Shown one piece after another: positions 1 through 64,000 of a stretch of 64,000 nucleotides of DNA; position 1 is the stretch's first letter; each line of letters begins with the position of its first letter. The translations under genes and the position numbers were made by a program. The notes below the pieces were generated by a model. The model worked only from the letters and a program-made list of their open reading frames with translations, had not been told where the DNA came from and did no database searches. The DNA is from Geminocystis sp. NIES-3709 (GTDB lineage Bacteria > Cyanobacteriota > Cyanobacteriia > Cyanobacteriales > Cyanobacteriaceae), in NCBI RefSeq assembly GCF_001548115.1, contig NZ_AP014821.1, positions 1,054,001-1,118,000 on the forward strand. The letters are read 5' to 3'.

Positions 1-434
1 AAGGAGCGATATTTTTCTTCACTTTCTCTTAACGCTTTTTCCGCTTTTTTAGCATCTAATAAATAACGAATACGACGACGCAAAACTGCTGGATTAATAG
101 GCTTAGTCAAAAAATCTGTAGCACCGACTTCATAAGCCTGATTGACAGATTTATTATCATCTAAACCGGTAATCATCAATACAGGAATATCTTCACTATG
201 GGGTAGTTTTTTTAATTGGCGACAACACTCAAAACCATCCATCACAGGCATTAGCCCGTCTAATAATACTATATCAGGTTGTCGTTGTTGATAACTAATT
301 AAACATTGTTCACCATTTTCTACCCCAATTATTTCATATCCATCTTTTTTTAAGATCAAACTCAAGGATTTTCTGCTGAGAGATTCATCATCAGCAATTA
401 GAATTAAGGTTTTGTCTTCCTGAGAATTTAGCAT
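1..434 (-). CDS. Response regulator receiver protein, 3' part cut by window edge
   Basis: The ATG is at 432-434 and the gene runs off the left end of the window, so only about 144 residues are visible. They form a complete receiver (REC) domain: acidic pair D15/D16, phospho-acceptor D59 in LLDGLMPVMDG, switch residue T89 and invariant K111 in the LTKP motif. A basic helical linker follows, and the last visible residues (EKYRS) look like the start of a PAS domain. The full protein is therefore probably a REC-PAS sensor or output protein such as a hybrid kinase or a GGDEF/EAL enzyme; the output domain is not visible. It acts in two-component phosphotransfer; the partner kinase is unknown. Confidence 0.9.
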   Translation of the reverse strand, partial: MLNSQEDKTLILIADDESLSRKSLSLILKKDGYEIIGVENGEQCLISYQQRQPDIVLLDGLMPVMDGFECCRQLKKLPHSEDIPVLMITGLDDNKSVNQAYEVGATDFLTKPINPAVLRRRIRYLLDAKKAEKALRESEEKYRS

Positions 435-961
435 TTATTTGATGATCTAGTTTTGGATTATCAATATATAGTAATTAAGAATTAGAAATTGGGAATAACT
501 TGCTTTGAATATTTCTTGATCATAACCAAAATAAACTAAATATAGCAGTTCTAAATAAATTGTTAATTATTAAATAATCGTCAATAATTATAAAACTTTT
601 GTCACTTCAGCGAAGTATGAAAATCCTTAAGAAATTAGCGGTACTTAAACAAAAAAATATCAAAATATTAGTTTCAAACCTTTATTAATCAAAGACTTTA
701 CTTCGATTGATAGCCTTTCCTTTTATAACCAGGGTTTCAGCTATTTTTATAGTGTTGACGTAAATGCTTTAATCTGAGAGGATTTCAAGCAGTTTTTGAT
801 TAAAAATTTTTCAAAGTACCGTTAGTAATTTAGAGATTAATAAACAAAACAACGAGTCTGGAATTCTCAGTATAATACAAATTGAATAAATAAATTTGAG
901 AATAGTCTAAGTTAATTTATCCTTCTAACCCCTATATCTCAAATCATCTAGGATTACTATA
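435..961. other. Intergenic region holding a MITE
   Basis: This is the AT-rich spacer between the response regulator and the LCP gene, both transcribed leftward. Besides the miniature element at 639-821 I see no ORF with coding character and no RNA gene. The part next to 961 lies downstream of the LCP gene; the part near 435 is the upstream region of the response regulator. Confidence 0.5.
639..821. mobile_element. Miniature IS701-type element (MITE), 183 bp
   Basis: The element begins CGGTACTTAAACAAAA and ends TTTTTCAAAGTACCG, so the inverted termini share CGGTACTT with the full IS701-family copies elsewhere in the window (CGGTACTTAGACAAAA). It is flanked by a direct TTAG at 635-638 and at 822-825. 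That fits the YTAR target duplication I know for IS701-family elements. The interior has no ORF and does not resemble the transposase gene, so it could only move using the full-length element's enzyme. The short shared terminus limits confidence. Confidence 0.55.
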
Positions 962-2314
962 TTATTTTACAAAAGTATCATCAAGAAGTAACTTTTCTGC
1001 ATCATCTCCTACTCTGATAGTAATATCCGAATCTATATCTCCAATGGAAGAAGATTCTAATTCTCCAAAATTGAGAGTACGTTTGATTATTTGTGCCGAT
1101 CGATAATCTCCTTGTTGAACGATAATTTGAGTAACGGGAGTTGAATGGGAGGAATTTCGAGAAAGATAAACATTATTGTAGCCATTTTCTTCTAAAAATA
1201 AAGCCAATTTTTGGGCTAATTCTGGATTAGATGTAGTGTTTTGAATCCCTATCCGAATACGATCGATGGATTTACTATCTCCTAAGTCAGAATTATTATT
1301 TAGATATTCTTGAATTACTTGCTTTTTAGAATCTTCAGAAATTAACCAGTAGCTAAGACGATATTCTTGAGGATAACTAGGGCGCCCGGGTAACATAACC
1401 ATACGCACATCCTGCTTATCAATACTTAACCCGAAAGTAGCAAGACTGAATATTTCTGAGGAGGTTAAATCTGTATCAATTTCTTCTTGTAATAATTTAA
1501 TAGCTTGAGGTATTTTAAATAATGCTTGAGGGGATTGTAATTTTTCTCGTAATGCCTTGAGTAAAATTTGTTGTCGTTGTACTCTACCAATATCTCCCAA
1601 ATTATCATTCCGAAAACGAGCAAATTGTTCGGCTTCTTCACCTGTTAAAGTTTGTTTTCCTTCTTTAAGATCAATATGCAATCCTTGAGTGTTATCAGTA
1701 TATTTCATGTCGATCGGTACATAAACCTCCACTCCTCCCACTAAATCAACTAAATCCTTAAAAGCATTAGTAGTAACTCTTAAATATTTATCTATAACGA
1801 CACCATTAAAATTTTGTTGGATAACTTCTTTGGCAAAAGGCACTCCCCCCATAGCATTCGCCCCGTTGATTTTATCATAACTTCCATTAGGGAATTGAAC
1901 TCGACTATCTCTAGGAATAGATAAAACTTTCAAAGAATGATCCTCTGGTTGAAAACGAACTAACAACATCGTATCACTACGGCCAGAAAAACGATTTTCT
2001 GACTTTCCGTCATCACTGGGTACAGCATCAATACCCATGATCAAAATATTAACTGGTTCTTGTAATTGTTGAGTAAAAAGAGCATTAAATCCGAATTTTT
2101 TAATGGCTTCTACTCTGTCAATAAAAGGGTTAAAGTCAATGGGGGTTTTTAAACCGACAGTTATACCCAAAAAACTAGAAATTGCGGCAGTAAGAGTAAA
2201 ACACCCTCCCCAAATGAAACCTTGGAATAAAGGAGAGACAGGTTTTTTCGTGGATTTTTTTTTCTCTGGAGATTTAGATAATTTTTGAGTTGATTTGTTT
2301 TTCAATTTCACCAT
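962..2314 (-). CDS. LytR-CpsA-Psr (LCP) family cell-envelope glycopolymer ligase
   Basis: LCP enzymes move undecaprenyl-linked glycopolymers onto peptidoglycan at the outer face of the plasma membrane. The 450-residue protein has a basic cytoplasmic N-terminus (1-28), one membrane segment (about 30-54) and the LCP core (about 86-255). Core motifs are NILIMGIDA, RSDTM (112-116), IPRDSRV (133-139) and, near 223-240, the Arg-rich FARFRNDNLGDIGRVQRQQ segment that binds the polyprenyl phosphate. Around 350-420 a LytR_C-type domain follows, then a short acidic tail. Start is ATG. It is monocistronic as far as visible. The family is clear; the polymer handled is unknown. Confidence 0.9.
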   Translation of the reverse strand: MVKLKNKSTQKLSKSPEKKKSTKKPVSPLFQGFIWGGCFTLTAAISSFLGITVGLKTPIDFNPFIDRVEAIKKFGFNALFTQQLQEPVNILIMGIDAVPSDDGKSENRFSGRSDTMLLVRFQPEDHSLKVLSIPRDSRVQFPNGSYDKINGANAMGGVPFAKEVIQQNFNGVVIDKYLRVTTNAFKDLVDLVGGVEVYVPIDMKYTDNTQGLHIDLKEGKQTLTGEEAEQFARFRNDNLGDIGRVQRQQILLKALREKLQSPQALFKIPQAIKLLQEEIDTDLTSSEIFSLATFGLSIDKQDVRMVMLPGRPSYPQEYRLSYWLISEDSKKQVIQEYLNNNSDLGDSKSIDRIRIGIQNTTSNPELAQKLALFLEENGYNNVYLSRNSSHSTPVTQIIVQQGDYRSAQIIKRTLNFGELESSSIGDIDSDITIRVGDDAEKLLLDDTFVK

Positions 2315-2375
2315 TAATTTAAGCTATTTAATAATTAATAATTGAATAATATTTTTCTAAAATTTTTACTATAGA

Positions 2376-2990
2376 TTAAATATTAATTCCACTGGGTTGA
2401 TTATAGGTAGCAATAATGCGATAACAACCAGACTCAGGATTTGCCCATTGATAAATATATTCTTTCGGATTTCCCCAGCATAATCCTAAATATATTTCCT
2501 CTGTTCCTCCATCTAATTCTGCCCATTCAGCTTTATGATATAGTTCTTCTAAATAATCTTCTGTAATAGCAGAGTTTCGATCGCTACTTAAATAAAACTT
2601 CATACCCTGAGTTACTTCTTTCCAAAAATTGAGGATAGAAGATTTGGCATTAATTAAAATTTCCTTATCTCCCTCAATAGGAATTAGTTGATTATAGATT
2701 TCTGGACAACTAAAAGATTTTCCTTGAAAATTAACCTTACGCCAGATAACCCCAGAAACATTATATTGTCGCTGATATTCATGAATTTGTTGTCGAAAAT
2801 CACGAAAAACAAAAACTCGACTCATTTTCTCTAAATCCACTGCTTTCGCTACCACAGGATTATCTAACTTTTCTTCTGCGTTAAAGATGATCCTTTTTCC
2901 TCCCCAAGTTGCCCTCAATTCTAACTCCAAAAACTTAATTAACTCGTCTGTGGTATAACTCATTTCCTGATTATCGCTGGTAAATATCAT
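2376..2990 (-). CDS. Hypothetical protein, likely co-expressed with the HAD hydrolase
   Basis: A soluble protein of about 204 residues with no signal peptide or membrane segment; I do not recognise the family. It is rich in aromatic and acidic residues, with a Trp-containing C-terminal half. A TTG at 2993 is possible, but the first ATG is at 2990 and an internal ATG at 2963 (MSYTTDELIKF) is also plausible. The HAD gene upstream ends at 2997, so the spacing is only a few bases and the two genes are almost certainly translated from one message. Confidence 0.75.
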   Translation of the reverse strand: MIFTSDNQEMSYTTDELIKFLELELRATWGGKRIIFNAEEKLDNPVVAKAVDLEKMSRVFVFRDFRQQIHEYQRQYNVSGVIWRKVNFQGKSFSCPEIYNQLIPIEGDKEILINAKSSILNFWKEVTQGMKFYLSSDRNSAITEDYLEELYHKAEWAELDGGTEEIYLGLCWGNPKEYIYQWANPESGCYRIIATYNQPSGINI

Positions 2991-2996
2991 CAAAGA

Positions 2997-3767
2997 TTAG
3001 AATACATCATTGCCAGTAAAATTAACCAATGATAACAAATTTATGTGAGGATTTTCTTTTGCTTTGAGTCTTGTATTTTCTGTATTATACCCCCACAAAG
3101 CCAAAAATAATTTAACTTCCTCTAAATCTGATTGCTGACTCACTAATTCTAAAGCCTCTAATCTATCTTCCACAAAACACACATCAGAAGGATTAACTTT
3201 TTCTTTTTGAATAATTAACCGCAAACTTTCATATTTTGGTTGTTTAACTTCTTTTCCTAAAATTGCATAATTCGACAAAAAAATATTTTCTTTTTCTAAT
3301 AATTGTCTGGCAAATTTTCCTTCTTTAGTCGTTATAATATATATTTTTATATTTCTATTAATTAACTGTTTAAGTTTAGAAGAAACTCCTTCATAAAAAC
3401 TCTGTAACGATAACCATCGATCGAGATTATGCCTAATTTGCATTTCCCTAACTTCATCGAGACTTTGACCTAATCTTTGAACTTTTATCCCTTCTAATTC
3501 AAGAATTTTAACAGCTTTTTCTTTAATATTAGACCAATTTTCCAAGATATTTTCAGAGGTTTCTCCCCAAGTTAAAACTCTTAATAATAAAGGCATTTCC
3601 CATCCTGTTTCCACTACTGGACGCAATGTATTAAACTGAGATTGAAAATTATCAAGATCTATTTTTGAGTCATGCCAAATTTTTTGATAAGCTAATTTAC
3701 TACTATAAAAATATTCTCTTAAACCGTCACAAATAACTCCGTCAAAATCTGTTACTAATATCTTCAT
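2997..3767 (-). CDS. HAD-superfamily hydrolase
   Basis: A 256-residue haloacid-dehalogenase-fold phosphohydrolase. Motif I is DFDGVICDG (nucleophile D7, acid/base D9), motif II is the Thr in IYIITTKEGK near residue 143, motif III Lys lies in the LGKEVKQPKYESL stretch, and motif IV is CFVEDRLEAL near 197. The large insert after motif I is a helical C1-type cap. The substrate cannot be read from sequence. It is the first gene of a tight pair with the hypothetical gene downstream, whose start lies within about 6 bases of this stop codon. Confidence 0.85.
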   Translation of the reverse strand: MKILVTDFDGVICDGLREYFYSSKLAYQKIWHDSKIDLDNFQSQFNTLRPVVETGWEMPLLLRVLTWGETSENILENWSNIKEKAVKILELEGIKVQRLGQSLDEVREMQIRHNLDRWLSLQSFYEGVSSKLKQLINRNIKIYIITTKEGKFARQLLEKENIFLSNYAILGKEVKQPKYESLRLIIQKEKVNPSDVCFVEDRLEALELVSQQSDLEEVKLFLALWGYNTENTRLKAKENPHINLLSLVNFTGNDVF

Positions 3768-3847
3768 AATTATTTTAAAAATTAGCGTTAGTGAATATAG
3801 TGATTAATGATTAAAATAGATAAAGGTTATAAAAATTTCACCTATTA

Positions 3848-3896
3848 AACCACCTCGAAATACGTTTCGAGGCTAATAGTCAAAGTTTAGTAAAGC
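3848..3896 (+). repeat. Structured dispersed repeat, copy 1
   Basis: A perfect 8-bp hairpin, CCTCGAAA-TACG-TTTCGAGG (3853-3872), is followed by CTAATAGTCAAAGT. A second copy in the opposite orientation lies at 35817-35880. There the stem is CTTTGAAAT/ATTTCAAAG, followed by CTAATAGCCAAAGT. The stem differs by paired changes while the flank is conserved, which points to selection on, or replication of, a folded element. The function is unknown. Confidence 0.65.
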
Positions 3897-4003
3897 AAAT
3901 CAAGAGATAAGATTTAGTTAAATATCGTAAGTGAATAATTAACAACACTTAAACGATAAAATTCATTTCCTAACAGCAAATATTTATTTAAACGAATAAT
4001 TTA

Positions 4004-4996
4004 TTATAGGCTAGAATTTTTAAGAGAATTTAAGATAGAAATATCTAATCTCGCACCAAAATTAGTTACTAACTTTGCAGAAGCTAACGAAGCTAATTTA
4101 CCCGCTTTTGGCCAACTTAAGCCATTGGTAATACCATATAACAAGCATCCAGCGTACATATCTCCAGCTCCAACGGTATCGACAGCCGTCACAGGATAAG
4201 GTTCAATTTCTAACATATTCTCGCTATCAAAAATCAACGAACCTTTTTTTCCCCTCGTAATCACAAAAGTTTTAGCTAAGGTTTTTAAGTAGGAAATTGC
4301 GATCGTAATATCATTTGTATTTGCCATTTTTAAGGCTTCAGTTTCGTTAGCAAACAATAAATCAACTCCATTACCAATAATTTGTGAAATGCCGTCACGG
4401 AAAAAATCCACCATGTTAGGATCAGATAACGAGAAAGAAGTTTTAACTCCGGCTTCTTGTGCTAGATTTTTGGCAAAAATCGCTGTTTGTAAGGCAACTG
4501 GAGAAGAAACTAAATAACCTTCTATATATATATATTCTGAGTCTTGTAATGCTGATTTGTTTAATTCTTGAGGGCTTAAATCTTTGGTAATACCTAAAAA
4601 TGTATTCATAGTTCGATCGGCATCGGGAGTCACTAAAACTAAACATTTACCTGTAATACCTTCTGGGAGATTATCAGGAATTAAATTAGTATCTAAACCA
4701 CAATCGACTAAATCTTGAAGATAAAATAATCCCGCTTCATCCTTTGCCACTTTACAGGAATAAAAACCTTTTCCACCTAATTGACTTAATGCGACTAATG
4801 TGTTAGCAGCCGAGCCTCCGGAAGATTTTTTGCAAGGAGGAGGTAAGTGTTGAGTTACTTTGTTTTGTTGACTTTCATCCATTAATGTCATAACACCTTT
4901 GTCGATCGATAAGTTTTGTAACAATTCAGGTGTTACTTTAAACTCCATGTCCACAAGGGCATTGCCGATGCCATAAACATCATATTTTTTCTTCAT
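4004..4996 (-). CDS. PfkB-family sugar/nucleoside kinase (adenosine-kinase-like)
   Basis: This 330-residue ribokinase-fold enzyme phosphorylates a sugar or nucleoside hydroxyl with ATP. The first PfkB signature is the SGGSAANT region (59-66). The second is [13 protein letters not shown] (271-283), which carries the anion hole GAG and the catalytic base D279. Cyanobacterial proteins of this length and N-terminus ([12 protein letters not shown]) are usually annotated as adenosine kinase, which fits the substrate-lid motif here. Exact substrate specificity is inference. Start is ATG. The gene stands alone, with a 236-bp spacer downstream that holds a hairpin repeat. Confidence 0.85.
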
Positions 4997-5129
4997 ATAT
5001 TAATATTTGATATTTGAAACTTTCTTTTTATTTATTGACTCATTGAAATCGTAGTCGATATGCGAAGACTTTTGCTGTTAGTTTCCTTGAAATTTATTCA
5101 ACGTGAGTTATGTTAAACACTCCTCATTA

Positions 5130-6536
5130 TTATTCAGATTTTTGCTTATTCTCATCTTCATCATCTTCATCATCAAAAAGACTATCCAATTCGTCCATCA
5201 TAGAAGAATTTTGCTCCTGTGAATTATTGGACAAATCCTCTAAACTGGAAATAATCTCTTCTTGGGGAATTTCTTGAGGGAAGATTTTTGAAGATAAATC
5301 TGTGTCCGTGTTATCCTCTGAAAATTGAATCTCTTCCAAAGAATCATCTAATTGTATTTTATCCAAAAATTCTAGTTCATTAATCGTATTTGGTTTTAAG
5401 GTATCAATGGTTTCTGATTCTTCATCGATGATTATTTTATCGTCTTTCTCGTCAATATTTTTTTGTTCTATTACTTCGATCGTTTCAGAAATAACTGTTG
5501 TATCATCAGGAATAATTGTTTCCTCTATGGTTTCAATTACTTCAATTTTCACTGTAGTTTCGATCGTAATTTTTTCCTTATTTTCCTCAATATCGTCTTT
5601 TAAATCATTTTTCTCGGTATCTTCTTTTGCTTCTTGATTATTATTCGATTCTGTTAACTCTAAATTATCAATAGCAGTTTCTACTTCTGTCGCAGTGGTT
5701 TTTGGATCTATTTCTAACTCTACTGTTTCTAACTCTACTGTAGTTTCTATTAATTCGGGAGATTCTTTTTCTTCTGTAGTTTGAGGAGAAGACTTACGGA
5801 AAAAACCAAAAAGTTTGGTAAAAACATTAGATTTAGGAGACTCAACAGTAGAAGTTGAGGAAGATTCGGATAATCCTAAAGAATCAATGTCAAAATCATC
5901 ATCTACTGAAACTGATTGATTGGATTTATCCTCAACAGAAGGAGGTATTTCTATTTCTTCTATTTCCTCTTGTATAACTTCTTCTATAATACTTTCAACG
6001 GTTTTCGTCTCTTCTTTATCATATTCTAAGGGTTTGCTTATAATTACTTTTTCTACCGTCTTATCAGGAGTTATTTCTTCTTGAGATATAACAGTTTCTG
6101 CCGACTCTTTTACTGATGAATCCTTTTTATTTTTAATCTCTGAGATTTTTTCTTCTGGTTTAGGAGTATTCTTTTTCGTAACAACTGGGGGTTTTTTCTT
6201 TACCAATTCAGACATTTTCCCCAAAGAAGTGACAATAAAAGTTAAGAGAGAAAAACCTTCTAAAACACTATTAGAATCCGAGTTAGCCGTTATTACTTTT
6301 CTAATTTGTCGATTTTCCCAAATAAATGCGATCGACAAACATACGACAGCTAATTGTCCTAATAATACAGCACCAGTAATTTGTCCGGCACATATCCAGA
6401 TAGTCAAAGCATAAAACAATCCCAATCCACTCCATAAAAAATCATCTTGCCGATGGATTTTGGGACTAATAAAAGCATTCAGATATAGTGTTAGGCTAAT
6501 AATAGCCATAAGAGTGGCGAGAAAGTAAGCTAACAT
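5130..6536 (-). CDS. ycf66: Ycf66-family membrane protein with long acidic tail
   Basis: The N-terminal ~105 residues match the Ycf66 family of cyanobacteria and plastids: several hydrophobic segments (about 1-22, 34-75 and 90-105) around the HRQDDFLWSGLGLFYALTIW region. Residues ~115-468 are a low-complexity, strongly acidic tail rich in Glu, Ile, Thr and Ser, ending in a run of Asp/Glu. The tail is far longer than in plastid Ycf66 proteins (about 130-150 residues). Biased composition makes the opposite strand spuriously open here. Function is not established; a thylakoid or envelope membrane role is inferred. Confidence 0.85.
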   Translation of the reverse strand: MLAYFLATLMAIISLTLYLNAFISPKIHRQDDFLWSGLGLFYALTIWICAGQITGAVLLGQLAVVCLSIAFIWENRQIRKVITANSDSNSVLEGFSLLTFIVTSLGKMSELVKKKPPVVTKKNTPKPEEKISEIKNKKDSSVKESAETVISQEEITPDKTVEKVIISKPLEYDKEETKTVESIIEEVIQEEIEEIEIPPSVEDKSNQSVSVDDDFDIDSLGLSESSSTSTVESPKSNVFTKLFGFFRKSSPQTTEEKESPELIETTVELETVELEIDPKTTATEVETAIDNLELTESNNNQEAKEDTEKNDLKDDIEENKEKITIETTVKIEVIETIEETIIPDDTTVISETIEVIEQKNIDEKDDKIIIDEESETIDTLKPNTINELEFLDKIQLDDSLEEIQFSEDNTDTDLSSKIFPQEIPQEEIISSLEDLSNNSQEQNSSMMDELDSLFDDEDDEDENKQKSE

Positions 6537-6866
6537 TGCCTGTTGTCCTTAGATATTGTTACTACTTCTGAATATTATACTGGAACGAGTCTTATTAATT
6601 GAATTTTGCTAGTTTTATCTGACTACTAACTATCAGAAAATTGCTAAATTGCTGAATAACAGAGGAGGAGAAGAAATATAATAACAATTATTTAGAAAAG
6701 TCTTAATTAAATTGTTTAAATAATTAACTAAAGTCAATTTTGATAGTTTTCTAGTAGTCATTATCAATATCAATCCCTATCGTTACCAATAACTTTCTCT
6801 CGAATTGAGGTATTTCCTGTCTCCTGTCTTCACCAAAATCTAACAAATCAAATCGCCTTTTATTTG

Positions 6867-6962
6867 TTAAAGGAATTTAATGGCACGAAAACCATAATAT
6901 AAAGTTAAGGCAACTACAGAGAAGCCACCTAGAAATGCAACATAAGCAATTAAACCAGACAT
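6867..6962 (-). CDS. petL: Cytochrome b6f subunit VI (PetL)-like peptide, 31 aa
   Basis: A 31-residue single-membrane-helix peptide beginning MSGLIAYVAFLGGF and ending GFRAIKFL. The length, the AY-x-x-FL start of the helix and the basic RxIK C-terminus match PetL, which stabilises the cytochrome b6f dimer in the thylakoid. A clean Shine-Dalgarno AGGAG (6971-6975) sits 8 bases before the ATG, which strongly supports translation. It lies alone between ycf66 and the S1 gene and would be missed by length-filtered gene calling. Another small photosystem or b6f subunit is the main alternative. Confidence 0.7.
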   Translation of the reverse strand: MSGLIAYVAFLGGFSVVALTLYYGFRAIKFL

Positions 6963-7501
6963 TGTTAATACTCCTGATCATATAAGTAACCTATATTCTA
7001 TAATCAATTAGCTTCCACAGCAAGAAATATGAGATGATGAGATTAAATATTCTTAGTCGATCGAAATCAAAAGTTATTTAGCTTCATCATAAATTATTGT
7101 AGATTTAATTATTGTTATTGTTTCCTTATAAATCGATCATTATTTTTATAGATAACTCTAATTATTATTTTATATTCAACTTTTTTTATACCTATTAATA
7201 TTTGTTTTAGAGATGTTTTTAATAATTTTTTTAATACCAGAAAGAGAAAAAATTATACCATTCCTATCGGAGAATGATTTAGGATTGCTCTATATTGCTC
7301 ATGAATAAAAAAGTTAAGAAATCTTAACAAAAAAAACCCTCAGAATATCATTCTTTTTAACAGTTAATTGTTTATTGTGAAAATATTTATTAAGATACAG
7401 CCAGAGCAGTAAAGTTCTGTAATAATTTTTCTCGGCATTAGACAGAAACTACTATAATTAAAAAGGTTTGTTTCATTAACTGATTTTTTTATTAATTAAT
7501 T
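6963..7501. other. Divergent intergenic region between petL and rps1b-like gene
   Basis: This 539-bp AT-rich spacer must hold promoters for leftward petL and the rightward S1 gene. The petL Shine-Dalgarno is at 6971-6975. A TATAAT-like hexamer (ACTATAATTA, around 7451-7460) precedes the S1 gene by about 45 bases, but I see no convincing -35 partner. No further ORF or RNA gene was recognised. Confidence 0.4.
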
Positions 7502-8407
7502 ATGACCGCTAATTCTAACTCCCCTCAGCAGAAAACTCCCTTTTCAATGGATGATTTTGCTCAAGCCTTAGAACAGGAACAGTATGACTATCATTTTAAT
7601 AAGGGTGATACTGTTAAAGGTAAAGTGTTTCAATATGATTCTAGTGGGGTTTATGTTGATATTGGCGGCAAGTCTCCGGGGTTTGTTCCCCTCAGTGAAG
7701 CCTCATGGCAAAATGTATCGAATGTGGCAGATGTGTTACCTCTTCATGAAGAATTTGATTTTTTAATTATTAAAGAACAAGATGCAGATGGGCAAGTTAA
7801 GTTGTCTCGTCGTCAGCTTTTTATTGAACAGGCATGGGATAATTTAACGGAGATTCAAGAAAAAGGAAAAGTGGTTGAAATGCTTGTCACGGGAGTCAAT
7901 CGGGGAGGTGTGATAGGTCAAGTTGACGGTTTACGTGCTTTTATTCCTCGATCGCATTTGATCGAAAAGGATGATTTTGAGAAGTTAATTGATCAATCTC
8001 TTCAGGCTAATGTACTACAAATTGATCGACCTCAGAATAAGATTGTCCTAACCCAAAGAAATATTGCTCGATCGAGTGCCATGTCCCAATTACAAGAGGG
8101 GGAATTAGTACAAGGTAAGATCGTTAAAATTCAACCTTACGGAGTATTTGTCGATTTTGGTGGTATTGCTGGACTACTTCATATTAAACAAATTAGTGAA
8201 GGGCAAATTAGTTCTCTAAGTAATTTATTCAAAATTGGGGAAGAAATTAAAGTCGTAGTATTGGAAATTGATGAAATGAAAAATCGGATTTCTCTCTCTA
8301 CGAAAGTATTAGAAACCTATCCCGGAGAATTCGTTGAGAAAAAAGACTTAGTGATGGAAACAGCCGAAACAAGATTCGAGCAAAAAAAAGCGAAGTCAGC
8401 AGGGTAA
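7502..8407 (+). CDS. rps1b: 30S ribosomal protein S1-like protein with three S1 domains
   Basis: A 301-residue cytoplasmic RNA-binding protein with three OB-fold S1 repeats at about 33-103, 119-186 and 199-267. The third has the canonical GKIVKIQPYGVFVDFGG ... GLLH signature. Cyanobacteria usually carry a longer S1 (Rps1a) and a shorter one of this architecture (Rps1b), linked to mRNA binding and Shine-Dalgarno-independent initiation; assignment to Rps1b is by length and domain layout. The N-terminal ~30 residues and the charged C-terminal tail are family-specific. Start is ATG. It is monocistronic as far as visible. Confidence 0.85.
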   Translation: MTANSNSPQQKTPFSMDDFAQALEQEQYDYHFNKGDTVKGKVFQYDSSGVYVDIGGKSPGFVPLSEASWQNVSNVADVLPLHEEFDFLIIKEQDADGQVKLSRRQLFIEQAWDNLTEIQEKGKVVEMLVTGVNRGGVIGQVDGLRAFIPRSHLIEKDDFEKLIDQSLQANVLQIDRPQNKIVLTQRNIARSSAMSQLQEGELVQGKIVKIQPYGVFVDFGGIAGLLHIKQISEGQISSLSNLFKIGEEIKVVVLEIDEMKNRISLSTKVLETYPGEFVEKKDLVMETAETRFEQKKAKSAG

Positions 8408-8532
8408 GAAAGTAGAAAGAATAACCTCAGACGCATCTAAATTTACTTGTGAAGATAGTTAACCGATAAAAGTTTTAGCCGTCTTCTAATAATCTTAAAA
8501 TATCTGGACTAAATGTATTTACAATTAAGTAA

Positions 8533-8626
8533 TATAGCGTTTTTTATAATTATGAGGTAGATTTTTTTATTGCCTCTTGCCTTTCGACGACAATCTTTGT
8601 ACCTCACCAAAACGGGAATTGCTATA
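8533..8626. mobile_element. MITE of the TATAGC...GCTATA family, 94 bp
   Basis: The left end reads TATAGCGTTTTTTATAATTA then TGAGGTA. The reverse complement of the right end reads TATAGCAATTCCCGTTTTGG then TGAGGTA. The termini are imperfect inverted repeats sharing TATAGC and TGAGGTAC-like blocks with the copy at 41857-41962. With TA taken as target duplication the element proper is 8535-8624. It carries no ORF. It sits in the 309-bp spacer between the S1 gene and the secreted protein; nothing else was recognised in that spacer. Confidence 0.65.
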
Positions 8627-8716
8627 AGTAATAAAGACTTATTGAAAAACTTATTTTTCCATAGTATGCAATTTTTTCCCCCCTAGGACTACTAAATTAA
8701 GAGAAAAAACACCCAT

Positions 8717-9250
8717 ATGAAAAAAGTCATTATTAATAAGCAAATATTCTTATTTCTTTCAGTAGTTGCTATTACTATATTATTAATTCATAGTTTTGGG
8801 CAAAAAAATTTATATGCTCAAAATCATAATCGTCACGGTGATTTGATGGGACAGTGGCGATCGCAAATTCAATTTTCTACAGGGGATTTTGCCACTATAA
8901 AAGACTTAGAATTTATGTATGTTTTTAATTATGGTGGCACAATGACAGAATCATCCAATTATGACTCTGCACCCCCAGTAACTCCAGCCTATGGAATTTG
9001 GCAAAAAATTGCACCGAAAAAATTCGCCTTAAAATATGAATATTATGGGACAAAAGCCCCTGATAATACCAAAGATATTATTATGGGATGGTTGCCTTCT
9101 ACAAGGGGAGTTTTCTCAGAAATAATTACTCTGTCTGAAAATGGTAATTATTTTGATTCTATTATTGAATATAAGACTTTTGATTTAAAAGGAAATCCCA
9201 TAGAGGGAGGAGGAAAAGCGATAGGAAAAGGAATTAAATTAACATTTTAA
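8717..9250 (+). CDS. Secreted hypothetical protein
   Basis: A 177-residue protein with an N-terminal signal sequence: Lys-rich start, a hydrophobic core at about 9-27, and a likely cleavage after the YAQ near residue 35. The mature part is beta-strand-like, with alternating hydrophobic and polar residues and many Tyr/Phe/Gly, suggesting a small barrel or lipocalin-like fold (inference only). I do not recognise a named family. It is 46 bases upstream of the binding-protein gene in the same direction, so the two may be co-transcribed. Confidence 0.7.
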   Translation: MKKVIINKQIFLFLSVVAITILLIHSFGQKNLYAQNHNRHGDLMGQWRSQIQFSTGDFATIKDLEFMYVFNYGGTMTESSNYDSAPPVTPAYGIWQKIAPKKFALKYEYYGTKAPDNTKDIIMGWLPSTRGVFSEIITLSENGNYFDSIIEYKTFDLKGNPIEGGGKAIGKGIKLTF

Positions 9251-9296
9251 AACTATATTAACTTTCATTATAATTTTTAGATAACCTGCTATTTTA

Positions 9297-10187
9297 ATGA
9301 TTAAACCAAAAATAATTAATCTATTTATTGCCTTTAATATTTCTCTTGGTTTAACCTTCTTTCCTACCCTTAATAGTAAAGCCGAAAATATCTTAGAAGA
9401 AATTAACCGTACTGGATTATTAAAAGTAGGAATAAGAACAGATGCTATTCCTTTTGGGTATCGTAATAATGGAGAATTGCAGGGAATTTGTGTTGATATT
9501 GTTAGAATAATTAGAGAAGAATTAAGAACAAAAATTGATCGAGATATTATTAGTATTCAACTGATTATTTCTAGTCTTGATAATCGTTTTAATCTTGTTC
9601 AAGATAAGGTTGTACACTTAGAATGTGGCCCTAATAGTATCAGAAAATTAGATGATTATAATGTTACTTTTTCTGATGCTTTTTTTATTTCAGGAATTCA
9701 ATTTATTGTCAAAAAAGATATTGTCCCAAAATTTATTGATTCTCAGGGAGAAAACTTTACCATTGGCTTATTACGTTATAGCAATACAGAAACATTAATT
9801 AAAGAAAAATATCCTCAAGCACAATTTGAACTATTTCAAGGATTAAGAGGTGGTGAAAGAGCAATACAAGCTCTAAAACAAGGGAGAATAGATGCTTTTG
9901 CTGATGATGGTATTTTATTAATTGGTCAATCTATTTCTCAAGGATTATCTTTAAGACAAAGTCAGGATTTTATTTTAGCACCTCAGCCACCATTAACCTG
10001 TGAGCAATATGGTTTAATTATTCCTCAAAATGATGAGCTATGGAAAAATTTTCTTAATTCTATTATCAATTCCGATCGAAAAACAGAAGTTATCAATAGC
10101 TGGTTTAAGAATTTTTTACCCTCTTCTAATACTTATAAAACTCTCAAAAATTGTGCTTCCTCGATGAACAATGCACAAAAAAATTAA
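9297..10187 (+). CDS. Extracellular solute-binding protein, family 3 (amino-acid type)
   Basis: The 296-residue protein has a signal peptide (about 1-29) and a two-lobe binding fold. The opening LEEINRTGLLKVGIRTDAIPFGYRNNGELQGICVD segment is the classic family-3 start, and the hinge-lobe motif GQSISQGLSLR and QYGLIIPQNDELW near the C-terminus are typical of GltI/GlnH-like proteins. It should bind a polar amino acid in the periplasm. No permease or ATPase gene is adjacent, so it is either an orphan serving a distant ABC transporter or a sensor-type binding protein. The ligand is not predictable here. Confidence 0.8.
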   Translation: MIKPKIINLFIAFNISLGLTFFPTLNSKAENILEEINRTGLLKVGIRTDAIPFGYRNNGELQGICVDIVRIIREELRTKIDRDIISIQLIISSLDNRFNLVQDKVVHLECGPNSIRKLDDYNVTFSDAFFISGIQFIVKKDIVPKFIDSQGENFTIGLLRYSNTETLIKEKYPQAQFELFQGLRGGERAIQALKQGRIDAFADDGILLIGQSISQGLSLRQSQDFILAPQPPLTCEQYGLIIPQNDELWKNFLNSIINSDRKTEVINSWFKNFLPSSNTYKTLKNCASSMNNAQKN

Positions 10188-10319
10188 ATTTTTAAGGCAA
10201 AATTGCTGAAAAAGTATTCTAGTATTCTAATGAAGTTTATGGGTATCAACCCAACCTAATGTCTTTTTTTGTATTATTGTTTTAATTGGGAAAAGTTTGA
10301 AAAAGTTTTTTGGTGAGGG

Positions 10320-10424
10320 TATAGCAGATAACGATTTGATTAGGACGTTTTGAGATTCCTCTCTATGCTCAGAATGACAACTATAGATTTTGAGAATGTC
10401 TTAACTAACCCATTTATTGCTATA
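10320..10424. mobile_element. Possible TATAGC-family MITE, 105 bp
   Basis: The segment starts TATAGCAGATAACG and ends with the complement TATAGCAATAAATGG. A second block in each arm also corresponds loosely (GATTAGGACG against GTTAAGACAT). The size and ends fit the elements at 8533-8626 and 41857-41962, but the inner sequence is diverged and the match may be partly chance. Confidence 0.35.
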
Positions 10425-10507
10425 GGAGAAATAGTTATAAATCAAGAACTCAATCTTCGTATTAATAATAAATACAGAAACACTTTAACTATAAAACGGT
10501 ATCAAAA

Positions 10508-10616
10508 GTGTTAAGTTTTTGACAAAAAATTGCTAAAACTGCTCACTTTTTTGTTAACGTGGTATTTCTTAACCCCTGATTTTTATAGCTTTCTGATTTA
10601 TTCAGCAGATCCTAAT
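10508..10616 (+). repeat. Diverged dispersed repeat, intact copy
   Basis: About 110 bp beginning GTGTTAAGTTTTT and ending TTATTCAGCAGATCCTAATTA align with 17193-17286 plus 18638-18655, the sequence into which IS701 copy 1 inserted. The best block is TTTTGTTAA-GT-GTATTT followed by ACCCC-TGATTTTTAT-GCTTTCTG-TTTATT. The repeat has no ORF; its nature is unknown. Confidence 0.5.
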
Positions 10617-10820
10617 TAAACATCTGAAGGATATGTAAAATTTGACCATGGCAAAAGATTCTATACAAGTTATATAAAAAAAGTAGCAAATATTAAAAAA
10701 TACTTAACAATTCTTTATAATGGAAAGGATATAGCAACGTGGTTATTAGCATGGTAAAACCCTGTATCAGTAGTTACTAATTTTGATAACCAATCATGAA
10801 GTAATATAACGAATCTAAGT

Positions 10821-13800
10821 ATGCAAGGTCAAGATATAATGACAAATTCTTTTATGGATAATGATAAATTAACACCCTTTCAAGGACAACCTTGGTTAGT
10901 GAAAGAAAGAGATGCTTGTGGTGTAGGTTTTATTGCCTATCAAGATAACCGCAAATCGAATAAATTGATAAAACAAGCCTTGAAAGCCTTACACTGTATG
11001 GAACACAGAGGTGGATGTGGTGCTGACAGAGAAACGGGTGACGGTTCGGGTATTATGACTGGTATCCCTATTGAAATATTTAAAACATGGTTTGCAGAAA
11101 ATAATATCGAAATGCCTCCTTTTGAAGAATGGGGCGTCGGGATGGTATTTTTACCCCAAGATGAAAAACAAGCAGAAAAAGGGCGCAAGTATGTAGAAGA
11201 AATGGTTGCCGTTGAGAGTTTAAAAACCCTCGGTTGGCGTGAAGTACCAGTAAATCCCGATGTTTTAGGGCAACAAGCCAAGGAAAATCAACCTCGCATT
11301 GAACAAATTATCGTTACTTCTGGGGATACTCTCTATAAAGGGGATGAACTCGATCGAAGATTATATGTAGCACGTTCTCGTGTGGGTAAAAAATTAACTG
11401 ATGACTTTTATATTTGTTCTTTCTCCTGTCGTACGATCGTCTATAAAGGATTAGTACAAGGAGACGTATTAGAAAAATTCTATCAAGATTTAAGTAACCC
11501 CGCCTATGAAAGCCGTTTTGCAGTATATCATCGCCGTTTTAGTACCAATACTGTACCTAAGTGGCCTTTCGCTCAACCCATGAGGGTTTTAGGGCATAAC
11601 GGCGAAATTAACACCCTTATCGGTAATATTAACTGGATGACGGTAAGAGAAGCAAATTTAGAGTTACCCGGTTGGAGTCAAGAGGAATTTGACGGCGTTA
11701 CTCCCATTGTCAACATGGCTAACAGTGACTCTTATAATCTCGATAGTTCTTTAGAATTGCTAGTGCGTACAGGACGCAGTATTCCTGAAGCCTTAATGAT
11801 TCTCGTGCCTGAAGCCTATAATAATCAACCAGAATTAGACAAATATCCCGAAATTGTGGACTTTTATAACTACTATAGCGGATTAAAAGAACCTTGGGAT
11901 GGTCCTGCTTTACTTGCTTTCAGTGAAGGTAAAACTGTAGGCGCTTGTCTCGATCGCAATGGTTTACGTCCAGCCCGCTATGCTATCACTAAAGATGGAT
12001 ATGTGGTAGTAGGTTCAGAAGCAGGAGTCGTTGATTTAGACGAGTCAGAAATCATCGAAAAAGGGAAACTTGGCCCCGGTGAGATGATCGTAGTGGACTT
12101 AGAACACAATAAAATCCTCAAAAACTGGGAAATCAAACAGGAAATCGCCTCCCAAAAACCCTATGGGCAATGGTTAAAAGAATATCGCTTACACCTCGAC
12201 AGAGAAACCTTTACGAAGGGGGGAGACGTAGTCGGTGGGTTAAGTTATACCGCTTTAGTACAACAACAGACAGCCTTCGGTTATACCCTCGAAGACGTAG
12301 AAATGATCATTACCGCTATGGCACGGGATGGCAAAGAGCCTACATTCTGTATGGGGGATGATATTCCTTTAGCGGTGTTATCCGATAAACCTCGTTTATT
12401 GTACGATTACTTTAAGCAACGTTTCGCCCAAGTTACCAACCCTCCCATTGATCCTTTACGGGAAAGTTTGGTAATGTCATTACAGATGCACTTAGGAGAA
12501 AGAGGCAATTTACTGCAGATTGAACCGAAAAACGCCCATACTTTAGTTATCGATTCTCCCGTGTTGTTTGAATCTGACTTAGATTTCATCAAACAATCTG
12601 ACTTTGCTACCGTTGAATTATCAACTTTATTTGCGATCGAATCTGGCCCTGATGGGTTAAAATTAGCACTAGAAAGATTGTGTAATGAAGCGACTAAAGC
12701 CGTTAAAGAAGGTCATCAAATCATCATTTTAAGCGATCAAGTTCGTAGTAAGGGCTTTAGCCCGTCTATTTCCACGGAATATTCCTATATTCCTCCTCTC
12801 CTTGCAATAGGTGCAGTGCATCAACATCTAATTAAAGAAGGTTTACGCCTCAAAACATCTTTAATTGCCGATACGGCTCAATGTTGGAGTACTCATCATT
12901 ATGCTTGTCTCATTGGTTTTGGTGCATCCGCCGTTTGCCCCTATCTCACCTTACAAACCGTATCCGCTTGGCTGCATGACGAGAAAACTCAAAAATTGAT
13001 GGAAAACGAAAAAATCGATCGAATTTCTGAGGAAGAAGCCTTAAATAACTATCGTAAGTCAGTAGAGGCTGGATTACTCAAAATTTTATCGAAAATGGGG
13101 ATTTCCCTCTTGGCTTCCTATCATGGTGCGCAGATTTTTGAGGCCATTGGATTGGGGCCGGATGTGATGGAATTGGCATTCAAAGGCACAACCAGCCGTG
13201 TCGGTGGTTTAAACCTTCAAGAAGTAGCTAACGAAATCATATCCTTCCATCAAAAAGCCTTCCCTGAGCTACAAGCCAAAAAGCTCGAAAATTACGGCTA
13301 TGTCAACTATAAGAAGGGTGGTGAATATCACATGAATTCCCCCGAAATGGCAAAAGCCTTACACAAAGCCGTTGCTTCTTATGGTACACAAGAAGGCTAT
13401 GATCATTATGAATGGTATCGCAACTATTTACAAGATCGCCCTCTTACCGCTTTAAGGGATTTATTGGAGTTTAAGAGCGATCGAAATGCTATCTCCATCG
13501 ATGATGTGGAGTCCGTAGAGAGCATTGTAAAACGCTTTTGTACTGGGGGGATGTCTTTGGGTGCATTGAGCCAAGAAGCTCACGAAACCCTCGCTATAGC
13601 CATGAATCGTATCGGCGGTAAGTCCAACTCTGGAGAAGGAGGAGAAGACCCTAACCGCTATAATATCATTGACGAAGTAGATGAACACGGCAAACATCCC
13701 CTATTCCCTCACCTCAAAGGGTTACAAAAAGGCGATCGTGCTGCCTCTGCTATTAAACAGATTGCTTCTGGTCGTTTTGGTGTCACTCCTGAGTATTTAA

Positions 13801-15473
13801 TGAGCGGTGAACAACTGGAAATCAAGATGGCACAAGGGGCGAAACCCGGTGAAGGTGGACAGTTACCCGGTAAAAAAGTTAGTGAATATATTGCTATGTT
13901 ACGCCGTTCTAAACCCGGTGTTACCCTCATTTCTCCTCCCCCTCACCATGACATCTATTCTATTGAGGATTTAGCCCAATTAATCCACGACTTACACCAA
14001 ATCAATCCTAGTGCTAAGGTATCCGTTAAGTTAGTGTCTGAGGTGGGTATCGGTACGATCGCCGCAGGAGTAGCCAAAGCGAACGCTGATGTAATCCAAA
14101 TTTCTGGTCATGATGGTGGTACAGGTGCATCACCTTTAAGCTCCATTAAACACGCAGGTTGCCCTTGGGAATTGGGAGTTACTGAAGTACATCGTACATT
14201 ACTTGAAAATCAATTGCGCGATCGAGTTTTACTCCGTGCTGACGGTGGTTTGAAAACAGGTTGGGATATTGTCATGGCGGCGTTGATGGGGGCTGAAGAA
14301 TACGGTTTCGGTAGCATTGCCATGATTGCAGAAGGTTGTATTATGGCTCGTGTTTGTCATACGAATCAATGTCCTGTAGGGGTTGCCACTCAACAAGAGC
14401 GTTTACGTCAACGTTTCTCTGGTGTACCGGGAGATGTGGTTAATTTCTTCTACTTTGTAGCGGAGGAGGTGCGATCGATTCTCGCTAAATTGGGTTATCG
14501 TAGCTTAGATGAGATTATCGGGCGAGGTGACTTATTAACCTATCGTCATGATGCGAAACTCACCAAAACCAAAGCCCTTGTTTTAGACTGTTTAACGAAC
14601 CTTCCAGACGTGACAACTAACCGTGATTGGTTAAATCATGGGGATACTCACACTAACGGCAATGTTTTAGATGATGAAATCCTCGCTGATACCGTCATTA
14701 CAGATGCTATTCATCATCAGGATATTGTAACCAAAGAGATCAAAATTATCAATACTGATCGATCGGTGGGTGCAAGAATTGCAGGAGTCATCGCTAAACA
14801 ATACGGAGATTATGGCTTTAATGGGCAACTCAACCTTAACTTTAAAGGCACTGCTGGACAGAGTTTTGGTGCATTCAACATACAAGGCATGAATCTTCAC
14901 CTCGAAGGGGAAGCTAACGACTACGTTGGTAAAGGTATCAATGGAGGTTTGATCGTTATTGTACCTCCCACTGAGTCAACTTTTGAGGCTTCTGATAACG
15001 TAATTTTAGGCAATACTTGCTTATACGGTGCAACGGGTGGTGAATTATACGCCAATGGACGAGCAGGAGAGCGTTTTGGGGTGCGTAACTCTAAAGCGAC
15101 AGCCGTAATTGAAGGTGCAGGAGATCACTGTTGCGAATACATGACAGGAGGCTTAATCGTTGTTTTAGGAAGCGTTGGGCGTAACGTGGGTGCAGGTATG
15201 ACAGGAGGCTTAGGCTACTTCTTAGATGAGGAGGGCAATTTTGAGGCAAAAGTTAACCCTGAAATCGTCAAAATTCAGCGTATTTGTACCCCTGAAGGTG
15301 AGGCACAATTAAAAGAATTAATCACTATTCATGTGCATAAAACTGGTAGTAAAAAAGGTCAATTAATTTTAGATAATTGGGCTAATTATTTACCAAAATT
15401 CTGGCAAGTTGTACCGCCTTCTGAAGCAGAAAACCCTGAAGTAAAAGCTCAAAAAGAGTTAACCACTGTGTAA
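10821..15473 (+). CDS. glsF: Ferredoxin-dependent glutamate synthase (Fd-GOGAT)
   Basis: It makes two glutamate from glutamine and 2-oxoglutarate using photosynthetic ferredoxin, closing the GS-GOGAT cycle. The 1550-residue protein has the type II amidotransferase domain starting at catalytic Cys33 (DACGVGF), exposed after removal of a short leader, then the central domain, the FMN-binding synthase domain (about 800-1210) and the beta-helix domain. The 3Fe-4S ligands are C1173, C1179 and C1184. The [11 protein letters not shown] ... GDGSGIM segment resembles plant plastid Fd-GOGAT rather than NADPH GltB, and no gltD is adjacent. A second ATG at 10839 is an equally possible start. Expected to be under nitrogen control, but no site was identified. 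Confidence 0.95.
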
Positions 15474-15487
15474 ATTCATCTGATTTT

Positions 15488-15504
15488 GGTGGGCAATGCC
15501 CACC
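15488..15504. terminator. Hairpin downstream of glsF
   Basis: GGTGGGC-AAT-GCCCACC forms a 7-bp GC-rich hairpin 15 bases after the glsF stop codon. It lacks a clear U-tract, so it may be a dispersed cyanobacterial palindrome rather than a true intrinsic terminator, although it could still block or stabilise the glsF transcript 3' end. Confidence 0.45.
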
Positions 15505-15589
15505 CTACTTTGCTTGTAGCAAAAAATAAATTACATTTTGAGAGAGAAGCTAAAATTAAAGTGGCCATCAAAAAAGAATTTAGAAATAT

Positions 15590-15955
15590 ATGCAATATGT
15601 TGTTTATTTCGTAATTGGTTTTCTTTTGATCATAATTATATACATGGTTTTCTATAAAATGGGAGAATCCCAAAAACAATCAATCACAAAAAAGAAAAAA
15701 AGAGGACAATTATTTTTTATACCTGATAAATACAATATTTCTAATAGTAATAGATATAATACCCTATCAAAAAACTCAAAAATAAATAATCAAATATCTA
15801 ATGAAGCATTACACAAAACTTTACTAAGAATGATGAGTAATGATCAAAAAGCAGTGAAACGTTTAATAACTAATTTAAAAACAAAATATCCTAATCAAAC
15901 AGAAATTTGGTATTGGGAAAAAGCAATTTCAGATTTAGAAAGAGATAGAAGATAA
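15590..15955 (+). CDS. Small membrane-anchored hypothetical protein
   Basis: This 121-residue protein has an N-terminal membrane helix (about 3-23), a Lys-rich stretch and a low-complexity Asn/Ser linker. A helical C-terminal domain (about 70-121) contains LHKTLLRMM and YPNQTEIWYWEKAISDLERDRR. The C-terminal part looks like a small conserved cyanobacterial module, but I cannot name it. Start is ATG. It overlaps the first bases of a probable pseudogene. Confidence 0.65.
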   Translation: MQYVVYFVIGFLLIIIIYMVFYKMGESQKQSITKKKKRGQLFFIPDKYNISNSNRYNTLSKNSKINNQISNEALHKTLLRMMSNDQKAVKRLITNLKTKYPNQTEIWYWEKAISDLERDRR

Positions 15956-16128
15956 AATTAATCTATACATGGATTAATACAGCTAAAGAGTACGATCGAA
16001 CCTAATTCATCTGTTTTAATGAACAAAGATGCGATCAATTACTTTATGTAAATGAATTATCAGATCATTCTCTTGAAAAAGTGATATTTTATAATAATTT
16101 AGTTATTTATAGACGTAAAAAATTGTAA
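15952..16128 (+). pseudogene. Probable remnant of a small (~58 codon) gene
   Basis: One reading frame gives IKLIYTWINTAKEYDRT, an in-frame TAA at 16003-16005, then FICFNEQRCDQLLYV and on through NELSDHSLEKVIFYN to a TAA at 16126-16128. Amino-acid composition is protein-like on both sides of the stop. The expected start position is ATA rather than ATG. This looks like a small gene with lost start and one nonsense change, but no homology search was possible. Confidence 0.35.
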
Positions 16129-16132
16129 GTTA

Positions 16133-17128
16133 ATGAATAAGTCTTTTCTTAATCAAAATCTCTCCTTTCTCCTGATAGGAATGGTTACCACTTTAACGAT
16201 CGAAACAAGTATAATTCCTGTAAAAGCCAATACTCCTCCCCAGATAGTTGCTCAAGCTAACAATGATGAAAAAATCAGAATCGCCGTTTTAGATTTTGAT
16301 TATAGTGCCTTAAGTAATCCTCAATGGTTGTTAAATATTTTTGGTGGTACTGCTAGTGGTGTCAGCGATATTTTTGTTAATCGCTTAGTGGATTCGGAAA
16401 AATATCGAGTTATCGAGAGAAGTCGTCTCAATGCCGTTTTAGCAGAACAAAATTTAGGTACAAGTGGTAGAGTTGATCCGAGTACGGCCGCTCAAATTGG
16501 TCGTTTATTAGGGGTGGAAGTGGTCTTAATTGGTTCTGTGACTCAGTTTGATATTCAAAAACAAGGTTCTAGTTTCGGCTTATTTGGGGTTAGTGTTGGT
16601 GGACAAACAACAGAAGCTTTGGTTTCTTTAAATGTTCGTGCTGTTAATACCACAACGGGAGAAATCATCATGGGTGCAGAGGGCAGTGGTGTCGGTACTC
16701 AAAAAGATGATCAGGTATATGTTTTGGGTATGGGAGGAGGCACAACCACCAGTAATGAGGGTAAACTTTTATCTGTGGCTACTCAAAAAGCAGTAGATAG
16801 TATTCTTAGTGAAATGGAGAAGAAAAATGATCGATTAGCCGCCGTACCTAAAGTGTTACCTACTGTTAAGGCAGTAATTGCTGATATTAGTGGTAGTAAT
16901 GTAGTTTTAAATAAGGGTTCTGGTGACGGCTATCGAGTTGGGATGAAAATTTCGATCGAACGAGTGGGTAAAGAAATTAAAGATCCAGAAACAGGTAAAG
17001 TAATTCGTCGTTTAACCACTCCTATCGGGATGGTAGAATTACATGATGTAGATCAATCTTCTAGTGTCGGTAAAATTCTTTCTGGAAATGGTTTCACTAT
17101 AGGAGATATAGCGTCTCCTGTTCAATAA
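16133..17128 (+). CDS. CsgG/curli-assembly-like secreted protein
   Basis: The 331-residue protein has a signal peptide (about 1-33), then a CsgG-type domain: KIRIAVLDFDY, VIERSRLNAVLAEQNLGTSGRVDP, AAQIGRLLGVEVVLIGSVTQF and VSLNVRAVNTTTGEIIMGAEGSG (about 45-230). A C-terminal beta domain (about 245-331, GSNVVLNKGSGDGYRVGMKISIER) resembles the FlgT C-terminal/SH3-like module. There is no obvious lipobox Cys, so it may be periplasmic rather than a CsgG lipoprotein. No curli genes are nearby. Role in outer-membrane secretion or envelope assembly is inference. Confidence 0.8.
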   Translation: MNKSFLNQNLSFLLIGMVTTLTIETSIIPVKANTPPQIVAQANNDEKIRIAVLDFDYSALSNPQWLLNIFGGTASGVSDIFVNRLVDSEKYRVIERSRLNAVLAEQNLGTSGRVDPSTAAQIGRLLGVEVVLIGSVTQFDIQKQGSSFGLFGVSVGGQTTEALVSLNVRAVNTTTGEIIMGAEGSGVGTQKDDQVYVLGMGGGTTTSNEGKLLSVATQKAVDSILSEMEKKNDRLAAVPKVLPTVKAVIADISGSNVVLNKGSGDGYRVGMKISIERVGKEIKDPETGKVIRRLTTPIGMVELHDVDQSSSVGKILSGNGFTIGDIASPVQ

Positions 17129-17286
17129 CGAAAACTGTTTACTAACATAATCGTAAATTATTTAATATACAATCTGATCGGATTAACATACAGTGTTAGG
17201 TTTTCCGATTATTTTAACTTTGGCATACTCTTTTGTTAATGTAGTATTTTTTACCCCTTGATTTTTATTGCTTTCTGGTTTATTAA

Positions 17287-18637
17287 CGGTACTTAGACAA
17301 AACAATAACAACAATTAAGCTATAATTTTTACATCATATTGCTTTTAGGTCAAAATGAAAGAAATTACTTCTTCATCAATGCCCCCATGTTTCAATCGCT
17401 GGTGTGAAAAAATAGACCCAGTCTTAAAAACAAAGGCACAAAAACGAGAGTTTAGAAATTATTTGGGCGGTTTATTAGGAGATTCTCAAAGAAAAAATAT
17501 AACTCAAATTGCCCATAATAATCTTGATATTACTTATCATAAATTACACCATTTCTTAACAGAGTCCACTTGGAATTATGATGAGGTAAATGATAAAAGA
17601 TTAGAAATTATTGCATCCTGTCGTCAAACAAAAATTAGTCGATGTTTCTCCTTAATTATAGACGATTCAGGTCATCGTAAAAGTGGAAACTTTACTGACT
17701 GTGTGGGAAGACAATATATTGGTGAAATTGGCAAAACTGATAATGGTAATGTTATAGTCACTACTCACATTTATGATGGTGTGAGAAGTTTTCCTTTAGA
17801 CGTTGAATTATATGAAAAAGCCGAAAATTTCCCTGAAGGAAAAGACGCTCCACAATTTCAGAAAAAACCAGACATTGCCTTTAATTTAATTGAAAAATGT
17901 TTAAATCGAAATTATTGTCCCCAAATAATTTTAATGGATGGTGGTTATGGAAACAATACTAATTTATTAGGCAAACTAGAAAAAAAGAATTTAAAATATA
18001 TAGGAATTATTGCTAAAAATAGATTAGTAAAATTGGTAAAACAAGATTTTATCGAGTCTGAAAAAACCATAGCTGAAATAGCAAAATCATTACCCCAAGA
18101 TAGTTTTGAAAAAATAAGAATAGGAAAAAATCGAGAAAAAACTCTTTGGGTAGCAACGATAAATATTGAATTATCAGCTTTGTCGGGAATAAAAACTGTA
18201 GCTATCGTCATGAATGCAGATACTTTTGAAAATTCCACAGATATTGATTATTTAATGACTAATGAAATAGGAGAAAAAGTGTGTGGAAATTGGATAGTAG
18301 AAACTTATACACAAAGAAATTGGATAGAAGTATTTTACCGTGAAATCAAGGGATGGTTAGGGTTATCACAATACCAAGTGAGAAATAAAAGAAGTTTAAT
18401 GAGACATTTTATCTTGGTATTTTGTGCCTACACTTTTATTCAATGGCATCGTTTGACAGGAGGTTTAAGAAGACAATGGGGGAATAAACCGTTAAATACT
18501 TTTGCTGAGGCATTGGAAGCGTTTCGTAATGCTGTGTCTTTTCGCTTTTTTCAATGGTTAAAAGACAATGTGGAAGTATTTAGTTTATATAAAGCTAGTT
18601 TAGGGGTTATTTGGGCATAATTTTTGTCTAAGTACCG
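17287..18637 (+). mobile_element. IS701-family insertion sequence, copy 1 (1351 bp)
   Basis: The inverted ends are CGGTACTTAGACAAAA on both sides, and TTAA sits at both borders (17283-17286, 18638-18641), matching a 4-bp YTAR target duplication. One complete transposase gene fills the element. The second copy at 39513-40863 has the same length, identical ends and an identical protein, so both are recent. The right end is 76 bp from the tex start codon and may alter tex expression. Confidence 0.95.
17355..18620 (+). CDS. IS701-family DDE transposase
   Basis: A 421-residue cut-and-paste transposase of the IS4/IS701 superfamily. Likely catalytic acids are D103 in LIIDDSGH, D195 in LMDGGYGN and E325 in RNWIEVFYREIK. 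The NWIEVFYREIKGWLGLSQYQV segment is the conserved YREK-like region. The ORF is intact and starts at ATG 68 bp inside the left end, and it is identical in sequence to the protein of copy 2. It should act on its own ends and possibly on the miniature element at 639-821. Confidence 0.95.
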   Translation: MKEITSSSMPPCFNRWCEKIDPVLKTKAQKREFRNYLGGLLGDSQRKNITQIAHNNLDITYHKLHHFLTESTWNYDEVNDKRLEIIASCRQTKISRCFSLIIDDSGHRKSGNFTDCVGRQYIGEIGKTDNGNVIVTTHIYDGVRSFPLDVELYEKAENFPEGKDAPQFQKKPDIAFNLIEKCLNRNYCPQIILMDGGYGNNTNLLGKLEKKNLKYIGIIAKNRLVKLVKQDFIESEKTIAEIAKSLPQDSFEKIRIGKNREKTLWVATINIELSALSGIKTVAIVMNADTFENSTDIDYLMTNEIGEKVCGNWIVETYTQRNWIEVFYREIKGWLGLSQYQVRNKRSLMRHFILVFCAYTFIQWHRLTGGLRRQWGNKPLNTFAEALEAFRNAVSFRFFQWLKDNVEVFSLYKASLGVIWA

Positions 18638-18713
18638 TTAAGCAGACTAATTATGGGTGAGTAATTTTTCTAAGATAAAATATTGATCGAATAGTTACGT
18701 TAATGAAGAAAAA

Positions 18714-20861
18714 ATGCTCAATATTCCTCAAGTTATCGCTCAAGAATTATCTCTGAATATTAAAAATGTAAATAGTGCTTTAGAATTATTGACTGAAGGT
18801 GCTACTATTCCTTTTATTGCTCGTTATCGTAAAGAAAAAACAGGATCTTTGAACGAAATTGAATTAAGAAACATTCACGATCGATTCATTTACCTACAGG
18901 AATTAGAGAGTCGTAAACAAGTTATTTTAGATGGTATTGCTTCCCAAAATCTACTTAATGACCAATTAAAAGCCCAAATTACGGGTTGTTTGCAAAAAAA
19001 TGAGCTGGAAGATCTTTACTTACCTTTTAAGCCTAAAAGACGCACAAGAGCGACTATGGCAAAGGAAAAGGGCTTAACCCCCTTCGCCGAATTTATCAAG
19101 AATCTTAATCAACCACAAGCAAAACCTTTATCTATTGAAAAAGAAGCCGAAAAATATATCTCAGAAGAAGTAAAATCGATCGAAGAAGCGTTAAATGGTG
19201 TTAGTGATATTCTTGCGGAAGAAATAGCGGAAAAAGCAGAGTTAAGGGCATATTTACGGGAATTTATCTCAGAAGATGGTGCATTTATTTCTCGTATTAA
19301 AGACGACTATCCCGAAGGTAGCACTAAATTTGAAATGTATCGTAACTTTCAATGTAAATTCACCAAAATTGCCCCTCACAATGTCCTTGCTTTATTTCGT
19401 GGAGAAGCAGAAAAAATTCTCGTGGTAGATATTGATTTTGACGAAGCGAGGGTGATGAATTATTTAGAGTCAAAGGTGATTAAAACAAAAATTTCTGCCT
19501 TTAGGGAGTTTTATCGAGAAATGCTCAAAGATAGTTTTCAACGTTTACTTAAACCAGCTTTAATCAGAGATGTTCGATCGTACATTAAAGCATGGGCTGA
19601 TGTAGAATCCATTAAAACTTTTGAAGCCAATTTGCGTGAATTATTATTATCCCCTCCTGCTGGTATGAAACCCACTTTAGCGATCGATCCTGGATTTCGG
19701 ACAGGTTGCAAAGTGGCAATTCTCTCAGAAACAGGGCAGTTTTTAGAGTATCAGGCGATTTTTCCTCATACTGGCCATGAAAAGAGAGGTATTGCTAAAG
19801 ATACTATTAAAAAACTCGTTTTTAAATATAACATAGAATTAATTGCCATCGGAAATGGCACCGCCTCCAGAGAAACTGATGAATTTATTACCGAAGTGTT
19901 AGCAACTATTGACAAAAAACCCATTAAAGTCATGGTAAATGAATCGGGTGCATCGGTTTATTCCGCTAGTAATGTGGCTATTGCCGAGTTTCCTGAGTTA
20001 GATGTTACTGTTAGGGGTGCAATTAGTATTGGCAGAAGGTTACAAGATCCTTTGGCAGAATTAGTTAAAATTGATCCAAAGTCCATCGGTGTGGGACAAT
20101 ATCAACATGATGTTGATCAAAAATTGCTCAAAAAAAACTTAGAAGAAACTGTCGAAAGTTGTGTTAATTATGTCGGAGTGGACTTGAATACTGCTTCAAA
20201 AGAATTATTAATATTTGTCTCAGGAATTAATAACACGATCGCTAATAATATTGTTAATTATCGCAATGAAAAAGGAGTATTTAAAAGTAGAAAAGAGCTA
20301 TTAAAAGTAAAAAAATTAGGAGAAAAAACCTTTGAATTAGCTGCCGGTTTTTTGCGTATTCGTGACGGAGAAAATCCTTTAGATAACACAGCAGTTCATC
20401 CCGAAAGTTATGATATTGTCAAAGCAATTTCTACTGATTTAAAGATACCTTTATCAGATATTGCTCAAATAAATTCACATCTTAAAAATATTGATTTAAA
20501 AAAGTATATAAATGAAAATATTGGATTGCCGACATTGCAAGATATAGTTAAAGAATTAGAAAAACCAGGAAGAGATCCTCGTGCTAAATTTCAATATGCA
20601 ACATTTAAAGAGAACATAAAAGAAATTAAGGATTTAAAAGAAGGAATGGAATTAGAAGGAATTGTGACTAATGTCGTTAATTTTGGTGCTTTTGTAGATA
20701 TTGGAGTCCATCAAGATGGGTTAGTACATATATCTCAATTAGCCGATCGATTTGTAAGTGATACAAATGAAATTGTCAAGGTGGGACAGGTGGTAAAAGT
20801 TAGAGTCTTAGAGATAAATGAAAAGCTAAATAGAATTAGTTTGTCAATGAAATTATCCTAG
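18714..20861 (+). CDS. tex: Tex-type RNA-binding transcription accessory protein
   Basis: This 715-residue protein matches the usual length of bacterial Tex. It has an N-terminal helical region (FIARYRKEKTGSLNEIELR), a central YqgF/RuvX-like domain starting near 325 (LAIDPGFRTGCKVAIL), tandem helix-hairpin-helix modules (about 490-560, LLIFVSGINNTIANNIVNYR and KKLGEKTFELAAGFLRI) and a C-terminal S1 domain (about 640-712). It binds nucleic acid and is linked to transcription/RNA quality control. The IS701 element inserted just upstream probably displaced its native promoter. Confidence 0.93.
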   Translation: MLNIPQVIAQELSLNIKNVNSALELLTEGATIPFIARYRKEKTGSLNEIELRNIHDRFIYLQELESRKQVILDGIASQNLLNDQLKAQITGCLQKNELEDLYLPFKPKRRTRATMAKEKGLTPFAEFIKNLNQPQAKPLSIEKEAEKYISEEVKSIEEALNGVSDILAEEIAEKAELRAYLREFISEDGAFISRIKDDYPEGSTKFEMYRNFQCKFTKIAPHNVLALFRGEAEKILVVDIDFDEARVMNYLESKVIKTKISAFREFYREMLKDSFQRLLKPALIRDVRSYIKAWADVESIKTFEANLRELLLSPPAGMKPTLAIDPGFRTGCKVAILSETGQFLEYQAIFPHTGHEKRGIAKDTIKKLVFKYNIELIAIGNGTASRETDEFITEVLATIDKKPIKVMVNESGASVYSASNVAIAEFPELDVTVRGAISIGRRLQDPLAELVKIDPKSIGVGQYQHDVDQKLLKKNLEETVESCVNYVGVDLNTASKELLIFVSGINNTIANNIVNYRNEKGVFKSRKELLKVKKLGEKTFELAAGFLRIRDGENPLDNTAVHPESYDIVKAISTDLKIPLSDIAQINSHLKNIDLKKYINENIGLPTLQDIVKELEKPGRDPRAKFQYATFKENIKEIKDLKEGMELEGIVTNVVNFGAFVDIGVHQDGLVHISQLADRFVSDTNEIVKVGQVVKVRVLEINEKLNRISLSMKLS

Positions 20862-20924
20862 AATAATAAAGTCTAAATTTGTTTAATAACTTGTCATATT
20901 ATAAATATTTAAAAAGTAATAATT

Positions 20925-21752
20925 ATGGATTTTTTTGCTTTTCAATTTCGATCGCCCGGTCCTATTTTATTCGATGTTGGGCCTATTAGTTTAAGATGGT
21001 ATGGACTATTAATTGCTTCGGCGGTTTTAATAGGGGTAATCATTGCCCAAAAATTAGGTAAATATCGTAATATTGATCCTGATTTAATTGGTGATTTAGT
21101 CATCTGGTTAGTCATCGGGGCGATACCTATGGCTAGAATTTATTATGTCTTATTTGAATGGCAAAATTATGCCCAACATCCTCAAGATATAATTGCAATT
21201 TGGCAAGGGGGAATTGCTATTCATGGTGCTATTATTGGGGGGATTATTGCCATATTAATTTTTGCGAAGATTAATCGTCAATCTTTTTGGGAATTAACAG
21301 ATATTATTGCACCCTCTTTAATTTTAGGACAAGCTATTGGTAGATGGGGTAATTTTTTTAATTCAGAAGCCTTTGGTATTCCTACAAATTTGCCTTGGAA
21401 ATTATATATTCCTCCAAATAATCGTCCTATTGAATATATAAATTTTGATTATTTTCATCCTACTTTTCTTTATGAATCTTTGTGGAATATAGGAGTTTTT
21501 ATCTTATTAATTATGATATTTTTTTGGAGTATTAAAAATAATAATAAGCTCAAAAATGGCACTATATTTTTAATTTATTTAATTAGCTATAGTCTAGGTA
21601 GAGTATGGATTGAAGGTTTTAGAACTGATAGTTTAATGTTAGGATTTTTAAGAATTGCTCAGGTTGTTAGCTTAACCTCGATCGCTTTTGGAATTTTCGG
21701 TTTAATCTGGCTATATATTCTAAAAAAATCTTTGCCAGATATAAAAAATTAA
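20925..21752 (+). CDS. lgt: Prolipoprotein diacylglyceryl transferase
   Basis: Transfers diacylglycerol from phosphatidylglycerol to the lipobox cysteine of prelipoproteins in the plasma membrane, the first step of lipoprotein maturation. The 275-residue polytopic protein has about seven hydrophobic segments. It carries the diagnostic [13 protein letters not shown] signature (about 137-149) and the downstream [11 protein letters not shown] and [13 protein letters not shown] motifs. Start is ATG, 63 bases after tex in the same direction. Confidence 0.95.
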
Positions 21753-21773
21753 CAAATTACAATACTGAAAAAA

Positions 21774-22325
21774 TTAATTCATATCCGGATTAAATTCGGG
21801 CTTGATATGAAAAGGAATTTCCTGAAATATTTGGTTAACAATATCTTCAGGAGTATCTCGATCGTCTATAGTAAAAGTAATATCAGCTTGTTGATATAAA
21901 TATTCTCTTTGCTGTCGTAAATCTGTTAATTTTGCCCTTAAATCTTCTTGATGTAATAACGGGCGAGTATCATCATCAGCTAATCTTTTAACTAAAACAT
22001 CAACAGGCACATCTAACCAAATAACCATACCATCACGCAAGTGACTCCAGTTGTCTTGACAGAGAATAATACCCCCTCCTGTGGCAATAACTGTACGAGT
22101 ATAGGCAGATATTTCTCTTAAAATATCACTTTCTAGCTGACGAAAACTAGCTTCTCCTTCTTCCGCAAAGATTTCATTGATGGTTTTATGAGTAACAGTT
22201 TCAATAATAGAATCTGTATCCAAAAAACGATAATTTAACTTTTCCGCTAATAACTTACCGATGGTAGTCTTACCTGATCCCATCATACCAATTAAGTAAA
22301 CGTCTAATCCTCTTAAAATATCCAT
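21774..22325 (-). CDS. aroK: Shikimate kinase
   Basis: Phosphorylates shikimate at the 3-hydroxyl in aromatic amino-acid synthesis. The 183-residue P-loop kinase has Walker A GMMGSGKT (13-20), the shikimate-binding FLDTDS motif, the GGG motif (ATGGGIIL) and the LID Arg in RLADDDTRPLL. It is convergent with lgt, with 21 bp between stop codons. A heptamer tandem repeat lies just upstream of the start. Confidence 0.95.
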   Translation of the reverse strand: MDILRGLDVYLIGMMGSGKTTIGKLLAEKLNYRFLDTDSIIETVTHKTINEIFAEEGEASFRQLESDILREISAYTRTVIATGGGIILCQDNWSHLRDGMVIWLDVPVDVLVKRLADDDTRPLLHQEDLRAKLTDLRQQREYLYQQADITFTIDDRDTPEDIVNQIFQEIPFHIKPEFNPDMN

Positions 22326-22359
22326 TAAAAATAATCGATCGTTAATAATTGATAATTTT

Positions 22360-22387
22360 CAACTGTCAACTGTCACCTGTCAACTGT
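22360..22387 (+). repeat. Heptamer tandem repeat (CAACTGT)4
   Basis: Four contiguous 7-bp units, CAACTGT, CAACTGT, CACCTGT, CAACTGT. One of many 7-bp-periodic tracts in this window; it lies in the divergent spacer between aroK and the Zn-ribbon gene. Confidence 0.85.
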
Positions 22388-22432
22388 TTATAATGATTTA
22401 ATATCCCCTTATTATTTGACTTCCGAACAATT

Positions 22433-22837
22433 GTGCGTTGGCAAAAATCTACTAAAATTGACTTAAACTCTCAGTATCCTTGTCCTTGTCGTCGTAAAGG
22501 GCAATTATTACCAATTATCTTAACAGAAGCCATGGGGTGCGATCGATGTCAACAAATTTTTGTAGTAACAGATGAAGAAAAATGTATTGAGCAATTAAAC
22601 CCCAGCTATCCCTATAAAAAAAAATGGCGTTGGAATGGTAAAAGATGGATTTCCTGTCACAAGCCTTGGCAAGAAAGCTACTTTTATCTAACTATTAGTT
22701 GTTTTCTCGCTTCCATACTCATTTCAACCCCTCTATTAATTAACTTGAGTGCAGGAGTCAACTTAATTTCTGGTATTATTATAGGACTAATTTTTATCTT
22801 GCTATGTTTTTCTTTGTGGTTAGCTTATCGCCGTTAA
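22433..22837 (+). CDS. Zinc-ribbon membrane protein, hypothetical
   Basis: This 134-residue protein starts at GTG. The N-terminal half has a CPC...CDRC zinc-ribbon-like cysteine set (about 18-39) and a Trp-rich KKKWRWNGKRWI segment. The C-terminal half has two membrane helices (about 82-104 and 109-131). It is 10 bp upstream of the ProA-like gene in the same direction, so the two probably share a transcript. No function is known to me. Confidence 0.7.
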   Translation: MRWQKSTKIDLNSQYPCPCRRKGQLLPIILTEAMGCDRCQQIFVVTDEEKCIEQLNPSYPYKKKWRWNGKRWISCHKPWQESYFYLTISCFLASILISTPLLINLSAGVNLISGIIIGLIFILLCFSLWLAYRR

Positions 22838-22847
22838 AATTAAGAGT

Positions 22848-24116
22848 ATGAAAGATAATTCTACAAAACAAACCGTCCTCATTGTACATCAAGCTCACCA
22901 AGCATTTGTGCAAATGAGTAATATCAAAGGTATTGAAAGATCTCAAGCTGTATTACAGATGGCGAAAAAGCTAGAAGAATGCCTCGATGATGTTTTACAA
23001 GCTAATACCCTTGACTTAGAAATTAGCAAGGAAATGTCTGTACCAGATTTAATCCTTGAGTGGCTGAAGCTAACCCCCCAAAGAGTAAAAACCAGTATAG
23101 AAATACTTAAGACACTCTCTAAGTTACCAGATCCTTTTCAAAAAGTAATCAACTCTCCTTATCAAGTCACTTACTGTCAAAATTATTCCCAGTTAATGCC
23201 TTTAGGAGTTATTGCTTTAGTTTATGAAGCCTTACCCGAATTAGCCATTATCACGGCAGGTTTAGCGATTAAAACCGGTAATAGTTTAATTTTGAGAGGT
23301 AGCAGTGAAGCTAGTAATACTAATACAATTATCACTCAAGTTTTACAAGTTGCTTTAGAAGATGCTAATTTTCCCTCTGGTTGTTTACAATTTTTACCCT
23401 CAGAAGAAGGTTATTCCATAGAAGATTTAGTAACTCAAGATCAATATCTTAATTTAATTATTCCCTATGGAAGACCTAGTTTAATTCAAAAAGTGACTCA
23501 ATTAGCCACTGCTCCTGTATTAAAATCCGCTATGGGTAATTGTTATTTATACTGGTCATTATCTAATGATTTAGATTTAGTTCGTAATATTATTGTAGAT
23601 AGTTATGGCACTATTCCCGATCGAGTTAATGCTATTGAGAAAGTATTAATTAACAATCAACATAAATCTAATTCCATCATCAGATTATTTAATCATCTCA
23701 AAGAACAGAAATTTAATATTATGGGAGATGAATCTTTAGTTGCTGATTTTCCTGAATATCTAACTCCTCTTAAAGAAAATCAATGGAATCAACCTCTTCT
23801 TAATAATACTATAGCTTTTCGTACAGTAGAAAATCTTGATAGTGCGATCGCATGGATTAATGAGTATAGTAGTGGTCATGCTAACTGTATCATAACTGAT
23901 TCTTATCAAGAAGGGAGAATTTTTGCTATGGAAATCGATAGTGCCTTAGTTTATATTAATTCTTCCCCTCGTTTTTATCGTTATTTACCTGGTAGTAACT
24001 CAGTATTTTTAGGTATATCCAATCAAAAAGGACATCGTAGGGGATTAATTAGCTTAGAAACCTTTACTACCCTTAAGCAAATTGTTATCGGTGATGGAGA
24101 AACAACGAATAATTAG
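22848..24116 (+). CDS. ProA-like (gamma-glutamyl phosphate reductase family) protein lacking catalytic Cys
   Basis: The 422-residue aldehyde-dehydrogenase-fold protein is clearly related to ProA. LMPLGVIALVYEALPELAII, LAIKTGNSLILRGSSEA, a GNCYLY segment, SSGHANCIITDS and a C-terminal RRGLISLETFTTLK can all be aligned. At the position where ProA has the nucleophile in a VCNA motif, this protein reads DRVNAIEK, so Cys is replaced by Val (V260). Its C-terminal region is also shortened. It may be a non-catalytic paralogue or have a different activity. A second, canonical proA is expected elsewhere in the genome. Probably co-transcribed with the Zn-ribbon protein. Confidence 0.75.
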   Translation: MKDNSTKQTVLIVHQAHQAFVQMSNIKGIERSQAVLQMAKKLEECLDDVLQANTLDLEISKEMSVPDLILEWLKLTPQRVKTSIEILKTLSKLPDPFQKVINSPYQVTYCQNYSQLMPLGVIALVYEALPELAIITAGLAIKTGNSLILRGSSEASNTNTIITQVLQVALEDANFPSGCLQFLPSEEGYSIEDLVTQDQYLNLIIPYGRPSLIQKVTQLATAPVLKSAMGNCYLYWSLSNDLDLVRNIIVDSYGTIPDRVNAIEKVLINNQHKSNSIIRLFNHLKEQKFNIMGDESLVADFPEYLTPLKENQWNQPLLNNTIAFRTVENLDSAIAWINEYSSGHANCIITDSYQEGRIFAMEIDSALVYINSSPRFYRYLPGSNSVFLGISNQKGHRRGLISLETFTTLKQIVIGDGETTNN

Positions 24117-24172
24117 GCTTTATCGAAAAAGTGTTTTATCGGGATAGGCAACAAGCAAAAGTTTTAATCTAA

Positions 24173-24943
24173 CTATTGATTATTAACTGTCAAAGGTTGT
24201 TTTTCCGTTAAATCTACTACTACCCAGTCCAAAAAATCAATAGGTGCAGTAAACTCAATTTGTGCTTCTGGTGCTGGACTTTTGTTAAGATCGATCGAAG
24301 TAACTTTACCAATGGGAATATCCGGAGGGAAAATGCTACTAATATTAGATGTTGTTACTACTTCTCCTATCTTTACATCAGCGACTTTAGCATAAAATTC
24401 CATTAAACCAATGGGCGTACCTTGTCCTTTAATAAATCCTTGATAACCTTTTCTGGTAATAGTTGCACCCACTCGACTATTATAATCACTAATTAATAAA
24501 ACTCGGCTAGTATTAGGAGTAACATCAATGATTTTGCCAACTAAACCTCCTACACTCATCACCACCTGATTAGGTTTAACTCCTTTACTGCTACCCACAT
24601 CAATAACTACAATTTGCCACCAAGCATCGGCACTTCTACCTATAACCCTTGCAGGAATCAAAGAATCAGGAGATTTTTCTTGATATTTGACAATTTTTTT
24701 CAGGTTTTGATTTTCTGTTTCTAAAGCAACTATTTTATTACTTAATTCTTGAATAGTCCGTTGCTCATATAATGCTTGTCGATCGATTTGAGGATAGAAT
24801 AAGAAATTGGGAGAAAGGCGATATAAAGTTTCAGAAATTAACGCCCCTTGAGTATAGTAAACTAACCAAGCCATAAAAATACTAATTAGCCCGAAAACTA
24901 ATTGACTCCCATATTTTTGCCACCAACGATAAATAAATTTCAA
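24173..24943 (-). CDS. mreC: Rod-shape-determining protein MreC
   Basis: A 256-residue bitopic membrane protein that links the MreB cytoskeleton to peptidoglycan synthases in the periplasm. It has a membrane helix (about 13-31), a coiled coil (about 58-86) and the double beta-barrel domain with DVGSSKGVKPNQVVMSVGGLVGKI and SRVLLISDYNSRVGATI. The apparent start is TTG with no in-frame ATG nearby. Neither mreB nor mreD is adjacent: the neighbours are a convergent ProA-like gene and, upstream, the TamB gene. Confidence 0.9.
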   Translation of the reverse strand: MKFIYRWWQKYGSQLVFGLISIFMAWLVYYTQGALISETLYRLSPNFLFYPQIDRQALYEQRTIQELSNKIVALETENQNLKKIVKYQEKSPDSLIPARVIGRSADAWWQIVVIDVGSSKGVKPNQVVMSVGGLVGKIIDVTPNTSRVLLISDYNSRVGATITRKGYQGFIKGQGTPIGLMEFYAKVADVKIGEVVTTSNISSIFPPDIPIGKVTSIDLNKSPAPEAQIEFTAPIDFLDWVVVDLTEKQPLTVNNQ

Positions 24944-25275
24944 AGTCCTAATTTATAGTGAATAATTTATAGTAAATAGTCAATAACGAACTGTTTTATG
25001 TAAATTTATGAAAAATAAAATACCACATTTGAGGATAAAAATGCTTCTTTTAAGTAGCTTTCCCAGACTTTAGGTGTTGATTTCAAATTTATTTTAACCT
25101 GAGTTCGATGCAAGAATTATTGATATGGGTAGGTTTTAACCATGATAGTTTTAGGTTTTAGGTTAATTTTTCAATTTTTGTTCAATTATCCAATTAAATT
25201 AATCGAGTAGGAAATCAATTATTAATAGTTTTTTATCAATTCTTTACCTAAGATCTAACACCTAATTCCTCATGA
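24944..25275. other. Spacer between tamB and mreC with repeat motifs
   Basis: A 332-bp AT-rich spacer. It contains the 10-mer CTGAGTTCGA (25099-25108), whose complement also occurs at 45088-45097 and 49659-49668. It also has short GTTTTAG heptamers (25149-25162) and a 7-bp periodic tract ACCTAAG/ATCTAAC/ACCTAAT/TCCTCAT (25246-25273) that runs to the end of the TamB gene. No gene seen. Confidence 0.5.
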
Positions 25276-28200
25276 TCAAAACCTCATCTGATAACGAACT
25301 TTATACTCCCCATAAATATAATCATAAGATACCGTGACAGTAGAATCTTTTTTCACCTCATAAACTCCTTCCACCAAAGGAAAAACCCTTAAATCTTTCA
25401 TTCCTAAAGGTTTACCCCAAGTACTTACTTTTTCATTGACTCCAAAACTGATATTATTAGCTAAAGGTACAAGAATAAACTGAACTAAACCATTCTCAAA
25501 TAAATCCTGACTACTTAAATCTTGCAGTTGAGTTGCTAAATTTAATAATTCTCCTCCTACTATTAGATTAATTAACTCGCCTTCACTACGGTTTGGAGTA
25601 CTCCTTAGAGAAATTAAAGGAGAGTTTAAAAGATTAAAATTTGAACCTTGTTTATTTAATGCCGCTAAATTAATACATTCTGCCACCTCATTTAATTGAG
25701 AGGAGGATAGTTTAATTTCTTCTGCAATAGGGGTAGTAGAAGGTAAACGACAATAATCATTAACACTTCCCGATAAAACAGGTAATAATTGAGCTAAACC
25801 ACCATCTATTCTTAACACCACTTGTATATTTTCGCCTCTACCACCTCTTACAATGGGATCTAATACTTCGTTACGATTAGTATTAGGTAACTGTCGAGAA
25901 TAATCGACAATATCTGCTTGTACCTCTATATCAATTTCGGGGTTGAGGATATTTTCTTCTGGGCGAAAAGTGATAGTATTTTCATTGGTACGGGATAAGA
26001 AGAATGTAGTTTGTCCAAATCCCACATTAGAAGTGAAAGAAGTTAATGGATTTGCCCCTCCTAGGTAAATTTGCCCTCTACGGACGTTTATTGCTCCATC
26101 AGCTCTTAGATTTTTCCAATTATATAAGCCACCGTTAACAATTAATTCTCCACCAAATAAGAAGCGATATAAACTCCATTGGGCTAATTGAGTATCTACT
26201 AATTTTAAGGTAAAATCTTTTAATTCAGGTTGAAAAATTCCATCATAAGAAGAAGAAGACGTGTCTCCTAACCATTGATTTCTCACTCCTTGACTTCTAG
26301 GATTCGAGATTATAGTTTGCTCTTGAGGTAGAACAAAATTACCATTGTTTAAGCTGACATAACCACCGATTTTTGGAGTAAATACTGTCCCATTGACAAC
26401 TATATCTCCCTTAATTTGTCCTGAGTAAATATTTTGTAAGTCTATTTTCTGATTAGAAATATTGATAGAGAGGGGATTATCATTATTATTTTTAGGTTTA
26501 AAAAGAGGTAAATTTCCAGCAATATTTATATCGGCACTGTTGTTAATTTTTGCCGATAATGTTTCTATATCTAATGCTTGATTATTTTTATCAATATTTA
26601 CTTTTCCTGTTAAAGTAATGGGACTTTTTACTCTGATACTATTTATCTGAGCATTATCAAAATTAATTTCCCCTCCTAGTTTAAAGAGTTCAAGTTTAAA
26701 ATTATTAATTAACTTATTGATTGAGGCTATTTCTATACTTAAATTTGAAGAAATATTGCCTCCCATTAAACTTATTTTACCTTGACTAAGTATATCTAAT
26801 AGTTTAACTCGATCGCTATCTAATTTTATATTAATAAAAGCAGGTTTGTTTTCTATAATTGATGGATGATAAGGAATAGACGCATTAATTTGTATATTTT
26901 GATTTTCGACCGTATTAAAATTTAATTGATAATTTTTATAATCAAAATTTCCTTGTATTTTATTATCAATGATAACTCCATTTATAGCGGTATTATTTAA
27001 ACTTAAATCACCTATAATTATAGGGTTAGAAATATTACCTGATACCTTACCATTAAGATTAATTAAACTATCTATATCTGTAGGGAATTTCACAAAATTA
27101 TCGATAAAATTTAAAGGAAAATCAACAACTTTAAAATTACCTTCCTGAGAATTTGAAGAAATATTACCACTAAAAAATACTTGACTATTGGCAATGTTTA
27201 ATTCAAAAGGTTGCAAAGCAAGGTTATTATTTTCCCAAGAAGCATTAAAGGCAATTTTCTCAATGGGAATAAATTGAGTTTCTTCAATCACCAAACCAAG
27301 GGAATCGACTATATTCGGAAAATTTTGTTGTGGAAGCCACTGCCATTGATTGCCTTGAAAATTGACATTAATTTCGGGATTGCTTAGTTTACCAGCAAGA
27401 AGAATTTCACCTTCATATTTGCCACGAATATCTAAATCATTGGGTATTTTACCCGATTGTAAATCCCTTGCGATCGATCTTATTTGTTGATCTATTATAT
27501 AAAGAAGATTAACTTGAGATTTAATGGAATTTTTATCACCGCCAAGAGATTGAGAAGGGATAGTATCAGCAGAGGCGAAGAAATCTTGGCTTTGTAAGTG
27601 TTGAAGTAAAGCATTCACACTATCTACATCCGTGATTTGTAAAGTTGAAAAAATATCCTCAACCCTACCATTTAAAGACATTCTGCCTTCTATTGCCTGA
27701 GTTACTACATTGATTTTACCTTCTAAATCATAATTAGTATTGGCGAAACTTAGTTTAGCATTTTCCAACTGTGCAATATCATCCGCAAAATTAAAATTCG
27801 TTGAGAAATTTTTGGCAACAATACCACCCAAACCCAGATTATCTAAATTTAGATTACCTGTAGCGGAAAAATCTGAAAGATTTACAGTTATATCCGAAGA
27901 CAAAATTCCTCTAACTTTTCCTTTAACACCATAGTTAATAGCAGGTTGCAGTTGCAAATTTTCTAAAGCAAAATCCGAGAAGACAAGATTAAACTCATTA
28001 TCCAGTCGTTTACCGATAAGAGAAAAACCTGATTCTCTACCTTGTCTAATTTCTATCTGAGAAGGAAAAAAAGCAGTAGTTACATTAATAGCTGGAATAG
28101 TAAAATCTTCTCTTAGTAAAGAGAAAGCAATAACATTTTCACTCCCCCGCAAATCTAAATCAATTATAGAGGAGTTAATAATAAGTTTTCCCTTTAAAAA

Positions 28201-31200
28201 TGAGTCAAAATCTAGTTGATTAAAATTAAAGTTAGTCAAAGTTAAGTCACCTTGAATATCAATATTATTTTCACCGAGGAGATTACTTAATAAACTATTT
28301 GCCTTTACCACACCTTGAAAATTTACTCTGCCATCTAAATTCATTGAAGTAGGAAGAAAACGAAACCCTTCCTTATTCTTAGAAGAAACAGAAGCAAGAA
28401 GTTGATTTACAGGAATAACATTGAGATTAGAATTAGCTGTCACCTGTAACTGTAAATTATTAACGTCAGGTGAAGAAAAGAGATTGACTAAATTAAAGTT
28501 ACCTTTTGCTTCAACAATATTTTTTCCTATCTCGAAAATAGCTGACTCTATATCAATAGGCAAAGATGACTTGGCTTGTAAAACGGGAAGAAGACTACCA
28601 GAAAAATTTATTTCCCCATTAAGATTATCTAAATCAGAAAGACTAATATTTGACTCTTGATTAATTAAAGAGAGTTGTTGATTTAAAGCCTCAAGATTAA
28701 CATTACGGGTATTAATACGACTTTGCCATTGATTATTGTTAACCCTTGTGGAGAGTAAAATTTTCCCTTGAGCAATATTGGCATTACCATTAAGAAGAAG
28801 ATTAAGACTAGGTATAGAGGAGAGAGTTTGGTTATCGAGATAATGAAGGGAAAAAGCAACTAAGTCAGAGACGTTACTACTGAGAGAAAGATTACCATTA
28901 AGGTTTTCTGCTTTAAGGTTAGTGTTAGGGAATAATTGAGATAAAGATATTCCTTGTGTAAAACCATCTAGGGAAACTTGACTATTTTTTACGATCGTTT
29001 TACTATTAAAGTCTCCTCCTGCTAACTTACCATTTATATCTGCCGTCACATTAAGACTCGGAAGACTGGTTAAAGTTTCATAATTAACAGATTCAACCGA
29101 TTGATTAGTTAATTGATATAACTCTGTTGTTTTTGCTGAGAAGTTAAGTTGACTGGATTCAATGTCGAGGGGAAGAGAGGGAATAATTTGATTAACTGGA
29201 ATTTGACTAACATCTGCAAAAATCCTTGTTTCGTTTTCATCTATACTTGCTGTGGCATTAATTAACCCCTCTTCTATTTGTAATTTGCTATCAGTAGAAA
29301 TAATCAAACTTTCGGGAAAATTATTGGAGGATATAGTTAATAAGTCTTGAGTATTACCAGTTAAATTAACTTCACTATTGATGATATTAGCTAGATTTGG
29401 TAAAGAGGGAAGTATATTATTTAAGAAAATTTGGTTGGCTTCTCCGTTAACTGTTAAGTCACCTTTCGCTAAATTAAAGTTTAAGTTGAGATTACCTTCG
29501 TCACTAATTAATCTTGTTGATGAATTAGAAATCCAAGAGTTAGCATTATTAATTTTGTTATCGATAAGGAGGTTTACTCTACCATTTCCTTCTATCTTAT
29601 TAAGACTAATTTCTTCTAAATTTCCCGTTATCTCAATATCTAAATTTTTTGCGAATGTTGGTACATTGACATTAACTAAAGACTCATCACAAAAAGACAA
29701 TGTTTGACATAAGGGAGATAAGAAAGGAGTTAAATTAATCTCGTCACTTACTACTGTCACCCCATAAGTTTTTTCCCGCCATTGACTACTCCCATTGAGA
29801 AGGATTCGATTTTCCTTGAGGATTAATTGGGTATCAACAAGATTGATGGTGTTTTTATCTATTACTAATTTACCTTCAGTGGTTAATTCTTCTTCAAAGG
29901 CTTGAATAGAAGGAAGAGAAAATGAAATTTCTCCTAGGGGTTGGCTTAAGTTTCCTTTTATTTCTCCTTTTGCTAATATTTGTGCGATTGAAACCTTTGA
30001 AGATAAGATGCTATATTTGTTACTCCACAAACTAGAGGGTAAATTAGCATTGAATTGAAAGTTAAAGGGTATTTTTTCTAACTTTAGAGGTTTGTCTTCT
30101 CTAAGATTTTGATTAAAGTTAGTATTAATAACCCCCTGAGTAATAATATTTCCTCCTGTGGGTGGTTTAATCGCTATCTGTTTAATGGTGACTTTATCCA
30201 AGTTAGCGATAAATTGACTATCAATATTTCCCAACTCCAACTTATCTACAAAAGTTTTATTAACTTTAACTTTGCCTTCTATTTGAGGAGTATCAAGATT
30301 TCCGTTGACTTGAATATTTCCTGCTAATAAACCATCTATTGCCACAATAGGCTTAATCCCGACACTAGGTAAAACTTTTCTTAGGTTAACGGGGTTGAGA
30401 TTTGCTTGTAAATTATACCCCTGTTGCTGACTAATTTCTCCTCGCAAGGAAGTGTCAATATCTCCTATCTTTAAACTGGCATACTCAATATTAAGAGATT
30501 CTTTTTTTATTTCTATAAACGCATTTGCTAAAAAATTCTGATTAAAAAGGGGTATCTTCTCAATTTTTTCCTGAAGGTTAAATCTGTCTAAAATTTCCTT
30601 ATTTTCATTAGAGTCGAGTTTCCCTATATCCACTTTTCCTTCTACATCTTGTATATTAACTTTTCCCTCTATATCATTTATATTGATGGTAGATAAGGAA
30701 GAGGTAATAATTTTTAGGTTGCCGTTAAGTCTTCCTTCCCGCAAATTTAGAGGAAGGTTAGGAATTAATCTTGTGGCTTGGGGTAAGTCAAGATAACGAA
30801 TCTCTAATTGATTTTCACTGGCAGTATCAGCTAATAGGGTTTTACCTTCGAGATTAATACGGCTAATACCGATACGATTTTCTAAATTATAAGTTAAAGG
30901 TTGATTCTCATTGTCATATACTAGATTTAGTCTTCCTTTACTGGTAACTTCTACTGCTTGTGTGGTAGCGTTGGGAGAAATACCTATGCGACTTCCCCGC
31001 AACCTTAAATTTATTTTTGCTTCAATGGGTAAAGTTGGCAACTTGAGAGATAAAGGAAACGGTTTTCTCTCCTCTTCTGGTGGTAATAAAGTGTCTAATT
31101 GTCCATAACCTGTTATTTCATTCGCAATAACATTGATAGGTAACTGTCTTTGAAATATTAATGACCATAAATCTAAACTAATCTTAGCAGACTCGATCGA

Positions 31201-31512
31201 CAAAAAACTAGGATCTGTTTGGGTGGGAGAAATTTTAATATTATCAATAACTATTTCATTGAAAAGAGAATGAGTAACTTTACCGAAACTAACTTCTCGG
31301 GATAAAATTCTTTCTAATTCTGTTTCAATGCGAGAAGGAATAATCTTGTTAATTAAATATCTAGTGACACCATATCCTCCGGCTAAAATACCTGTTACTG
31401 TCACTAAGGAAATAATTTTAGTTTGTGGTTTTGCCAGTATTATCGCTAATCTCTGTTTTAAACTTAACGACGATAGATTATTCTCCCAATCTTCTGGTTG
31501 TCGATTAGTCAT
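25276..31512 (-). CDS. tamB: TamB/TIC236-type translocation-assembly protein
   Basis: A 2078-residue protein with one N-terminal membrane helix (about 31-53) and a very long run of beta-strand repeats, the AsmA/TamB-like hydrophobic groove that bridges plasma and outer membranes. The C-terminal DUF490 domain lies at about 1650-2078 and ends in the typical aromatic strand YKVRYQMRF. Known roles of the family are lipid transport to, and protein insertion into, the outer membrane; the plastid homologue is TIC236. No Omp85 gene is adjacent. Start is ATG; a hypothetical HAS-barrel gene lies about 110 bp upstream in the same direction. Confidence 0.92.
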   Translation of the reverse strand: MTNRQPEDWENNLSSLSLKQRLAIILAKPQTKIISLVTVTGILAGGYGVTRYLINKIIPSRIETELERILSREVSFGKVTHSLFNEIVIDNIKISPTQTDPSFLSIESAKISLDLWSLIFQRQLPINVIANEITGYGQLDTLLPPEEERKPFPLSLKLPTLPIEAKINLRLRGSRIGISPNATTQAVEVTSKGRLNLVYDNENQPLTYNLENRIGISRINLEGKTLLADTASENQLEIRYLDLPQATRLIPNLPLNLREGRLNGNLKIITSSLSTININDIEGKVNIQDVEGKVDIGKLDSNENKEILDRFNLQEKIEKIPLFNQNFLANAFIEIKKESLNIEYASLKIGDIDTSLRGEISQQQGYNLQANLNPVNLRKVLPSVGIKPIVAIDGLLAGNIQVNGNLDTPQIEGKVKVNKTFVDKLELGNIDSQFIANLDKVTIKQIAIKPPTGGNIITQGVINTNFNQNLREDKPLKLEKIPFNFQFNANLPSSLWSNKYSILSSKVSIAQILAKGEIKGNLSQPLGEISFSLPSIQAFEEELTTEGKLVIDKNTINLVDTQLILKENRILLNGSSQWREKTYGVTVVSDEINLTPFLSPLCQTLSFCDESLVNVNVPTFAKNLDIEITGNLEEISLNKIEGNGRVNLLIDNKINNANSWISNSSTRLISDEGNLNLNFNLAKGDLTVNGEANQIFLNNILPSLPNLANIINSEVNLTGNTQDLLTISSNNFPESLIISTDSKLQIEEGLINATASIDENETRIFADVSQIPVNQIIPSLPLDIESSQLNFSAKTTELYQLTNQSVESVNYETLTSLPSLNVTADINGKLAGGDFNSKTIVKNSQVSLDGFTQGISLSQLFPNTNLKAENLNGNLSLSSNVSDLVAFSLHYLDNQTLSSIPSLNLLLNGNANIAQGKILLSTRVNNNQWQSRINTRNVNLEALNQQLSLINQESNISLSDLDNLNGEINFSGSLLPVLQAKSSLPIDIESAIFEIGKNIVEAKGNFNLVNLFSSPDVNNLQLQVTANSNLNVIPVNQLLASVSSKNKEGFRFLPTSMNLDGRVNFQGVVKANSLLSNLLGENNIDIQGDLTLTNFNFNQLDFDSFLKGKLIINSSIIDLDLRGSENVIAFSLLREDFTIPAINVTTAFFPSQIEIRQGRESGFSLIGKRLDNEFNLVFSDFALENLQLQPAINYGVKGKVRGILSSDITVNLSDFSATGNLNLDNLGLGGIVAKNFSTNFNFADDIAQLENAKLSFANTNYDLEGKINVVTQAIEGRMSLNGRVEDIFSTLQITDVDSVNALLQHLQSQDFFASADTIPSQSLGGDKNSIKSQVNLLYIIDQQIRSIARDLQSGKIPNDLDIRGKYEGEILLAGKLSNPEINVNFQGNQWQWLPQQNFPNIVDSLGLVIEETQFIPIEKIAFNASWENNNLALQPFELNIANSQVFFSGNISSNSQEGNFKVVDFPLNFIDNFVKFPTDIDSLINLNGKVSGNISNPIIIGDLSLNNTAINGVIIDNKIQGNFDYKNYQLNFNTVENQNIQINASIPYHPSIIENKPAFINIKLDSDRVKLLDILSQGKISLMGGNISSNLSIEIASINKLINNFKLELFKLGGEINFDNAQINSIRVKSPITLTGKVNIDKNNQALDIETLSAKINNSADINIAGNLPLFKPKNNNDNPLSINISNQKIDLQNIYSGQIKGDIVVNGTVFTPKIGGYVSLNNGNFVLPQEQTIISNPRSQGVRNQWLGDTSSSSYDGIFQPELKDFTLKLVDTQLAQWSLYRFLFGGELIVNGGLYNWKNLRADGAINVRRGQIYLGGANPLTSFTSNVGFGQTTFFLSRTNENTITFRPEENILNPEIDIEVQADIVDYSRQLPNTNRNEVLDPIVRGGRGENIQVVLRIDGGLAQLLPVLSGSVNDYCRLPSTTPIAEEIKLSSSQLNEVAECINLAALNKQGSNFNLLNSPLISLRSTPNRSEGELINLIVGGELLNLATQLQDLSSQDLFENGLVQFILVPLANNISFGVNEKVSTWGKPLGMKDLRVFPLVEGVYEVKKDSTVTVSYDYIYGEYKVRYQMRF

Positions 31513-31620
31513 TTTATTTCCTCACACTTGCATAATTTCTTCTGCTGTTTTTAATATAACAGTGGATCAACTTCAAAGAATCATCCTTTATTTTTCTTTT
31601 CAGAATAATCTAAAAATCTT

Positions 31621-32292
31621 TTACCAATGTACTTGACTTAAAATATATTTCAGACAGTCATAATCATTTTTTAATAAAACGCTCAAAGTACGGCCAGCAT
31701 TCACTAACCACTGTCGATCGCCTCCTCGCAAACGATAACTTTCTCTTAAAGTAGCCGCAATTAAAGATTCAACGGGAGTGTTTTGAACTTGTAATAAAAC
31801 TCTCAAAAAATCAGGATTAGCGGTAAACTTGATAATTTCTTCTGCATCGCAACGAAAAACCGCTTGATGAATTTGAGGAGGACGAGGTGGTAAATATTGG
31901 TATATATTACCATTAGAAATATTATAGCTGTTACTCTCAGAGGTTGACGGGATTTCAAAACCAATGATTACGGCTCGAAATTCAGTCTTTAACATAGCAA
32001 AGATTTGGGGTTGCTGTTCTTTCAATTCTGTTAAGGTTAATCCTAAAGCCCTTGCTCTATGCACAGAGTCGATCGGTGCTGTAGTTACATTAGTTACTAA
32101 AGAATAAATTTTGTTTCCTGATTCTTCGTCAAAGGATTTAACCCAACTGCCAAAGGGAGGCATCGCAGGAAAATTCAGTTCTTCCGGTTCTAAACATTGG
32201 GCTAAAAATTCGACAGTAGAAGTTTCGATTACTTCGCCAATATGATCTGATTGACGATCGTCGTTATTTAATTTCGGTAATGGTAAACGCAC
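31621..32292 (-). CDS. HAS-barrel-like conserved cyanobacterial protein
   Basis: A soluble 223-residue protein starting at GTG (MRLPLPKL). The N-terminal ~95 residues (HIGEVIETSTVEFLAQCLEP and GSWVKSFDEESGNKIYSLVTNV) have the strand pattern and sequence of the HAS (HerA-ATP synthase) barrel. The C-terminal half is helical and ends with RGGDRQWLVNAGRTLSVLLKNDY. It is conserved-looking but without known function; no ATPase domain follows, unlike HerA. Confidence 0.65.
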   Translation of the reverse strand: MRLPLPKLNNDDRQSDHIGEVIETSTVEFLAQCLEPEELNFPAMPPFGSWVKSFDEESGNKIYSLVTNVTTAPIDSVHRARALGLTLTELKEQQPQIFAMLKTEFRAVIIGFEIPSTSESNSYNISNGNIYQYLPPRPPQIHQAVFRCDAEEIIKFTANPDFLRVLLQVQNTPVESLIAATLRESYRLRGGDRQWLVNAGRTLSVLLKNDYDCLKYILSQVHW

Positions 32293-32327
32293 GATTTAAT
32301 TAGGGATGAGGAATTTATAAAATTAGA

Positions 32328-32355
32328 TGAAAAATTAGCAATTAACAATGACAAA
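32328..32355 (+). repeat. Degenerate heptamer tract
   Basis: Units TGAAAAA, TTAGCAA, TTAACAA, TGACAAA follow each other at 7-bp spacing in the spacer between the HAS-barrel gene and the 69-residue gene. Confidence 0.5.
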
Positions 32356-32434
32356 ATCTTTAGGCTTTGAGACACATTGAGTTTATTTAAAGACTTTTTC
32401 GACAGGATGTCAATAATCTACAAAGAAAAATAAA

Positions 32435-32644
32435 CTAATAAACCTTACTAATTTCTAAAATTTTTCCTAACATGGCGGTCGTCATAATATCATCTCTGAT
32501 GATACCTTGGATTTCAATTTTCAAACCATCTTGACAAATATTTAGGGGAGGCTTGTATAACTCATAGACTTCTCCTGTATCGCTAACTAAAGTCCATGCA
32601 CCAACGCCAATACTCTGATATTTGATTTCGCCTTTTATTTTCAT
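32435..32644 (-). CDS. Small conserved hypothetical protein, OB-fold-like
   Basis: A 69-residue soluble protein beginning MKIKGEIKYQSIGVGAWTLVSDTGEVYEL. Its alternating strands and the GLKIEIQGIIRDDIMTTAMLGKILEI end are consistent with a small OB-like beta barrel. Start is ATG. It lies downstream of a 680-bp non-coding stretch with unusual composition that could be its leader. Function unknown. Confidence 0.65.
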   Translation of the reverse strand: MKIKGEIKYQSIGVGAWTLVSDTGEVYELYKPPLNICQDGLKIEIQGIIRDDIMTTAMLGKILEISKVY

Positions 32645-33324
32645 TATCTTAATACTTTAAAACAACAATAACAGTAGTCCGAAATTGACCTGCTTTACTC
32701 TCTCCCATCCTAATTGAGAATGCTCGGAGTTGCACTAAATTCTTAAAACTTAGTTCCCTTACTCCCTGATTCGCTGTACATTGGGAAATTGAAGACTTGG
32801 TACTGACTACTGCTATTATTGTTGATATTCACGAAAACGCAAACTACCGTAAACAGCTTATTTAACCTCCTATCACTTGTTTTTTCCTGACCTAAACCAA
32901 TACTTTACAGAGTTACACTGAAATCCAGATCTCTAGGATCTTTCTTGTTCAGTTCCATTGCTCTCTTTTGTCGCTTAGGAAATTTGAAACAGAAAACTAA
33001 CCGCTGTTTCGGCGATCGAAAGACAGATAACACGTATCTTTTTCAGCCTTTTCACCTCGCTTTTTCAATAGAGTTTACACTAGCTGGTTCGTCTGTCGAA
33101 AGAAGTTTTAATTAACTTCTATATTTATAAGATAACAAGGTTTTTTAATAAGGGGAAGGTATCTTAATATAACTTTACATTCATTCCATATTTTTAGTAA
33201 AAAATAAGACTATACAACTTATGAAAAATGAAAGAGATCAAGGAAAAAAGGTAATGAATTAAGGTTAAAACTATTCTTATTCAGATTAATCGTTCTTTGA
33301 TTATAAAAAATTGAGGTAGTAGAA
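32645..33324. other. Non-coding region, possible structured RNA or MITE
   Basis: This 680-bp stretch lacks long ORFs. From about 32650 to 33110 it is visibly richer in G and C than other spacers here. An imperfect inverted repeat pairs CAACAATAACAGTAGTC (32663-32679) with the complement at 32805-32824. On the minus strand a 45-codon frame ends in a coding-like MELNKKDPRDLDFSVTL just before a stop near 32900-32915, and a GGAGG lies downstream of it. I compared it by eye with RNase P, tmRNA and SRP RNA signatures and found none. It may be a leader or small RNA of the downstream 69-residue gene. Confidence 0.35.
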
Positions 33325-34059
33325 TTATTGAATAAGACTGAGTAAATCTACTTGTTTTTCCAATAAACAACAATGACCACTATGAGGAAGAAAGTTTATT
33401 TTAGACTGAGTAAAAATACTCTTTAGTCTTCGGGCTTCTTGTAAAGAAGGTAATAAATTATCTTCTCCCGAAGCAACAATAAGGACTTCATTTTTATATT
33501 GATTTAATTTGTCTTGATCAACAAAAAATTTTTCTAATAAATTTATACGCCATGATACGATCGTAGGTGGTAATGATGCCATAACGTTTAAAAGTCGTTG
33601 TCTTTCCCTTAAATTTAATGCTTCCAACTTGGCAATAAAAGGTAATAAAATCAGAGTTGAACCTTTATAAACAAAATCGGGCATGAGTTGAGTTAAATAG
33701 CTACCTAAATTTAACCAAGGACGTTGATTGAAAGCAGAGGCAGAATTTACTAAAATTACTTTTGTAAATAGATTTGGGATTTTTTCCATTAATTTCATTG
33801 CTAAACAAGCACCAAAAGACTCACCACAGAGATAAATTTCTCTATTTTCTTTGAGAGGTAATGAGATAAGGTGAATTAATTGTTCGGTTAAATCCTGCCA
33901 TTGAATACCATAATGAGGAGGTATCGCCACACAACGGACATCAAAATTTTCCCAAATACTTTTTTGGCTTCTGAGTAATTTGCCACTACCATCCATCCCC
34001 GGAAGATAAAGAAAAATAGGTTTATGATTATAATTTGTTTTATAGGGTAAAAATATCAA
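33325..34059 (-). CDS. Alpha/beta hydrolase (phytyl-ester-synthase-like hydrolase domain)
   Basis: This 244-residue serine hydrolase has nucleophile elbow GESFG (S81), a later Asp in VASGEDNLLPS and the His in LPHSGHCCLLE as catalytic triad. The opening PIFLYLPGMDGSGKLLRSQ is characteristic of the hydrolase domain fused to an acyltransferase in plant phytyl ester synthases; here only the hydrolase part is present. The start appears to be TTG. It is divergent from the Rieske oxygenase gene, about 200 bp away. Substrate (an acyl or phytyl ester) is inference. Confidence 0.75.
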   Translation of the reverse strand: MIFLPYKTNYNHKPIFLYLPGMDGSGKLLRSQKSIWENFDVRCVAIPPHYGIQWQDLTEQLIHLISLPLKENREIYLCGESFGACLAMKLMEKIPNLFTKVILVNSASAFNQRPWLNLGSYLTQLMPDFVYKGSTLILLPFIAKLEALNLRERQRLLNVMASLPPTIVSWRINLLEKFFVDQDKLNQYKNEVLIVASGEDNLLPSLQEARRLKSIFTQSKINFLPHSGHCCLLEKQVDLLSLIQ

Positions 34060-34260
34060 GGTTTTAATATTTGAAAATTTAGATTACTATATTTCTATTT
34101 TAACTAAATAACCATCTTTACTAGAAACGATATATCAAAAATTATCATTGTTTGTATCCTTATAAGAGATAAGTTTTCATCTAGTTTTAGGATACGATCG
34201 AAGGTTGTTATAATTAGGAGAGTAATTAACAACAATAAATAGATTTTTGGTTTCTCAATT

Positions 34261-35658
34261 ATGAACATTAATCAAGTAAATATTCAAGATATTAAATCAT
34301 TATCGATCGAGAAAATAGAAGAAGACAAATTTAACTATCAAGAAGTTTGGTATCCTATTTTTTTTGTCAAAGATTTACATAAAAATAAACCTAATTCTTT
34401 TACTTTATTAGAAGAAAAATTAGTAATTTGGTGGGATAAAAAAGATGAACAGTGGCGAGTATTTGCAGATAAATGTCCTCATCGACTTGCACCTCTTAGT
34501 GAAGGTAGAATTAACGAACAAGGTCTATTAGAATGTCCTTATCATGGTTGGACATTTTCGGGAGAGGGAAATTGTGAATTAATTCCTCAACAAGTAATAG
34601 GAAATAGTGGTGAAAAATCTCCTCGTAGTTGTGTTAAATCTTACCCTACAGCGATCGAACATGGTTTATTATTTGCCTATGCAGGTAATCCTGAAAATGC
34701 ACCGTTAACTTCTTTACCAATTATCGAACCTTTAGCAGAAAATGAGCAAGATTGGGTTATATTAAACACTTTTAGAGACATTCCCTATGATGCTTTAACT
34801 TTATTAGAAAATGTGTTAGATTCAAGTCATATTCCTTACACTCATCATGGTTCTGTAGGAAATAGAGCTAATGTTTCTTCGGTAGAATTAGAGGTTATTA
34901 GTAGTAATAAAAAAGGGTTTAAAGGAGTATGGCAGGAAGGCCCAAGAAAAGGAAAATTAGGTACACAATATACAACTTTTATTGCTCCAAATTTAATGTG
35001 GCATGATTTAACCTCAAACCAATTTGGTAGAACAATGACAGTAGTTTATGCAACGCCTATTAGTAAGGGAAAATGTCGATTATTTGCTTTATTTCCTTTT
35101 CAATTTTCTTCTAAAATACCCGAATTTTTTATCAAAATAACCCCTCGTTGGTATTCTCATATTAATCAAAATGCTATTCTTGAAGATGACCAAATTTTCT
35201 TACATTATCAAGAGCGGTTTTTAGCAGAATTAGGCGGGAGTGAAAAGTTTACCCAAGCCTATTATCTACCAACAAAAGCAGATTTATTTGTCAGTGAGTT
35301 GAGAAAATGGGTTAATAAATATAGTGGTGAATTATTCCCTAACCAAGTATTTCCCGAAACTCCAAATCATACAATTTTATTGGAAAGGTATCATTCTCAC
35401 ACCGAAAAATGTGTTAGTTGTCATCAGGCTTTGAAAACGATTAAAAATGTGCGTTTTATTTTGTTAATTATTACTACTATTTTATGGTCAATAACACCTT
35501 TAATTACTCTTTATATCAATTATTTACCTTCTTTTATTGCTACGGTATCTTCTTCAATTAGTATCGTTAATTTATCCATTTATTTATACTTAGGTAAACT
35601 AGAGAAAAAATTTTATGAAGGACAAACGATCGCACCTCGAAATAGAATTAAGAATTAG
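34261..35658 (+). CDS. Rieske-type oxygenase of the PaO/TIC55/PTC52 family
   Basis: A 465-residue membrane-bound monooxygenase. The Rieske 2Fe-2S ligands are C72/H74 and C92/H95 (KCPHR and CPYHGW). The mononuclear iron site is D187, H190 and H195 in NVLDSSHIPYTHH. Near the C-terminus a CVSC pair (C384, C387) matches the thioredoxin-target CxxC of pheophorbide a oxygenase, TIC55 and PTC52, followed by two membrane helices (about 395-440). Plant members act on chlorophyll derivatives. The substrate here is not known. Electrons would come from ferredoxin. Start is ATG. Confidence 0.85.
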   Translation: MNINQVNIQDIKSLSIEKIEEDKFNYQEVWYPIFFVKDLHKNKPNSFTLLEEKLVIWWDKKDEQWRVFADKCPHRLAPLSEGRINEQGLLECPYHGWTFSGEGNCELIPQQVIGNSGEKSPRSCVKSYPTAIEHGLLFAYAGNPENAPLTSLPIIEPLAENEQDWVILNTFRDIPYDALTLLENVLDSSHIPYTHHGSVGNRANVSSVELEVISSNKKGFKGVWQEGPRKGKLGTQYTTFIAPNLMWHDLTSNQFGRTMTVVYATPISKGKCRLFALFPFQFSSKIPEFFIKITPRWYSHINQNAILEDDQIFLHYQERFLAELGGSEKFTQAYYLPTKADLFVSELRKWVNKYSGELFPNQVFPETPNHTILLERYHSHTEKCVSCHQALKTIKNVRFILLIITTILWSITPLITLYINYLPSFIATVSSSISIVNLSIYLYLGKLEKKFYEGQTIAPRNRIKN

Positions 35659-35709
35659 GAAGAAGGAGACAGAAACACTTACTAGAATTCTTGTAGAAGT
35701 CAAGCAATA

Positions 35710-35737
35710 GACAAAAGGCAAGGGGCAAGACGCAATA
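35710..35737 (+). repeat. Degenerate heptamer tract
   Basis: Units GACAAAA, GGCAAGG, GGCAAGA, CGCAATA at 7-bp spacing downstream of the Rieske oxygenase gene. Confidence 0.5.
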
Positions 35738-35816
35738 GTTAGGATAATTGATTATAAACAGCCTCAATTTAATTATATTTTTAATTTTGCAAGAGGTTTA
35801 CTAATAAAAGCGTTTG

Positions 35817-35880
35817 AGTTTAGTCGCTTTAGCCGACTTTGGCTATTAGCTTTGAAATTTATTTCAAAGTGGGTTGTGTT
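35817..35880 (-). repeat. Structured dispersed repeat, copy 2
   Basis: This is the opposite-orientation copy of the 3848-3896 element. The hairpin CTTTGAAAT/ATTTCAAAG lies at 35850-35869. A second small hairpin, AGTCG...CGACT (35822-35838), is degraded in copy 1. The conserved CTAATAG-CAAAGT lies between the two hairpins. Confidence 0.65.
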
Positions 35881-35886
35881 TAAAAT

Positions 35887-35956
35887 CCCTAATCCCTGAT
35901 CCCTAATCCCTAATCCCTAATCCCTAATCCCTAATCCCTAATCCCTAATTCCTAAT
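35887..35956 (+). repeat. Heptamer tandem array (CCCTAAT)10
   Basis: Ten contiguous 7-bp units: eight perfect CCCTAAT, one CCCTGAT and a terminal TCCTAAT. The array ends exactly at the stop codon of the PRC-barrel gene, whose TAA shares its last base pair (35956). It is the most regular of the heptamer tracts in this window and resembles the short tandemly repeated repetitive (STRR) heptamers described in filamentous cyanobacteria. Confidence 0.97.
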
Positions 35957-36927
35957 TAATATTCTTCGTATTCGGGCATTTTTTGTTTTTGAGGAATATT
36001 GACTTTTTGAGGGCGATAATCAGAGTCATCATCATCATCCCACATATCCTCTTCCATGGAATCATCTTTATAGCGACGTTTTTGAGGAATATTATCAGAT
36101 TGGTAACGAGGAGCAGGTTCTCTTTCTACTACATTCTCACCCCAGTTATCTTCCTCCATTTCTTCCTCATACTCTGGATAGGGCATTGATTGAGCTTTAC
36201 GACGTGGTGGTGGTGCGATCGGACGTGCTTCTTCCCACTCATCATCACTCCAATTATCTTCCATTACTACAGGACGATTTTGCATGGGTTGAGCGATCGG
36301 GCGTACTGGTATTCCCGTTGGTAACTGATTTTCTGGGGCGGTGGTAGGTGCATAATACATTTCTTCGTCTTCTTTTTCCCAAGGAGGGCGCCCAATACCA
36401 AGTCTTTCTAAAACTCCTACCGTAAGCTGAGTTATACGTTCTTCAGCACCTTCAAATACAATAATACGATTAGGGCCACTACTTACTATTTCATCAACAG
36501 ATAATTCATAAGTACTGATTAATTGTTCAGGAATTTGAGGATAACCGATGACAGCAATAGTTAAAGAGTATATCTGTCCATCAACGAGATTAAATTGAAA
36601 ATCTCTTACTTTTCCTAAAGGTTCACCTGTTTCTGTAACTACTTCAGAGTTAATCAGAGGACTATAAATATCTATATTTACATCTTCGATAACGTCTTCA
36701 TTTTCCACTAAGATAACGTCTCCTCCTTGAGAAACGCTATTGAGATACATATATTTAGGAATGCCAGACATAGCTAGACGATTATCTCTTAATCCTAACG
36801 CTACTACTTCTCTGCGATCGACATCTACTAATACTTCTCTAACAACTCCAAGTCGTTTGCCACTACTTCGAGTGATGACTTGGCTATTTAAAAATTCGTT
36901 GCGTAAACGATTATCTGAATTTGTCAT
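35956..36927 (-). CDS. PRC-barrel domain protein
   Basis: The 323-residue protein has two PRC-barrel modules: about 8-75 (LNSQVITRSSGKRLGVVREVLVDVDRREVVALGL) and about 85-165 (PLINSEVVTETGEPLGKVRDFQFNLVDGQIYSLTIAVIG). A long, disordered, acidic and Pro-rich tail follows, with repeated DDW/EED motifs. PRC-barrels commonly mediate protein or RNA binding, and this double form with acidic tail is common in cyanobacteria. No function is proven. Start is ATG. The 3' end abuts the CCCTAAT array. Confidence 0.85.
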   Translation of the reverse strand: MTNSDNRLRNEFLNSQVITRSSGKRLGVVREVLVDVDRREVVALGLRDNRLAMSGIPKYMYLNSVSQGGDVILVENEDVIEDVNIDIYSPLINSEVVTETGEPLGKVRDFQFNLVDGQIYSLTIAVIGYPQIPEQLISTYELSVDEIVSSGPNRIIVFEGAEERITQLTVGVLERLGIGRPPWEKEDEEMYYAPTTAPENQLPTGIPVRPIAQPMQNRPVVMEDNWSDDEWEEARPIAPPPRRKAQSMPYPEYEEEMEEDNWGENVVEREPAPRYQSDNIPQKRRYKDDSMEEDMWDDDDDSDYRPQKVNIPQKQKMPEYEEY

Positions 36928-36968
36928 AATAATTTATATATAAAAATTAATGTAATAATCAAGGGGAT

Positions 36969-37003
36969 AATTACTAATTACTCATTCCTAATTACTAATT
37001 ATT
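36969..37003 (+). repeat. Heptamer tract (AATTACT-type)
   Basis: Five units AATTACT, AATTACT, CATTCCT, AATTACT, AATTATT in the spacer between NAD kinase and the PRC-barrel gene. Confidence 0.7.
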
Positions 37004-37054
37004 TTGAGGTAGTCCTATTCTACTCGATCGGTTTTCAAAATCACAGATCGGATT

Positions 37055-37972
37055 TCAGGGTAACTCGACAGAACTAGGTTTAGCAATATGAGGTAATCCC
37101 CACCCTAACTTTTCTCTTAGAATACGGAAAAATTCTGGAGGTTGTAAACGAATAAATTGAGCGTCATAACTCGATCGAGCAATACGCACTTCATCATCGC
37201 CTATAATATAACAACCAGCGTTACCGTCCACTACCATTACCATTTGATTCGGGGTAGCAGGATAAATTGTAACAGGTTCTCGATCGGAAAATACTAAGGC
37301 ACGGGAAGCGAGGGAATGAGGACAAATGGGGGCTAACTGAAATACAGGGACATCAGGGGTAACAACAGGGCCACCGGCACTTAAGGAATAAGCGGTAGAG
37401 CCTGTCGGGGTAGAAATAATCACCCCATCCGCTGCAATATCAACAGGGGAATGTCGTCCAATGGCAATTTCAAAATGACACATACTTGTCAATGGTTCTC
37501 TGTGAACTACTACTTCATTCAAACAGAGGGCTTCCCATAAAGAACTATTCTCCCGAATCACGCTAACTTTCATCATCGATCGTTTTTCTATTTGATAATC
37601 TCCAGCTAAAACCTGTTCTAAAGCCATAGAAAGCTGATTGAGATAAATTTCGGTCAAAAATCCCAAATGTCCTGTATTAACGGTTAAAAGGGGTATATTA
37701 TGAGGAGCAACTTGTCGAAAAGCTGATAACACTGTACCATCCCCACCCAAAACGATGGCAAAACTCATGTCTTGATCAAATCCTGCCGGAGCAATTTGTT
37801 CGATGGGGCTATGACACACGGGGCGGCCAGGATGGGAGTATCCTAAAATACCAGCGTATCCCGTAGCTAAACAAACTTGATAACCTTGATCTATTAATAA
37901 GTTTTCTAATTCTTGGGCAACTTGACAAGCCGTGGGTTTTATATCGTTATAAATAACGCCAATTTTGGGCAT
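37055..37972 (-). CDS. nadK: NAD kinase
   Basis: Phosphorylates NAD to NADP. It has the GGDG catalytic/ATP motif near residue 77, the NTGHLGFL motif near 100 and the Gly-rich [22 protein letters not shown] conserved region, over about 305 residues. I chose the ATG at 37972 (MPKIGVIYN) because the longer frame would begin at a TTG directly before it. Cyanobacteria usually have two NAD kinases; which paralogue this is cannot be said. It precedes, in transcription direction, the PRC-barrel gene, with about 130 bp between. Confidence 0.95.
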
Positions 37973-38119
37973 CAATAATTCTTCCTGGTTGAATGGGCTG
38001 ACTATCTAGCACAGTGTCGATCGTATTTTACCAGAACTTGTCTAAGAATGGAGAATTAGGAATTAATAAAATAAATTATTTCCTCCTCTCCCCTATCCCT
38101 TTGTTTACCTCATTGAGAC

Positions 38120-39301
38120 TCATTCATTAATAGCGTGGGGATGATAATGAGATTCTCCCAAATAAATACCTAGTGAGAGAGCAGTTCTGACCATGAAACC
38201 TTCAGGATCTACAGGTGCAGGACAAGTTTTTTCTTGATGACACCATTTAATCATCGGCATAATTTGTTCAAGAGATTTACTTTCTACACTGCCATTTTGC
38301 CAAACGACGAGACGGTTATAGCATTCTTGTTCAATCAAATCTAAGGCTTTGATACCAAATACTGTAGCTAAAATTCGATCGAAGGAACTAGGTACTCCAC
38401 AACGTTGTAAATGTCCTAAGACGGTGGCACGGGTATCAATGGTATCTAATCCATCATAATTATTATTACCGTCACAAAGACGATGACTATAATCTGTGAT
38501 TAACTCAGCTAAGGTTTCCGCAATATAAGGATCTTTTTGATTATTTAATCCATGTACTCCTTCTGCTATAACTACTAAGGCAAATTTTCGTCTATCTCTC
38601 CTTAATTTAGCGATATATTTACAAATCCCTTCGATCGTAGCATCTGTCAATTTAGGAGTTAATTCGGGAACTAAAATACAATCTGCACCCCCTGCAATAC
38701 CCGAATGTAAAGCTAAATGTCCGGCATCTCTACCCATAACTTGAACTACCATAATACGTTCGTGACTAGCGGCAGTAAAAGTGAGATCGTATAAGGCTTG
38801 GGTTACGGTGTTACGAGCTGTATCAAAACCGACCGATCGTTCTGTAAAAGCAACGTCATTATCAATGGTTTTAGGAATAACAACTAAATTCCAACCACCT
38901 TTTTTCGCTAAATCATAGATAATATCTAAGCTACCATCTCCACCAATGGCAATTAAAGCATCTAACCCAAAACGACTATACCCCTCCAAAATATCTTTTG
39001 TAACATCTTCTTCTGCTGGATTACCTCGACTCAGAGATCCCAATACACTACCACTCATAAATTGGAGAACATCTAACCCTTGCAAGACTCCGGGTACATC
39101 ATAACCATGAGGATGTAGTTTAAGATCTTCTACTTGTAACTTTCCTTTCACTACATCAATAAATCCATCTGTTCCTCTTGGAATTCCATAAATTTCCCAC
39201 TGTCTCATATTAGCGTATTTGACTACGGATCTAATAATAGCATTCAGACCGGGGCAATCTCCGCCACTGGTTAAAATACCGATTCTTTTTTTCTTACTCA
39301 T
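38120..39301 (-). CDS. pfkA: 6-phosphofructokinase
   Basis: Phosphorylates fructose 6-phosphate in glycolysis. The 393-residue protein has [17 protein letters not shown] (8-24), the nucleotide motif GGDGS (120-124), the catalytic PKTIDND (143-149) and the substrate motif MGRDAGHLA (189-197). Gly in GGDGS suggests ATP use, while Lys in PKTIDND is the residue usually seen in PPi-dependent enzymes and in the mixed group of ATP enzymes. Start is ATG. A small ORF interrupted by IS701 lies just upstream. Confidence 0.93.
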
Positions 39302-39512
39302 AGTTGTAGTGTTTTAATTGGAAAATCAAAAAATTGTTTAAATCTTTAATTTATTTATAGCAGTCCTACAAAAATTGAGATCAGAAAAAGTGCAAAATTG
39401 GGAGTTAACCTCAGTTTGACTAAAGAAAATCGGTAAAAACTAGACGGCATGGACAAAATAGTTTATTGTTATTTTCGATCGTATAATGATAATTGTTGGA
39501 GAGTTCTATTAA

Positions 39513-40863
39513 CGGTACTTAGACAAAAATTATGCCCAAATAACCCCTAAACTAGCTTTATATAAACTAAATACTTCCACATTGTCTTTTAACCATTGAA
39601 AAAAGCGAAAAGACACAGCATTACGAAACGCTTCCAATGCCTCAGCAAAAGTATTTAACGGTTTATTCCCCCATTGTCTTCTTAAACCTCCTGTCAAACG
39701 ATGCCATTGAATAAAAGTGTAGGCACAAAATACCAAGATAAAATGTCTCATTAAACTTCTTTTATTTCTCACTTGGTATTGTGATAACCCTAACCATCCC
39801 TTGATTTCACGGTAAAATACTTCTATCCAATTTCTTTGTGTATAAGTTTCTACTATCCAATTTCCACACACTTTTTCTCCTATTTCATTAGTCATTAAAT
39901 AATCAATATCTGTGGAATTTTCAAAAGTATCTGCATTCATGACGATAGCTACAGTTTTTATTCCCGACAAAGCTGATAATTCAATATTTATCGTTGCTAC
40001 CCAAAGAGTTTTTTCTCGATTTTTTCCTATTCTTATTTTTTCAAAACTATCTTGGGGTAATGATTTTGCTATTTCAGCTATGGTTTTTTCAGACTCGATA
40101 AAATCTTGTTTTACCAATTTTACTAATCTATTTTTAGCAATAATTCCTATATATTTTAAATTCTTTTTTTCTAGTTTGCCTAATAAATTAGTATTGTTTC
40201 CATAACCACCATCCATTAAAATTATTTGGGGACAATAATTTCGATTTAAACATTTTTCAATTAAATTAAAGGCAATGTCTGGTTTTTTCTGAAATTGTGG
40301 AGCGTCTTTTCCTTCAGGGAAATTTTCGGCTTTTTCATATAATTCAACGTCTAAAGGAAAACTTCTCACACCATCATAAATGTGAGTAGTGACTATAACA
40401 TTACCATTATCAGTTTTGCCAATTTCACCAATATATTGTCTTCCCACACAGTCAGTAAAGTTTCCACTTTTACGATGACCTGAATCGTCTATAATTAAGG
40501 AGAAACATCGACTAATTTTTGTTTGACGACAGGATGCAATAATTTCTAATCTTTTATCATTTACCTCATCATAATTCCAAGTGGACTCTGTTAAGAAATG
40601 GTGTAATTTATGATAAGTAATATCAAGATTATTATGGGCAATTTGAGTTATATTTTTTCTTTGAGAATCTCCTAATAAACCGCCCAAATAATTTCTAAAC
40701 TCTCGTTTTTGTGCCTTTGTTTTTAAGACTGGGTCTATTTTTTCACACCAGCGATTGAAACATGGGGGCATTGATGAAGAAGTAATTTCTTTCATTTTGA
40801 CCTAAAAGCAATATGATGTAAAAATTATAGCTTAATTGTTGTTATTGTTTTGTCTAAGTACCG
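39513..40863 (-). mobile_element. IS701-family insertion sequence, copy 2 (1351 bp)
   Basis: Same length, same CGGTACTTAGACAAAA ends and identical transposase as copy 1, but in the opposite orientation. TTAA borders are at 39509-39512 and 40864-40867. It interrupts a small ORF between pfkA and a membrane-protein pseudogene. The two copies form an inverted pair about 20.9 kb apart. Confidence 0.95.
39530..40795 (-). CDS. IS701-family DDE transposase, copy 2
   Basis: The 421-residue protein is identical to the transposase at 17355-18620, with the same putative catalytic residues D103, D195 and E325. The frame is intact with an ATG start, so it is potentially active. Confidence 0.95.
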   Translation of the reverse strand: MKEITSSSMPPCFNRWCEKIDPVLKTKAQKREFRNYLGGLLGDSQRKNITQIAHNNLDITYHKLHHFLTESTWNYDEVNDKRLEIIASCRQTKISRCFSLIIDDSGHRKSGNFTDCVGRQYIGEIGKTDNGNVIVTTHIYDGVRSFPLDVELYEKAENFPEGKDAPQFQKKPDIAFNLIEKCLNRNYCPQIILMDGGYGNNTNLLGKLEKKNLKYIGIIAKNRLVKLVKQDFIESEKTIAEIAKSLPQDSFEKIRIGKNREKTLWVATINIELSALSGIKTVAIVMNADTFENSTDIDYLMTNEIGEKVCGNWIVETYTQRNWIEVFYREIKGWLGLSQYQVRNKRSLMRHFILVFCAYTFIQWHRLTGGLRRQWGNKPLNTFAEALEAFRNAVSFRFFQWLKDNVEVFSLYKASLGVIWA

Positions 40864-41050
40864 TTAAAAATATCTTAACTTCTGTTGGAATTAGACTAAA
40901 GTTGTCTTCTGTTATTAATTGTCCTTTTTGATTGAGAATTTCTCTAATTTTTGTCGCTTCCATTTTGATTATTTCTAAATCAGTTAGGTAATAATTTTTA
41001 TAAAACAATTAGATTATCGATTAGTCAATAATAAAATTTCTGTATAAATC

Positions 41051-41572
41051 TTATTCTCCCCATGGTGAAACTATATCACATTTTATTTTAACGTTTTGCA
41101 TAATTTTTTCAAAATCAATATTTATACGACTATCTATCCTTTTTTGAATTAAATGCTTCAGTAAATCTTGACAATTTTTTATTGCTTCTTCTTTACTCTT
41201 ATCAAAAGCCATAATATAATCATTAGTACTAATTGTATCTATGAATATAATTTTAGATCCTACTTCTATTTTTAATTGTTCTTGAATCCAAAGTAAGCTC
41301 ATAAAAAGTGGTTCTTCATTTATTTCATAATCTATATATATTTTATTTTGTCGAAAAACTTTTCTAATATATTTTAACTTATTAAATAAATCATCTCCCA
41401 AATTTTTCTTTAAAATATAAAACTTTCCATAATCAAAAAGTGATTTAAGTGATGTTATATCTTGATACACTAAATTTGTATAATCTCTAATAAATTCTTT
41501 TTCAGCATCTTGAAAATTTTTACTTAAATATTTAATCGATAATTTATAAACAACTAAATATCCAAAAAGCAT
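41051..41572 (-). CDS. 3' fragment of the split membrane protein gene
   Basis: Read alone this gives 173 residues from an ATG that lies inside a predicted membrane helix (VKIVHVITMLFGYLVVYKLS), an implausible natural start. The frame continues upstream to 41856 without any ATG, GTG or TTG. I therefore regard it as the C-terminal part of the 410-residue protein. It has charged helical sequence and no recognised domain. Confidence 0.6.
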   Translation of the reverse strand: MLFGYLVVYKLSIKYLSKNFQDAEKEFIRDYTNLVYQDITSLKSLFDYGKFYILKKNLGDDLFNKLKYIRKVFRQNKIYIDYEINEEPLFMSLLWIQEQLKIEVGSKIIFIDTISTNDYIMAFDKSKEEAIKNCQDLLKHLIQKRIDSRINIDFEKIMQNVKIKCDIVSPWGE

Positions 41573-41856
41573 CGTTATAACATGAACAATTTTAACAATA
41601 ATAAAAGTTCGGTGATGAGGCTGGTGATATATGGTTATAGATTCTTCGTCGTCTATTAATATTTCTTGTTCTGGTTTATCTTGATTAACCTCAATTAATA
41701 GTTTTTCTAAATAACTTAAATATTCCTGAAACTCAACTGAATATGTAGAAATAAAATCTATTTCTTGTTCATTATAAATTCCAATTCTATTAAAAGCAGT
41801 CTGATAATATTTATCATCTATTAATCTATTTTTATATATCTCTATATAATTTTGAA

Positions 41857-41962
41857 TATAGCAAACCTCAAACTAATGAGATACATTTCTAGCCTCCTAA
41901 ATCCCTAGAATTGGAGGACTTAAATTTTAAATTTGTACCTTGTAATTATGAGAAATGCTATA
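41857..41962. mobile_element. MITE of the TATAGC...GCTATA family with TA duplication
   Basis: Ends read TATAGCAAACCTCAAACTAA on the plus strand and TATAGCATTTCTCATAATTA on the minus strand, imperfect inverted repeats sharing TATAGCA, CTCA and G-TAC blocks. An internal hairpin pairs CCTCC with GGAGG (41893-41917). TA is the natural target duplication: excising TAGC...GCTA plus one TA repairs the host reading frame. A TA target is typical of IS630/Tc1-mariner-type transposases, so this is probably mobilised by such an element elsewhere in the genome. Confidence 0.75.
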
Positions 41963-42387
41963 TCTTTTTCTTTATAAGATGTTAAGTAACTATTAATAAA
42001 AGCTAATGAGCGAAGTTGTGAGTTTATCGCATTAATGAATAAAATTGAGATTTCTCTTTTTTCTTTATTATTTGCTAAGAATCTTAATCCTATATTTCCT
42101 ATAAAAATACCAGTAGCTGTTGCTAATATTGTAAAAATAGGTATGCTAAAAACATCTTTATATTCTGATGCAAAATTTTTTAAGTTATTAAATCCAGAAG
42201 TAAACATAATCTGAAATAAAAAACCTGAAATAAGAAAAAAGAAACAAGAAAAAATTATTCCTTTAGGTTTTTGTTCTAACAATAAATAAGAAAAAATTAT
42301 TCTTTGTAGTTTTTGTTTCAGTAAAAAATAACCTAATATTCCCCCCGCAATAATTAAGCCGATAATAGCGGGAATAATTTCTGACAT
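41920..42387 (-). CDS. 5' fragment of the split membrane protein gene
   Basis: A 155-residue reading frame with three membrane segments (about 4-24, 44-64, 82-103). Its native sequence ends at about residue 142; the final AFLIITRYKFKI is read from the MITE. It has the original ATG at 42387. If translated it would give a truncated membrane protein. Confidence 0.6.
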   Translation of the reverse strand: MSEIIPAIIGLIIAGGILGYFLLKQKLQRIIFSYLLLEQKPKGIIFSCFFFLISGFLFQIMFTSGFNNLKNFASEYKDVFSIPIFTILATATGIFIGNIGLRFLANNKEKREISILFINAINSQLRSLAFINSYLTSYKEKDIAFLIITRYKFKI

Positions 42388-42458
42388 AAAAGATAAATTG
42401 ATAATATTAAATGAAACTGATTGAAAAACATATAATTAACAAGAGTTATTCTCTTAAT

Positions 42459-43085
42459 CTATTCATTATCAATTCTTAATTGCTCTTTCCATCTTTTGAG
42501 AGGAATACAATCTATATTTAATTGATCTAAAGTACGAGCAATGACAAAATCTACTAGATCTTCGATCGATTGGGGTTTATGATACCATGCGGGGATTGCG
42601 GGAACAATTTTTGCTCCGGCTTCTGCTAAATTAGTTAAATTTCTGAGATGAATTAAACTAAAAGGGGTTTCTCTCGGTACTATTACTAAAGGTTTTCCTT
42701 CTTTAAGTTGTACATCTGCGGCTCTTTCTAGTAAATCGGTACTTAAGCCATGACTAATTTTTGCGACAGTACTCATACTGCATGGTATTACGATCATTCC
42801 AAGAGTGCGAAATGAGCCACTAGCAATACTTGCTCCCACATCTCCCCAACGATGACAAATTAATTTTCCTTTCGTTGGTATTTGTAAATACGATCGCCAG
42901 AATTTTTCTTGTACTTCTGGATCTTGAGGTACTTTTATATTATCTTCTTCTTGCCAAACCATATAACTGGCTTTTGAAGCTACCACATTAACGGTATATT
43001 CAGCTTCTAAGAGATATTTAAGAGTCCTGACGGCGTAAATCATCCCTGATGCACCACTGATACCGATAATTATTGATTTACTCAT
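42459..43085 (-). CDS. ubiX: Flavin prenyltransferase
   Basis: Makes prenylated FMN, the cofactor of UbiD-type decarboxylases, used in prenylquinone synthesis. The 208-residue protein begins with the flavin-binding IIIGISGASGMIYAVRTL, has the CSMSTVAKISHGLSTDLLERAADVQLKEGKPLVIVPRETPFS active-site region and the terminal AWYHKPQSIEDLVDFVIARTLDQL. All are standard for UbiX/Pad1. Start is ATG. It lies about 60 bp downstream of the HEAT-repeat gene in the same direction. Confidence 0.95.
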   Translation of the reverse strand: MSKSIIIGISGASGMIYAVRTLKYLLEAEYTVNVVASKASYMVWQEEDNIKVPQDPEVQEKFWRSYLQIPTKGKLICHRWGDVGASIASGSFRTLGMIVIPCSMSTVAKISHGLSTDLLERAADVQLKEGKPLVIVPRETPFSLIHLRNLTNLAEAGAKIVPAIPAWYHKPQSIEDLVDFVIARTLDQLNIDCIPLKRWKEQLRIDNE

Positions 43086-43142
43086 TATTTATTTTCAAAG
43101 GCAATTATTGACTACTTTTTATTTCTTACTTCTTACTTTTTG

Positions 43143-43889
43143 TTAAATAATGCCCTCAAATTCTAATTCTTCAATCATTTGTAATCCACGAGGATCACCT
43201 AATTTTAATAATGCCATCTTAGCATCTTCTTTTACGCCTAAATCTTCATCTTCCACTAAGGCTTCAATTAAAGCATCAATGGCAGTGGCATAAACCACGT
43301 TATAAGGTAGTTCTCGACATAATTTGCCGATCGTCCAGGCAGAGTTGCTACGCACAGCAGGAATTTCGTCTTGTCTTAAAGAAATAATAACTACTGGAAT
43401 AGCAATAATTGTATCTTCATAGTGAAGTTTCGCAATGTTAGCAATACTGCTTGATGCCCATAATCTAACGGCACTAATATCATTTTTTAAGGCTTGGAGG
43501 AGAGGTTGAAAAGCACGGCGATCGCCACTATTACCTAATGCCCAAACTACTCCTTTACGGACATAACCATTAAAATCATGGTGAAGTGTATGAATTAAAG
43601 GTTCAACAGCTTCTGAGCTAGTGTTACGCCCTAAAGCATAGGCCGCACTTACCCGAATTAAAGGGCAACTATTACTCAATTGTTGAATTAAAATAGGGAT
43701 AGCTCTAGGATCACTAATTTCACAAAATGCACGGACAGCTTGAATTAACTCCTGTTTATTGTCACTTTTAAGTAACTGTAACATTACTTCGGGATCAGGA
43801 GTGGGGGTTGTTTCCTCCTCAATCATATCTAAAGGATCAAGGGAAGAATCAAAATCTATAGCGGTTTGACTTAAACTTGGATCATTCAT
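43143..43889 (-). CDS. HEAT-repeat protein (PBS lyase HEAT-like)
   Basis: A protein of about 248 residues built from at least five HEAT repeats: DPRAIPILIQQLSNSCPLIRVSAAYALGR, EAVEPLIHTLHHDFNGYVRKGVVWALG, RRAFQPLLQALKNDISAVRLWASSSI and two more. Such proteins in cyanobacteria include phycobilin lyase subunits and NblB, but this single-domain form may equally be a general scaffold. I chose the ATG at 43889 (MNDPSLSQ). The longer version starts at a TTG and its first ten residues are read from a heptamer repeat tract. Confidence 0.8.
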   Translation of the reverse strand: MNDPSLSQTAIDFDSSLDPLDMIEEETTPTPDPEVMLQLLKSDNKQELIQAVRAFCEISDPRAIPILIQQLSNSCPLIRVSAAYALGRNTSSEAVEPLIHTLHHDFNGYVRKGVVWALGNSGDRRAFQPLLQALKNDISAVRLWASSSIANIAKLHYEDTIIAIPVVIISLRQDEIPAVRSNSAWTIGKLCRELPYNVVYATAIDALIEALVEDEDLGVKEDAKMALLKLGDPRGLQMIEELEFEGII

Positions 43890-43906
43890 ATAAAATAATG
43901 ATACAT

Positions 43907-43948
43907 GAACAATGGACAATTAGGAATGAAAAATGACCAATGACCAAC
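43907..43948 (+). repeat. Heptamer tract spanning the folK start
   Basis: Six 7-bp units: GAACAAT, GGACAAT, TAGGAAT, GAAAAAT, GACCAAT, GACCAAC. The folK start codon (43940-43942) lies inside the last units, so the repeat supplies the 5' leader and the first codons of the gene. Confidence 0.7.
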
Positions 43949-44440
43949 ATCAAAAAATTCTCTTGTGCGATCGCATTAGGAAGTAATTTAGGGGATAGTT
44001 TAACTATTCTTAATAATGCTGTCAATAAATTAGCAAACACCACAGAAATTGAGGTTATTTCTCGTTCTACATGGCATAAAACGAAACCCATAGGGCCACC
44101 CCAACCAGATTATTTAAACGGTTGTATAAGTATTCAAACCACTTATTTACCACAAGAGTTATTAAGTTATTTATTAGAAATAGAGCAGGAATTTGGAAGG
44201 GAAAGAAAGGAAAGATGGGGTGCTAGGACTTTAGATTTAGATATTATTCTCTATGATAATTTAGTCATAAATAGTCCCAATTTAGAAATACCTCATCCAA
44301 GAATGAGAGACAGGGTTTTTGTGTTGATGCCCTTAACTGAAATCGCCTCAAACTGGATTGATCCTATTACCCAATTAACCGTCTGTCAATTATTAGAGCT
44401 ATCTTTAAAAAAAGTTTCAGAATCCACCATTAATCATTAA
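43940..44440 (+). CDS. folK: 2-amino-4-hydroxy-6-hydroxymethyldihydropteridine pyrophosphokinase (HPPK)
   Basis: Transfers pyrophosphate from ATP to the pterin in folate synthesis. The 166-residue protein has ALGSNLGDS, the pterin-binding KTKPIGPPQPDYLNGCISIQT, ERKERWGARTLDLDIILYD with the catalytic Arg/Asp cluster and LEIPHPRMRDRVFVLMPL. Start is ATG within a heptamer tract. Its stop codon overlaps that of the convergent SH3 gene (shared TTAA at 44437-44440). Confidence 0.95.
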   Translation: MTNIKKFSCAIALGSNLGDSLTILNNAVNKLANTTEIEVISRSTWHKTKPIGPPQPDYLNGCISIQTTYLPQELLSYLLEIEQEFGRERKERWGARTLDLDIILYDNLVINSPNLEIPHPRMRDRVFVLMPLTEIASNWIDPITQLTVCQLLELSLKKVSESTINH

Positions 44441-44907
44441 TTGATTTTCTCCACATTACCTGATTTTACCCAACCTTCTTGTCCACTATTAGGAATACGA
44501 ACTTTTTGCCATTGACCATCACTACTGGTACTTAATATAATGATTTCCGTATTGTAGTCTATTCCTCCTACTCTCTCTGCATCCGTACTGGCATCAGATC
44601 TTAAACTTAAACCAGTTGACCATGTAACCTTTGCTTTATAAGCACCATCAGGTAACTTTTCTGTTTCAGATGGAGTTTCTTCTGCTTTGGTTTCCTCTGG
44701 CTTAGGAGATTCTTCTTGTTTAATTTTCTCTGATTTTGGAGTTTCTTTTTTTTCGGAGGTGGATTTTTCTTCAGCAAATAAATGCTTAGAAGGATTCACT
44801 GCTACATTGGTAAGAAAAAAATAAGCACCTCCGGCTATTCCAGCACCAAATAAAATAATGCCTAAGAAAAAACCAATAATAAATTGAAATAAGCTGGATG
44901 GACTCAT
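44437..44907 (-). CDS. Membrane-anchored SH3-domain protein
   Basis: A 156-residue protein with an N-terminal membrane helix (about 8-32), a Lys/Glu/Pro/Ser-rich periplasmic linker (about 45-85) and a C-terminal bacterial SH3 domain (about 90-153; GLSLRSDASTDAERVGGI, GQWQKVRIPNSGQEGWVKSGNVEKI). SH3b domains usually bind cell-wall peptides. Partner and function are unknown. Start is ATG; its stop overlaps folK on the other strand. Confidence 0.8.
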   Translation of the reverse strand: MSPSSLFQFIIGFFLGIILFGAGIAGGAYFFLTNVAVNPSKHLFAEEKSTSEKKETPKSEKIKQEESPKPEETKAEETPSETEKLPDGAYKAKVTWSTGLSLRSDASTDAERVGGIDYNTEIIILSTSSDGQWQKVRIPNSGQEGWVKSGNVEKIN

Positions 44908-45033
44908 AGTTTACTAAGATAAATTACATAGAGATTTTAATTTCAAATGTTAGCAAATTATTCGACAAAATTGCATATTGATTTTACTTAGATTTATTTA
45001 ATTAAATAATTCAATGAGATTTGGTATTTTTAA

Positions 45034-45068
45034 AACCTAAAACCTGAACCCCAAAGCCTAAAACCTAT
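45034..45068 (+). repeat. Heptamer tract (AACCTAA-type)
   Basis: Five 7-bp units: AACCTAA, AACCTGA, ACCCCAA, AGCCTAA, AACCTAT. It lies in the spacer between bciB and the SH3 gene. A TCGAACTCAG 10-mer shared with 49659-49668 and (inverted) 25099-25108 follows at 45088-45097. Confidence 0.7.
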
Positions 45069-45180
45069 CTACATAAAGGATTTTTTCTCGAACTCAGGTG
45101 ATATTCAACTATAAGCAAAAAGTTTAAATTAAAACTTTACTAAGTCAAAACCTATTTAACTTGATATTTTATTTTAAATA

Positions 45181-46374
45181 TTATTCAGGTAATTGATACT
45201 GAGATACAATTTTTTTGGCGTAATCAGGAACATGATCAGCTAACTTTTCTGAGTAATTACGCTTAACATAGAGATAATTGCGAGTAAAGTGAGAATCGAT
45301 CGAAAAACGGGCATATTCTAACCCTTGAGGGCCAATTTTTTCGATAACTACCCCCATTAATTGTGCCGCCCACATGGGTAATGTGACTCCTTTATCATAG
45401 GCAGGGATACTGTTTTGTACGGCTTGTTTTCGATCGCCTTTTGACATTACAGGTTGAGTGTTAAGTTGATCTTCAACTAAGTCTAACATTTCTTTACCAG
45501 TTTCGTTGCGCACCACAATCCACTGCCAACCGAAAGGCGCTCCCATATAACCGACAACTAAATCAGCTAAGGAGTTGACATAGTCAAAACAAGTCATACA
45601 GGATGGAGCAAAAACATCTTTGAGTTTATTGGTTTTTAAACCAAAGAAGGGTACTTTTTCCACACTACCGTCTTCATGTTTAAAATGTACTCGAAAATCT
45701 TGCATAAATTCGTAAGCCACAACAGTATCAGGAGATTTGCTGGTGGTGTCTAAAAATTTTTGTAGCCCTGCACGAGTTACATTATCAACACAAGGAGTAC
45801 CTAAAACATAGAGTTTTTCTAGTCCTAATTTTTTCTCTACTGCTCGTAAGGCTTGAATTTGACACCCTACTCCTATGACTAATAATCGTTTCATTCCCGA
45901 TCGTTCTACTTGTTCTAAAATAGATAAGTTGGGGGATAAGGTAGGTTTATTGACTCTAGCTCCTAAAATTTCTTCTGTGGTGGTAGCAATAATGGGTTTA
46001 GGTTGAAATCGATCGTTTTCGTCACTTTGAACGCACACAACCCCTTCTACAAGCCCTTGAGTTAACATTTCACAAGCGATCGTACTGACTATACCAGTCC
46101 ATTGAGCTCCTTCGATGGGTTGTTTTTTCTTTGCTGACATCATCTCCTGATGTACACCAAAGTAAATGTCATACTCATTATCTAAATCTCGACTACGTCC
46201 ATGAGCATTAGATTCTAACTCAGCAATTTGCTGATTGATAAAGGCACAGGCTTCTTTAACATAATGAATATAATAAGTATCGCACAGTCCGCACTCACTA
46301 CATAAATCTTTTGCAGGGCGACGACTACCGGGTTTTAAGGCTTTGGCTTTTTGATGAGATGTAATTGCAGTCAT
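45181..46374 (-). CDS. bciB: Ferredoxin-type divinyl chlorophyllide 8-vinyl-reductase (BciB/Slr1923-like)
   Basis: Reduces the 8-vinyl group of divinyl (proto)chlorophyllide in chlorophyll synthesis with electrons from ferredoxin. The 397-residue protein belongs to the FrhB/HCAR family. It has a Cys-rich N-terminus (CSECGLC near 22-28), the RSRDLDNEYDIYFGVHQEM stretch, further cluster cysteines in CMTCFDYVNSLADLVVGYMGAPFGWQW and a flavin-binding core. Length and sequence fit the cyanobacterial Slr1923 type. Start is ATG. The ferredoxin-like NIL protein is the next gene upstream on the same strand, about 140 bp away. Confidence 0.88.
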   Translation of the reverse strand: MTAITSHQKAKALKPGSRRPAKDLCSECGLCDTYYIHYVKEACAFINQQIAELESNAHGRSRDLDNEYDIYFGVHQEMMSAKKKQPIEGAQWTGIVSTIACEMLTQGLVEGVVCVQSDENDRFQPKPIIATTTEEILGARVNKPTLSPNLSILEQVERSGMKRLLVIGVGCQIQALRAVEKKLGLEKLYVLGTPCVDNVTRAGLQKFLDTTSKSPDTVVAYEFMQDFRVHFKHEDGSVEKVPFFGLKTNKLKDVFAPSCMTCFDYVNSLADLVVGYMGAPFGWQWIVVRNETGKEMLDLVEDQLNTQPVMSKGDRKQAVQNSIPAYDKGVTLPMWAAQLMGVVIEKIGPQGLEYARFSIDSHFTRNYLYVKRNYSEKLADHVPDYAKKIVSQYQLPE

Positions 46375-46512
46375 ATTATAAGGTTTTATAATTCCCTTGA
46401 GGGCAACAAATAATTATCTTTTGTTATATTTCAAGATTTTACCTGATCAACGTATCGATTAAACTCTGTTCTCAAATTTGAGTTGATTTTAAAGAATTTT
46501 GATCAACTTTGA

Positions 46513-46917
46513 TTAAAGATTAGTTGTAATAGCTTGTACAGGACAAGTAGGAATACATTGTTCACACACAATACAGGTTTGCTGACGAAATTGTAATTTA
46601 TAACTGCTGGGATTAAGAGTTAAAGATTCTGTAGGGCATACTCCTGTACATAATCCACAATGTACACAGGTTTCCTCATCAATAATAATTTCTCCTGTGG
46701 TAAGAGAAACACCAATATTATTAGCTTTCATCCAGTCAATGGCGGCATCTAATTGATCTATGTCTCCTGACAATTCTAATACTAATTTTCCTACTTGATT
46801 TGGTGCAACTTGTCCTCGGATAATGTTAGCGGCGATGTTAAAATCTTTCGCTAATCTATAAGTGACTGGCATTTGCACTACGCTACGAGGAAAGGTTAAA
46901 TTGACTCTTTTTTTCAT
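46513..46917 (-). CDS. NIL-domain two-cluster ferredoxin
   Basis: The 134-residue protein combines an N-terminal NIL domain (about 1-75; VNLTFPRSVVQMPVTYRLAKDFNI) with two 4Fe-4S motifs (CVHCGLCTGVCP and CIVCEQCIPTCP). NIL domains are otherwise found at the C-terminus of methionine ABC transporter ATPases and can sense amino acids; the fused ferredoxin is typical of cyanobacteria and archaea. Electron partner unknown; proximity to ferredoxin-dependent BciB is suggestive only. Start is ATG. Confidence 0.85.
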   Translation of the reverse strand: MKKRVNLTFPRSVVQMPVTYRLAKDFNIAANIIRGQVAPNQVGKLVLELSGDIDQLDAAIDWMKANNIGVSLTTGEIIIDEETCVHCGLCTGVCPTESLTLNPSSYKLQFRQQTCIVCEQCIPTCPVQAITTNL

Positions 46918-47048
46918 AATATCTACCAGTTTAGTTTTTCTTGATCTGAAATTTTTATTGATAGGTTAAGGGCTTGTCGATCGAGTACTGAGAATGTCTA
47001 AATGTTATAATGTATTATATCCTTGATCAATTATCAATTAATAAAAAT

Positions 47049-47600
47049 ATGTCTGAAAATAATATTAATCCTCTCAATCGAATCCGTAATATTGTTATTG
47101 CCTTAATAGCTGTGATTCTTGGAATTGTATTAGTATTAAGTTCTCAAACAACGGTTAATGCTGAATCTTTGGAATCTCAAGCAAAACAAGCAACATCCTT
47201 AGAAGTAGCAGTTAATAACGGTAAGCCGTCACTGGTAGAATTTTATGCGAATTGGTGTACCAGTTGTCAGGCGATGGCTAAAGATTTGGCTACTTTAAAG
47301 CAAGAGTATCAGAAAGATGTCAATTTTGTCATGCTCAACGTTGACAATAGCAAATGGTTGCCAGAGGTTTTAAATTATGAAGTGGATGGTATTCCTCACT
47401 TTGTTTTTCTCAATAATCAAGGAGTTGCGATCGCATCTACTATCGGTGAACAACCTTTGAGCATATTTGAGGAAAATTTACAAGCCTTAATTGCTAATAA
47501 ATCTTTGCCTTATGCTAATAACAAAGGGAATATTTCTCCTTTGAATTCTCAAAATCAAATTATTGAAGGAAACAATGATAATCCGACAAATCACAGTTAA
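47049..47600 (+). CDS. txlA: Membrane-anchored thioredoxin-like protein (TxlA/HCF164 type)
   Basis: A lumen-facing thioredoxin that transfers reducing power across the thylakoid, linked to cytochrome b6f assembly. Counting from the ATG at 47049 it has about 183 residues: a membrane helix (about 12-33), then a thioredoxin fold with active site WCTSC (C70, C73) in LVEFYANWCTSCQAMAKDL and the cis-Pro in VDGIPHFVFL. An upstream ATG at 47010 would add 13 residues unlike the family. A low-complexity Asn-rich tail ends the protein. Confidence 0.85.
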   Translation: MSENNINPLNRIRNIVIALIAVILGIVLVLSSQTTVNAESLESQAKQATSLEVAVNNGKPSLVEFYANWCTSCQAMAKDLATLKQEYQKDVNFVMLNVDNSKWLPEVLNYEVDGIPHFVFLNNQGVAIASTIGEQPLSIFEENLQALIANKSLPYANNKGNISPLNSQNQIIEGNNDNPTNHS

Positions 47601-47667
47601 TAATTGATGATTTAAAGTTTGAGGAAAAAGTAGTTGATGGAAATTTTGTTTTCCATCTAATTATAAT

Positions 47668-49299
47668 TTAATTTACTAACTCTTTTTTTTGCTGTAATTG
47701 TAAATGAATTTGACTATGATATTCCTTAGTAATAGGATAAAAATAAGCTAGTATTATTCCTGCTAATAAAACGATGGCAGGTAAGGGGGCAACAACTAGG
47801 CGAATTGCCCATAATGCACTTTCTGGTTGAACAGGAATTGGTTGTCCTTCAATGGGTTTTATAAAGCCAGATGCCTGTAAAGCAATACCTACTAAAAAAA
47901 GTCCAAAAGCTAATCCAAATTTTTGTAACAGTACCATAAATCCATAAAAAATTCCTTCTCGTCTTTCTCCAGTATTTAGCTCATCTAAATCAATAACATC
48001 TGGTATCATTGACCAAGGAATTAAATAAGCAACCGACACTCCGCATCCAGCTAACATTGCTAAGGCATATAATAAAAATGTTTGTCCCGGTTGTACTAAA
48101 AATAATCCAATTTGAGCAATAATCCAAATACTTGAACCGAAAAAATAAACGATTTTTTTATCTAGTTTATTACTAATTTTTTGCCACACAAATAACATTA
48201 TTAATGCTGTTCCTTGCACTGCGATCGCAACTCTGGGAAACTGAGCATCAGGTAATCCCATCCAATTGACGACAAAATAAATTAAGATAGATGCTGTTAA
48301 TTGTACTGCTAACCACGAACATAAATAAATACCAACAACGTAGAGAAAAGGACGATTTTGAAAAACAATTTTTAACTGTTGAATATAAGTCAAATTATTT
48401 TCGTGATTTTGTTTCGTATTTCCTAAAGGAGGTTGTAATAAATGAGGTTCGGTTTTAGCAATTATTAAACTCCATGCCATGATACCAATAAATAGACCTA
48501 CTAATAGAGCAATAATAGCGTTAAAGGTGTCTTCTCCTGAACTAGAATTAAGAAAATTAACTAAACTATAAATAATAAATATAGTTGCGATCGATATAAA
48601 AATATAAGCAGTAATTTTGCGTTGTTTTTGGTTTAATAAAGGTTGATAACCTCTTTCTTTAATAATTAAAGGACACCAAAATAATGGTAAAGTAGAAAAA
48701 AGAGTAGAAATTACACCTAAAATTAAATATTTTTCTTGATTATTTCCTTGATAAATTTGAAAAACTGCTCCAGCTAAAATTAAGGAGACAATACTTGCAC
48801 CGATGGAAAAAGTAAAACGAAAACTGTTTAAATTAGTACGCTCATTATAATCTTGAGTTAGCTCTGGTGTTAAGGCTTGATAAGGCAAATTTACCGCCGT
48901 ATAAAAGATATTAAAGACAATACCTATTACCATGTAATAAATAAATAAAAGGGTGTTATTGAAAGAAATATCCTCACTAAATTTAGGAATAATCCACTGT
49001 AAAAAAAATGTCCCTCCAAAGGGTATCGCCGCAAATATCATCCAAGGAATACGTCTGCCCCATTTTGTTTGGGTTCGATCGCTAAAAACTCCTATAATGG
49101 GATCATTAATCGCATCAGCAATTTTCCCTACAAATAAAATACTTCCTGCTATAGCTGGACTTAAACCTGCTACATTGGTAAAAAAAGGCAGAAGAAAGAA
49201 TACTAAAATATTAGCAGTGAAAGCAGGCCCTATATCCCCTGCACCAAAAGCTAATTTGGTAGTTAAATTAAGTTTCTCGGAAGATTGATTTAGTGACAT
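47668..49299 (-). CDS. MFS sugar/cation symporter-like transporter (GPH/MelB family)
   Basis: This 543-residue polytopic protein has about 12 membrane segments. TKLAFGAGDIGPAF at the start, KIADAINDPIIGVFSDRTQTKWGRRIPWM and the later PWSMIPDVIDLDELNTGERREGIFYG are hallmarks of the glycoside-pentoside-hexuronide:cation symporter family. It is somewhat longer than MelB (about 470). The substrate is unknown. Convergent with txlA; it stands alone. Confidence 0.88.
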   Translation of the reverse strand: MSLNQSSEKLNLTTKLAFGAGDIGPAFTANILVFFLLPFFTNVAGLSPAIAGSILFVGKIADAINDPIIGVFSDRTQTKWGRRIPWMIFAAIPFGGTFFLQWIIPKFSEDISFNNTLLFIYYMVIGIVFNIFYTAVNLPYQALTPELTQDYNERTNLNSFRFTFSIGASIVSLILAGAVFQIYQGNNQEKYLILGVISTLFSTLPLFWCPLIIKERGYQPLLNQKQRKITAYIFISIATIFIIYSLVNFLNSSSGEDTFNAIIALLVGLFIGIMAWSLIIAKTEPHLLQPPLGNTKQNHENNLTYIQQLKIVFQNRPFLYVVGIYLCSWLAVQLTASILIYFVVNWMGLPDAQFPRVAIAVQGTALIMLFVWQKISNKLDKKIVYFFGSSIWIIAQIGLFLVQPGQTFLLYALAMLAGCGVSVAYLIPWSMIPDVIDLDELNTGERREGIFYGFMVLLQKFGLAFGLFLVGIALQASGFIKPIEGQPIPVQPESALWAIRLVVAPLPAIVLLAGIILAYFYPITKEYHSQIHLQLQQKKELVN

Positions 49300-49798
49300 A
49301 AGAATTTCAGTTTATAAATAAAATCTGATTATCAAAAGACGATTCAAAAGTTAGTAACCCTTTCTGAGGGACTTTTTTTATATGGATGAAGTAATATAAT
49401 GTTATAGCGTAACTCTTGGAAAAATAAAATCTTCCCAGTATCTTCGTCTCACCTTCATTAATATCACCTCAATTCGACATAAAATTATCAGTTAAGATAA
49501 GGTGTCAGGTATCAGGTGTTAGGTATCAGGTAAAGAATTAGTGAAAAAGTTATTCAAATTGATTTTATCAAAATTAAATTAAGTAATTAATTCATTGATC
49601 TAAATAAAGAAATTGTTAACCAGCCACCTGCAACTTATTAACCTCAAGAATTATTTTATCGAACTCAGATAATATCAAATTATCTTCGTGGTAAGGAAAA
49701 TATACTTACCTTTTTTCCCTCATCCACAGACAACAATTTTGCAGTAACATCAAATTATAACCTTTGTCCGTATATTGAATTAACTATCAACTATTATT
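49300..49798. other. Intergenic region with short repeats
   Basis: This 499-bp spacer holds a possible plus-strand hairpin followed by a T-run (CCCT-TTCTG-AGGG-ACTTTTTTT, around 49357-49379), four heptamer units GGTGTCA/GGTATCA/GGTGTTA/GGTATCA (49501-49528) and the 10-mer TCGAACTCAG at 49659-49668. No ORF or RNA gene recognised. Confidence 0.45.
49501..49528 (+). repeat. Heptamer tract (GGTRTCA)4
   Basis: Four contiguous 7-bp units GGTGTCA, GGTATCA, GGTGTTA, GGTATCA, followed by a partial GGTA. Confidence 0.75.
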
Positions 49799-50038
49799 AT
49801 GGAAGCATTTGCTCGTGTTGCCCCTGAATGGACAAAAACTGCTACCCATGCGTTATCATTTCATTGTCCTTGTTGTCATGCTGATTCCCGTCAAGCAAAA
49901 AAAGTCTGGCTTAATCGTCTTTCTCCTGTCACTATGGAAGATTACACTAAAAAATGGCAGGAATTTTATATGTGTGAGTGTGACCAAGTGTGGTGGGCTT
50001 GGAATTGCGATCGAAAACTCTCCGTAGAAGAAAGTTAA
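49799..50038 (+). CDS. Small Cys-rich hypothetical protein, probable zinc ribbon
   Basis: A 79-residue protein with CPCC in the first half and CEC in the second (FHCPCCHADSRQAKKVWLNR and YMCECDQVWWAWNCDRK), the spacing of a small zinc-binding fold. It is Trp-rich and soluble. Start is ATG (MEAFARVAPEW). An overlapping +1 frame exists but is less protein-like. Looks conserved in cyanobacteria, though I cannot name it. Confidence 0.65.
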   Translation: MEAFARVAPEWTKTATHALSFHCPCCHADSRQAKKVWLNRLSPVTMEDYTKKWQEFYMCECDQVWWAWNCDRKLSVEES

Positions 50039-50169
50039 AGTGTTAAATTTAGAATTAAAAACTTTCAATTTTTGAGAGTCACAAGAATTAAAAACATCTG
50101 TTTTATTAAGCACATTTTTTGATTATATTATGGTTTTAAAATTGTTATACACCTAAATACTTTTAGTTA

Positions 50170-51846
50170 TTAACTATCAATTATTAAAATATTAAATTTC
50201 AGTAAATACATTAAAGTTCTAATTAATATGTTACTATTTTCTTGTCCATAAACGGCTATAAAATAAGCTACATTTAAAATTTTATGCGTTTTTAAATCAT
50301 TAATTATTCGATCAATAATTTGATTTGATAAGCGATAATTATTCCCAAAATTTGTTGTCCACATAGTGCGTATTTTCTTTAAAAAATTATCATCTACGAT
50401 CGAGCTTAATTTCAAGTTTATTTCAGGAGAAAGATGTGCAGTACTATAATGATTAAATAAGTTAAAAGGATCATCACATAATGGATAAGGTGGATTCCCA
50501 TTTTTTATAGGTACAGACATCTCTTTTATATTTCTAATTTCTTCTAATTCTTTCCATAATTGATGATAAGATTTGATCACATTTTGCCAATCATAAATAT
50601 CTTGAACTCTTTGCTTTCCATTTTCTCCCATTTTTTTTCTCATATCAGGATTATCTATTAATTTGACTAAAGCAGTGGTGCATTCATCAATATCAATCAT
50701 TGTTGCAAAACAAGCATGAGCAATATAGGTACTATAATTTATCTGATCAATATGATAATTGTGAGCTAAATCTAAAGCATTATTTTCACTAGGAATCATT
50801 GTCGAAATCCGAAATCCATCTATCTCGTGACGAATAGATTCTTGATAACCATTCCAATCAGATACAATTACAGGTAAACCTGCCGCCATTGCTTCAATAG
50901 GAGTTAATCCAAAAGTTTCTTGAATGTTATCAGCTAAGGAAATAAATATATCTCCAGCAGACCAAATTTTTTGCCGAATTTCTGGATTTTTTCCATTTAA
51001 AAATATATAGCTAATAGAAGGAGCAAATTCTTTTGCACTTTCGATAAAAGAAGCCTCCTCTCTTTCATCTTCAAACCAACCGCATTGAATTAAGACAATT
51101 TTACCTTTATGACTTATTTGTTTAACGGCTTTTTCTAAAGCTAAATACATTGGTACAGGATGCGCTTTAGCATAAAATATTAAGCGACCAACAAATAAAA
51201 CAACTATATCTTCTTCTGCTATATTTAATCTTTCTCGAATAGTATTTCTAAATTCAGAATTAAATTGAAATTTCTCTGCATCAACTCCTAAAGGAATAAT
51301 GGGTAATTGTAAATCCAAATTAATTTTACTATTGAATCTTTGTCCTAAATATTCTCCCCAGTCATAAAGAATTTTTTCCACCGCTACCTTAACGGCATTA
51401 GATGTACAAATTAAGGCATCCCAAGGTTGTATCGGTGCCATTAATAAATTTCCAATACTACCAATAGCTTCTTTTGATGCGATCGTATGAGTAATTCCAC
51501 ATATACTATAACCTCGTTGATCATAGAATCTTCTTTGCCATGCAAAATCTGCTAAACTAGGCCCGGGAAGATAAAGATTACCTACTTCCGCTAATTGGTA
51601 AGATTGAGTTTTGGTGATTAACTGAAAATTGAAAGATTTTTTTAACCAAGGAATAACTAATTGTTGAAAATGACGAAAATCATTATCACTATCCCCATAA
51701 CAATAAAGAGTATCTCCTTGATGGGATTCAATATAGGCTTTTAAAAAACCTTCTCCTGCGGATTGTCTCCCTAATAATCTTTTTCCTTGAGTGTTGTAAC
51801 CATCAGGACTATAATAAATTGCACTACCTTGTTGTTTTTGTATCAT
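50170..51846 (-). CDS. Glycosyltransferase (GT4-like)
   Basis: A 558-residue GT-B glycosyltransferase. The nucleotide-sugar-binding C-lobe contains VVLFVGRLIFYAKAHP, IQCGWFEDE and the GT4 signature ETFGLTPIEAMAAGLPVIVSDWNGYQE (about 310-340), and the N-lobe has the acceptor half. About 130 extra residues follow the GT4 core. No membrane segment is visible. Acceptor and sugar are unknown. It may contribute to exopolysaccharide or glycolipid synthesis, but no polysaccharide cluster surrounds it. Start is ATG. Confidence 0.85.
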   Translation of the reverse strand: MIQKQQGSAIYYSPDGYNTQGKRLLGRQSAGEGFLKAYIESHQGDTLYCYGDSDNDFRHFQQLVIPWLKKSFNFQLITKTQSYQLAEVGNLYLPGPSLADFAWQRRFYDQRGYSICGITHTIASKEAIGSIGNLLMAPIQPWDALICTSNAVKVAVEKILYDWGEYLGQRFNSKINLDLQLPIIPLGVDAEKFQFNSEFRNTIRERLNIAEEDIVVLFVGRLIFYAKAHPVPMYLALEKAVKQISHKGKIVLIQCGWFEDEREEASFIESAKEFAPSISYIFLNGKNPEIRQKIWSAGDIFISLADNIQETFGLTPIEAMAAGLPVIVSDWNGYQESIRHEIDGFRISTMIPSENNALDLAHNYHIDQINYSTYIAHACFATMIDIDECTTALVKLIDNPDMRKKMGENGKQRVQDIYDWQNVIKSYHQLWKELEEIRNIKEMSVPIKNGNPPYPLCDDPFNLFNHYSTAHLSPEINLKLSSIVDDNFLKKIRTMWTTNFGNNYRLSNQIIDRIINDLKTHKILNVAYFIAVYGQENSNILIRTLMYLLKFNILIIDS

Positions 51847-52193
51847 AAGTAACCAAAAAAATATTTATATATATACTAATGTGTTATAATTTAAATAATT
51901 CCATTATTGTCCTTTAGGTTAAGGTATCAAAAACCAAAAAAGTTTACTAACGTTTGAGTTATGCTATCACTAACTAAACCTACTACCAAAAAAAAGTTAA
52001 TTTTTGTTGTTAACCTTTATCAAATCTTAAATTAATTGTCTTTAAGTACTTATTATTAATATTTTGATCTAAACTTTCAATAGGGATTAGCTGTTAGCTG
52101 TTACCTGTTACCTGTTATAATAATGTAACTTCTAATTAGAATTGAGACGGTCGAATTGATAACTAAAAGCTAATTGTTAATTACTCATTGCTA
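51847..52193. other. Divergent spacer with two heptamer tracts
   Basis: This 347-bp spacer contains TAGCTGT/TAGCTGT/TACCTGT/TACCTGT (52088-52115). A second, degenerate tract, AAGCTAA/TTGTTAA/TTACTCA/TTGCTAA, ends at the recQ start codon. No other feature recognised. Confidence 0.5.
52088..52115 (+). repeat. Heptamer tract (TASCTGT)4
   Basis: Two TAGCTGT units followed by two TACCTGT units without gaps, about 80 bp before recQ. Confidence 0.85.
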
Positions 52194-54308
52194 ATGGCTT
52201 CTTTACAACAATCATTAAAGCAATATTTTGGTTATGATAGTTTTCGAGATGGACAAGAAGAAATTATCAATCAAGCACTACTCGATCGAGATTTATTAAT
52301 TATAATGCCCACAGGCGGTGGTAAATCTCTTTGTTTTCAACTTCCAGCGTTATTAAAAAAAGGAGTTGCCATCATCGTTTCTCCCCTTATTTCTTTGATG
52401 CAGGATCAAGTTACTGCTTTACAAGATAATGGAATTAATGCCACTTTTCTTAATAGTACCCTCGATTTTAAAGAACTTCGTCGTCGAGAAGAAGATATTT
52501 TAAATGGAAAGGTTAAGTTACTATACCTTGCCCCGGAAAGATTGGTTAGTGAAAGATTTCAAGAATTTTTACACACACTCATCTCTACTGTTACGATTTC
52601 TTTCTTTGCCATTGATGAAGCTCATTGTATTTCAGAATGGGGTCATGATTTTCGTCAAGAATATCGTCAATTACGACAACTGCGGTTTCGTTTTCCTTCT
52701 ATCCCTCTCATGGCTTTAACGGCAACGGCAACCACCCGAGTACAAAAAGATATTATTAGTCAACTTAATCTTAAAAATCCCGGTATTCATCGTTTTAGTT
52801 TTAACCGTACAAATCTTTATTATGAGGTACAACCTCGCCAAAAACGCACCTATCAACAAATTTTTAACCTCATTCGTCGTTTAGATGGTTCTGGTATAGT
52901 TTATTGTTTCGCTCGTAAAACAACTGAGGATTTAGCTTCTCGTCTCTCTCAAGATGGTATCTCTGCTTTACCCTATCATGGCGGATTATCCGATGAACTT
53001 CGATCGAAATATCAAAACAGTTTTATTCGGGATGACGTGAGAGTTATGGTGGCAACCCTTGCCTTTGGCATGGGAATTAATAAGCCGGATGTGCGTTTTG
53101 TTATTCATTATGATTTACCTAGAAATATAGAAAGTTACTATCAAGAGTCAGGACGAGCAGGTAGAGACGGTGATCACGCTAAATGTATCTTATTGTATAA
53201 TCCTAATGATGAATATAAAATTCATTATTTCATCAAACAAAAAGAGAATATTCAAGAACAAAAAATAGCTTATCAACAGTTAGAAAAAGTACTCGAATAT
53301 GCAGAAACAAATTATTGTCGGCGCATTGTACAATTAAGTTATTTTGGTGAAAGATTTAGGGGTGATTGTGATGGTTGTGATAACTGTTTAAATCCTAAAG
53401 CAGTGGAAGATTGGACGATCGAAGCACAAAAGTTTTTATCCTGTGTAGCGCGTGTTCAAGAAAAATTTGGTATTAAACATATTATTGATATTTTAAGAGA
53501 ATCAAAAAGCGATAAAATTTATAAATATGGACATCATTTATTATCTACTTATGGTATAGGTAAAGATAAAACCGCTAAAGAATGGGAATATTTAGGAAAA
53601 TCTCTTATTTATCAAGGTTTACTAAATCAAACAAATGATAGTTATAAAATTTTAAAATTAAATAAAGAAAGTTGGGAAATATTAAGATTAAAAAGACAGG
53701 TAAAAATTGCCGTAGCAAATCCTACTCAAACCAAAATTATAGAAGAATATAATCCGAAGGCTTTAGAAATAGAAATCTTACTTCAAAGACTTAAAAAAGT
53801 TAGAAAAAAATTAGCAGATCAAGAAAATGTCGCACCCTATGTTATTTTCGGTGATTCTACGTTAAAAATCATGGCACAAATGCAACCACAAACTCTAAAA
53901 AGTTTAGGAAAATTATCAGGAGTAACAGAGTATAAACTTAATAAATATGGATATTATTTTTATGAAGAAATTATTTATTTTTTAAGTGAGAAAACTTTAC
54001 CAGTAGCATTACCAAATCACACTCAAATTAAGACTTTACAGTTATATCAACAAGGTTTAACTATCACCGAAATAGCCCAAAAAAGAGGATTAACTGTTAC
54101 TACTATTATAACTCATCTCAGTGAATTAATGGAGCTTAATCAACCGATCGATATAGACAAATTTGTCTTACCAAAAAAGAGAGAAACTATCATCAATCTT
54201 CTCAAAAAAATTGGCGATCAATCCCCAAAAATTATTAGGGAAAAATTAGGAGATAACTATAGTTATGATGAGATCAAATTAGTGAAAGCATGGCATAAAA
54301 GAAGTTAA
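52194..54308 (+). CDS. recQ: ATP-dependent DNA helicase RecQ
   Basis: A 3'-5' DNA helicase for recombination and fork repair, about 704 residues. Motif I is MPTGGGKSLCFQLP, motif II FFAIDEAHCISEWGHDFR, and the C-terminal motor has YYQESGRAGRDG. The RQC zinc site is C377, C394, C397 and C400 (numbered from 52188). An HRDC domain (SLGKLSGVTEYKLNKYG) and a C-terminal helix-turn-helix region (LTITEIAQKRGLTVTTIITHL) follow. I start at ATG 52194; the slightly longer frame begins at TTG 52188 inside a heptamer repeat. Confidence 0.95.
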   Translation: MASLQQSLKQYFGYDSFRDGQEEIINQALLDRDLLIIMPTGGGKSLCFQLPALLKKGVAIIVSPLISLMQDQVTALQDNGINATFLNSTLDFKELRRREEDILNGKVKLLYLAPERLVSERFQEFLHTLISTVTISFFAIDEAHCISEWGHDFRQEYRQLRQLRFRFPSIPLMALTATATTRVQKDIISQLNLKNPGIHRFSFNRTNLYYEVQPRQKRTYQQIFNLIRRLDGSGIVYCFARKTTEDLASRLSQDGISALPYHGGLSDELRSKYQNSFIRDDVRVMVATLAFGMGINKPDVRFVIHYDLPRNIESYYQESGRAGRDGDHAKCILLYNPNDEYKIHYFIKQKENIQEQKIAYQQLEKVLEYAETNYCRRIVQLSYFGERFRGDCDGCDNCLNPKAVEDWTIEAQKFLSCVARVQEKFGIKHIIDILRESKSDKIYKYGHHLLSTYGIGKDKTAKEWEYLGKSLIYQGLLNQTNDSYKILKLNKESWEILRLKRQVKIAVANPTQTKIIEEYNPKALEIEILLQRLKKVRKKLADQENVAPYVIFGDSTLKIMAQMQPQTLKSLGKLSGVTEYKLNKYGYYFYEEIIYFLSEKTLPVALPNHTQIKTLQLYQQGLTITEIAQKRGLTVTTIITHLSELMELNQPIDIDKFVLPKKRETIINLLKKIGDQSPKIIREKLGDNYSYDEIKLVKAWHKRS

Positions 54309-54318
54309 AATTTCTGAC

Positions 54319-54651
54319 TTATAAACCTTCTGTATAACTTTTTATATCATAAATTTTGACATCAGCACTACCCTCTACCAAATCACCAAATTCTTCTAAC
54401 AAAGGTGTAATATAAGGTTGTTGTAAATGTGCCATTAAGGCTTCTCTACTTTGCCATTCCTCAAAATAAATAAAGGAGTTTGGTACACCTACTTCTTCAT
54501 AGAAAGCATAACTAATATTACCCGCTTCTTGACGAGTTGGTTCAAGACCAATTATTGCTAATTCCAGAAAACGGTCTCTTTTTTCTGGTTTTATTTTGTA
54601 TCTACCTGCTAATACTATAAATAAATCACTCATATCAATTAAACTTTTCAT
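54319..54651 (-). CDS. Antibiotic-biosynthesis-monooxygenase (ABM) domain protein
   Basis: A 110-residue single-domain YgiN/ABM-fold protein: FIVLAGRYKIKPEKRDRFLEL, ISYAFYEEVGVPNSFIYFEEWQSREALMAHLQ. Such proteins act as cofactor-less oxygenases on quinone- or polyketide-like substrates, or in stress tolerance. ATG at 54633 (MSDLFIVLAG) is an equally good start. It is the last gene of a same-strand cluster after the modular cupin protein, whose own middle contains similar ABM-like segments. Convergent with recQ, 10 bp between stops. Confidence 0.8.
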   Translation of the reverse strand: MKSLIDMSDLFIVLAGRYKIKPEKRDRFLELAIIGLEPTRQEAGNISYAFYEEVGVPNSFIYFEEWQSREALMAHLQQPYITPLLEEFGDLVEGSADVKIYDIKSYTEGL

Positions 54652-54838
54652 AAAATATGGTCACGAATTAATTGTTAATTGAAAATCGATCGAATTTAAT
54701 TAATCATTTTGAATGATGGGAATTCCATAAAGGTTGAGAGAATTGTATTTTAAATAAAAACTATTAAATACAACCTCAAACCTATTGGTTTTTTTCATTT
54801 TATCTTATCAATACTCTTGTACTGATTACGATCTGAGT

Positions 54839-57800
54839 TTAATTCAACGCCTCAAAAGCAATTCCTTGATCGGTAAAGCCATAATTACTTTGAGTAATGC
54901 TTTGACGTTCTTCATCTCCGACAAACATATAACTACCCGGAATTGTTTGAAAACGGAAAATATCATTAGCTTTATCAGCGTCTGCACCATAAGTATAGAA
55001 TGCTAAACCTTCATCCACAAAATTCGGATAATCTTCCAAGATACTTTGACGTTCTTCTTCTCCTACATAAATATACGCACCGGGGAGATCCTCATTACGA
55101 AAACGATAAATAGAAATTAAATCATCGTTAGTTTGAGTAGCAACTTTAAAGGCTTCTCCTTCATCCACAAAAGTAGGATAATTTTGTAAGATACTTTGAC
55201 GTTCTTGTTCTCCTACATAAACATAAGTCGCATCTCCAGTGCGAAAACGATAAATCGGTGTGTTTAACAATTCATCATCTTCTCCCCCAGGATGGTGGGT
55301 AACAGTGAAGGGAGGATCTGTAAACTCAAACTCTAATTCTAAGACGAGATCATTGAAGTCTCCATCTTGTAAATTGTCTTCGATACCAAAATTATTTTCC
55401 CCTAAAGAAATGAAATGTTTAGAATCATTTGGATTGGCTTCATCATAGGCAAAATAAGTTAATGGTTGTTCTTGAGAATCAGTAAAAGTAACAAAAGGTG
55501 CATAAAATTCTCCCCCTGTAAATTCAGATTCTCCATGAACATGGTTTTCAGTACCGTCATGAGTGTGATCCGTATCGTCATCGTCATGAGTATGATCGGA
55601 ATCATCATGGGTGTGATCTGAATCATCATGAACATGATCAGAGTCTGAAGGAGAATCTAAATAAATTTTGGGAAAATTCTCACTCATCACAATCTCGGTA
55701 TAACGAGGATCTCCTACTTCGATAATTGCCCCAGTATCAGGATCGACAATTGAACCCTCAGCATCTACAACAGCATAAAAACCTATTTTAGTTGGTTCGT
55801 TATCTCCATTGATTGATAAATGAGATTCTGCTGTTAAATTTTTATTGACAAGAGTAGAAGTATCTAAGATATTAATTCCCTGAGTTTGAAGTTCTCCAAT
55901 CTGAGCATTTAAACCTTTAACCGGGCCATTTAATTGGGCTGATAAATCTAAACCTTCGTTAAAAGAAAATTCTATTTGATTGCTGTTTGTCGATCGAAAG
56001 AAATTCTCGTTGCCGATCGAAAATTCTATTTCAGGGGATTGATCCCATATACTACCATCAGTGACTTGATAAAATCCATAATATTGAGAAGTTTCCACAA
56101 AAACCTCTCTGTATCCTTCTAAGTCTTCTAAATCGATGGTGTTTAATAAAATTGAACTTCTTTCTCTGACTTTATCTAAGTATTTGTCATCATCAGGATT
56201 AACGCCATCAATAGATCCATTTTCATCATCTACGATAAAAAGACCATATTCGATCGGTTCATCAGTAAGAAAATCTGTACTAAAACTTAAAACAATACCG
56301 ATACCCGAAGTGCCGGCATCATTAACAACATTGAGAATGCCAGATTCATTAGTTTCTAAACTAACGGTTAACTCAGGAGAACTTTGAAATAACTCCGTTA
56401 AAATGTTTAAACCTGCTTTTTGAAAGTCGTAAAAACTCGATGCAGGTTCATCAGTAACATAAAAAATAGCACTACCATCAGCAACACCATTTCCTACTAA
56501 TAACAAACCAAATTCAGAATCAAATTCTTTAAAGTAACTTTGGGAAAAGTGAAAAGTGGTGGATGGCCCATCAGCATATTTTTGAAATAAAACCCACTCG
56601 TTAGGTACTAAGGAATTTTCATAAAATTCAAAGATCAGCGCCCCTTCTTCTTGTAAAGTCTTTTCTTGTAGAGTAGTTAAAATGCTGATCATTTCTTCTC
56701 TGGTATCAGGTTTAGCCTGAAATCTTCCCACCAGAGTAATATCAGTGACATCTCCTGAAGAATCTTTAATAGGGTTAATAGTATCTAAGGTTGTAGAAGT
56801 AGTACCGATCGCATCAACTTCTGCAATGAAATCCAAATAAATTTGTGACTTCTCAAAGTTATCAACATCAGAATATTCATTCCAATACTCAACGATGAAG
56901 TAACTAAGAGGGTTATTTGGATCTTGATAGGGTTCACTGTAAAAGTTGCCTGTAACCGCTTCAGTTGCTGATGTATATTCTGCTAATAATTCTTGTAATT
57001 GTTCTGCGTTAGAATTATTATCTAAAGTTATATAGATACGGTTAATTATTTGAGGATCAAAGGGAGTTGAAAAATTGGCACTATCAGAGGGTGCATTAGG
57101 AGAAGGGGCAGGAAAATATAAATCTGCATCTGGATCACTCTGATCAGTCTCCCAAGGATTTTCTAAATCAGAATTCCAGTAGTCTGGTGGAGTAAGAGGG
57201 AATGCTTCATAATCTTTGTATAGAGGAGGATTCCAATTTCCACCAGATTCAAGAAAATCTCCATAATTACCACTCATGGCTACATAATAATCAGGAAACG
57301 TATTCTTATAGTCAACAAAACGTTGTTGATTGCTCGTAGCGTCTTCTGAACCAATGGTTTTATTATATAAACTGCCATATTGGGCTGCATCCTCAGAAGT
57401 ATCATAAAATCGACCAATTCTGGGTTCAGGTAAGGTGAAAAACTCTTCAATTCCCCCTTCAGGATAGCCATTTTCAATATCTCTCGACCAGATTGTTAAA
57501 AAAACTAATGGCTCACCTGTTGGACTGGCATTACGATAAGCATGACCGTAACCTCTTGGTAAAAAAACCGCTTGACCTGCAGTTAAATGAGCAAAATAAA
57601 ATTCTTGAATTTGATCTTTAGCTAAAGCTGGAGGACCATTATATTCAGGGGGAGTTGAAGGATCTCCATTTTCATCTGCTGGAAATTCATATAAATCGTA
57701 AGCCTCTTCCGTCGGAGACATTACCCAAGAGTCAACTTCTCCTTGTAATACGATAAACCATTCATCTTCTGCCCAATGAATATGAGGAATCGGCCCTGCG

Positions 57801-58306
57801 TTAAAGGGTGTAACGGTGGTACTGATCGTAAACGGACGAGTTAACTCTGATGTACTAATAGCTTCAAGTTCTACAGGTAAATCTCCATCTCCCGTTAATG
57901 GAGTATTTTCCACGTTAATTTTATCAATATCCACACTAACGGTGAGAAATTGTTGAGCTTCCCCGGCAGGAAATGAATCCCATTGATAAGAGTTAGGTGA
58001 TTTTAAAGCTGGAATACCGGGATAAAAGGGTAAATCGCTCTTGTCCGGTAAATTAAGTGGATCATTTCCCGAAATTGTTTTAACAAAATCCTCAAAATCA
58101 AAGTTACGAGTTAGGGGTAAACCTACATTGAGGGGAAATTCAAAGGTCGGCGCTTTATTGTAAGAAGCATTAGGATTATATCGATCGAAATCAGTAAAAG
58201 AAGGAATGATAAATGATTCTGGAGGGGTCGTTATTGCTGATTGCCCATTAGTACTATTAACCTCAGTACTATGATCGTGACTGCCGTGATCGTGATTTCC
58301 TGACAT
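54839..58306 (-). CDS. Large modular cupin / ABM-like / His-rich / DUF4114 / DUF5648-like protein
   Basis: This 1155-residue protein starts at ATG with MSGNHDHGSHDHS. In order it shows: a cupin (about 165-265) with canonical metal motifs HIHWAEDEWFIVLQGE and GQAVFLPRGYGHAYRN; two ABM-like segments (about 416-500 and 525-615, the second with LVGRFQAKPDTREEMISIL); a long beta region (620-880); a His/Asp-rich tandem repeat of HTHDDSD type (about 888-927); a DUF4114 domain (about 940-1005, EDNLQDGDFNDLVLELEFE); and three C-terminal DUF5648-like repeats with YVGEQERQSIL (1015-1155). There is no Sec signal; acidic composition and DUF4114 suggest export, perhaps type I (inference). It is central to a four-gene operon. 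Confidence 0.85.
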   Translation of the reverse strand: MSGNHDHGSHDHSTEVNSTNGQSAITTPPESFIIPSFTDFDRYNPNASYNKAPTFEFPLNVGLPLTRNFDFEDFVKTISGNDPLNLPDKSDLPFYPGIPALKSPNSYQWDSFPAGEAQQFLTVSVDIDKINVENTPLTGDGDLPVELEAISTSELTRPFTISTTVTPFNAGPIPHIHWAEDEWFIVLQGEVDSWVMSPTEEAYDLYEFPADENGDPSTPPEYNGPPALAKDQIQEFYFAHLTAGQAVFLPRGYGHAYRNASPTGEPLVFLTIWSRDIENGYPEGGIEEFFTLPEPRIGRFYDTSEDAAQYGSLYNKTIGSEDATSNQQRFVDYKNTFPDYYVAMSGNYGDFLESGGNWNPPLYKDYEAFPLTPPDYWNSDLENPWETDQSDPDADLYFPAPSPNAPSDSANFSTPFDPQIINRIYITLDNNSNAEQLQELLAEYTSATEAVTGNFYSEPYQDPNNPLSYFIVEYWNEYSDVDNFEKSQIYLDFIAEVDAIGTTSTTLDTINPIKDSSGDVTDITLVGRFQAKPDTREEMISILTTLQEKTLQEEGALIFEFYENSLVPNEWVLFQKYADGPSTTFHFSQSYFKEFDSEFGLLLVGNGVADGSAIFYVTDEPASSFYDFQKAGLNILTELFQSSPELTVSLETNESGILNVVNDAGTSGIGIVLSFSTDFLTDEPIEYGLFIVDDENGSIDGVNPDDDKYLDKVRERSSILLNTIDLEDLEGYREVFVETSQYYGFYQVTDGSIWDQSPEIEFSIGNENFFRSTNSNQIEFSFNEGLDLSAQLNGPVKGLNAQIGELQTQGINILDTSTLVNKNLTAESHLSINGDNEPTKIGFYAVVDAEGSIVDPDTGAIIEVGDPRYTEIVMSENFPKIYLDSPSDSDHVHDDSDHTHDDSDHTHDDDDTDHTHDGTENHVHGESEFTGGEFYAPFVTFTDSQEQPLTYFAYDEANPNDSKHFISLGENNFGIEDNLQDGDFNDLVLELEFEFTDPPFTVTHHPGGEDDELLNTPIYRFRTGDATYVYVGEQERQSILQNYPTFVDEGEAFKVATQTNDDLISIYRFRNEDLPGAYIYVGEEERQSILEDYPNFVDEGLAFYTYGADADKANDIFRFQTIPGSYMFVGDEERQSITQSNYGFTDQGIAFEALN
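55555..55645 (-). repeat. 21-bp-type tandem repeats encoding His/Asp heptapeptides
   Basis: Within the modular protein gene the DNA repeats GTGATC-GAATCATCATG-like units of about 21 bp, encoding DSDHTHD heptapeptides. The number of His residues makes this a probable metal-binding stretch. Repeat number could change by slippage or recombination. Confidence 0.7.
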
Positions 58307-58353
58307 AGCTTATTTATGTATAGTAATATAATGTGAAATTAAATTTTTTTTGA

Positions 58354-58376
58354 AACCTAAAACCTAACACCCTAAT
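58354..58376 (+). repeat. Short heptamer tract (AACCTAA)
   Basis: Two perfect AACCTAA units followed by the related CACCCTAAT, in the spacer between the CMD-family gene and the modular cupin gene. Confidence 0.5.
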
Positions 58377-58401
58377 CGATCGATTTTTGAGTAATCCTTA
58401 A

Positions 58402-58752
58402 TTATTTTTCAGCATCAGCAAAAATTTCATTAAGCATCCCAAAACAACCGGCCGCTTTATTAAATCCAGCATAAACGCACATGAAAAGTAATAATTCTTC
58501 TATTTCTTCTCTCGTGGCGCCCTGTTGAAGTGCCATGTTAACGTGCGCACCAAAAGGATTTCCTGCACCAGTTTGATCTTGATTAACCACATCAACAGCG
58601 ATGGTGATTAAAGCCTTAGTTTTTTGATCTATTAATGGTAAACCCCAAGCCTCTCCGGCTACACGGGTACAAAAATCTCCAAATTTAGGATTGATACTAC
58701 TTAATCCTGCTTGTAATTGAGCGTCGTCAAGGACGGCGTTTTTATAAGTCAT
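58402..58752 (-). CDS. Carboxymuconolactone decarboxylase (CMD) family protein
   Basis: This 116-residue, all-helical CMD-fold protein has KTKALITIAVDVVNQDQTG, HVNMALQQGATREEIEELLLFMCVYAGFNKAAG. There is no CxxC, so it is not an AhpD-type peroxidase partner; it belongs to the gamma-carboxymuconolactone-decarboxylase-like branch. It lies 12 bp after the SnoaL-like gene and 95 bp before the modular cupin gene, same strand. Probable role: isomerising or decarboxylating a small oxidised ring compound (inference). Confidence 0.85.
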   Translation of the reverse strand: MTYKNAVLDDAQLQAGLSSINPKFGDFCTRVAGEAWGLPLIDQKTKALITIAVDVVNQDQTGAGNPFGAHVNMALQQGATREEIEELLLFMCVYAGFNKAAGCFGMLNEIFADAEK

Positions 58753-58764
58753 GAAATAAAACTC

Positions 58765-59334
58765 CTATGCAGTGGTGATTAGTTTTAATAATTCATCAGG
58801 GGCAAAAACATCACGGTAAAATGTTAGTTGTTCTGTTTTTAAATAACATCCTCCTCTATTTCCTCGTCGTACCCATGTTACGTTTCCTTTGGCGATCGTT
58901 TCGTTAGTTTCTTCATCAACACATTTCCATTCAAAGAAAGTATGTTCACCCCAAAACATCACGATGGGCCAACACATAGTAACACCGGGTTGTGCAATTA
59001 AAGCCCACCAATGTTGTTCTCTTTCTTTTTGTTGTTCGAGTCCTCGATAAGGGCCATCTTGACAGAAATAAATTAGATCGGAACGATATTCTCCTGTTAA
59101 AATGTCACCTCTACCTTGACGTAATGCTTCACAGTGAGTGGGCCACCATTCTTTATTTTCCTTTTCAATAACTTCCAAAGTGTATTCATCATCAATGGGG
59201 GGAAGTTCCGCTTCCATTTGTTTGACGATTTCCTCTCCCTTAGCAATAAGTTTCGCCTTCAAGTCCTCTGGCACTAAACCCGGACGAGAATAATCTGCCT
59301 CTAAGTTTTGATAATAATTAACTCTTTTAATCAT
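58765..59334 (-). CDS. SnoaL/NTF2-like protein
   Basis: A 189-residue protein with a helical N-terminal segment (1-60) and an NTF2-like cone fold after it: ALRQGRGDILTGEYRSDLIYFCQDGPYRGLEQQKEREQHWWALI, MFWGEHTFFEWKCVDEETNETIAKGNVTWVRRG, ending in a strand with FYRDVFAP. SnoaL-like proteins cyclise or hydroxylate polyketides or act as small-molecule isomerases. It is the first gene of the cluster that continues with CMD (12-bp gap), the modular cupin protein and the ABM protein. Start is ATG. Confidence 0.75.
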   Translation of the reverse strand: MIKRVNYYQNLEADYSRPGLVPEDLKAKLIAKGEEIVKQMEAELPPIDDEYTLEVIEKENKEWWPTHCEALRQGRGDILTGEYRSDLIYFCQDGPYRGLEQQKEREQHWWALIAQPGVTMCWPIVMFWGEHTFFEWKCVDEETNETIAKGNVTWVRRGNRGGCYLKTEQLTFYRDVFAPDELLKLITTA

Positions 59335-59583
59335 GGGTAATGAACGTGAAATTTAACACTCAATTTTCTCTGAATTATAATTCCGTTTTTTTGGGGTTTT
59401 AATAAATGAAATAAAACTTAACATTGAGAATAAAATATATATTCAATTGTATGTCAAAGAATTTTAAATAAGTGAGAAAAACATTAAGAATAGTGAATTT
59501 TTATTTATGGTTTTATAGATATAATAATTTTTGAGTTAATCTATAAAGTAAGAAATCATCTTAACATTCTCATAGAAAATTTT

Positions 59584-59724
59584 ATGTCTGACTTGAATCG
59601 TGGCATTATGAAATTTGACGGTGCAGATAAGCCTATTATTGTTGGTATTTCTGCTATTGTTATTTTAGGAAGTATTATTGCCTTAATTATATGGGCGTTA
59701 AAAGTTGCCTATGTGGTAGGTTAA
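59584..59724 (+). CDS. Small single-helix membrane protein, 46 aa
   Basis: The frame MSDLNRGIMKFDGADKPIIV continues into a hydrophobic helix (about 18-41) and ends ALKVAYVVG. Start ATG and stop TAA are clear, composition is protein-like, and the size and polar-head/one-helix layout match small thylakoid proteins. I cannot assign it to a named photosystem, NDH or b6f subunit. It stands alone, divergent from the SnoaL-like gene. Confidence 0.65.
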   Translation: MSDLNRGIMKFDGADKPIIVGISAIVILGSIIALIIWALKVAYVVG

Positions 59725-60171
59725 TCTTTTATTTTTGAATAGCCAAAAAATTTTATACAACCCCTAGATTGTTTTTCATCTAAATTTAGGGGTAAATGCA
59801 ATTTTATTGTCTATAAATTTCTCTTTTTTTAGACTAAAACCAAATTAAATAAAGCTATATAGCCAAACTAAATCATTCATCAACTTTCTTGATTCTCCGA
59901 CTTCTCTGAAAGACTCGAACTGATAGATATTTAGATAATTCATTTAAAATTATAATATAATTGTCAAAACAGATTCAAGAAAATTACAGTGCTTTTCCAA
60001 TGAATAAATCACATTTTTTATCTCCCGCAAAGTCGCAAAAAAGAATGCAAAGAGTAGTTTAAATAAATGAAAACTGCTATAAATTACCAACTAAAGTTAT
60101 TTTTATACAAGGTTTATTGTCAATTATTTTACTTAGCCAAATATTAAAAGATGATTAATTAAACTAAGAAA
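59725..60171. other. Intergenic region without recognised features
   Basis: This 447-bp AT-rich spacer follows the 46-residue gene and precedes the 124-residue gene. I see no coding frame, RNA gene or convincing terminator. TATAGC at 59858 and GCTATA at 60076-60081 are oriented like MITE ends but the flanking sequence does not pair well. Confidence 0.4.
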
Positions 60172-60546
60172 ATGCTTAAATTTGTTAATAGTCAAATCAT
60201 TTGTTTAGATAGTCAAAATAAGTCTCTTTACTGTGAAGTTATTGATATAGTCAACGATCGTCAAATTTGCTGGGTTCGTCCTGTTATTTTAGTAGATTTA
60301 AAAGCCCAAGATAATAATTATTTCCCTCAAAAAAATGATGTTTATGATTTACGTTTTACTTCTGATTTATTATGGAAAATTGATGATTTTCGTATAGTTT
60401 TAGATACGGAATACATAGAATTTTTAGCTAACTTGCAAGAATTTGAATTTGATGAAGATAAATTAACTATTGCTAAACAAAAATTAAGGTTTTTTATTCA
60501 AGAAATTTTAATAGTAAACAAAAACAATAAAAAATTAATAGGCTAA
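60172..60546 (+). CDS. Conserved hypothetical cyanobacterial protein
   Basis: A soluble 124-residue protein with beta-rich N-terminal half (SQIICLDSQNKSLYCEVIDIVNDRQICWVRPVILV) and helical C-terminus (DEDKLTIAKQKLRFFIQEILIV). Start is ATG. The transglutaminase-like gene begins 17 bp after its stop codon in the same direction, so the two form an operon. Function unknown. Confidence 0.7.
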   Translation: MLKFVNSQIICLDSQNKSLYCEVIDIVNDRQICWVRPVILVDLKAQDNNYFPQKNDVYDLRFTSDLLWKIDDFRIVLDTEYIEFLANLQEFEFDEDKLTIAKQKLRFFIQEILIVNKNNKKLIG

Positions 60547-60563
60547 AACTATTCATTATTTTT

Positions 60564-62027
60564 ATGGCAACAGAAAGAGAATATCGAGAATGGGAAAAAC
60601 GTAAAAATAAAAAGCGACAATCTTTTAAAAAAAGGAATAATATCCTCTCTACTTTATGGGTATTAATTGTTTTTACATCAATAGCTTTAACGATTAAAAA
60701 TAATCCTCAATTTTTTCGGTTTACTCCAGAACAATTAACTTGGCAAAATATATTAAATTCTTTTTCTAATAATTCTCTTAAAAAATTAACTCAAGAATTT
60801 ATTACCGAGATTGATGAACCTATTGTAATAAATAATCCTGTTAATCTTCAGAAAAAAAAATTTAGTACGATCGACTATAAAGCAAGAAATATTAAATATA
60901 CAGGAAACTCTGTTAAAGAGTTAGCTAACATTTTATCTCAATATGCCACCACAGAAGAAGAAAAAGCAAGAATTATTTATACATGGATAACTCACAATAT
61001 TAGTTACGATGTAGTCGCTTTAGCCGATTTATTTGAAAGAAATATTTATCCTGATGTTAAAGTGGAAACTGTTTTAAATACTCGATCGACTATTTGTTCT
61101 GGTTATGCTAATTTATATCAACAATTGGCACAATATATGGGGTTAAAATCGGTTATTGTTACTGGATATGGTAAGGGAATTAATTATATTGTAGGGGAAG
61201 ATAACGAAGTTAATCATGCTTGGAATACCGTTAAAATTAATAATAACTGGTATTTAATTGATGCAACTTGGGGAGCAGGTACTGTAAATAATGATCAATT
61301 TTTAGCTAATTTTAATCCTTATTATTTTGCTCCTAAACCCGAAGAATTTATTTATAGTCATTTTCCAGAAAATACTCAATGGCAATTATTAAAAACTCCT
61401 TTTTCTCGTTCTCAGTTTGATAGTTTTGCTGATATTTCTCCGAATTTATTTGAATATAATATAGAGTTAATTAGTCATAAAAGTTTTAAAATTAATACCG
61501 ATAATCGTGTTAATATTACCTTAAAAGCTCCCAAAAATGTGGTTGCGATCGCCCAATTAAAATCAGCAGAACAAAAATTATCCGATAATTATACATTAGT
61601 ACAAAAACAAGGCGAAAATATTATTGTTAATACAGGATTTCCCGAAAAAGGTAATTATCAATTAGATATATTTGCAAAACCAAAAGATGATAGTAATAAT
61701 TATCCCTTGATCGTGACCTATGATATTTCTGCTAACGGTGGAAGTAGTAAATTTCCGACAACTTTTAAACATTTTCCTGATAATAATGGTTATTTAGAAT
61801 CTCCTTTAACAGCAACATTAATTCCTAATCAAAGTGTTTATTTTAAACTAAAAATTGACTCAGCTACAGAAGTAAAAGTTGTCAATAAATCTACGAATAA
61901 ATGGGATGATTTAACTCGTTATGGAAATGTTTTTACTGGCAATATAAACGTTGGAAATGGGGGAATAATTGTCTATGGTAAATTCCCCGGAGATTCTCGT
62001 TATTGGGCATTATTAGAATATAATTAG
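60564..62027 (+). CDS. Transglutaminase-like domain protein, membrane-anchored
   Basis: This 487-residue protein has a basic N-terminus, a membrane anchor (about 28-45) and an extracytoplasmic transglutaminase-like domain (about 108-245). The Cys-His-Asp triad is C178 (STICSGYANL), H218 (VNHAWNTV) and D233 (YLIDATWGAG), all in the family's normal context. A beta-rich C-terminal region resembling the kyphoscoliosis-peptidase type follows. It is probably a cysteine protease or cross-linking enzyme in the periplasm; substrate unknown. Downstream partner of the 124-residue gene. Confidence 0.85.
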   Translation: MATEREYREWEKRKNKKRQSFKKRNNILSTLWVLIVFTSIALTIKNNPQFFRFTPEQLTWQNILNSFSNNSLKKLTQEFITEIDEPIVINNPVNLQKKKFSTIDYKARNIKYTGNSVKELANILSQYATTEEEKARIIYTWITHNISYDVVALADLFERNIYPDVKVETVLNTRSTICSGYANLYQQLAQYMGLKSVIVTGYGKGINYIVGEDNEVNHAWNTVKINNNWYLIDATWGAGTVNNDQFLANFNPYYFAPKPEEFIYSHFPENTQWQLLKTPFSRSQFDSFADISPNLFEYNIELISHKSFKINTDNRVNITLKAPKNVVAIAQLKSAEQKLSDNYTLVQKQGENIIVNTGFPEKGNYQLDIFAKPKDDSNNYPLIVTYDISANGGSSKFPTTFKHFPDNNGYLESPLTATLIPNQSVYFKLKIDSATEVKVVNKSTNKWDDLTRYGNVFTGNINVGNGGIIVYGKFPGDSRYWALLEYN

Positions 62028-62167
62028 GATTAGGATCTGCTGAAAAAGTTTTTCGGTAGGGGATGGGTATTAGGTTAAATAAGGTCGTATAAAAAACAAA
62101 TACTCGCAATTTTTCTTACCTGTCCACTTGTCTTTTCTTCATCATTTTCTTTCTAGTTCACCCTTGG

Positions 62168-62479
62168 TTAATCTAATTCAAAATTAGCAACTACGATCGA
62201 GCAAAAAGCGAAGGCAAACACTAAAGGCATGGGACAATTGAGGAGATAGGTAAAAAATATAGCAATAATACTAATTCCGATCGCCATTCCTAACCAAACT
62301 CTTTCTTCTGGAGAAAACCCCTTTTCTGCTTTGATTTGAATTAAAGTTTCTTTGGGAATAGGTAGAGGTATTACCCCATGAGGCGGAAATGCCCAATAGT
62401 CACAACGTTCTAAAAATAAGTCCGTCCAACCGTTATCGTGACACCATTCTTTAATCCAGTCATCAGAAAAATGTTTCAT
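62168..62479 (-). CDS. Small membrane protein, conserved hypothetical
   Basis: A 103-residue protein. The N-terminal soluble part is Trp/His/Cys-rich (DDWIKEWCHDNGWTDLFLERCDYWAFPPHGVIPLP). It is followed by a short charged helix and two membrane segments (about 61-80 and 83-100). Start is ATG. The layout is typical of small cyanobacterial membrane proteins; I do not recognise a function. Confidence 0.65.
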   Translation of the reverse strand: MKHFSDDWIKEWCHDNGWTDLFLERCDYWAFPPHGVIPLPIPKETLIQIKAEKGFSPEERVWLGMAIGISIIAIFFTYLLNCPMPLVFAFAFCSIVVANFELD

Positions 62480-62701
62480 TACCCTTTGTAAAAATTGATT
62501 TCTTCTTTTTTTAGATTATCAAATGTTTTTTAAAGGGTTTTATTTTGTTTATTAAATTTAATATTTCAGATTTTTTTTGAGTATAAATACTTATTAAGAT
62601 TTGGGAATTAGCCATCAGTTATAGACAAAAACCAAATACTGATTCATTTTATTGCAAATAAAACATTTTTTTGAGAATTGATTATAACTGAATATGTTAA
62701 T

Positions 62702-62762
62702 TACTAATTCCTCATTACTCATTACTTATTCCTGATTTTTTCAACTATCAACTATCAATTAT
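62702..62762 (+). repeat. Two heptamer tracts downstream of cpcG
   Basis: Units TACTAAT, TCCTCAT, TACTCAT, TACTTAT, TCCTGAT (62702-62736) and then CAACTAT, CAACTAT, CAATTAT (62742-62762), at strict 7-bp spacing, ending a few bases before the cpcG stop codon. Confidence 0.75.
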
Positions 62763-62766
62763 TAAC

Positions 62767-63516
62767 TTATCTGCGATAAGGTACTTTATCTAAACTGATA
62801 TTTCCAGTAGATACACGAGGTGTATTAGCTGGTTTAGCATTAATACTACGTGCCATATTTAGATAGAGTGAAGGATCTCCAGCTTTTGCTTGTTGTTCTT
62901 GAGGTACGAAACGACGCACTTGATTTTGCCAAATAATTTGAGGGAATCCGAGAACACCACGATAGTAAGCATCGTAACGAGGAGAAGAAATATTAAATGG
63001 TCTTTCCCCTAATTCACGAGAAGGCAAATTACGACGACGTTGGTAAGGTACGATGTCATAACCAAAGTTTTCTAAGTATTCATCGGAGTTTAATAACTCA
63101 TCAACAAAACCTTTAATTCCTTTGTTTACAACTACGATCGACCATGCAATTTTTTCTTTTTCGCTGTAAGCTGCACGACCCAAAACTTTTTGAATACAAT
63201 GCTCTACAAAACGATAGTTACTATTTTTTTCGTAAAAACTATTTTTAAAGGTTTCCGATAATAATAAACCACGAATAAAATCACGCACGGTAATTTGTTT
63301 ATTGCGCAATTGAGATTCTAAGGCTATTTCACGATCGGACTTGAAAGCATGAAAGAAAATTTGACGATAAGCCGCTTCAATCAATACATCCACATCAGAT
63401 GCACTATAAAGACTTTCAGCGTTATAAACTCTGGGTTGTTCGTCTCCACCTACTTCATAACCAGCTACACGGGTATTTTGAGAATTAGGTGCGTATTCGA
63501 GAAGAGGAATAGCCAA
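62767..63516 (-). CDS. cpcG: Phycobilisome rod-core linker polypeptide
   Basis: Attaches phycocyanin rods to the allophycocyanin core. The 249-residue protein has the conserved start [21 protein letters not shown], the pbs-linker domain (about 25-190, [31 protein letters not shown] and [20 protein letters not shown]) and a CpcG1-type C-terminus without a membrane helix. The start codon is TTG (63514-63516), preceded by a perfect Shine-Dalgarno GGAGG (63525-63529) at 8 bases; homology fixes this start. The gene is monocistronic here. Confidence 0.95.
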
Positions 63517-63524
63517 TGTTAAGA

Positions 63525-63529
63525 CCTCC
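63525..63529 (-). promoter_or_regulatory. Shine-Dalgarno site of cpcG
   Basis: GGAGG on the minus strand lies 8 bases before a TTG start codon. A strong site paired with a weak start codon decides the cpcG start. Confidence 0.8.
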
Positions 63530-63697
63530 GTATCTTAAGATTATCTTAAATATTTTTTCTACAATCATTAGCATAATCGACAACGGCATCCTACCTGAAA
63601 AAACGTAAAGATTTGTTACAGTTCAAAATCAAAATCCTTTTTCTGGAACATCATTTAAAGGTAAATAGTCTTTTTTTTCGTGAGGAGTGGAGAAAAT

Positions 63698-63725
63698 AAG
63701 TAATAAGTAACAGGTAATAGGTAGT
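63698..63725 (+). repeat. Heptamer tract (AAGTAAT-type)
   Basis: Four units AAGTAAT, AAGTAAC, AGGTAAT, AGGTAGT, about 50 bp before the cut gene at the right edge. Confidence 0.65.
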
Positions 63726-63774
63726 TTATTGGTATTGGGTTTTATTCTTTAAGCCAATCTACGGGGTAATTATT

Positions 63775-64000
63775 ATGAATTTATTTAAGGATGCACGGGA
63801 TTATCAAATTGTTTGCCTCTGTTTATTTCTTTCAGTAGGAATTTTTTACCGAGATTGGACTTTGCAAATACAAGGAATTTTTCTCACGATAACAATATGT
63901 TTAGTAACTCAAATTCTTTTAAGCTCTTGGGTTAAGTTAACCACCTTAGAACCTAATTTTATTACCATAAATCCATCAAAAAATCAAGGCTTTTTCACAG
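63775..64000 (+). CDS. RnfD-like membrane protein, 5' part cut by window edge
   Basis: The ATG at 63775 opens a frame MNLFKDARDYQIVCLCLFLS that continues to the window end (75 residues). The visible part has two membrane segments (about 9-22 and 30-51). The start KDARDYQI followed by RDWTLQIQGIFLTI matches cyanobacterial proteins annotated as RnfABCDGE-type complex subunit D. The flavin-binding region would lie beyond the edge, so the assignment is provisional. Confidence 0.65.
   Translation, partial: MNLFKDARDYQIVCLCLFLSVGIFYRDWTLQIQGIFLTITICLVTQILLSSWVKLTTLEPNFITINPSKNQGFFT

Follow-up and report, generated by a model that had tools for sequence, protein, structure and literature searches.

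A TA-flanked MITE within a split accessory membrane-protein gene of the cyanobacterium Geminocystis sp. NIES-3709

The split gene and the element within it

Two consecutive minus-strand reading frames, of 155 residues (42387-41920) and 173 residues (41572-41051), are listed in this part of the window, by which we mean the whole 64,000-nucleotide stretch of Geminocystis DNA analyzed here. An earlier note, made from the sequence alone, had described both frames, and both are present as it gave them. Between their intact parts lies a 102-bp element (41859-41960, given for the plus strand) with TAGC...GCTA borders and IS630-type ends. The element sits inside a minus-strand gene, where it closes the 5′ part with an in-frame stop. 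It is flanked by TA on one side at 41961-41962 and on the other at 41857-41858; one of these two copies is the original target. As delimited by a repeat finder, together with the TA and one flanking base, its terminal arms span 41856-41885 (left) and 41934-41963 (right), and they correspond to the ends of sibling copies. The arms are imperfect and match at 21 of 30 positions. Random arm pairs with the same spacing, drawn from the 38-46 kb region, gave a mean of 8.4 matches (sd 2.6), and 21 was reached in 11 of 50,000 draws, a count in which some draws should be the element itself. No open reading frame of at least 60 amino acids is listed within the 102 bp. Folding of the element as single-stranded DNA is unremarkable (z-score of -1.84; 9 of 200 shuffles fold at least as well), and a search of the region 40800-42500 against Rfam, with E values up to 1, returned no structured-RNA match.

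The 5′ part of the split gene (41963-42387, minus strand) holds about 141 native codons and three predicted membrane helices. Read by eye, the last 13 or so residues of the 155-residue fragment are encoded wholly or partly by the element and the duplicated TA. The 3′ part (41051-41858, minus strand) is open from the edge of the element to its stop codon, and its first ATG is at 41572. Upstream of this ATG the frame is open for 95 codons to the element edge, or 100 when counted into the element; the figure of 106 codons given previously was too high. The open stretch was retained in none of 20,000 first-order Markov randomizations. Removal of 104 bp, namely the element and one TA, joins KEKD to IQNYIEIYKNR and yields the 410-codon frame that had been predicted. 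A hydropathy scan of the joined protein predicts four membrane helices, three of them N-terminal and the fourth midway along the chain. The ATG of the second fragment corresponds to residue 238 and falls within this fourth predicted helix (residues 227-245), in agreement with the earlier note. Neither half of the gene contains any other stop or frameshift.

We also considered a 4-base TATA duplication instead of TA. This alternative was rejected: it needs the removal of 102 bp, and the four bases left behind stop the frame at codon 148. It is also contradicted by the length of the gap in the alignment with a homologue, described below.

About 250 bp past the stop codon of the split gene there is an IS701-family transposase gene (39530-40795; NCBIfam NF033540, 1.2e-83). 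The roughly 58 bases immediately upstream of this transposase gene are repeated at many places in the genome.

Uninterrupted homologues and the distribution of the gene

The joined protein was compared with 149 genomes and found a match in four of them, its own genome included. The nearest homologue is encoded by G014, a metagenome-assembled genome of the same family that is 63% complete (contig PXEJ01000187.1). It is an uninterrupted protein of 416 amino acids, 63.0% identical to the joined protein over 395 aligned residues; the 5′ part of the split gene aligns with its N-terminal part, and the 95-codon open stretch that precedes the second ATG aligns with homologous protein as well. When the two DNA sequences are aligned, a single gap falls at the element and spans exactly 104 columns, and, compared without gaps, 85 of 100 bases are identical before the junction and 91 of 100 after it. 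This gap, with TA on both sides of the element, agrees with the borders and the 2-bp target site proposed from the frames. At the position that matches the target site, G014 has TG, not TA. The other two genomes, G143 and G104, match the joined protein in its N-terminal part only, through proteins of 319 and 306 amino acids, respectively.

A wider sample comprised 386 genomes of the phylum and was queried with a two-sequence alignment. Matches were found in eight genomes: the genome of the window itself, G261, G404, G257, G227, G104, G423, and G351, with G104 belonging to both samples. The frames of the more distant G261, G404, G257, and G227 are uninterrupted and 31-38% identical (those of G257 and G227 begin at TTG as listed), while the matches of G104 and G423 in this sample cover the N-terminal part only. 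G404 and G351 each have one more weak partial match elsewhere. A search of contigs with the joined protein alone gave no match; the two-sequence alignment then found PXEJ01000187.1. The earlier note had proposed a search for an uninterrupted homologue of the reconstructed protein, and five genomes proved to have one that spans the junction. The homologue in G351 (L098, about 1089-2312) is broken too, no more than a few residues from the corresponding position. Judged by eye, a short tandem duplication seems to be the cause, and further stops lie within the second part of its homologous frame.

Substitution rates between the window and G014 were estimated for the whole gene (dN of 0.23 and dS of 0.42 by NG86; 0.21 and 0.86 by YN00), and these values appear compatible with past constraint. 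For the N-terminal part, dN and dS were 0.19 and 0.64 by NG86, and YN00 gave no value. For the C-terminal part they were 0.25 and 0.32 by NG86 and 0.23 and 0.66 by YN00; given an NG86 dN of 0.25 against a dS of 0.32, constraint on this part is not clearly shown by that method.

No usable family assignment emerged for the product of the gene. Neither the joined protein (best match Frag1, E value of 0.18) nor three homologues (best match DUF2813, E value of 0.0054, for the 319-residue G143 protein) reached the cutoff for a Pfam family, and the three homologues also reached that of no NCBIfam family. A role in anti-phage defence was considered and found no support: the PADLOC families gave zero matches both for the three homologues and for a seven-member homologue set. 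Matches to PHROGs were weak and scattered (best E value of 0.0024), any one family being matched by at most two of the seven members. The protein family had no match among solved structures, and the split gene had none among plasmids. An AlphaFold2 model of the G014 homologue with the two window fragments was of low confidence (mean pLDDT of 40.6) and was not used.

The gene is absent from all four other genomes of the genus, and thus no allelic empty site was seen; nor was an empty allele of the window site found in the data searched. The uninterrupted homologues belong to other species, and the nearest, that of G014, lies in another neighbourhood and is not an allele of the window locus. The two genes that lie upstream of the split gene in the window (HEAT-repeat-like and ubiX-like, named from their translations) are also present in G005, with other genes adjoining; in G004, the ubiX-like gene, likewise named from its translation, has other flanking genes. 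No conserved neighbourhood of the split gene was therefore found in the places examined in these two genomes. The G014 homologue lies between a partial transposase gene and toxin-antitoxin-like frames (L013:3-596 and L013:2916-3853, named from translations), surroundings that suggest an accessory island. Since matches occur in few genomes and in none of the four others of the genus, the split gene is a rare accessory gene, broken in two of the genomes seen, that of the window and G351.

The element family and a resident insertion sequence

The 106-bp stretch formed by the element and both TAs has an identical second copy at C1:2478913-2479018. On one side of it is a gene and on the other an IS701-type transposase gene that differs little from that of the window, and no ATG-started frame of at least 60 codons runs over it. 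Past the TA, similarity between the two sites continues for 2 bases on one side and for 7, with a mismatch and within a T-rich run, on the other. Because similarity ends just past the TA, the two copies reflect independent insertions and not a larger duplication. The flanks of the sister copy were also compared with the other four genomes of the genus; there the main match broke off near where the upstream gene ends (query positions 461-465 of 1261), short of the insertion point.

Eleven matches to the element were found in its own genome, the window copy included. Nine were assigned by alignment to one subfamily: four have perfect TATAGC...GCTATA borders, three have decayed borders, and two are truncated or diverged at one end. 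Besides its identical copy, the window element thus has seven diverged relatives. Of the remaining two matches, one comes from a related subfamily, of 96 bp, and the other is an insertion-sequence end. Scans with the end patterns, allowing at most 3 mismatches, gave 26 and 47 matches, compared with 1 and 0 for reversed control patterns. At least one inward-facing pair of ends was present in 19 of 20 fetched regions, and the other region held the single end of a truncated copy. These pairs begin with TATAGC or a near variant and are mostly 93-114 bp apart, the few longer pairings in the scan being nested elements or chance. The window itself carries a second element, of a related subfamily, at 8533-8626 (94 bp with both TAs and with TATAGC ends).

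The position of the copies relative to genes was assessed by a crude overlap test, confined to the fetched regions and to ATG-started frames of at least 60 codons, so that GTG and TTG starts were ignored and the two truncated subfamily members and the unfetched end matches were left out. By this test, 23 of 24 other element copies overlap no such frame, and in the one that does, the frame begins inside the element. The window copy is the one clear gene disruption in this test.

The genome also contains an IS630-family insertion sequence of 1035 bp, both TAs included, which encloses two overlapping frames. Its ends read TATAGC(A/G)TTT...GAGGTAC, with TA borders, and its transposase matches IS630 in NCBIfam (4e-30) and DDE_3 (1.3e-30) and HTH_Tnp_IS630 (1.5e-5) in Pfam. 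The overlapping frames over which the transposase is split, of 138 and 179 amino acids (L057:1088-2040), are arranged as if for a programmed frameshift. There are five full-length copies at 100% rounded identity, together with fragments. A copy at L073:4389-6516 (G000:C1:2803888-2806015) is broken by other transposase-like sequence, an instance of nested elements. Compared by eye with the ends of the window element, those of the insertion sequence agree at 23 of 28 positions on the right and 19 of 28 on the left; the element interior, also by eye, has no resemblance beyond the terminal repeats to the first 60 bases of either insertion-sequence end. Judged by its IS630-like ends and TA borders, the MITE is a non-autonomous member of the IS630/Tc1-mariner superfamily. 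The resident insertion sequence is probably the source of its transposase, although its ends match the element only partly, which makes it a plausible source and not a proven one.

Among known systems, Nezha is named as an active cyanobacterial MITE in a title cited by PMC10969869. ISY100 (ISTcSa) of Synechocystis sp. PCC 6803 has a TA target duplication, 24-bp imperfect terminal inverted repeats, and a DDE-type transposase, as described in PMC2170065. Like ISY100 and the IS630/Tc1/mariner superfamily, the window element has a TA duplication and short imperfect inverted ends, and its host is a cyanobacterium. Unlike ISY100, it is only 102 bp long and without a transposase, and its ends are like those of another insertion sequence, the resident one. 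In Anabaena sp. 90, 147 complete or partial MITEs were reported, 15 of them in disrupted ORFs (PMC3542288). They too are short, occur in multiple copies, carry terminal inverted repeats, and turn the genes they split into pseudogenes. The authors, however, typed them as having inverted repeats unlike those of resident insertion sequences, whereas the ends of the window element do resemble those of the resident IS630 family. Inactivation of microcystin clusters by MITEs, cited in a review (PMC10969869), is likewise a natural loss of a cyanobacterial gene to a non-autonomous element, but the gene in the window is a rare accessory one. That MITEs split genes in cyanobacteria is well established, and the window insertion is ordinary in kind.

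Consequence and fate of the insertion

We are confident that a 102-bp non-autonomous MITE of the IS630/Tc1-mariner type inserted at a TA, duplicated it, and split an intact accessory membrane-protein gene of about 410 codons. That a MITE with a TA duplication splits a membrane-protein gene was the central proposal of the earlier note, and the TA borders, the multiple copies, the IS630-like ends, and the uninterrupted homologues all bear it out. In the mechanism we propose, a non-autonomous element of the IS630/Tc1 type would have been inserted by cut and paste at a TA, mobilized in trans by the transposase of the resident IS630-family insertion sequence. The insertion duplicated the TA, shifted the frame, and brought in a stop inside the element. 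It was probably recent, and the split gene is presumably no longer functional.

One rival reading takes the frames for two naturally separate genes that flank an ordinary intergenic repeat and can be joined only by coincidence, which would account for each having its own ATG. Yet the junction lies within a single uninterrupted frame in five genomes, the stretch before the second ATG is homologous to protein, and that ATG falls inside a predicted membrane helix. Since uninterrupted homologues span the junction, we reject this explanation as almost certainly wrong. The gene might instead be split but not inactivated, its halves being made as separate polypeptides that assemble, or its ribosomes shifting frame or reinitiating. 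Both halves are indeed free of other lesions, but a recent insertion explains this equally well, and the first in-frame ATG after the element comes only 95 codons later, within the helix; we consider such an arrangement very unlikely.

A reversible switch is also conceivable, in which the element excises and reinserts and so turns the membrane protein on and off in a fraction of the population or of the chromosome copies within a cell. The identical sister copy and the five essentially identical full-length insertion-sequence copies suggest that the transposase may be active. Against this, when a vector was cut in vitro by the ISY100 transposase, religated, and recovered in Escherichia coli, the junction was TATATA (PMC2170065). 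Because TA also forms both ends of the window element, next to the duplicated TA, an equivalent excision here would also leave TATATA, and this junction, modelled at the window site, stops the frame at codon 152. The claim that precise excision repairs the gene therefore holds as a reconstruction of the ancestral gene, by arithmetic, but transposase-mediated excision would not be expected to yield it, since an ISY100-like TATATA is out of frame. Clean reversion by the transposase would not be expected; to revert, the gene would have to recombine with a chromosome copy that lacks the element or undergo a rare deletion of exactly the inserted bases. As the data searched also yielded no empty allele, a switch of this kind seems highly improbable. 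We give similarly little credence to a live polymorphism in a polyploid cell, in which empty functional alleles and split alleles would coexist and the element would slowly switch the dosage of the membrane protein.

Overall, insertion of the MITE into an intact gene is the reading we prefer, and its consequence is most likely the simple loss of a dispensable gene. In this case, the borders of the element, the duplication of its target, and the ancestral form of the gene were predicted by frame arithmetic on the raw sequence, and homologues, as independent evidence, agreed. The case also defines, in this cyanobacterial genome, a family of short elements with a probable autonomous partner, and is otherwise a matter of routine accessory-gene decay.
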